From: a virus | Reading direction: 5' to 3' (one strand) | Length of the DNA: 28,646 bases | Virus record (IMG/VR): IMGVR_UViG_3300012928_000030 | Coordinates: 1-28,646 of that record | Part shown: positions 1 to 28,646 of the stretch, one piece after another | How the letters are laid out: every line of letters starts with the position of its first letter | Numbering within the stretch: position 1 is the first letter of the stretch | Translations under genes and position numbers: made by a program | Notes under the pieces: generated by a model | Databases searched by the model: none | What the model was told of the DNA's origin: nothing | Seen by the model: the letters and a program-made list of their open reading frames with translations, nothing else

Positions 1-2895
1 ATTACGGAGACGCAGGTCTCCACTGATTGTCAGATATGTGTCACCGAATGGGTCAATCTGAACCTCATCGATTTCCTGGAACAGTAAGTTTGATACAGCA
101 GTTGTTGAGTAAGTCAGTTCTGCAGTATTGTTTGGTTGAGCGCCTGCGGTATGTGTAGGAGCATTACCATCAGTAGCAGTAATACCAGCAACAGTTACTT
201 CATAAATGTTGTTTCTATGCTTTAGATATTCACCAACAGATACAGGAGTGTTTGATCTCCATTCTGTGTAAGCAGGAGCAGAAACGTTTAGAGACGCCAT
301 CTGCTTCAAAGTCTCAAAACTAAATCTAGTTGGACTAATTTTGAGAGTGTTTGCGTTTCCGTTGTAGAAGTAGAACGTATCGTCGTTTGCTCCTACAGTT
401 TCTTCTGCAGTTACATATGTATTACCATCAAGGTCTCTAATACCACCAAGAGAAGACCATGATGTGGTTACTGAACTATATCCTTCATATTGTGTGGTTT
501 GTGTATTATAACGAATAGCACCATTCTCTACTAGTCCTGGTCCAGGTCTTGCTGCAGTATTACCAGCAGGAATAATTAGTGAAGTGGTTCCGTCAATCTT
601 GACAACTCTATTAGGAGCAGGTGTTAGAAGAAGATCTTCAGTTCCTTGAGTAAAGATATTATTATCTTCAATCTTCAGCAAGTCTGAAGAGTTAAATGTT
701 CCTGTAGTCTTGATAGATCCTGCAGTTGTAAGATCTCCAGTATCTGCTGTAATTTCCAGCAGTGCAATAGCATCTACTGCTGGAGGAACAATACTTAATT
801 TCTGACCTTTAATGCTTACAGGACTGGTTAGTCCTGTAGACTGTAGAAGTAAATTTCCAGGAGAAACAACTTCAGTAGTATTTACTTTGTCGGATACATT
901 AATAACATCAACATTTGCTGTAGTAATTGTTGCAGCATCAGAAATAAGATCAGTAGAAGTTACCGTAACTGAATTTACATCACCACTACTTACATCCAAT
1001 GTAATGTTATCAGTGGATGTGATATCAGTAACAAGAACTTGAAATCCAGATCCAAAAGTTTTTGGATTATTTGGATCGATTGTCAACTCCGCTTCGAGTC
1101 CTGCAGTCCCTGCCATATTAGAGTGCTGCTGGCAGTAATAATATAGAGGAGTTGGTGTTGCAGCAGTTGGTTGAATTCTTGAGATGCTATCATCACGATA
1201 TGCAACTTCTTCTCCATCATATTCAACCCCAGCAAAAACCAAAGGTGCAGTTCCACTAGAAACTATTGGAGTATCAATTGTAACAACATTTCCATTTACT
1301 TCAGTTACAAAAGTTTCCGAATCAACCTGCCCTTCATCACTAATATCTGCATCCTCAGAAACAGTAACGTTCATCCCAACTAGAACTTTAGTTCCATCTC
1401 CAACTGTAATTGTAGTTGCTCCTTCAGTTAAAGTTGCACTAAATTCATACGTATTATGAATTCCATCTGGATGAATAGAGAATCTAAATGGGTGTGATGA
1501 AGCGTCCGAGTAATCAAAATCGTATGTATTATTAACGAATAGAGTTAAGTCTGGATGCCTAGTTGGATTGCCATCTCCAGTATCAATCAAGTATCTGGCA
1601 ACAGTATTTGTTTCATCAACTTCTAGAGATCCAATAGTATCTCCACTACCAATACTATCGGTTCCAGAGAACGTAAAAGTAACTAGAGTTATGATGCCTC
1701 CGCTTTGTTCTACTTCTTCACAGACTCCTGTAATTGTAGTAAAAGTTCCAGGATTAAGAGCATCTTCTTGCTGGAAGTTATATGATTGCCCAACAACAAA
1801 TGTTCCTGCTGTGGGATCAGTTGTAAATGTTACTTGAAGAAGATCTTCAGTTGTAACAAGATAAGGAATCGGTTGCGTTAGATCTAGATTAAAGATAGTT
1901 AGTGTATCATCAATACTGTATCCTTCTCCAGGTGCATTGATGGATACAGCTGTAATAATTCCTACAACATCAATAGTAAATTGATATCCATTACCATTAG
2001 TTCCCCATGGAGGAGTGATTGTCAAGGTGATCGTTCCACCATCACCTGTAGCAGGAGAAGTGTTTAGATCTAGAGATGTTCTATCTATAGCAACATTTTG
2101 AACAATAATGTCTGTTGGGTTGCCGTCAACATCTACTGGAGTTTGTAAGACTGCAGTTCCTGCAGTTTGAGTAACAATCCATCCAGATCCAACACCATCA
2201 GGAACAGTTGCGGTTACAGTAGTTTCGTCCTCATTGATATTTCCACTGAATCCTGTTACTTGACTAGGCAAAGTAAGAACATCATTTAACAGATATCCAT
2301 CACCATATTCACTGATAGTAGTGCTGGCGAATCCTCCATTAGAGAATTCCAAATTTACAACAGCACCAGTTCCAGTGCCACCAATTAGTGATACTCCATT
2401 ATAAGTAGGAGTTCCCAAAGACTCTCCTACAAATACATATCCACTGCCAGGAGTAGTGGTTCCATTGTATGGTGATACTGTGAGATCGAAGGTTCCTGCC
2501 TGACCAGTTCCACCAATGACAGGAATCTCTTCATAATCTCCCTGGTCGTAATCTTGACCTTGTGCAGTAATCTGGAGACCGTCACTTTTCAGAATGTTTT
2601 TCTGAAGAACAACATTTCTATAATAAAGAGATGCTTCGTTTTGAATCTGGTGTAGTTTCTTACCGTCAGATACAAATGCTAGAGTCTTTGTTCCTGGTCT
2701 AAAGATACCGACCGATGTGTCATTAACAAACGCAAGTGATGGTTCCGTTCTGGATCCATCACCCAACCTTAGAAGACCTGTAGATAAATCACTTCCACCA
2801 CCACCAATAGCAAACAAATCGCTCGCAAGTTGGTTGATAGTTTGTCGTTGCTTCTCAAATGTGTCTGATTTAGCTACGTTTCTAAGAATTGCCAT
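1..2895 (-). CDS. Tail-fibre-like virion structural protein, C-terminus cut off by the window edge
   Basis: The frame is open for 965 codons from ATG at 2895 to base 1 with no stop, so the gene continues to the left. The start follows AGAGAT about 8 bases upstream and overlaps the preceding 60-aa gene by 14 bases. The N-terminus (MAILRNVAKSDTFEKQRQ) is followed by a fibre-type segment (residues ~50-80, SLAFVNDTSVGIFRPGTKTL) seen in many phage fibre and virion proteins. Residues ~130-370 carry Gly-rich GxGY beads. Residues ~452-598 contain a cupredoxin-like pattern, annotated separately. Near residue 800 is GAIRYNTQTTQYEGY and then SLGGIRDLDGNTY, again typical of cyanophage structural proteins. 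The role as a fibre or peripheral baseplate protein is inferred from its place after the baseplate wedge genes and from these motifs. It could also be a decoration protein. No T4 gene number can be assigned. Confidence 0.85.
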   Translation of the reverse strand, partial: MAILRNVAKSDTFEKQRQTINQLASDLFAIGGGGSDLSTGLLRLGDGSRTEPSLAFVNDTSVGIFRPGTKTLAFVSDGKKLHQIQNEASLYYRNVVLQKNILKSDGLQITAQGQDYDQGDYEEIPVIGGTGQAGTFDLTVSPYNGTTTPGSGYVFVGESLGTPTYNGVSLIGGTGTGAVVNLEFSNGGFASTTISEYGDGYLLNDVLTLPSQVTGFSGNINEDETTVTATVPDGVGSGWIVTQTAGTAVLQTPVDVDGNPTDIIVQNVAIDRTSLDLNTSPATGDGGTITLTITPPWGTNGNGYQFTIDVVGIITAVSINAPGEGYSIDDTLTIFNLDLTQPIPYLVTTEDLLQVTFTTDPTAGTFVVGQSYNFQQEDALNPGTFTTITGVCEEVEQSGGIITLVTFTFSGTDSIGSGDTIGSLEVDETNTVARYLIDTGDGNPTRHPDLTLFVNNTYDFDYSDASSHPFRFSIHPDGIHNTYEFSATLTEGATTITVGDGTKVLVGMNVTVSEDADISDEGQVDSETFVTEVNGNVVTIDTPIVSSGTAPLVFAGVEYDGEEVAYRDDSISRIQPTAATPTPLYYYCQQHSNMAGTAGLEAELTIDPNNPKTFGSGFQVLVTDITSTDNITLDVSSGDVNSVTVTSTDLISDAATITTANVDVINVSDKVNTTEVVSPGNLLLQSTGLTSPVSIKGQKLSIVPPAVDAIALLEITADTGDLTTAGSIKTTGTFNSSDLLKIEDNNIFTQGTEDLLLTPAPNRVVKIDGTTSLIIPAGNTAARPGPGLVENGAIRYNTQTTQYEGYSSVTTSWSSLGGIRDLDGNTYVTAEETVGANDDTFYFYNGNANTLKISPTRFSFETLKQMASLNVSAPAYTEWRSNTPVSVGEYLKHRNNIYEVTVAGITATDGNAPTHTAGAQPNNTAELTYSTTAVSNLLFQEIDEVQIDPFGDTYLTISGDLRLRN
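1102..1542 (-). other. Cupredoxin-like (type-1 copper site) segment inside the fibre-like protein
   Basis: Residues ~452-598 of the left-edge structural protein. A strand-like stretch ending in Ser-Ser-His-Pro-Phe-Arg-Phe-Ser (His468) is followed, about 115 residues later, by Leu-Tyr-Tyr-Tyr-Cys588-Gln-Gln-His591-Ser-Asn-Met594-Ala-Gly. Plastocyanins and pseudoazurins bind copper through an early His in a His-Pro/Asn context and a late Tyr-x-Cys-x2-His-xn-Met loop. All four ligand types are present here in the right order. The Met lies two residues after the His-Ser pair, so the loop is shorter than in plastocyanin (Cys-x2-His-x4-Met). About 100 residues separate the two halves and include a repeat-like insertion. 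The residues are seen directly; copper binding is inference. Confidence 0.55.
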
Positions 2896-3064
2896 TGCGT
2901 GCTATCTCTTTTAAGAGTTGTTTGATTTCAGATAATTCTGCCTTCAAAGTATTTATGTCATTTATGGCAGTGTGCAAAACCTTTGTTGGAGGTTTCTCAT
3001 TGCTAATGATCGCCCCCGTTTCGGGGTCTCGATATAAATTTTCGTGTCCTTCGACTTTTATCAT
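2882..3064 (-). CDS. 60-aa conserved-type small phage protein between baseplate and fibre genes
   Basis: The protein starts MIKVEGHENLYRDPETGAI and ends in a Lys/Glu/Leu-rich helix (LKAELSEIKQLLKEI) likely to form a coiled coil. A VEGH-x-N-L-x-RD-x2-TGAI start followed by a helix is a pattern I associate with small T4-like phage proteins, but I know of no assigned function. The ATG overlaps the stop of the 2,757-aa gene as ATGA, and the gene's own stop overlaps the next start by 14 bases, so translation of all three is probably coupled. No clear Shine-Dalgarno sequence precedes it, which fits coupling. A GC hairpin (CCCCG-TTT-CGGGG, 3014-3026) lies within the coding sequence. Placement suggests a virion or assembly role. 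Confidence 0.85.
   Translation of the reverse strand: MIKVEGHENLYRDPETGAIISNEKPPTKVLHTAINDINTLKAELSEIKQLLKEIARNGNS
2950..2957 (-). promoter_or_regulatory. Candidate late promoter before the fibre-like gene
   Basis: On the minus strand the sequence is CATAAATA, one base from the T4 late-promoter consensus TATAAATA. It lies 55-62 bases upstream of the ATG at 2895, inside the 60-aa gene. A promoter here would let the fibre gene be expressed separately from the baseplate operon. An 8-base near match inside coding sequence can arise by chance, hence the modest confidence. Confidence 0.3.
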
Positions 3065-6000
3065 GTCGATGCCACTACTCTAATATCTTGGACCTTAGGA
3101 ACGTAAGATGGATCATCGGTCTTCATCGAAATCTTAACTCCGAATGAAGTAAATTCATCTAGGTTGTCAACACTAAATCTAAACTCTTGATAGGCAGATT
3201 GCTCTTCCTTCTGAGCGGAGATAGTATTCTGTGGTGTAGCGAGTTTGGGAGTATCCTCATATCCAGTTCCGTTAAAGAACTGCCATTCGATATCTTCAAA
3301 CTTTTTCTGGATAGAAGTAGTCTTGGTCTTGTATGAGAGTTGAATGTTCTTGCTATCAGTTACGTTTGCAGTGATGATAACATCAATTGCGCTTGCACCC
3401 TGAGCAAGACTGATCTCCTTAGTTACATACTTAGCAACGGAAGAGGTATCCTTTGCACTGTCTTCAGGAACAAAGTCTACACCCTCGGAGAATGTCATGG
3501 TCTTGATTTCATAGTATCTCTCATCACCTGCTCCCAGGTTAGACCAGGAAACAAGATCACCAGTTCTAAAGATGTCAGCAGACTGATCAGCAACTTGCTG
3601 GGTTCTGATGAAAGAACCAACTCCACTAGCACTAGAGTAATCAGAATTGATTGGTTGCTTATCGTTCTCTAGAGTCAGAGTCTGAGAAGGAACATCCCAG
3701 ATACGAACGGTTCCGTTGATCAAGTTGTCATATGTCTTAGTAGGATCAGAAGGATTGATTCCAGTAACTAGTTGACCGAACGAGAAGTCAGGAGTAACCT
3801 TGATTGCTCCAGCAGCACTGACGACAACTGTGTTATCTTCCAACTCACCGCTCTCTTGTGATTGCAGTGAGAAGAAGAGTTCTTCGTTTGCTTTGAATAC
3901 ATTATTGTTCTTGACCTTGACAAAGACAGTATTGTCAGAAGTTCTGTATCTAACAACTTCACCACGGGAACCAGATGCCTCAATGTTTAGTGCATCGTTA
4001 CCCATACCCTCAACAGTCTGACCAACGCTAATTACAATTGGATTGCTGTTGCTGTCCAGGTTGCCGCTTAGAGTCAATCTGTATACAGGGAAGAACTCAA
4101 TGACTTGGAATCTCTTACCGAATCTGTTCTCCTTACCAGCAGCGTTTTCGATTCTGTTGGAGGATAGTTTGATGGAAGATGTCTTGAGATCAAGGATTGG
4201 TGACAGGTATGTCTTAGTAGAAGAAAGTGTCAGTCTGTAAACAAGACTCTCGCCAAGGTTATTGAGGAGAGTGTTGATATCTGATGCAACAACCTTCTGG
4301 TTGATGAAGAACTGCTCTTCATTCAGGAATGTCTTTTCAAAGTCAGCAACAGAGTAAGAAGTGTAGTTCTCAGTCTTGGAGTCAACAGGAACTACATTAG
4401 TTGTCTTGATTGCAGTATCAATGTTTGTGGATGGGGACTGAATATATGAGAACTGTGCAAGAACTCTCTCATACTTCTTATTAGAAGTAATCAGTCCACT
4501 AGCACCACCACCGAATACTGTATCTGCTGCTCTACCGATACCTGATACACAGAACGAATCGATACCACAGTTAGATACCCTGAACAGAGTAGTGTTTAGT
4601 GATCCTTGTGTGAATCCAGCAGTGGTTGCTAGATTCTTGAAGAATACATATGACTTGCCATCTTCAAAACCATGGTTCTTATGGTTGACCTTGATGATGT
4701 TATTGTTGTTCTTAAACAACTCAGACGTTGCATTAGCATTTGCGAATGCATATGTCTCCAGAGGATTGTTGACCATATTCTCATAACCAAGTGACTGGTT
4801 AGTGATGTCAATGGTAGCAGTAGAAGAGATATCAAACTCAGCACGATAGAGAGTGAACTTGATGTCCTCGAACAGATCCTCTACCCAAGAACCAGTGTTC
4901 TGTGACTTATAGACAGAACCAAGTGATGGGTTAGTAGTAACTGTAGTGTTGGTTGCGATCTCAGTCTCACCAAGTTTGGATGCCCAGATGCCATAGTCTT
5001 GAGAATCAGTCTCGACAACTAGAGCATACTCGGTATTGTTCTGTAGATATACAGGATAGTCGAAGTGGAACTTGGTTGGAGTTGTAGATGGAACAACGCC
5101 AGTGGTGTCTGTAGCAACACCCATTCTTACAGCAGGTTCTGTGATTTCGATCTCTGCTTCGATAACTGCTCCGCCGTTACCTAGTCCTGTGCCTCTAATA
5201 ACAATCGAAGGTGGTTCGGTGTATCCTCTACCAGCAAGTGTGATAGTAGAATCATAGATCAGACCACCAGAAACTACAACCGTGCCAGTTGCGTTACTAC
5301 CGCCAGGTAGACTTGGAGACTCAACAGTAATAGTAGCAGTGTCATAGTTATCACCAGCGTTGGTAACCTTGAGTGCAGAGACAACACCAGAGTCCTTAGC
5401 AATTCTTGCAGTGATCTCAGTGTTGTTTGCGTTGTTGAATGTAGTGATGGAGGAGATCTTCAGACGCTCATCAGGAACGTATGAGATACCGTTGTTGTTA
5501 TCAAGAACAACAGTGTAGACCTGCTCATTGGTCAGGACAATCTCGTTATCTTCCGAGACAGCGAGTTCGTTGTTGTTCTTATCAAGAACTTTCAATACAG
5601 GACCAGATGCGTTGCTAGACTCTCCAGAGATTGTTTCACCCTTGAGGATAGTAACAGTGTCAGAAACATATACCTTCAGATAGGTGTAAGGTTCGACAAC
5701 AACCTCGGTTCCAGGAACAACATTTTTGCCTGGTTTCTCGGAGTTGACATCAGTCAGATATACACGGAGAGGGATGGTATCGCTCTTAGTGCTGAGGAAC
5801 AGATCTACGCCAGTTGTAAATACGCCACCCTCATAGTTCTCAACCTTAAAGGTCTGAGCGAGTGGATTTGGTTTCTGCTCTTGCTCTGTATTGCTAGAGA
5901 CCAACTGGGTTCCTTCGTTAGACTTGAAGTAAGCAGGTTTCGTGGATACGATAGAAGCAGGATTCTCAGGCAACAGACCAGTTGCATAGAACTTAGTTTC

Positions 6001-9000
6001 TGCGAAGGTCTCTACAGATGCCTTATCTGAATTAGTGCTGCTAGATGTGAATCTGAGAGTCTTCTCACCAGTAGTGATCTTGACTTCCTCAGAACCATCA
6101 TCATAAGAGACGGTCTCTGCATCACCTGTCCACTGAGTTGCCTGACGTGGTGCCTTACCAGCAGGAATCAGGATAACGCCACTTGCGTTACCATTTGCAT
6201 CAGTGATGATAGGAGCATTGAATGTAGATAGGGAGTTACCAGGGATTCCAGTGAATCTGATATCGGGAACAACCCAACGGTTGATCTTCTTACCTTCTAG
6301 GAATACAAATACCTCAGTCTTGGGTTTCAGTCTACGGATGTTGAACTTAACAGGGATACTACGAGCAAAGTATTGCAGGGAGTTGACGATAGACTTACCA
6401 CCACTCGTCTTAGTAGATACACCCTTAGGAGTCTCGTTATTCTGTGGACTGATGTTAGAAGAACTTGCAACAGATGCAGGTGTTACCTCTTCTGCAACAA
6501 TCTCGTCATTAGTCTTGGACAGACCGTTGATGTTGTAGAAAGATCTCTCGGTGCCATTCCATGTTACTAGGAATGAGTTATACAGACTGCTGAATGCAGA
6601 TGAGATATCATCCTTAGCAAGGAAAGGAACAAACAGGTTGGTGTTGTTATCTGTTACGAGAGGAACAGTGTTTCTATCATACCAGGAGTCAACGTTAGGA
6701 TCAACAGAAAGGTCACCAACATACTGTAGGACAACAAATGGGTTGGGGTTGATAGTCTTGGTAGCAAAGTTGTTACCAAGTAGTCTCTGGTTCGAGAATG
6801 GTAGAGAAAGAACACCATTGTTATTGACATAACCAGCAACTCGTCTCTGGTCTTCTCTGGTGTTGACTTCCTTGACTAGCAGACTATCTTCACTGACTTG
6901 TGGTCTCAGAACAGACTGTTGAGCATCGATAGCACAAGCATAGTCAGCAGTCTTGATATCTCCCTTATGAGTTTCAAAGTTATCAACATAGAAACCAGTC
7001 TTGAATCTATCCAGACCAATCTCATCCTGAATCTGCATATTCAATGCTTGCTGCTCAAGGATGCTTAGGGATGTGTAATACTCAAGACGCTCGACACGCT
7101 GATTGAGTTTACCGATGTCCTTCATCGTGTAACGCTTGTTCTCAACAGGAACGATTCTTACATCTCTAAAGCTATCGGTGTATGCAGGAACATACAGATA
7201 GTATAGAGGGATAGAATCACTAAGCGTCTCAGGTCTGGATGGGTTCAAGGAAGAGTTGCCTTTCTTGACAATGAAATTACCTTGAGTGTTCAGGAATACG
7301 CCATCAATTCTATCGAGATACTGATCCTTGTTATACTTGACAGTCCAAGGTAGGTTCACATCGTCGGATGGTGTGCTGGATGGAATACCAGAGGTTGCAG
7401 TGAATGATAGATACTCGTTCTGCGCTAGGAAGGATCCGTCCTGATACCCAGGAAGGATGTTAGTGTTGTCAACCTTAGGTCGGAAGTCAATGACATCCTT
7501 CAGGGAGACTAGACCGCTGACTGAGGAATTGAATGATGGGATCTCAGTCTCAGTAACACCTGCTTCATGCAGATAGGAGTCGATCGTGCAGAAGTCACCT
7601 TGTGAATGCTCGAAGTAATCGAAAGCAATGATCAACTGTCCTGTAGGAGCAGATACTCCTGGTTTCAGAACTAGTCTTGCAGTATCATAGAAGGTATCTC
7701 TTTGACCATTGTCGAAGGTATACTTATCGGTTACATCTGTTCCAGATACTAGGTTACCGCCTGCATCAACAGTAGGAGGTGCAGATACAGAACCTTCATA
7801 GACATATCTCAGTTTGTATACGTCAGAATAAGAAACGATCTGGATGGTTTCGCCACCATTCTCTTGTCCTCTAAATGGAACGACATTTGTTCCACCAGAC
7901 TGAACAATGATCTGCTTATTCTCAATGGAAGTCTTGAGTCTTGGTTTTGCTTTGGATACCTGCAGGGTAGCAGTCAACTTCAATGTTGGGAAGTTGATAG
8001 CAGGAACATCAAATGTAGGATCTCCAACTTCTGGATTAGCAACTCTGTTCTCTAGTGCTGCTCTAATCTGGTCGATGTTACCAAAGTAGTTTTCTGGGAA
8101 GTTGATGGTGACACTACCAGCAGTCAGGTTGCTGTCAGACTGTTCGATGCTTACGAATGAAGGATCGACATATACAACGTCACCTTTCTTGAGTGCTCCT
8201 GTGAATGGAAGCAATGTAGGAGGATCATTAACAGGATCCGCTCCTAGTTCAGAATTGTGAATTGCAACACCAGGATCTAGAACTGTGATCAAGAAGTTCT
8301 CTTGGGAGAACTCAGCGAATCTTTGTGTTCCGAATGGGAGTTGTGCAGCAAATGTTAGGTTGCCACTACCAGAAGATGCAGTAGTGATGAAGTCTCTTCT
8401 GAAGTAGTAAGTAATCTTCGAGTCTTCAGACGAGTCAATCAGTGACTTGATCTGCTTATCACCTGTTGGGAAGACTAGAGTTCCTACTGGATTCTCGATG
8501 AGAGGTCTCTGGTTTACAACAGATGCATTGACAACATCTGCTTGCAGGGTGCGATCCAGATAGATTCTTGATCTCTTGACGCCATCAGGTCTGGTTGCAT
8601 ACTGGACGACATACTTAAATACGTCACCATTAACATCGGAGAACTGAACAACGTCACCTTGAACAAGAATTCTAGATGCATCACCATTGAAACCATTACA
8701 CTCGATGAACTTGTATCCTCTGGTTCCAGAGAATGTGAAGTCGGTAATAGAGGTGGTTGTAGTATATCCTGTTCTCTCTAGTTCTACATCAGCAGAGAAC
8801 CTGTTCTTGTTACCAGAACCAAAGGCAGAATACAGAGACTTGACATTCTTAGGTGAGTAAGTATATACTGTATTCCTAAACAGAACGGGAACGATAGTTG
8901 CTTCGTTCAGTGGCAGTGGGTCAACACCACCAACTTCTACTACAGGTGGTTGAGAGAAGATTTGAGTAACAGCACTTCTGTCTTTGACATATACTCTAGA

Positions 9001-11334
9001 GATAGCACCAGACCCCTGGATAACCATCTCAATGGCGCTTCTAGGATACTCGACACCATCTAGGGCGATCACAGGGTTTCCTACGTTGTAGGAGTCTCCA
9101 CGCTTCACACAGATGAAGTGAGAAACGGTATTCTCTACGGCAATCTTAAGGGTTCCGCCATCCTCTCCTAGGAGGGTCTCTCCAGCAGAGAATACACCAC
9201 TCACCATGGTGACGAACAGTTTGTTGATAGATGAGTATGTTGCAGATGTGCCACCTTCAATGACAGCAACTGCTCCACTGACAGCACCATAAACATACTT
9301 ACCAGGAGTAAACTCATCTCCTGTGATAGTCTCTTCTAGAAGAAGACGAGTGAAGAACTCAGGAGCAAAGAATGAGAAGTCGAAGATAGAGTTATACTTC
9401 TCGACACCACCAGTCAGTCTACCCTTAGATACGATCTTGTCGGTATCTGCATTGAAACCAGGACTTACTTCCTTGAGTGCAATGTTCTTTGGTTTTGCTA
9501 GTCCTACAATAGGAGTGATAGATTCGTTGTAGTCTCTAATTACAAACAGAGGAGAGTTCCTTGTCTGAACCTCAACCTCAGTCTTGTAGAGTTCACGAAC
9601 AAGGTTGATAGAATCTGTCAGGTCGTAGTCAAGTAGGAATACATCTAGTTCACCACGATTACCCTTGACAGTCAGTTCAATGTATGTCGCTGCTCCCGAT
9701 CCATCGATCTCAGGTCTCCTGACCTTAGAGAAAGAGAGAACATCAACATAAGAATACGTATTAGTATTACCAGAGTCAGAACGAGTCTTGATGAACCACA
9801 GTTTAGAGATAGTAGACTCTAGTAGAGCATCAGTGAAACTATCTGCGTTGAAAGCAGCATCTTCAATAGAGCAGTAGATAGTCTTGATACCATCACTTAC
9901 TTCATATCCTTGGCCGCGGCGATCAATAGTCTGCTTGACATCACTATCTGCTTCAGTGTCATTCAGACCTACAGTGCCATCATTGTATACAGAGTTCAAG
10001 AATACAGTTGGATATGCATTCAGTTCTGCACCTTCTGAGTTTAGAGGTGTAGTGCCATATACGTTGGTGATGAAGAATGAGGTCAGACCAGATGTCTTGA
10101 GAGTTTGATTTTCTCTCTTAAGAGAATCTCTTGCCTTCTCAATCTCAATATACTTGGTCTCTTTGTTCTTAACTTCGTAACCTTTGATGTATGCTTTACC
10201 AGCACCAATAGTTCCTACTAGTTTTGCCTCAGCAGTGTTAGGATCTAGACCATTGACAAGATCGTTGTCATCCTTAGTATAGAAACCAAGATTGTCGTTT
10301 TGCTGGTAGTATTCTCTAACTTGCAGAGGGAATGGTTCTACAACATAATCGCCAGACTCATCAAAAGTCTTTCTAGCGAGTGCTGCTTCAACCAAAGAGA
10401 AGTCATTCGCTTTGAGTTGCTTCTGAATGACACCACTCTTAACGAGTAGTAGTTGGATGAAGTTTCTATCAGTTAGAGCAAAGTAGTCATACTTAACCAG
10501 TTGAAGATCAATCTTGAGACGATGTGCTCCAGGTGCAGAGAAGTTTGAGAAACCTCTTGCATTGTCATACAGAGATGAATCTTGCTCTGGTGTTACCAGA
10601 CTTTCAGAAATTTTGAAACCAACCTTAGCAGAAGGTTGATCGTAGTATTTGTTAATAACGAGCAGTTGCTCGGAATTTCTCACAAAGTATCCATTCACAA
10701 AATAGATGCCTTCTTCTACCTTAACAGCAGAAGCGTAACCCATCGCAGGACTGTCTAGGAAAGACTCTACGCCTGTATCAGGATCGGTTACAGTAACAGA
10801 TGTAGGCAGAGAGACCCCATCGGTTCCGACGACCAACAGAGGAGAGTTGACGCCCCCGACAACCTCCAGTGTTTCGCCTTGACGGAATCTCTCTTCGTCA
10901 CCAGACGCTCCACTATCCAAGTAGTTAACGTAGATAGTGTCAGATTCTGTATCAGAACCGTATTCTGTCGCTACAACAGTAGCAACAACACTTGAAGAAA
11001 TGCCCTGGACCTTCAGACCTTTGAGGGTCTTAATGTCATACTTCTGGTAAGTAATGTTACCATCATCATCGGAAACTGCTACTTCAGATACCGACGACAA
11101 CTTAACAAAATTAAGTCTTGTGTTGAGACCTACTTCTCCAGGCACAACAAGATCGCCTTGCTTGAAGACGTTCCTACCGAAATTTTCTAATTGAGTCTGA
11201 AGAACAGACTGGAGAGTAGTTAACTCTCTAGCCTGAACTGCATACCCTGGTCTGAATAGAACCTTATAGAAATTTTTCTGTGGATCAAAGTCTTCAAAGT
11301 AAGGCGATGAGTTTAAGTTAGTATTCTGGGGCAT
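3061..11334 (-). CDS. Giant DUF4815-type virion structural protein (2,757 aa), probable baseplate/tail component
   Basis: The N-terminus (residues ~12-69) has the DUF4815 signature: YFEDFDPQKNFYKVLFRPG, then QARELTTLQSVLQ, then a GD-x-V-x2-G step. Near residue 1,660 is an RRLKPKTEVFVFLEGKKI segment, and near 1,820 is NPLAQTFKVENYEGGVFTTG; both recur in large phage structural proteins of this class. Residues ~1,970-2,050 carry GxNY/GxGY beads. The C-terminus (FTSFGVKISMKTDDPSYVPK, then IRV) matches the usual ending of the class. It follows gp8, the place of T4 genes 9-11, but I see no clear similarity to T4 gp9, gp10 or gp11, so no number is given. The ATG at 11334 lacks a Shine-Dalgarno sequence and lies 25 bases after a hairpin. 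The stop overlaps the 60-aa gene's ATG. Confidence 0.9.
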   Translation of the reverse strand: MPQNTNLNSSPYFEDFDPQKNFYKVLFRPGYAVQARELTTLQSVLQTQLENFGRNVFKQGDLVVPGEVGLNTRLNFVKLSSVSEVAVSDDDGNITYQKYDIKTLKGLKVQGISSSVVATVVATEYGSDTESDTIYVNYLDSGASGDEERFRQGETLEVVGGVNSPLLVVGTDGVSLPTSVTVTDPDTGVESFLDSPAMGYASAVKVEEGIYFVNGYFVRNSEQLLVINKYYDQPSAKVGFKISESLVTPEQDSSLYDNARGFSNFSAPGAHRLKIDLQLVKYDYFALTDRNFIQLLLVKSGVIQKQLKANDFSLVEAALARKTFDESGDYVVEPFPLQVREYYQQNDNLGFYTKDDNDLVNGLDPNTAEAKLVGTIGAGKAYIKGYEVKNKETKYIEIEKARDSLKRENQTLKTSGLTSFFITNVYGTTPLNSEGAELNAYPTVFLNSVYNDGTVGLNDTEADSDVKQTIDRRGQGYEVSDGIKTIYCSIEDAAFNADSFTDALLESTISKLWFIKTRSDSGNTNTYSYVDVLSFSKVRRPEIDGSGAATYIELTVKGNRGELDVFLLDYDLTDSINLVRELYKTEVEVQTRNSPLFVIRDYNESITPIVGLAKPKNIALKEVSPGFNADTDKIVSKGRLTGGVEKYNSIFDFSFFAPEFFTRLLLEETITGDEFTPGKYVYGAVSGAVAVIEGGTSATYSSINKLFVTMVSGVFSAGETLLGEDGGTLKIAVENTVSHFICVKRGDSYNVGNPVIALDGVEYPRSAIEMVIQGSGAISRVYVKDRSAVTQIFSQPPVVEVGGVDPLPLNEATIVPVLFRNTVYTYSPKNVKSLYSAFGSGNKNRFSADVELERTGYTTTTSITDFTFSGTRGYKFIECNGFNGDASRILVQGDVVQFSDVNGDVFKYVVQYATRPDGVKRSRIYLDRTLQADVVNASVVNQRPLIENPVGTLVFPTGDKQIKSLIDSSEDSKITYYFRRDFITTASSGSGNLTFAAQLPFGTQRFAEFSQENFLITVLDPGVAIHNSELGADPVNDPPTLLPFTGALKKGDVVYVDPSFVSIEQSDSNLTAGSVTINFPENYFGNIDQIRAALENRVANPEVGDPTFDVPAINFPTLKLTATLQVSKAKPRLKTSIENKQIIVQSGGTNVVPFRGQENGGETIQIVSYSDVYKLRYVYEGSVSAPPTVDAGGNLVSGTDVTDKYTFDNGQRDTFYDTARLVLKPGVSAPTGQLIIAFDYFEHSQGDFCTIDSYLHEAGVTETEIPSFNSSVSGLVSLKDVIDFRPKVDNTNILPGYQDGSFLAQNEYLSFTATSGIPSSTPSDDVNLPWTVKYNKDQYLDRIDGVFLNTQGNFIVKKGNSSLNPSRPETLSDSIPLYYLYVPAYTDSFRDVRIVPVENKRYTMKDIGKLNQRVERLEYYTSLSILEQQALNMQIQDEIGLDRFKTGFYVDNFETHKGDIKTADYACAIDAQQSVLRPQVSEDSLLVKEVNTREDQRRVAGYVNNNGVLSLPFSNQRLLGNNFATKTINPNPFVVLQYVGDLSVDPNVDSWYDRNTVPLVTDNNTNLFVPFLAKDDISSAFSSLYNSFLVTWNGTERSFYNINGLSKTNDEIVAEEVTPASVASSSNISPQNNETPKGVSTKTSGGKSIVNSLQYFARSIPVKFNIRRLKPKTEVFVFLEGKKINRWVVPDIRFTGIPGNSLSTFNAPIITDANGNASGVILIPAGKAPRQATQWTGDAETVSYDDGSEEVKITTGEKTLRFTSSSTNSDKASVETFAETKFYATGLLPENPASIVSTKPAYFKSNEGTQLVSSNTEQEQKPNPLAQTFKVENYEGGVFTTGVDLFLSTKSDTIPLRVYLTDVNSEKPGKNVVPGTEVVVEPYTYLKVYVSDTVTILKGETISGESSNASGPVLKVLDKNNNELAVSEDNEIVLTNEQVYTVVLDNNNGISYVPDERLKISSITTFNNANNTEITARIAKDSGVVSALKVTNAGDNYDTATITVESPSLPGGSNATGTVVVSGGLIYDSTITLAGRGYTEPPSIVIRGTGLGNGGAVIEAEIEITEPAVRMGVATDTTGVVPSTTPTKFHFDYPVYLQNNTEYALVVETDSQDYGIWASKLGETEIATNTTVTTNPSLGSVYKSQNTGSWVEDLFEDIKFTLYRAEFDISSTATIDITNQSLGYENMVNNPLETYAFANANATSELFKNNNNIIKVNHKNHGFEDGKSYVFFKNLATTAGFTQGSLNTTLFRVSNCGIDSFCVSGIGRAADTVFGGGASGLITSNKKYERVLAQFSYIQSPSTNIDTAIKTTNVVPVDSKTENYTSYSVADFEKTFLNEEQFFINQKVVASDINTLLNNLGESLVYRLTLSSTKTYLSPILDLKTSSIKLSSNRIENAAGKENRFGKRFQVIEFFPVYRLTLSGNLDSNSNPIVISVGQTVEGMGNDALNIEASGSRGEVVRYRTSDNTVFVKVKNNNVFKANEELFFSLQSQESGELEDNTVVVSAAGAIKVTPDFSFGQLVTGINPSDPTKTYDNLINGTVRIWDVPSQTLTLENDKQPINSDYSSASGVGSFIRTQQVADQSADIFRTGDLVSWSNLGAGDERYYEIKTMTFSEGVDFVPEDSAKDTSSVAKYVTKEISLAQGASAIDVIITANVTDSKNIQLSYKTKTTSIQKKFEDIEWQFFNGTGYEDTPKLATPQNTISAQKEEQSAYQEFRFSVDNLDEFTSFGVKISMKTDDPSYVPKVQDIRVVAST
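5195..5420 (-). repeat. Two GxGY-type beta beads in the DUF4815-type protein
   Basis: Two consecutive units of about 30-40 residues have the plan V-x-G-x-(I/V)-x-(A/S)-x-(L/I)-x(4)-G-x2-Y-x(5)-(I/V)-x-(V/I)-x2. The first includes VVSALKVTNAGDNYDTATI and the second GGLIYDSTITLAGRGYTEPP. The same plan occurs in the gp7-like protein, in gp8 and in the left-edge fibre-like protein. Each unit is probably a small beta hairpin or bead; that is inference. Confidence 0.55.
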
Positions 11335-11358
11335 TGTATATTACTAACGTTCTGATTT

Positions 11359-11384
11359 TCCTAACCTTATTTAGGAGGTTAGGA
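11359..11384 (-). promoter_or_regulatory. Intergenic stem-loop with a CTAAATA late-promoter-like motif in its loop
   Basis: Between the gp8 stop and the next ATG, an 8-bp perfect stem (TCCTAACC / GGTTAGGA) encloses a 10-base loop. On the minus strand the loop and stem edge read CCTAAATA (11368-11375), a 6/8 match to TATAAATA, 34-41 bases before the ATG at 11334. No U-tract follows the stem, so a standard Rho-independent terminator is unlikely. It may be a late promoter, an mRNA 3'-end stabiliser or processing site, or both. Confidence 0.4.
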
Positions 11385-11389
11385 TTGGA

Positions 11390-13273
11390 TCAGAACTCAA
11401 TTACCAACTTGATGTCTTCAATTTGGTCAGCCGCACGGGTGATTAGTCTTCTGTTCTCGACATAGATGATGTCGCCAGAGTTCTGCTCGATCTCTGGGAA
11501 ACCGAAACCGTTGGTGAAACTTACACCAAGGAGTGTGGTTGCAGTAACGCCAGTGTTAACACCGCCAGAAGCAAGGGAAGAAGCACCAACAATGTTAGCA
11601 CTAGAATCGAATGCTCTTACAACACCACCATCTGCGTGGAGGTCAGGTGACTGGATATACTTGAGAACGCCGTCAGTAGTCGAACCTGAATCCAGAGTCC
11701 AGGAAACAACGGTGCCTCTAGCAGTTCCACCACCAGCAAGTGACTGGGTGATTGTTTCGTCAGCAACGTAGTCTGCGCTTGCGCCAGTAACCTTAACAGC
11801 ATAGAGACCGTTCAGGGTGTCTAGAACTGCGAAGTCAGTAGTGGTCCAGTTGAATGGGTCCTTGATGATGCCGATACGACGGAAGTCGTTATCAACAGGG
11901 AAGTCTCCAGAACCTTCAGCGTAGGTCAGACGAATGTTGGTCATGACACGCTTAGCGTTCAGTTCCAGTTCAAAGTCAGCACCGTGACCACCTTGAGGAG
12001 GAAGAACAACTTCCAGAGCACCTGTTCCACCAACACCAGTTCTAGCGGTGGTTAGTGCTTGCTCTGCATACAGACCATACTTGAGACCGCCAACAGTTGC
12101 ACCGTCGTCCAGTGCGATAGAAGCGTAGGTATAACCTGCACCTGCTTCAACAACTTCGGTAGACTCGATTGCACCAGCAGTAACGACAATCTTGACAACT
12201 GCTTGTGTGCCAGATACTTGACCGTCGCCTAGGACAGGAGCATAGTGGGTTCCGTTAGGAAGACCCGATCCAGTGTCCTCAACTAGAACAACGTTGAGAG
12301 CACCGTTAACTGCAGCAGCTTCGGTAGCAGCACGAGTTGCTTCACCTGCCAAGTTGATTGGCATGAAGTTGGTGGACAGGAAGCGCAGAACGTCGTCGGT
12401 AGGGATAGTATACATATACTTCCACATGTAACCCGAACCACCAGCAGCAGCGACTACTGCATCAGCAGTCTCGGTGAAGAGACCAGTTCCTGCATTGTAG
12501 GTTCCTTGACCTGCAGAAGGAGTAGTCTTGGGTTCGTAAACAGGGTTAGGATCTGCCTGACCTGGGAACTGACCGTTATAGATGCACTTGAAGACTTCGT
12601 AGTTCGAGTTGATTACATAGAACTTAGAAGCACCAAGAGAAGCAGCACCAGTTGTGGACTGCTTACCTACCTGACCAGTAGTAGTTGCGGAGTAGTCAGG
12701 CTTATACATGTCGAAACGAGGCTCGGTAGCGAGCAGGTTCCAATCGTAACGAGTGATGACAGCGCGAGCGAACTGATCGGTGATACGCTTAGCAGCGATG
12801 ATTTCATCATAGACGCTGAATTTCTCCATCTGGTTGTCCAGAGGAGTAGGAGGGGTGTCCTCGGTTGCGTAACGGTAGACTCCTGCGCGTGCTTCAGCAC
12901 CAGTGTCAGCAGATCCGTTCCAACCCTCGATGACTGCATTAGGCAGTGGAGTTGCGTTTACGGAAGGAGTGACATCGCTTAGGATCAGCGAATTGTCATA
13001 GACCTGCTCGATGGAAGCCTTAAAGGGGGAGTTTGCAAAAGTGTAGGATCCGTTAGCATCAGATGCAACATAGACAAACTGATTTTCTGCGAAAGCGACA
13101 GCGTTCTGAGAATAGATTTCAAGGAAAGCATCCCAGCGTTGGGGGCGACCAACAAAGAAATACATTCTTGTCTTTTCAGGACTATCTTCCGCTCCACCAA
13201 CGGGCTCACTAAGAGACTCCAAAAACTGTTTAGCGTTAAAGATTCTAAACTTATCTGAGATGATTGCAGCCAT
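11390..13273 (-). CDS. 8: Baseplate wedge subunit gp8
   Basis: Homologue of T4 gp8, a baseplate wedge protein that joins gp7 and gp10 in T4. Matching blocks occur in order: KFR near residue 8, FFVGRPQRW at ~39-47 (T4: ITFGRSEPW), VITRYDW near 170 (T4: VIPRRDW), GSGYMWKYMYTIP at ~278-290 (T4: GDGYVWEYLFEIP), FRRIGIIKDPF near 463 (T4: FRQISIITNPL), and the C-terminal SGDIIYVENR then DQIEDI (T4: SGEMIYMENR, DQTEEI). At 627 aa it is nearly twice T4 gp8 (334 aa). The extra length sits mainly in residues ~300-450, which include a GAGYTY bead, and ~475-590, which are Gly/Thr/Ser-rich. An exact late-promoter motif precedes the ATG. T4 comparisons are from memory of that protein. Confidence 0.95.
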   Translation of the reverse strand: MAAIISDKFRIFNAKQFLESLSEPVGGAEDSPEKTRMYFFVGRPQRWDAFLEIYSQNAVAFAENQFVYVASDANGSYTFANSPFKASIEQVYDNSLILSDVTPSVNATPLPNAVIEGWNGSADTGAEARAGVYRYATEDTPPTPLDNQMEKFSVYDEIIAAKRITDQFARAVITRYDWNLLATEPRFDMYKPDYSATTTGQVGKQSTTGAASLGASKFYVINSNYEVFKCIYNGQFPGQADPNPVYEPKTTPSAGQGTYNAGTGLFTETADAVVAAAGGSGYMWKYMYTIPTDDVLRFLSTNFMPINLAGEATRAATEAAAVNGALNVVLVEDTGSGLPNGTHYAPVLGDGQVSGTQAVVKIVVTAGAIESTEVVEAGAGYTYASIALDDGATVGGLKYGLYAEQALTTARTGVGGTGALEVVLPPQGGHGADFELELNAKRVMTNIRLTYAEGSGDFPVDNDFRRIGIIKDPFNWTTTDFAVLDTLNGLYAVKVTGASADYVADETITQSLAGGGTARGTVVSWTLDSGSTTDGVLKYIQSPDLHADGGVVRAFDSSANIVGASSLASGGVNTGVTATTLLGVSFTNGFGFPEIEQNSGDIIYVENRRLITRAADQIEDIKLVIEF

Positions 13274-13308
13274 TGTTGTTTTTCTCTGGGACGTTTTAAT
13301 ATCTGATT

Positions 13309-13316
13309 TATTTATA
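13309..13316 (-). promoter_or_regulatory. T4-type late promoter upstream of gp8
   Basis: The minus strand reads TATAAATA, an exact match to the T4 late-promoter -10 element. It lies in the 60-base gap between the 176-aa gene and gp8, 36-43 bases before the gp8 ATG. A second near match, AATAAATA, lies just upstream at 13327-13320. In T4 such sites are read by the host polymerase with gp55 and gp33/gp45; marine T4-like phages are reported to use similar motifs. The position and exactness make this the best promoter in the structural block. Confidence 0.65.
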
Positions 13317-13333
13317 TGCTATTTATTTTCAGA

Positions 13334-13864
13334 TCACTCGGGACCAGAAAATTGAATCATGTCATCGTTGTTATTTAGAGTGTTCGGACCAGTTTTTACG
13401 TATCCTGTAAATGTGGTCGCAGTTTTCTCCGTATATTCAATCAATTGTCTCGCAGCAGTGAAGAGATGTCCACTGGTTTCAAAATTTGATGTTGTAATTA
13501 CATTAATGACACTAGGATTCTCCGCATCCACTGATATAGTTTGGTTTCCATCTGCTGATGTGACACCCATAAACATACCAGAAGGACCAGCATTGAACCT
13601 GTCACCCGATAGAGTGAAGGTAGATAGTGGTCTCAATTCAAAGTCTCTAATAGCGAGTTGCGGAAACGCTCTTTGGATGTCTTCAATAACATGGTCACCT
13701 TCAAATTTGATGATCTCAAAATCCTTTAGTGTGTATGTAACAGCACCACTGGTAAATGACGAAAATCCATCAGGAACCCTCTGTCCAAAGTTAGTGACAT
13801 CAACGGTATTGCCATCTCTCTTATGGACAGTTCTAAACCCTTCTGCTAATTGTAATTCTGGCAT
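13334..13864 (-). CDS. Unknown 176-aa protein between gp7-like and gp8, likely virion component
   Basis: The protein begins MPELQLAEGFRTVHKRDGNT and ends NNNDDMIQFSGPE. Composition is mostly Thr, Ser, Asn and hydrophobic residues in alternating stretches, suggesting a beta-rich fold. I see no signal peptide, membrane segment or catalytic motif. The start overlaps the stop of the gp7-like gene by one base (TAATG), so translation is probably coupled. T4 has no gene between 7 and 8, and the sequence does not resemble T4 gp53, gp9 or gp11 as I know them. A baseplate or fibre-attachment role is suggested only by its position. The opposite strand is also open here but has no independent support. 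Confidence 0.85.
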   Translation of the reverse strand: MPELQLAEGFRTVHKRDGNTVDVTNFGQRVPDGFSSFTSGAVTYTLKDFEIIKFEGDHVIEDIQRAFPQLAIRDFELRPLSTFTLSGDRFNAGPSGMFMGVTSADGNQTISVDAENPSVINVITTSNFETSGHLFTAARQLIEYTEKTATTFTGYVKTGPNTLNNNDDMIQFSGPE

Positions 13865-16800
13865 TAGTTTCTAGTCTTAATTGATGTTTCTAGAACGACG
13901 AGTTCAGTGTAGTAGTCAAGGACACCCATCTCTCTTTGTAGCATGATATCGGCAGGTTTCTCACGACCTTCATGCTGTGGGAGGTTTGCTCTCACACTGT
14001 ATGTAGATGTGATAGATGGTCCAGCAGCAATAGCGATAGATTCGATCGTCGTGAGAGTAGCGACGATAGCGAGATCGATTTGCTGTTGAATCTGCTTAGG
14101 TCCGTTCTCAGATCCTGCACCAAGAACACCACCATCAGCGCCTCTTGGGAAGTCAACCAGAACAGCGGCGGTTTCTGGGGTTACAATTACTCTGGAGACG
14201 GTATTAGTCAACAGAGCATTCATAGATGCTTTAGCAGGTTGTGCCGCAGCGTAGACTTCTGAGGTGACGTTACCAGATACACTAGAGATTGCGGATACTC
14301 TTCTGAATCCTTCAAACTTAGTGATCTCAGTCTGAGTCTGGAGACCCAGTTCGATATTGATGTGAACGTCAATCTCCGAGATCGTAGTCGTAGACGCAAT
14401 AGTAACAATGTCACTACTGATGGATTCTACACTAGCGTTGATTTGCGTGACCTTACTATCACTTCCAGCAATTTGCTCTGCACTAACGACAGTTGTTGGA
14501 GGAATGATAGTGATCTGCTTGGTGACATCATAATCAAGGTATAGATCAAGGTCAAGGTTTCTAACAGACTGGATGAAGCGTTCATCCAACATTCTAACTT
14601 CAGCATCATGTGTTACTGTGTTAGTAATGACGATGACTGTCTCTGGAGAGGACGCGACGGTCTCTTCAGCAGGAGTAGCAATACTCTTGATTCCGACCTG
14701 GATGACTGGAGTGAGGTCAGGTGTAATAATCTGGAACTCATTCTCAATCTCGATGTAACGCTCGTCAGTAGTCTTGACTTCCTGCTCACTGAGGACCTGA
14801 GACTTGAGTTCGACCAACTGAGCGGAAGACATTCTGACTTCAGACTCAGTGATAAGAATCGTTGTAGGTCCAACAGGTAGGACAGTAACGAATTCAGGTA
14901 GAGTTCTGAGATACTGACCAGCGTTGTGCGCTTGTGCCGTAGATCCTTCAATACCTCTAGTGAGATCAAGGAATCTATCTGGGAGAGTGTTGTTATATGC
15001 AACAATCTCTTTACCAATCTGCAGTTTGCCGTTCGATGGGAATAGACTTGTATTTCCAATGTATGCAGTTGTTCCAGTTGGAGACAGAGGAGCATCAAGG
15101 AATGCACCTGTTGCGCTGGAAGTCTCCTGAGCAGCATATACAATAGGAGTATTGATTTGCTTGTGCAGGATTTTTGTAATTAGATCAGTCTCTGCCTGAG
15201 GAGAGATATCTGTAATAACAGCAACTGGAGAATCGAGAGTTACAGTAATCTGAGTCTCATTAATAATGAGTTCAGATGCAACCTGATCAATTGCAGTGAA
15301 TGGATCTCTCTTAGTAAATACCTGAGTTCCTGCTGGACCAAAATTATCTCCAACAGTTTCAGCAGCAGGCCAAATGTGACTTTCTAGTTGATCAGTCTTA
15401 GCAAGATCAATAGATCCTGTAACACCGAACGAGATAATAGAGAAGACATTGCTGAGAGCACCATCACCGAACAGAGTAAATTCTGTTTGAACGATAGATA
15501 GTGCGCCACCACCTGCAATTTGTGTATTGACGCTAATCAGTGTCTCAGACTTAACTGTTCTGCTAGCATTTCTTCTGACGAAGTATCCTCTGGTGACAAC
15601 TACCTTAGGTGGTTGGGTATATCCAAAACCACCACTAGTCAATACAACATCTAGAACCTGTCCGTCTTTTGTAAGAACTTCTGCTCTAGCACCACCACCA
15701 TTACCATCAATGGGGACAAACTTAAGTTGTGGTGGAACAAAGTATTGATATGCTGTTGGTTGTAGTAGGATACCAGTATTGAAGAATAGAGCAAGGTCTC
15801 TCTTGTTCCACTCAAGATCATTAAATCCAAGAGAAACAACACTACCCGTTCCATCAATCTGACTGGTTACACTGAGACCTTCTCCTCTAATGATACCATT
15901 GTAGTTGGTTACATCGACTTTAGAGAAGTGCTCATACTTAGCAGTCTGACCCAGACCAAAGTTTCTTAGGTTTGCTTTGCCAGGAACATACTCGACTGTT
16001 CTATACTCATTCTCACCATCAATTAGGATTTCATCACCAGCGATGATTTCCAGTTCGGTGTTGTTTCTGATATCATATACTGAGTTTCCATTCTCAGAAC
16101 CTCTCAACCAAGAAGGAAGGTCTCTAGAGAGCAGACGCTTGCCTTCATCATCTACTGGATATGAAATATCAATCGAGTAGACTTTGTTTTCTTTGTTGAA
16201 ACTAATTGGACTTGAGAAGTCTGACTGGTCAGAAACAAACAGTGTAGAAACTCTAGTATCATCAGCAGTGTTCTGTGTTGGATCATATGTCAACACAGAG
16301 AAGTCAATGTTTGCTGCATTCAACAGTGTGAATGTAAAGTCAACTGCTGTGACTCCAGATTTTGAAGATCCATTTGCAGTTCCATCATCAAGCAAGTCAA
16401 ATCTTACTTGAGAAATCTTTCCTAAGAGTTTTCTAGTTCCATCTGAGGTGATGGTGAACATATTCTTAGGAGTAGATGGATCAAAACTATACAGTCTACT
16501 CTGGAATTCATCATATTCTAAATTGCCAGCACTAGTATCGATAACTCGCTGACATCTAACAATAACCTCATTTGTAAGACCAACACGATCATAATCGTAG
16601 AACGATAGGGTCTTGGGAACATCTCTACCATACAAAGAGATCAATCTTACATTGTTCTGGACTGCTTCACCAGTCTCAGGGATGTAACGATTAATAGGTG
16701 ATGTGAATGTGATGTTTGGACCATTAAGTCTGTAGGAGTTTGGATCCTGCAGAACGCCATCAACAAACACCAAGACAAATCTGTCATCAGTGATGTTCTT

Positions 16801-19800
16801 GACTCTACCATCAACTTCACCAAAGATTAGATATGGACCTGTTCCTCTATATGGGATCAGACGATCATCAATCTTGAATCTATCGTAGCTGCCGACTCCA
16901 TAACCAAAGAACGACTCTCTTTGATCTAGTTGAACGGGAACAGGATCGATATCATCTGCAAAATTTCTAGGAGGTTCTGCAAAAACAATTGCATCAGGTT
17001 CGCCAGCACCACTTCTTCTTAGAATATAGTATGCATTGCCTAATGGTGCTTCTACAGACTCTTTTGCTTCCTGTAGAATACCATTAATAAAGATAAGGAA
17101 CTTCTCGCCAGGATCTGCCTTGACAATAGAACCATCTTCCCAGTAGAGATCAAACTGATCTGCAATACCATCAAATCTAGGAGAGATGTCCTTAAGTTTT
17201 CTCAGATAGCGAGAGTTGAAAGCATTATCTTTGAACTTGAATGCCTTACAGACTAGTAGAGCAGGATCAGTCTCATAAGTGTCATCTAGGTTCTCTCCTG
17301 TTTGTGGGAAGAGAGGACCAAGAGGAGGTTCACTGAATGTGATCTGTGAACCAGACAGTTCAAATGATTTGCCAGGTTCCTGTGCAACACCATTTAGTGT
17401 GAGGAAGAGTTCTTGCTCATTATATGGTGAGTATGGAAGATTGTTTGCTTTGTCTACAAGAGTAAAGGTCTTTCTGCCAAGAATGTTGCCATTGCCAATA
17501 ACACCCTCTGCAATATCATATGCAGGAGAGTTGATTTCGACAGTTTCGAGAGTAATATAAGATGTTGCGTTCTCGTAGAAGGTAAGTTCGTCACCAACCT
17601 CAAACCCAGATGCAATCTTAGAGAAGTCAGACTCACTTGATAGAATCACTGCACCAAAGGTTGCAAGATCAACATCAGCAGCAGGTGACCCTGTGGAAAA
17701 CTCTCCAAAGTTGAACATGTAACCAATTGTCATGCTCTGGATCAAGGTAAGATCAAAGATACCTGATCCGCTAGTTACATACTCATCATTAGGTAAGATA
17801 TCATAGTTGTCATTGGAATCCCATGCTTGAACAGGAGATCCAGGACCAATATATGGTTGAACAGCAGGAATATTGGCACTGTTGCTAACTAGATTAAATT
17901 TAACCCAGTGAGCATACAGACCAGGAGTAACTGCAATAGAACTACCCCAAGAAGTATCGGCAAAGTTCCCTTGAGCACCACCTACTTTAGTGATTGCTCT
18001 AATAGAACCCACATAATCTACAGCGGTAGCATAGCGACCAGTGAAAGGTTCTAGGATTGTCAGTTCTCTAGCGATGATACCTTCAGTATCATACTCATCG
18101 ATAGAGATAGAACCTTGACCCCTGATCAAGTTCGTATCTGCAATAGATACAAATGAATTTGTGACCCTTGTGCTCTTTCTCTCTACAGTTACTACCTTGG
18201 GAGCAAGTTCAATGTAACTGATAGATGTAGTAGGAGTCTGATCAGTAGGCATTGTTGCTTCCTGTTCAGAATCAATCAGAACTTCACCGAACAGTTGGAA
18301 ACCTGCAGGGTGTGTAGTCTGCTTGATTAGATCTCTCCATACATCAATAGCAGTTCTAGACTGAATGACGTATGAGAAGTCTTGGTAGTAGTAAGAATCA
18401 ATTACCTTTTGGTATCTGCTGCCAACTTTGCCTTTGTCGGATGCATATCTACCAAGATTGTCGAAATAGGTTCTAACATCAGAATCAAACTCGGTAAACA
18501 GGACATCAGATACCTCAACGTTTCTGCTGGGATCCATTGCAGAAGCAAGAGGTAGACTAGTGTCTACAACACCACTTACTTTGTTGAGTCTAAGGATATT
18601 TGATCCTGTTCTCCAACCTTTGTCGGAAACATAAGCACTAAAGATCAGTGCAGAACCAACACGCTGCTCTACTCGCTCTCCTTTGAAGAACTTAGCATCT
18701 CCTTTATAGATGATAGCGTAGTTTGATCTGTAACTAGACTCTAGAGTTGCATCATTGTGGAAAGAACCACCATTACTGATAATACTGATGTCTTGTGGTA
18801 GACCAATGCTCTCAGATTCAAAGAATGCATCGATAGCACCCTCATATACAGATACAGTAGGAGCAAAGGTGTAACCACTACCACCAGACAATACATCGAT
18901 TCTAGTAATCCTACCAGCATCACTTACTACAGTGAAGTGAGCACCAACACCGTCTCCATTGGTGACAACTGCTTTAGGATTGATGTAGTTCTTACCACCT
19001 TGATCGATTTGGATACCTTTAATTGACTGGGTGATCGAATCCCATGCCACAGTCAGTAGTGGTTCGTTATTGTCAGTTACAAGACAACCCTCAACAATAG
19101 GAGATCTCTTATATCCTGCTCCAAGGTTGTTGATTGTAGTCTTGGTGATCTTACCTTCAGCAAAAGGTGAAGATGTAGTATATGTGATAGCGCCACTTCC
19201 TTGATAATCAGGAACATCAGGCAACTGATATGCAAACTTAGTTGGTGTTGTGAACTTAACTGTCTTAGGACCAGTCAAAGGATCATCAATGACTTTCAAC
19301 GAAGCATTGTCGGTATTGACATCACTGGATGCCTTGATAAAGTAGTAGTATGTGTCAAAGTTGACTGGGAATCTCTGTTGATCGAGACCAGCGATGTTAG
19401 GACCAAATCCTAGTGTCACAGCAACATATGAACCAGCATTGCCTGGTTGAATGCCGCTTACCTCTTTCTCTTCAGTAAAGATAGTTCCAGTTCTGCTAGC
19501 AGAGAAATCAAGGAACACACCATTCATAGAAATATGACTGGTGTCGAACAAGTAACGATAGTATTTCTGAATACGAATGTCAGTGTTTCTGCCATACGAC
19601 GCAAATGTGACATCTTTAGAGAACTCTAGGTTGTTCTCACCGCGAGTTGACGAAGCAATATTGATAGACTTTCTAGGAGAACTATCATCTTGGAAGATGC
19701 TGCTGTTAGTAACTTCTCTAGGAGCAGGAGCACCGTAGTTATATGCTAAAGTTACTTTTTGAGTGATTGGATCATAATCAATGATATATGGATCATTGAC

Positions 19801-22800
19801 ACCATCACCAAGAGGTCTTGAGTCTTCTTGGAATCTGTAGATGCCATTATACAGTCTTACTGTAGCATTATCAAAGTGATTGGTAACAACCGTGTCAAAC
19901 TGACCCCTTTGAACAACAGCAGTTCTTGCATTGTTGTCAATAGAGGTAACTTTTACAATCTCACTGTTAATTTGCAGATAGTCGTTCTCAGACAGTTTCT
20001 GAACAGTTCTTAGTTGCAATACTGTGTTGGTTAGAGAGAAACCGACATGATCAACTTCCAATGCCAACCTTTGAGTTGAATTGGTAGAATCTAGTCTGTT
20101 GAGTGATGTATCAGCAACTGATAGGATATCACCCTTGATGTAGTTCTTTCCTTTAGATGTGATAGTAACGACACTGACACTACCATATCCAGTATTGTTG
20201 AAGTCACTAACAAAGATAGTCGCTCTTGCGTTGTCAGGATCTCCAACAGAACCAATATCAGTTCTTACCTTGCTTTGATCGAAGAAAATCAGTTCAACGT
20301 CTTGATATGTTCCTGATTGATATGCTATACCACCATTAAGGACTTCACCTTTACCAACACCACTGTCAGTCATGACTGTAGTGAATCCAGGCGATCTTAG
20401 TGTAATTTCTTGGTAGAATCTCTTTCTTACATAGTATGTTGTTGTGGTATCTGCCTCACTAGGAATGAGGTCCATATTTACAGCACTACCAACACCAACG
20501 TTGTGTGGTTCGGATGTAGATACCAGAGCATAGTTGTTATCAACAACAAATGCTTCGATGTTCTTACTCAGTTCATTGTAGGTTACAACTTCCAGACCTA
20601 CAGTGTCTCCTAGGACTGTGCTCTGCAGGAAGAAGTTCTTAGTAGCAGTTTCAGGAACGACAAACTCCCCTTCAGTCACTTCTACTCTAATAGAGTTCTG
20701 ATTTGACACAGACTCAAGGATTCTGCCTCTAGCAATGACATCATCATCGCCATCTGTCAGGAGTAGTGTTGCTTCTGCACTAAACGAACCATTATCAGTC
20801 AAGATGATACTGATAATGTTGCTGGAAGAGTTTAGTTTCTTGTCAGACTGATATGTTCCTGATACGTTCTCAAGAACAAACTCGTTTCTGTTAGAAATGT
20901 CTCCGACAACTCTACCAGTATAGTTGCTATCCTCTTGAGTAACGATATCACCTTCAAACAGATAACAAGGTGCAATAGTCTCAACATAGGAGACTGCTAG
21001 AGGATTGGTAGGGTCTAGATCGTTTGACTTGAGTGAGGTGACAGTTTTACCAGTAACTTCAGCAACAATCGCAGCAGCACCAGATCCTTCGGTTCCAGTG
21101 TTGTTAACAACGAACCTGTTGCCGACTTTGAAGGATGCTGGAGAATCTTCTACATTCAATGCAGAAACACTACCACTAGTGGTTTTGTTGATTTTCAGAA
21201 CAGTGTTGCCACCATTGCTAGGCATTCCTGCCGTTTTTAGTCTCTTGGCATACTTTGGTAGATCATCCTGAGATAGATCTGCATTATAGTTAGAATCAAC
21301 AGGTAGTGAGTAATAGTTCGATCCTAGGATGTATGGGAACGCAGGATTGCCATCAACATCAATAGTGATGAAGTATGCATAGACTCCTTCTGGATATTCT
21401 GGTGTTACACAGAATCTTCCGTTATTTTCGTCTAATTCTAATTTACCAGACTGAGTGCTAGGTCTCCACTCATAATCTTCAATAAAAGTTCCTAGTTCAA
21501 ACTCAGATGGATTTGGACCACCTAGTCTGTTATTTTTGAGATAGTATGCAGATGACAGTCTATTGACAACACTATTACTATCTAGAGGGTTCTCATAACC
21601 ATAAGGACCATAAATGGGATTGCCATCATAAGCAAATCCTAAAATAGGAGAGTGTGCAGTTCCATCGTCGCTCAACTCGGTTCTAAGGTCAGCAGGGTTA
21701 GCAACTATACCGTAACCATACCCTTTGGTAGGATTGTAGTTCTGGAATGCATAACCATTGGAGGAATCCAACTCATCCTTGAGTTTCTTGTAGCGATCTT
21801 TGGTATATGTGACGATTTCGGATGTTGCCTGTGCTCCATCGCCAATAGGAAGGATGTCAACAATTACATTTCCCTTGGAGTAGAACTTACCTTCGTCTAC
21901 TTGCTCAAAGTCAACAATTTTGCCATTTTCCAAGACAGCATTGTATTCTGCAAAGCGACCCCTACCAAGACGATCGATAATTCTTACTGTAGGAGGTGTG
22001 GTGTAGTATTCACCACCATCAATTACTTGAATACTTGTAATCCTACCGAAAGTAACAGTAGCAGATGCCTTTGCATTTCTACCAGAAGTAATAGTTACAG
22101 TAGGTGGTTCAGAATAGATACGTCCATCGAGGAGTTCGATGCTATCAACAACTTCTCCTGCTAGGAACGATCTTGCTCTTCCTGGAACATTGTTGACCAG
22201 GACATTAGGAGCATCTTGATAACCAGAACCTTTTAGTGAGATATTGAATTTGGTGATAGGACCAAACTGGACTTGATCGAAATCTCTGTAACTGAAAGCA
22301 AGAGTTCCATCAACCAAGATGCCAACATCTCTTTGTGTTGTGGGGTATGATTCAGTAATAACCTGAGGATTCTTACGAATCAATCTCATCGTCTTCTGAT
22401 CTTGCAGTGTCTGCTGCGTATTTGCAAGAAGAATAGGTCTAGTTGGGAAAGAAGACGAACAAATGTAGTAATAGTTGCTATCTTCGTAAACAGCAGCAAC
22501 ATCACCAGGCAGATCTCCAATCTGAGACTGAATAGTGTTATTTGCTGCTTCAGCATTCTCTGCACTCAGAATCCAACGAATGGTATTCTGTGGAGTCATG
22601 ATAATAGGATCTCTGGTCTCAAAACCAGCACCAGATACCTGAATACGATCTCCTTCCTCAGAATAAGGAGCAGGAGCATCAGTGCTCAGGTTGTAGAGGA
22701 CACCAAGGACTAGAAGTTTGACATTTCCAGAAGTGACTGTGGAAAAACTGTAAACAGGTTCTCCCTCAGTATAAACAAGATTGCTTTCTCTGTCGCTAAC

Positions 22801-23868
22801 TAGGAACTGAGTAACACTCTTATCGCTATACTCGAATTCTTCACCACGGATGATGAATCTGCCAGTAGGAGCAAATCCTTCTGTGGAAAACACATTAATA
22901 CGATCACCGACAGTAAGACCGTTGTCAAAGTCTGCTGTCAACTCAGTCTTAGACGCAATCTTGAATGTATTGTTGATCGAGGATGTATCTAGAGCAATTT
23001 CATACAGTTGCTCACCATCGATACTACCAGCACCGAAAACGTTGTCTACAATGCCAGATGCATAACCTGCCTTGAGATCAAATGGATCTACACCTTGGAT
23101 AATCTCTTCGCCAATTAGAGAAGATACATCACCTGCTAGAACCTTTACCTTAAGTGAGTAAGAGGTGATCCAATCAGATGTAGATGCTTTGACAGTAAAA
23201 TCTTTTGGTCTTACAACTTCTGGGGTGTCATTACCTACCAGAGTGTTGAAAATAAACTTGATAGACCTATCGGTGCCCTTCGCACGATAGAAACTAGTAA
23301 TATTCTTGATTAGAGTTCTCTTGTCTACCTTCTCGTTCAGATACTTCTCTGGGAACGATGCAAGGTAGTCAGACTCAAAGTTCTTGACAATAGCATACAA
23401 GAACAGGTTGCTGATGTTCTGAACGCCAACACCTGAGTTATGTCCTGCAGCAAGCGTTGTTACGAAGTTGCTCTTCTCGTATAGGTCGCCTAGTTTTGTA
23501 TTGCCACTGACGCCACGAGAGACTTCACTGAGAGTGTTGCCACTTCTTTCTTTATAAAACAAGATCTCATCATTAATTTTGATGTATCCGTTTTCCACAG
23601 GGAAAGAAGATGCATCAACTAGCTCAATAGTTGTATCACTCGCAGATACTGCTACTGCTAATTCTGTGCCTTGTGCTAGAAGATTTTTCTCATAAAAATC
23701 TATATCACGATATTTCGTGATATTCTGAATCACGTCGAGAGGTTGACCCCTAAGTTCTAACTGCTCGTAATATTTTTCTACAATTTTAGAAAAATTTTCG
23801 TAGTCAGAAGAAATGAACTCAGGTAGTTGACTCTCAATTAGAGTAGATATTCTCCTAGTCTCTGCCAT
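13864..23868 (-). CDS. 7: Giant gp7-like baseplate wedge protein (3,334 aa)
   Basis: It lies between gp6 and gp8, as gene 7 does in T4. Two segments resemble the C-terminal half of T4 gp7. One is FYRAKGTDRSIKFIFNTL (residues ~193-210; T4: FYSTKGIEASYKFLFKVL) with a following SLIGEEI (T4: DLVGQTI). The other is SYYYQDFSYVI then WRDLIKQTTHPAGF (~1,825-1,857; T4: RSYYVMKI then DVIRFVHPVGF). About 1,600 residues of beads lie between them and nearly 1,500 more follow. A YHYH-type motif (GFAYDGNPIYGPYGY) spans residues 744-758. GxGY, NGVLQ and ExIxY/RG beads recur. T4 gp7 is 1,032 aa, so this is more than three times larger. The ATG follows the gp6 stop by 6 bases with a weak GAGTAAG upstream. The C-terminal ~400 residues look helical or low-complexity, with two DERY/DERF motifs. 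Confidence 0.85.
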   Translation of the reverse strand: MAETRRISTLIESQLPEFISSDYENFSKIVEKYYEQLELRGQPLDVIQNITKYRDIDFYEKNLLAQGTELAVAVSASDTTIELVDASSFPVENGYIKINDEILFYKERSGNTLSEVSRGVSGNTKLGDLYEKSNFVTTLAAGHNSGVGVQNISNLFLYAIVKNFESDYLASFPEKYLNEKVDKRTLIKNITSFYRAKGTDRSIKFIFNTLVGNDTPEVVRPKDFTVKASTSDWITSYSLKVKVLAGDVSSLIGEEIIQGVDPFDLKAGYASGIVDNVFGAGSIDGEQLYEIALDTSSINNTFKIASKTELTADFDNGLTVGDRINVFSTEGFAPTGRFIIRGEEFEYSDKSVTQFLVSDRESNLVYTEGEPVYSFSTVTSGNVKLLVLGVLYNLSTDAPAPYSEEGDRIQVSGAGFETRDPIIMTPQNTIRWILSAENAEAANNTIQSQIGDLPGDVAAVYEDSNYYYICSSSFPTRPILLANTQQTLQDQKTMRLIRKNPQVITESYPTTQRDVGILVDGTLAFSYRDFDQVQFGPITKFNISLKGSGYQDAPNVLVNNVPGRARSFLAGEVVDSIELLDGRIYSEPPTVTITSGRNAKASATVTFGRITSIQVIDGGEYYTTPPTVRIIDRLGRGRFAEYNAVLENGKIVDFEQVDEGKFYSKGNVIVDILPIGDGAQATSEIVTYTKDRYKKLKDELDSSNGYAFQNYNPTKGYGYGIVANPADLRTELSDDGTAHSPILGFAYDGNPIYGPYGYENPLDSNSVVNRLSSAYYLKNNRLGGPNPSEFELGTFIEDYEWRPSTQSGKLELDENNGRFCVTPEYPEGVYAYFITIDVDGNPAFPYILGSNYYSLPVDSNYNADLSQDDLPKYAKRLKTAGMPSNGGNTVLKINKTTSGSVSALNVEDSPASFKVGNRFVVNNTGTEGSGAAAIVAEVTGKTVTSLKSNDLDPTNPLAVSYVETIAPCYLFEGDIVTQEDSNYTGRVVGDISNRNEFVLENVSGTYQSDKKLNSSSNIISIILTDNGSFSAEATLLLTDGDDDVIARGRILESVSNQNSIRVEVTEGEFVVPETATKNFFLQSTVLGDTVGLEVVTYNELSKNIEAFVVDNNYALVSTSEPHNVGVGSAVNMDLIPSEADTTTTYYVRKRFYQEITLRSPGFTTVMTDSGVGKGEVLNGGIAYQSGTYQDVELIFFDQSKVRTDIGSVGDPDNARATIFVSDFNNTGYGSVSVVTITSKGKNYIKGDILSVADTSLNRLDSTNSTQRLALEVDHVGFSLTNTVLQLRTVQKLSENDYLQINSEIVKVTSIDNNARTAVVQRGQFDTVVTNHFDNATVRLYNGIYRFQEDSRPLGDGVNDPYIIDYDPITQKVTLAYNYGAPAPREVTNSSIFQDDSSPRKSINIASSTRGENNLEFSKDVTFASYGRNTDIRIQKYYRYLFDTSHISMNGVFLDFSASRTGTIFTEEKEVSGIQPGNAGSYVAVTLGFGPNIAGLDQQRFPVNFDTYYYFIKASSDVNTDNASLKVIDDPLTGPKTVKFTTPTKFAYQLPDVPDYQGSGAITYTTSSPFAEGKITKTTINNLGAGYKRSPIVEGCLVTDNNEPLLTVAWDSITQSIKGIQIDQGGKNYINPKAVVTNGDGVGAHFTVVSDAGRITRIDVLSGGSGYTFAPTVSVYEGAIDAFFESESIGLPQDISIISNGGSFHNDATLESSYRSNYAIIYKGDAKFFKGERVEQRVGSALIFSAYVSDKGWRTGSNILRLNKVSGVVDTSLPLASAMDPSRNVEVSDVLFTEFDSDVRTYFDNLGRYASDKGKVGSRYQKVIDSYYYQDFSYVIQSRTAIDVWRDLIKQTTHPAGFQLFGEVLIDSEQEATMPTDQTPTTSISYIELAPKVVTVERKSTRVTNSFVSIADTNLIRGQGSISIDEYDTEGIIARELTILEPFTGRYATAVDYVGSIRAITKVGGAQGNFADTSWGSSIAVTPGLYAHWVKFNLVSNSANIPAVQPYIGPGSPVQAWDSNDNYDILPNDEYVTSGSGIFDLTLIQSMTIGYMFNFGEFSTGSPAADVDLATFGAVILSSESDFSKIASGFEVGDELTFYENATSYITLETVEINSPAYDIAEGVIGNGNILGRKTFTLVDKANNLPYSPYNEQELFLTLNGVAQEPGKSFELSGSQITFSEPPLGPLFPQTGENLDDTYETDPALLVCKAFKFKDNAFNSRYLRKLKDISPRFDGIADQFDLYWEDGSIVKADPGEKFLIFINGILQEAKESVEAPLGNAYYILRRSGAGEPDAIVFAEPPRNFADDIDPVPVQLDQRESFFGYGVGSYDRFKIDDRLIPYRGTGPYLIFGEVDGRVKNITDDRFVLVFVDGVLQDPNSYRLNGPNITFTSPINRYIPETGEAVQNNVRLISLYGRDVPKTLSFYDYDRVGLTNEVIVRCQRVIDTSAGNLEYDEFQSRLYSFDPSTPKNMFTITSDGTRKLLGKISQVRFDLLDDGTANGSSKSGVTAVDFTFTLLNAANIDFSVLTYDPTQNTADDTRVSTLFVSDQSDFSSPISFNKENKVYSIDISYPVDDEGKRLLSRDLPSWLRGSENGNSVYDIRNNTELEIIAGDEILIDGENEYRTVEYVPGKANLRNFGLGQTAKYEHFSKVDVTNYNGIIRGEGLSVTSQIDGTGSVVSLGFNDLEWNKRDLALFFNTGILLQPTAYQYFVPPQLKFVPIDGNGGGARAEVLTKDGQVLDVVLTSGGFGYTQPPKVVVTRGYFVRRNASRTVKSETLISVNTQIAGGGALSIVQTEFTLFGDGALSNVFSIISFGVTGSIDLAKTDQLESHIWPAAETVGDNFGPAGTQVFTKRDPFTAIDQVASELIINETQITVTLDSPVAVITDISPQAETDLITKILHKQINTPIVYAAQETSSATGAFLDAPLSPTGTTAYIGNTSLFPSNGKLQIGKEIVAYNNTLPDRFLDLTRGIEGSTAQAHNAGQYLRTLPEFVTVLPVGPTTILITESEVRMSSAQLVELKSQVLSEQEVKTTDERYIEIENEFQIITPDLTPVIQVGIKSIATPAEETVASSPETVIVITNTVTHDAEVRMLDERFIQSVRNLDLDLYLDYDVTKQITIIPPTTVVSAEQIAGSDSKVTQINASVESISSDIVTIASTTTISEIDVHINIELGLQTQTEITKFEGFRRVSAISSVSGNVTSEVYAAAQPAKASMNALLTNTVSRVIVTPETAAVLVDFPRGADGGVLGAGSENGPKQIQQQIDLAIVATLTTIESIAIAAGPSITSTYSVRANLPQHEGREKPADIMLQREMGVLDYYTELVVLETSIKTRN
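14888..15080 (-). repeat. C-terminal ExIxY/RG bead of the gp7-like protein
   Basis: Residues ~2,930-2,993 read GKLQIGKEIVAYNN, then LTRGIEGSTAQAH and a Gly. This is a common phage tail bead with the plan G-x-(I/L)-x-I-x2-E-x-(I/V)-x-Y-x(n)-RG-x2-G-(T/S)-x-A-x-H. A close copy lies near the N-terminus (residues ~75-130, IKINDEILFYKE then VSRGVSGNT). More divergent copies lie near residues 335-365 and 1,295-1,330. Function is unknown, probably a structural spacer. Confidence 0.5.
15580..15715 (-). repeat. GxGY bead in the distal part of the gp7-like protein
   Basis: One unit reads ARAEVLTKDGQVLDVVLTSG, then GFGYTQPPKVVVTRG. It follows the same plan as beads at 18838-19150 and 21851-22250. The unit is isolated here, which shows that the beads are dispersed rather than in one block. 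Confidence 0.5.
16670..17450 (-). repeat. Three NGVLQ-type beads in the gp7-like protein
   Basis: Three related units centre near residues 2,156, 2,263 and 2,366. Each has a strand, a turn and a second strand: ELFLTLNGVAQEPGKSFEL then ITFSEPP; KFLIFINGILQEAKE then IVFAEPP; RFVLVFVDGVLQDPNSYRL then ITFTSP. The plan is (F/L)-hydrophobic-x-(N/D)-G-hydrophobic-x-Q-(E/D), about 20-40 residues, then I-x-F-x(2-3)-P. T4 gp10 contains a related RFNGILQE segment. The units probably come from internal duplication of a small beta domain. Confidence 0.6.
18838..19150 (-). repeat. Cluster of GxGY beads, middle of the gp7-like protein
   Basis: Three units in a row contain LGAGYKRSPIVEG, then GIQIDQGGKNYINPKAVV, then ITRIDVLSGGSGYTFAPTV. 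Each has a hydrophobic-alternating strand, a Gly-Gly-x-(G/N)-Tyr turn, a Pro, and another short strand. The spacing from one Tyr to the next is about 35-50 residues. Confidence 0.55.
21851..22250 (-). repeat. Cluster of GxGY beads, N-terminal third of the gp7-like protein
   Basis: Four units contain ISLKGSGYQDAPNVLV, IELLDGRIYSEPPTVTI, ITSIQVIDGGEYYTTPPTV and IVDFEQVDEGKFYSKGNVIV. They form the longest run of this bead in the window and lie N-terminal to the YHYH motif. The conserved points are the I-x-x-(I/F)-x-(V/L) strand, the D-G/G-G turn, the Tyr and the following Pro-x-(V/T). Confidence 0.55.
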
Positions 23869-23874
23869 TTAAGC

Positions 23875-25683
23875 TTACTCTGTGTAAATCGTGAATGAAC
23901 TCTTTGGAATATCAACATCGAGATATACTTCTCTCGATGCACTAATATCATTGCTTAGTGGGATAGTTCTCACTTCGATTCGATTATCGAAGAAACTACC
24001 TTCAATAACTGTTAGATCATAAAGTTTGATCTCTCCCTTCTTGTAGTCAACCGTTCCAACAGAGTCGTTTAGAACGATTTTGTCACCTGAGATAGAGTCT
24101 ATTCTATATAGGACGATTTTGCCAGAGCGATCTTCGAGATAGACTGTCCAGAGAGGATACTCACTGACTTTGAACCCTGTCGATTGGACAATCACATCCT
24201 CATCACATGAGTCATCAAAGGCATTCTGATAACACAGTTCGTAGAAGAACTTACTGTTGATCTGAGGGTAGAAGTCTTTTCTCATCTTAACAGTAGTAAG
24301 GTTACTGTTAATACTACGATCAGCATCATCGATTACACCAACAAATTTAGAGAATCTAAACTTGCCATTGAACTTTTCAGTGTCAGATGTCGAGATATAC
24401 TGCTCTAGACCACCGATGACCTTTGACTTGATCTCATCTCTAGTCTGATTAGTCTTTTCTTTAGAATAGAAGACTTCAGACTTCAGTTCAACGTAGAGAA
24501 TCGATGCATCAATGACATCAGGGGTGATAGATGCCACCATGAATGGTTTCAGTTTATCTACGATCTCTTTCTTAGTGGCAGAACTCAATCTACGTGCAGT
24601 AGATGGTTTGACAACAATCTTGACCTTACCATACTCAGGGGGATCATCCTCTTCACCACCAAATGTGATGATGTCAGCAATAGCAGGATAGATCTCTCTT
24701 ACAATTGCTGCATAGTCTTGTGCTGTGACTGCTCTGTTCTGTGTTCCATAGAACTTAGGAGCATTAAACTTGATCTTAGCAACAGATTCGATCTCTGCGC
24801 CCCCTACCGCCGCCTCTATGAGGTCTGTAGCAGCAGAGTATGAGATTGTATAGTTTAGACTAGAATTGCCTGCAGGGGTCTCTATGATGCCGTTGAAGGT
24901 AAATGCTCTTGCACCGTTAGCATCAGGACCATTCGTTGACAGATATGTAATTTCTACTTGGTTACCAGACTCTAGTTGTCTACCTAGGACACCATCACCG
25001 AAAAATACCTCATACTGCTCATCTTCAGTCTCTTCTACGTAGAAGACGTTAGATTCACTAGTAATGTCTAGGATGCTGTCTGCTCTGGCATATACCTCAC
25101 CCAGAGTGCTCTGTGCAGACGCGAATACACGGACTCTAAGCGACGAAATGTCTGCGTTGGGGTTCTTGATCACAAAACGGTTTGATCGCGCTGTGTTGAC
25201 CGTATAGGTGTCAGTGATGAAGTTTCCTTCGTAGATATTGATGCTATCAAAAGTTCCGACTCCGTTGATCACAGGAACCTTGATATCTTCGGTGACTACA
25301 AAATTGTAGACATTATTGTCAAATGTTGAGTTGAAACCTGTTCCTTTTCTCAGAACGATTTCATTGGGTGCAGAATTTGGAAATTCTACTCTAAAGGACA
25401 AAGATGCCCTTGGTGCGGTTGCTGACTTGGGAGTGTAACCCAATTGCTTCGCCAGTGCCACCACATTGTCCCTGAGCGTTGCCGAATCAAGGAATGTCTC
25501 ATTCACCACCATATTGGTGTTGAACGCTGTGTAATACGTATTATACGCCAATACGTCCAGAAGGTTCGACCATACTGAACCTTCAAAATCAAAATCAGTA
25601 AACTCCCCCTGCGATCTCAAGTATTCCTTGAGAGCAGTCTTGATATCTGCAAAGTCTAGGTTTGATAGTTGAACGTATGGCAT
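23875..25683 (-). CDS. 6: Baseplate wedge subunit gp6 (baseplate J-like)
   Basis: The 602-aa protein is close in length to T4 gp6 (660 aa), which forms the continuous ring linking baseplate wedges. The N-terminus has the typical gp6/J layout: FDFEGSVWSNLLDVLAYNTY (residues ~32-50), NETFLDSATLRDNVVALAKQ (~61-80), then LGYTPKSATAPRASL. A central FFGDGVLGRQLESG (~227-240) and FYGTQNRAVTAQDYAAI (~311-327) correspond to the conserved J-like core. The start overlaps the gp25 stop by one base (TAATG), with AGAGAGAA about 8 bases upstream. It is followed after 6 bases by the gp7-like gene. The order gp25-gp6-gp7 is as in T4. Confidence 0.96.
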   Translation of the reverse strand: MPYVQLSNLDFADIKTALKEYLRSQGEFTDFDFEGSVWSNLLDVLAYNTYYTAFNTNMVVNETFLDSATLRDNVVALAKQLGYTPKSATAPRASLSFRVEFPNSAPNEIVLRKGTGFNSTFDNNVYNFVVTEDIKVPVINGVGTFDSINIYEGNFITDTYTVNTARSNRFVIKNPNADISSLRVRVFASAQSTLGEVYARADSILDITSESNVFYVEETEDEQYEVFFGDGVLGRQLESGNQVEITYLSTNGPDANGARAFTFNGIIETPAGNSSLNYTISYSAATDLIEAAVGGAEIESVAKIKFNAPKFYGTQNRAVTAQDYAAIVREIYPAIADIITFGGEEDDPPEYGKVKIVVKPSTARRLSSATKKEIVDKLKPFMVASITPDVIDASILYVELKSEVFYSKEKTNQTRDEIKSKVIGGLEQYISTSDTEKFNGKFRFSKFVGVIDDADRSINSNLTTVKMRKDFYPQINSKFFYELCYQNAFDDSCDEDVIVQSTGFKVSEYPLWTVYLEDRSGKIVLYRIDSISGDKIVLNDSVGTVDYKKGEIKLYDLTVIEGSFFDNRIEVRTIPLSNDISASREVYLDVDIPKSSFTIYTE

Positions 25684-26075
25684 TATCGAGTTCTCTCTAG
25701 GAAGAATTCTATGGCGACAGGAAAGTCTTCTCTACCAATGATTTCAAATTCTAAAGCAACATCAAACCCATTGTCATCAAAGTTCGCATCAACCTCTAGA
25801 CCAGTAACCGTAATTCTAGGTTCAAACTGATCTAGAGTCTGACGAATATCATCACCAATTTCAGCAGCAGTCGCTACATCTAGGTTCTCAAATAGCAAAT
25901 TGCGAAGATTGGACCCCAGATTTGGTTGAAATGGTCTCTCGCCTTTTGTTGTAAGTAGCAAATTGACAACTGCTTGTTTAATTGCAGCATCATCCTTCTT
26001 GACAATTAAGTCACCTGTTACTGGATGGGGTTTGAACGTGACATTCAAATCCTTGAAGGTTTGGAATTTTGCCAC
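25683..26075 (-). CDS. 25: Baseplate wedge protein gp25 (GPW/gp25 lysozyme-like family)
   Basis: At 130 aa it matches T4 gp25 (132 aa). The family core is visible in the order LLTTKGERPFQPNLGSNLRN (residues ~41-60), then LLFE, then DIRQTLDQFEPRITV and a C-terminal beta region. In T4, gp25 sits in the inner baseplate at the start of the sheath and interacts with gp6 and gp53; it is lysozyme-like in family name only. The start codon is GTG at 26075. The next in-frame Met would remove conserved sequence, so GTG is preferred. No clear Shine-Dalgarno sequence is seen. A GCTAAATA late-promoter-like motif lies 25-32 bases upstream. The stop overlaps the gp6 ATG. Confidence 0.95.
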   Translation of the reverse strand: MAKFQTFKDLNVTFKPHPVTGDLIVKKDDAAIKQAVVNLLLTTKGERPFQPNLGSNLRNLLFENLDVATAAEIGDDIRQTLDQFEPRITVTGLEVDANFDDNGFDVALEFEIIGREDFPVAIEFFLERTR

Positions 26076-26098
26076 ACTAATAGTAGAGCTTATCTTAT

Positions 26099-26233
26099 CT
26101 ATTTAGCAGTGTCTTTCAAGTCTACCTTACGCTTCTGGTGCTTCTTCAACCAATAGTCACTATCTGGTTGTGTGATCAATGTCATACCAGATTTAACAAA
26201 CTCCTTGCTTTTATCTGTTGGACTATTTGCCAT
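26099..26233 (-). CDS. 44-aa small charged protein upstream of gp25
   Basis: The 44-codon frame runs from ATG at 26233 to TAG at 26099. It begins MANSPTDKSKEFVKSGMTL and ends WLKKHQKRKVDLKDTAK. The C-terminal third is rich in Lys and Arg. A strong Shine-Dalgarno sequence, TAGGAGAA (AGGAGA at 26246-26241), lies about 7 bases before the ATG and is one of the best in the window. The start overlaps the stop of the preceding ~145-aa gene by 11 bases. Function is unknown; location immediately before gp25 suggests a minor tail or assembly factor. Confidence 0.75.
   Translation of the reverse strand: MANSPTDKSKEFVKSGMTLITQPDSDYWLKKHQKRKVDLKDTAK
26100..26107 (-). promoter_or_regulatory. Candidate late promoter before gp25
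   Basis: The minus strand reads GCTAAATA, sharing CTAAATA with the motif before the DUF4815-type gene. It is 25-32 bases upstream of the gp25 GTG and overlaps the end of the 44-aa gene. It matches 6 of 8 bases of TATAAATA. Recurrence at similar spacing is the main support. Confidence 0.3.
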
Positions 26234-26660
26234 GGACTATTCTCCTATACAGTGATGGTGACCAATGTGTGTAATAATCAGTCTTGTGTAATTGTTCTCT
26301 CGCCTTATCTAATTTATCACGCTTTTGGATGAGTAGCAAGTTTCCTTTACCAAAGTTACTTTGTAACCCACCAATATGCGTTGTCTCATCCATGTGATCT
26401 TCGAGCGCAAACCACACGCTTTGAGACATATTAATCTCCGCAGTCCTTTGCATCAGAGCGCATTCAGAGATGTCGTCCTCCAAAATATAGATTATTACAT
26501 CCTTCTCTGGTAATGAACTCAGAGTCACACGCCGCAGGGCACGCTCCTCAATATGAACAGACGCAGAAAAAGCGTAGGGACAGATGGCATACCCACCGAG
26601 TTCCCCACGCTGCTTTGAAACATACTCAATCCATGCTCTAACCTTACTTACCTTGTCCAC
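26223..26660 (-). CDS. Unknown ~145-aa protein with a Cys-Pro-Tyr motif
   Basis: From the chosen GTG at 26660 the protein begins with VRAWIEYVSKQRGELGGYAI then CPYA at about residue 26. It continues with a hydrophobic-alternating strand (DVIIYILEDD), a helix and a C-terminal WSPSLYRRIV. The trp-helix plus CPYA layout faintly recalls DUF1415 proteins (helix then LCPFA), but I cannot confirm the family. The open frame extends further upstream to ATG at 26699 and GTG at 26720. These starts would overlap the 47-aa gene by 56 or 77 bases and add a tail with no recognisable feature, so GTG at 26660 (17-base overlap) is preferred. Function is unknown. Confidence 0.75.
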   Translation of the reverse strand: MDKVSKVRAWIEYVSKQRGELGGYAICPYAFSASVHIEERALRRVTLSSLPEKDVIIYILEDDISECALMQRTAEINMSQSVWFALEDHMDETTHIGGLQSNFGKGNLLLIQKRDKLDKAREQLHKTDYYTHWSPSLYRRIVHGK

Positions 26661-26787
26661 GATACATCTTCTTCTTATTATTTCTGCTACTTGCAGCATA
26701 CTTCGTGTGCTTCCCTGCACCCTGTCGGGTTTTCTTGGGAGTTGCTTCGATAAACGTGCCGCCAGTCAGTGAAGTGCGCTTTGCCAT
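26644..26787 (-). CDS. 47-aa very basic small protein, cyanophage type
   Basis: Runs from ATG at 26787 to TAA at 26644. The protein begins MAKRTSLTGGTFIEATPKKT and ends KKKMYRGQGK, with about one residue in three Lys or Arg and few acidic residues. It resembles a small basic protein I recall from T4-like cyanophage tail regions, without a known function. RNA or DNA contact, or binding to acidic virion surfaces, is possible but unproven. AGGA lies about 4 bases before the ATG. An extended -10 promoter-like sequence (TGCTATAAT) lies 25-33 bases upstream, so it may head its own transcript. It overlaps the next gene by 17 bases. Confidence 0.8.
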   Translation of the reverse strand: MAKRTSLTGGTFIEATPKKTRQGAGKHTKYAASSRNNKKKMYRGQGK

Positions 26788-26811
26788 GAATCCTATTAGA
26801 AAGACTCACCC

Positions 26812-26820
26812 ATTATAGCA
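26812..26820 (-). promoter_or_regulatory. Candidate extended -10 promoter before the 47-aa gene
   Basis: On the minus strand TGCTATAAT is an exact extended -10 element (TGnTATAAT) for the host housekeeping sigma factor. It lies in the 35-base gap between the 131-aa gene's stop and the 47-aa gene's ATG. There is no good -35 box in the upstream coding sequence, as is common for extended -10 promoters. It could instead act as a degenerate late promoter. Confidence 0.4.
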
Positions 26821-26822
26821 CA

Positions 26823-27218
26823 TTATGCTGCTGCTGCACCACCTGCAGCTGCTCCCGCCCCAGTCTGAAACTGCACTGATGACGGGGCAAACGGTGCAGT
26901 CAGTGGTCTCGGAGATCCTGCAATAAATGCTTCATCCCCTTGCAGTGCTGGTTTTAACTTCTGAATATAAATCGACTTGTTCACTAAGCACTTGATGATC
27001 CTTGCACCACCTGTAGGATCAATACATCCTGGTGGTGTTGCAATGGGAACTCCAGGAACAGGAGTAACTGGTGTCCCCTCTGCAAAGAATGGTGTGGGTT
27101 TCTTGTCCATAAAGATACCCGCCTTCACTGGAGTCCCCTTCAGCGGCGCTGCAGCAAACGTGCAGGTCGCATTGGTGCTCACAGTATCCATAGTAGTCGG
27201 AATCGCTAGTGCTGGCAT
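26823..27218 (-). CDS. 131-aa Pro/Gly/Ala-rich protein, candidate PAAR-like spike tip
   Basis: Begins MPALAIPTTMDTVSTNATC. The middle is Pro-rich (TPFFAEGTPVTPVPGVPIA), then come CLVNKSIYIQKLKPALQGD and GSPRPLTAPFAPSSV, and the tail is almost only Gly and Ala. PAAR proteins, such as T4 gp5.4, cap the tail spike. They share short Pro/Gly turns and a V-N-x-x-x-(I/V)-x(4-6)-GD step, loosely seen here. Classical PAAR tetrapeptides are not clear, so the call is tentative. The single Cys19, Cys64 and Cys76 with few His residues could bind metal, as PAAR tips do. No Shine-Dalgarno sequence precedes the ATG, which overlaps the upstream gene's end by 13 bases. The alternative is an unrelated structural protein. 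Confidence 0.75.
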   Translation of the reverse strand: MPALAIPTTMDTVSTNATCTFAAAPLKGTPVKAGIFMDKKPTPFFAEGTPVTPVPGVPIATPPGCIDPTGGARIIKCLVNKSIYIQKLKPALQGDEAFIAGSPRPLTAPFAPSSVQFQTGAGAAAGGAAAA

Positions 27219-27430
27219 AACTTGTGCGCTAGATGAACCTTTGAGTCCCTTGCAGTCCTCTCTACAACTGCTCGAACCTCCTGTAACTGTATATAGGTGT
27301 CATTCAGAAAGTCTACAAGGTTTTCATGTTCCTCGGAGCCTGGACGACGATACATCAGTGGTCCTGGAGTCTCAACTTCCTTCAGTCTCTTCTCCAAGGA
27401 ATTCAACGTCACTGCTAGTTCTTGCTCCAT
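27206..27430 (-). CDS. Unknown 74-aa helical protein
   Basis: Begins MEQELAVTLNSLEKRLKEVE, a likely amphipathic helix, followed by a Pro/Gly turn (TPGPLMYRRPGSEE). A second helix (LVDFLNDTYIQLQEVRAVVE) ends in a basic tail. The two-helix layout suggests a coiled-coil hairpin. The ATG lies inside the 84-aa gene with a 59-base overlap in another frame. An internal Met26 could be an alternative start that shortens the overlap. AAGGAA precedes the first ATG by about 11 bases. Function is unknown. Confidence 0.65.
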   Translation of the reverse strand: MEQELAVTLNSLEKRLKEVETPGPLMYRRPGSEEHENLVDFLNDTYIQLQEVRAVVERTARDSKVHLAHKLCQH

Positions 27431-27626
27431 CTTTAAATGTTTCCTTATAATTTACACCGTATGCTCCGAAGGCACTCGAAATCTCCATTTCAGGTGCTGC
27501 TTCAGCAGCAGCAAAATAGTCGATCGCTGCATCTTCGATTGCATCGGCAAATTCATTGAACTCGTCGAACCTCTGTTCCTTCAGAACACCGTCCTTGGTT
27601 TTGTAAGTAATTTTGTGTTGTTCCAT
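27372..27626 (-). CDS. Unknown 84-aa acidic protein
   Basis: Begins MEQHKITYKTKDGVLKEQRF, then an acidic, Ala-rich helix (ADAIEDAAIDYFAAAEAAPE), and ends with EFLGEETEGS. The start overlaps the stop of the 38-aa gene as TAATG, so translation is probably coupled. The net charge is strongly negative. No catalytic or membrane features are visible. It belongs to the small-gene cluster upstream of the baseplate genes; its function is unknown. Confidence 0.75.
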   Translation of the reverse strand: MEQHKITYKTKDGVLKEQRFDEFNEFADAIEDAAIDYFAAAEAAPEMEISSAFGAYGVNYKETFKDGARTSSDVEFLGEETEGS

Positions 27627-27742
27627 TAGTCGTTATCGTCGAATATTGAGAATACGCTGGTCCACACGGAGTGGAAGAAGACATATAAGAAGAACTTAGA
27701 GTCCTGGTCCCTACTCTTTCGTCTCGATGGTGCTTGTGCCAT
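27626..27742 (-). CDS. 38-aa membrane-anchored microprotein
   Basis: Runs from ATG at 27742 to TAA at 27626. A basic N-terminus (MAQAPSRRKSRDQDSK) is followed by one hydrophobic aromatic segment (FFLYVFFHSVWTSVFSIF) and an acidic end (DDND). This suggests a single membrane-spanning segment with the positive end inside. GGAGG lies 6 bases before the ATG, one of the strongest ribosome-binding sites in the window, so it should be well translated. It is the first gene after the G-rich intergenic stretch and is coupled to the 84-aa gene by TAATG. A role in the host membrane is possible but unproven. Confidence 0.7.
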   Translation of the reverse strand: MAQAPSRRKSRDQDSKFFLYVFFHSVWTSVFSIFDDND

Positions 27743-27784
27743 AATTACCTCCAATCTTGGTATATAAGTTCAACACAAGGATCC

Positions 27785-27811
27785 TTACAGTCTCTAGGAG
27801 ACACACTGTAA
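27785..27811 (-). promoter_or_regulatory. Bulged stem-loop in the leader of the 38-aa gene
   Basis: Two nested inverted repeats, TTACA/TGTAA and GTCTC/GAGAC, give ten base pairs around a three-base loop with a four-base bulge. In the minus-strand RNA it sits 43 bases before the ATG. No U-tract follows, so it is not a normal terminator. It could be a protein-binding leader or an mRNA-stability element. Confidence 0.45.
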
Positions 27812-27897
27812 TATAACTAATCTCTTCCCTAAAGGTTGTCGAGGTTTTCATGATATTTTTTCTGGGGGAAATTTTTTGTATACGGGGGACCCACAAA

Positions 27898-27905
27898 TAT
27901 TTATT
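27898..27905 (-). promoter_or_regulatory. Candidate late promoter for the small-gene and baseplate transcript
   Basis: The minus strand reads AATAAATA, one base from TATAAATA, in an AT-rich patch between G-tracts. It is 156-163 bases upstream of the 38-aa gene. The long leader would contain the bulged stem-loop. Confidence 0.35.
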
Positions 27906-27989
27906 TGAATATATCGAGGGCGCTGGGAAACGTTTATAGCTTAGGGTAGGGTTAGGAGTCCCGCTCGGCGTTCGGGGGGATACATTAAG

Positions 27990-28009
27990 GGGGGCATATT
28001 ACTGCCCCC
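27990..28009 (-). terminator. GC hairpin after the HicA-like gene
   Basis: A perfect 7-bp stem (GGGGGCA / TGCCCCC) with a 6-base loop starts 7 bases after the stop of the 66-aa gene. The RNA of the minus strand continues with CUUAAUGUAU, which has scattered U rather than a clean tract. It is probably a terminator that separates the non-structural genes from the structural block, though a weak one. Confidence 0.5.
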
Positions 28010-28015
28010 TGTGTG

Positions 28016-28216
28016 TTAACTTGCTGCTGCCACTGATCTTCTACATTGTCGCTTAATCTGTGCTAGTGCATAGTTATCACTGGGTGATTTACTGCATGTT
28101 TGCACTATGCCTAGCGTTGGGTGTTTATATTTCAAATGCTTAGAATCGTCTAAGAAAATGAAACCAAAGGATGACATGATTGTGTCAACCTCGCGACGGT
28201 ATTTCCTGATGTTCAT
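28016..28216 (-). CDS. 66-aa HicA-like small protein
   Basis: From ATG at 28216 (two bases after the previous stop) the protein begins MNIRKYRREVDTIMSSFGFI. It continues with SKHLKYKHPTLGIV, then a SPSDNYALAQIKRQCRR helix. HicA toxins and related dsRNA-binding folds have a Gly-Phe step, a G-S-H-x-x-(Y)-x-H-P strand with a functional His, and a final helix; SKH-LKYKHP fits that plan. An upstream in-frame GTG at 28231 would overlap the previous gene by 13 bases and add five residues, so ATG is preferred. No HicB-like partner is visible in the window. It may be a non-toxin phage RNA-binding relative. The gene ends at the GC hairpin. Confidence 0.7.
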   Translation of the reverse strand: MNIRKYRREVDTIMSSFGFIFLDDSKHLKYKHPTLGIVQTCSKSPSDNYALAQIKRQCRRSVAAAS

Positions 28217-28218
28217 GA

Positions 28219-28470
28219 TCACAAATCCCACAGCATTTCGTTCATCTCGTCTGCATCGATGGCGGGGTCATCCCATGCCACGCCGTCGCCTGTCTTGCAG
28301 AGCATACGACCGACCTGCCCATCAGTCATGCAGCGCACGAACTTGTCCCATGGTGTCTCAATGCCTGCCTCTCTGTAGACCACACATGCCTTGGCAGTGT
28401 TGTAGAGAAACTCATCGTTGCCGATCCACAGGGCAGCGTTCCAGGTCTCGTAGTTTGCCCATCCGTTCAT
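28219..28470 (-). CDS. 83-aa small phage protein with an NYETWN motif
   Basis: Begins MNGWANYETWNAALWIGNDE. The N-Y-E-T-W-N-x-A-L-W-I/L-x-N-D-E start recurs in small proteins of phages and some archaeal viruses, and I associate it with a DUF7249-type family, from memory and unchecked. The rest is Asp, Trp and Met-rich (WDDPAIDADEMNEMLWDL). GGAG lies about 7 bases before the ATG. By eye the gene exceeds 55% GC, unlike the structural block. Function is unknown. Confidence 0.75.
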   Translation of the reverse strand: MNGWANYETWNAALWIGNDEFLYNTAKACVVYREAGIETPWDKFVRCMTDGQVGRMLCKTGDGVAWDDPAIDADEMNEMLWDL

Positions 28471-28522
28471 GTGTTGCTCCGTTTGTGTGTTGTGTGTATT
28501 GTAGACCCTAGAGGGGCGTTGC

Positions 28523-28633
28523 CTAGACGAGGTGTGCCAGTGCGTCGGTTGTCACGGTGTCTACGCTCTCGTCTTGATAGACACGCACCCAGCGGACGGG
28601 GTTGCCACCTGGGGTGACCCTCCAGATCATCAT
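28523..28633 (-). CDS. Unknown 36-aa protein at the right edge
   Basis: The frame runs from ATG at 28633 (a second ATG at 28630) to TAG at 28523, coding MMIWRVTPGGNPVRWVRVYQ and a short acidic C-terminus. AAGGGG lies 2 bases before the first ATG and 5 before the second, so the second is the better start by spacing. It has a basic N-terminal half, no Cys, and no known motif. The same orientation and GC richness as the 83-aa gene, 52 bases away, suggest one small operon. Confidence 0.55.
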   Translation of the reverse strand: MMIWRVTPGGNPVRWVRVYQDESVDTVTTDALAHLV

Positions 28634-28646
28634 GTCCCCTTGAGCG

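Follow-up and report, generated by a model that had tools for sequence, protein, structure and literature searches.

The window analysed here, a 28,646-nucleotide stretch of viral DNA, encodes a virion structural protein in which domain B (residues 425–619, the stretch modelled with AlphaFold2; positions 1039–1623, minus strand) is predicted to be a cupredoxin sandwich into which a phage beta module of 76 residues is inserted. By sequence comparison, this domain belongs to a family of cupredoxins exchanged by marine phages among their tail and baseplate proteins. We put the probability at roughly 0.6 that the interrupted domain, with its type-1 ligands intact, is displayed on the virion and holds one copper.

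The corresponding ORF spans positions 1–2895 on the minus strand and its 3' end is truncated by the window edge, so the protein is longer than the 965 amino acids seen. Homology identifies its product as a T4-like cyanomyovirus virion protein. A profile search with phrog_6005 matched the 965-aa protein at E=0 (1032 bits, three stretches, the best being residues 391–965), and tblastn found matches in 54 phage records, with a single place covering at least 80% in 35 of them. PHROG 6005, "virion structural protein", takes in the whole window protein; its library label is head and packaging, without a copper domain, whereas the neighbouring genes point to the baseplate, three genes upstream being labelled baseplate wedge. 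Gene order and PHROG labels, the sole basis for this placement, suggest that the protein probably belongs to the baseplate rim or the fibre network. Searches of the window protein against Pfam, NCBIfam and PHROG returned no copper family, the excised domain stretch gave DUF5979 alone, below cut-off, and phmmer against the PDB with all 965 residues gave nothing at E <= 1.

The first-pass annotation had suggested, from the letters alone, a cupredoxin core split by about 100 residues. The split is real, and is explained in the predicted fold by the phage beta module inserted in the cupredoxin sandwich. Folding, which that annotation had proposed as a check for a Greek-key sandwich, yielded a confident model (pLDDT 89.6, pTM 0.83; 56 aligned sequences) with a cupredoxin-type sandwich predicted across residues 425–619. 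The first cupredoxin half (residues ~430–481, positions 1453–1608, minus strand) holds His468 and is defined by profile A5 and by the cupredoxin rows of a VIA-align structure comparison. It is followed by the inserted module (residues ~482–557, positions 1225–1452, minus strand), recognised by VIA-align matches to phage proteins, and by the second half (residues ~558–604, positions 1084–1224, minus strand), which holds the Cys-His-Met loop and is again defined by A5. This profile represents the uninterrupted cupredoxin family and contains no window sequence. When the 12 window ORFs were searched with it, A5 matched residues 434–508 (i-Evalue 2.1e-9, His on His) and 574–602 (i-Evalue 1.1e-6; C, H and M aligned).

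The two components of the model have different structural relatives. In the VIA-align comparison, the insert (model residues 58–132) matches the phage proteins 8eci (Z 7.4), 4ru4 (6.9) and 8rk3 (6.6), and model residues 58–133 match 9n71 (Z 6.7). Additional copies of this module are found in homologues (25 listed), and it is absent from S-WAM2 and from L003, a different protein. The best copper-protein match of the non-insert part is the N-terminal cupredoxin of the three-domain nitrite reductase of Hyphomicrobium denitrificans (2dv6: Z 6.4, 90 aligned, 2.9 A; 6tfd: 6.1; 6tfo: 6.0), followed by the two-domain laccase 7pu0 (5.4) and rusticyanin 1a3z (4.9). The nitrite reductase cupredoxin is likewise built into a larger protein, although identity is 18–19% and the window domain differs in its beta insert and in being part of a virion protein. 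Copper proteins make up eight of the nine listed VIA-align rows that span the non-insert part, the only other being the Ig domain 7ok5 (Z 4.1). By themselves, the cupredoxin Z scores of the window model (4.6–6.4 outside the insert) would not decide the assignment. Foldseek with the same model gave no match at E <= 0.001 and its leading ranks are not copper proteins; the cupredoxin AcoP appears only at ranks 20 and 37. Amicyanin, pseudoazurin and azurin are absent from the listed VIA-align rows, an absence that excludes nothing.

The models and profiles of uninterrupted relatives of the domain point the same way. The predicted model of one such relative (pLDDT 95.9) also has 2dv6 as its best structural match (Z 9.7, 98 aligned, 2.5 A), with rusticyanin at Z 8.7; rusticyanin itself differs from the window domain as a longer, free protein with another loop. 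All 50 listed structural matches of this model are copper proteins, most of them from one family, the small two-domain laccases. The window-domain family alignment (A3) aligned to A5 by hhalign with a probability of 99.5% (E 2.8e-23), ligands included. In a PDB sequence search, the top five rows for A5 were plastocyanins (E 0.0087–0.011) and the sixth was an antibody; copper proteins made up 9 of the 33 rows, and the other 24, mostly antibodies, ranked below the top five. Immunoglobulin-type proteins also appeared with other queries. In a separate search with the uninterrupted model, titin Ig domains ranked 45th and 48th, and the small set A2 brought from the PDB antibody or T-cell-receptor chains in rows 1–4 of five, with a copper oxidase fifth, which warns that a YYYC stretch is by itself enough to match Ig domains. 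The leading two rows with A1 were plastocyanins (E 0.019 and 0.074), in an alignment that crosses insert columns and is meaningful only at its loop end.

By sequence, the uninterrupted form recurs widely as a module of virion proteins in marine phages, S-TIM5 among them. It also occurs in Pelagibacter and Methylophilales phages and in contigs binned as marine bacteria, so the cyanophage setting claimed earlier holds for the window protein, which is cyanomyoviral, but the uninterrupted domain is not specific to it. No copper-protein label was present in the annotations examined for this form, and neither Pfam nor NCBIfam recognised the scanned copies as copper proteins. Both ACG-2014e and S-CAM4 have a related module that came close to Pfam PF00127 Copper-bind (E 0.001, 19.8 bits, cut-off 21.2), and in ACG-2014j_US103 a similarly long frame passed the PF00127 cut-off when counted with its neighbours. 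The H-C-H-M set is present in the uninterrupted form of 9 of 10 phage isolates picked for diversity. Across 59 uninterrupted relatives (29–89% identity to the first), five columns are invariant and three of these are His, Cys and His; this invariance arose partly by selection, because the peptide patterns of some searches contained the ligand loop and because the 20 domain-A rows of A5 were chosen as intact.

Within the window domain, the ligands fall where the first-pass annotation had placed them, and codon coordinates on the minus strand confirmed all four: His468 (positions 1492–1494), Cys588 (1132–1134), His591 (1123–1125) and Met594 (1114–1116). The region it had marked, 1102–1542, corresponds exactly to residues 452–598. 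The domain thus has the His-Cys-His-Met order of a type-1 set, aligned with the ligands of the uninterrupted family. Cysteine occurs in the 965-aa protein only at positions 392 and 588. When the window protein was shuffled 200,000 times with its composition kept, a C-x2-H-x2-M motif appeared in 15 of the shuffled sequences, 13 of which had a His 10–160 residues upstream. The ligand loop of amicyanin has the same C-x2-H-x2-M spacing, although amicyanin is a free periplasmic electron carrier.

A capture-derived fold, as had also been suggested, could be a recent acquisition of host or phage plastocyanin (petE). A PF00127 plastocyanin-like gene is indeed carried by 17 of the 19 phage records searched, and plastocyanin shares the order of His, Cys-x2-His and Met with the window domain. 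However, hhalign against a phage petE set gave only 11.3% for A5 and 2.8% for A3, with the loop region alone aligning, in contrast to the 99.5% between A3 and A5, and the loop of the fetched phage plastocyanins is C-x2-H-x4-M, longer than that of the window domain, as the first reading of the sequence had noted. This comparison is a weak test that speaks against recent capture and not against a distant common origin, because the petE set has 7 rows and even the PF00127-touching phage module reached only 14.7% against it. Recent capture is thus not supported and we consider it highly improbable. The window domain was also rejected as a plastocyanin in its own right, since it lacks the C-x2-H-x4-M loop of the cyanobacterial and phage proteins and its profile similarity to phage petE is low.

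Retention of the ligands was assessed in 100 homologues gathered by ligand-free patterns or by tblastn; 80 of these are the best-scoring of 158 IMG/VR rows, so the shares with intact ligands given here may be too high. Cys588 and His591 are both present in 79 homologues and both missing in 21, and in none is one found without the other. His468 is matched by His in 88, and His-Cys-His is kept at domain B in 79. In homologues with the set intact, the axial position is usually Met; some longer-loop homologues have Glu, and two have Val. The window protein and nine near relatives keep all four ligands, and the free variation that would have spoken against a metal site was not seen among close relatives; farther away the site is lost, with Cys and the second His gone from those 21 homologues. 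Among cultured phages, S-RIM44 and S-RSM4 carry all four ligands, and the S-WAM2 homologue has none of them.

The retention of a ligand-less domain in these 21 proteins, and in a 112-aa protein of PSS2, would suit a cupredoxin that now serves only as a structural or adhesive scaffold, its ligand residues persisting by descent with no metal in the virion. So would its shuffling among virion proteins, which resembles that of phage Ig-like domains, small beta sandwiches distributed among tail, baseplate and fibre proteins; those domains lack a metal site, whereas the window domain has a type-1 ligand set. The joint fate of Cys588 and His591 argues against this explanation, as do the invariant His, Cys and His of the uninterrupted relatives and the presence of a full H-C-H-M set, at domain B and/or at a second cupredoxin near residue 300, in 90 of the 100 proteins. 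We regard a purely structural role as unlikely, though a realistic possibility. A site for another metal, for example zinc as a structural cross-link, is distinctly unlikely: Cys-His-His-X sites can take zinc, and the His-Cys-His-Glu set that is the sole one in 6 of the 100 homologues would suit either zinc or a red-copper type, but the fold, the ligand order and spacing and the usual axial Met are those of type-1 copper proteins.

For the copper-holding domain, we infer that the cupredoxin would be displayed in the baseplate or fibre network, where His468, Cys588, His591 and Met594 would together bind a single copper ion. The loop that holds the metal may form a rigid surface through which the domain touches the host or other parts of the tail. 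The metal seemingly is not needed merely to fold the domain, because homologues without ligands keep it, and some redox or copper-dependent chemistry is for this reason plausible. Counting against copper is the scarcity of the free metal in the host cytoplasm, the compartment in which phage proteins fold. A more specific role, as a redox carrier or trigger that on adsorption exchanges an electron with partners on the host surface or in the periplasm, would draw on the full type-1 set, on the electron-transfer cupredoxins among the structural matches and on five lipoprotein-like cellular relatives (from Gammaproteobacteria and SAR86 contigs) that fit a periplasmic or outer-membrane carrier. Yet no partner is known, the other window genes that were scanned included no recognisable redox gene, and the domain lies inside a structural protein of more than 965 aa, so that we consider electron transfer doubtful.

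The cupredoxin assignment tells concretely what some members of a large unassigned class of cyanophage virion proteins are. Copper in these sites would make some of the ocean's tailed phages metalloparticles with a redox-active virion metal, which would bear on phage attachment, virion stability and trace-metal cycling. The cultured isolates S-RIM44, S-RSM4, S-TIM5 and Pelagibacter phage Baldr make the copper claim testable. Iron on phage tails has been proposed earlier as a "Ferrojan horse", and tail copper would be its counterpart for oligotrophic hosts. Speculatively, marine phages may carry copper on their tails in a dedicated virion cupredoxin family that engages copper or redox proteins of the host surface, or that acts as a redox switch on adsorption. 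Such proteins would often have a single intact site, retained even if it shifts position along the chain.

Such a shift between domain B and domain A, the second cupredoxin, is a lead only, since it is not significant after tree correction. In raw counts, the short canonical loop with Met at domain B occurs in 2 of 41 proteins with an intact domain A versus 48 of 59 without, and in 2 of 22 versus 20 of 28 clusters at 80% identity (Fisher 1.0e-5). For these counts, three 5'-truncated rows (L039, L062, L077) were scored as without domain A, two domain-A matches overlapping domain B were counted as absent, and L001 and L002 (duplicates of L023 and L024) were dropped together with L003. A quick tree of 55 rows, which excludes 5'-truncated rows and those with <250 residues after domain B and carries a long-branch warning (S-PM2 with S-WAM2), gave 7 independent pairs (4.1 vs 1.5, median p 0.45), 8 pairs in the reverse direction (4.3 vs 1.5, p 0.38), and 3.4 vs 0.2 (p 0.25) when pairing was scored as domain B not lost. 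Of the 50 clusters at 80% identity, 43 have the full H-C-H-M set in domain A, domain B or both.

The stretch at 1102-1542 lies within a minus-strand open reading frame (1-2895) of 965 residues that is open at the window edge. The first-pass annotation had proposed a type-1 copper ligand set in this protein, and each claimed residue was verified: His468, followed by Pro, and Cys588, His591 and Met594. The protein contains two cysteines in total, and C-x2-H-x2-M arose in 15 of 200,000 shuffles of it, so chance is a poor account of the motif even before homology is considered.

The fold was assessed with a structural model of residues 425-619 (56 aligned sequences; pLDDT 89.6, pTM 0.83), which consists of two parts, an insert and its flanks. 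For model residues 58-132 the matches are phage-protein beta modules (8eci, Z 7.4; 4ru4, 6.9; 9n71, 6.7; 8rk3, 6.6), and the flanks jointly match cupredoxins (2dv6, Z 6.4; 6tfd, 6.1; 6tfo, 6.0; 7pu0, 5.4; rusticyanin entries, 4.9-4.6), with one Ig domain reaching Z 4.1. Since these cupredoxin values are middling when taken alone, and Foldseek gave no match under 0.001 for the window domain model, an uninterrupted relative of 113 residues (L107) was modelled (pLDDT 95.9). It matches 2dv6 (Z 9.7), rusticyanin (8.7) and small laccases (8.4-7.9), with copper proteins in all 50 rows listed and small laccases the majority. McoA, nitrite reductase and rusticyanin head the Foldseek list for L107; two of its matches fall under 0.001, and titin Ig domains appear further down, at positions 45 and 48. 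A cupredoxin-type fold is predicted for the window domain flanks and for L107. When the window-domain and uninterrupted families are compared by hhalign (99.5%, E 2.8e-23), His falls over His and Cys-x2-His-x2-Met over itself; judged by sequence, the two families are homologous. The uninterrupted-family profile (A5), which excludes the window sequence, matches residues 434-508 and 574-602 collinearly, flanking the insert. The split core noted earlier is thus a cupredoxin into which a module has been placed, behind the strand region that carries the first His. The insert is absent from L003 and S-WAM2, and additional insert-type modules occur elsewhere in the homologues listed.

In profile searches of the PDB, A5 returned plastocyanins in its five top rows, although weakly (E 0.0087-0.011; copper proteins in 9 of 33 rows), and a second alignment (A1) also placed plastocyanin first (E 0.019), aligned partly through insert columns; a third (A2) ranked antibody chains first. 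A cupredoxin-like module in a ~690-aa open frame of ACG-2014e (162199-162435) and S-CAM4 (166605-166841), bearing His-Pro-Phe and C-x2-H-x2-M, touches PF00127 at E 0.001 (19.8 and 19.6 bits; cut-off 21.2) and is related to A5 by hhalign (94.8%, E 5.1e-8). Matches to PF00127 in a 685-aa frame of ACG-2014j_US103 and a 285-aa frame of Sf-CH1b were counted above the cut-off together with their neighbours. The phages' own plastocyanin scores 11.3% against A5 and 2.8% against the window-domain profile (A3), but even the PF00127-touching module scores just 14.7% against it. Recent capture of plastocyanin is thus unlikely, and a distant kinship of the module to plastocyanin may exist. Among the open-PMC full-text matches listed for copper proteins in phages and for cyanophage baseplates, no title or abstract opening describes a phage virion protein with a cupredoxin domain.

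Ligand retention was compared in 100 proteins: the window protein, 19 from GenBank phages (out of 54 records) and 80 from IMG/VR loci. The IMG/VR loci are the top 80 among 158 relatives, and 71 of these 80 are distinct. In the window-type domain (domain B), His468, Cys588 and His591 are complete in 79 proteins, wholly gone in 12 and reduced to His468 in 9. Cys588 and His591 never occur one without the other: 79/100 keep both and 21 have lost both. A second, uninterrupted cupredoxin near residue 300 (domain A) is present in 45 proteins and intact in 41. It occurs in longer homologues (L007, L014, L016, L017, L018 and L020) and is absent from the window protein. Three of the four broken copies (L094-L096) keep Cys and Met and have lost both His, and the fourth (L078) has lost all ligands. 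Complete H-C-H-M is found in A or B in 90/100, the remainder having only H-C-H-Glu (6), only H-C-H-Val (2) or neither (2; S-WAM2 and L041); for 50 clusters at 80% identity, the corresponding numbers are 43, 4, 1 and 2. Domain B is canonical in 2/41 proteins with an intact A versus 48/59 without, and beside an intact A its set is usually gone or its loop longer. A tree built from the C-terminal portions of 55 proteins requires a minimum of 10 changes in A and 12 in B, but with just 7 independent pairs left the opposing trend of the two sites is not significant (median p 0.45). In our reading of these alignments, the metal site tends to be lost as a unit while scaffolds lacking it persist, which would give the predicted site a role separate from folding, perhaps in contact, stability or redox. 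We put the probability that the candidate site binds metal at roughly three in four; that the metal is copper specifically lies slightly on the probable side. S-PM2 (L005) and S-B43 (L012), in which His-Cys-His-Glu is the only set, are the sole such pair among the 19 phages and also the two searched phage records of 19 without a PF00127 gene, a coincidence of small numbers spotted after the fact.

The finding is real, and its scope is wider than the first-pass annotation supposed, with the module spread across marine phages. The uninterrupted form was found in 327 IMG/VR stretches, of which 80 were kept. C-x2-H-x2-M is present in 82 of the 83 copies examined, a count affected by search patterns that partly contain the ligand loop. 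The remaining copy (L103, frame starting at 5504) has Gln for the axial Met, as in stellacyanin-type sites. In many proteins of ~300-500 aa the module lies close to the N-terminus and the ligand is often the only Cys, and in other proteins it is internal; PHROG labels matched are tail fibre, baseplate wedge, baseplate wedge-tail fibre connector and virion protein. In two ~250-270-aa proteins (L154, L183) it follows a Cys-rich N-terminus that looks zinc-ribbon-like to our eye. Annotated phage records with the module number 69 (Synechococcus, Prochlorococcus or cyanophage, 57; Pelagibacter, 4; Methylophilales, 4; other, 4), and none of the 60 listed annotates it as a copper protein. Nine of ten phage isolates compared have H-C-H-M (S-TIM5, Baldr, HTVC028P, Mosig, Melnitz, MED4-213, P-SSM2, P-SCSP2 and S-CAM22). 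In the tenth, cyanophage PSS2, the module is a free-standing 112-aa protein (L249:1492-1830) adjoining the tape measure gene, and Asp, Ala and Thr replace its His, Cys and His. Contigs binned as marine bacteria hold 46 loci with the module, and some of the 24 read resemble phage genes. Five from Gammaproteobacteria and SAR86 (L204, L212, L217, L222, L223) are lipoprotein-like, with a hydrophobic start ending ACGGGG and all four ligands, possibly representing a cellular source or a parallel; another locus, L225, lacks Cys and the second His.

The window, a complete IMG/VR record, is 28,646 bases long. Its protein under study falls in PHROG 6005, which carries the label 'virion structural protein' (E=0). 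By tblastn this protein is found in 54 phage records, all named Synechococcus, Prochlorococcus or cyanophage, with a single place covering at least 80% in 35. Its nearest relatives are in Cyanophage S-RIM44 (64%; Vellamovirus, Kyanoviridae) and Sf-CH3/Sf-FP1 (61.5%), and the adjoining 8274-base gene has 91% DNA identity to S-RIM44. Genes upstream by transcription encode, in order, two proteins labelled baseplate wedge (130 aa, phrog_261; 602 aa, phrog_219), virion proteins of 3334 and 176 aa, a third protein with the baseplate-wedge label (627 aa, phrog_438), one of 2757 aa with no known function and a virion protein of 60 aa. We take the three wedge genes to be counterparts of T4 gp25, gp6 and gp8, which presumably puts the window gene at the gp9-gp12 position in T4 gene order. 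A review (PMC2984593) places T4 g10, g11, g12, g34, g35 and g37 among the genes missing from cyanomyoviruses and states that virion proteins without an assignment may stand in for those of the tail fibres. The window protein was not found named in passages and one section of a virion-proteomics paper (PMC3037559). We infer a baseplate-rim or fibre role, with the protein probably placed at the rim. The 3334-aa virion protein also shows a weak cupredoxin-profile match (i-Evalue 6.8e-5 among 12 window ORFs) at residues ~1429-1486 (19411-19563, minus strand), with neither His nor Cys at the ligand places; this is possibly a ligand-free copy. Weak matches of this kind also occur in ~3000-3700-aa open frames of other phages.
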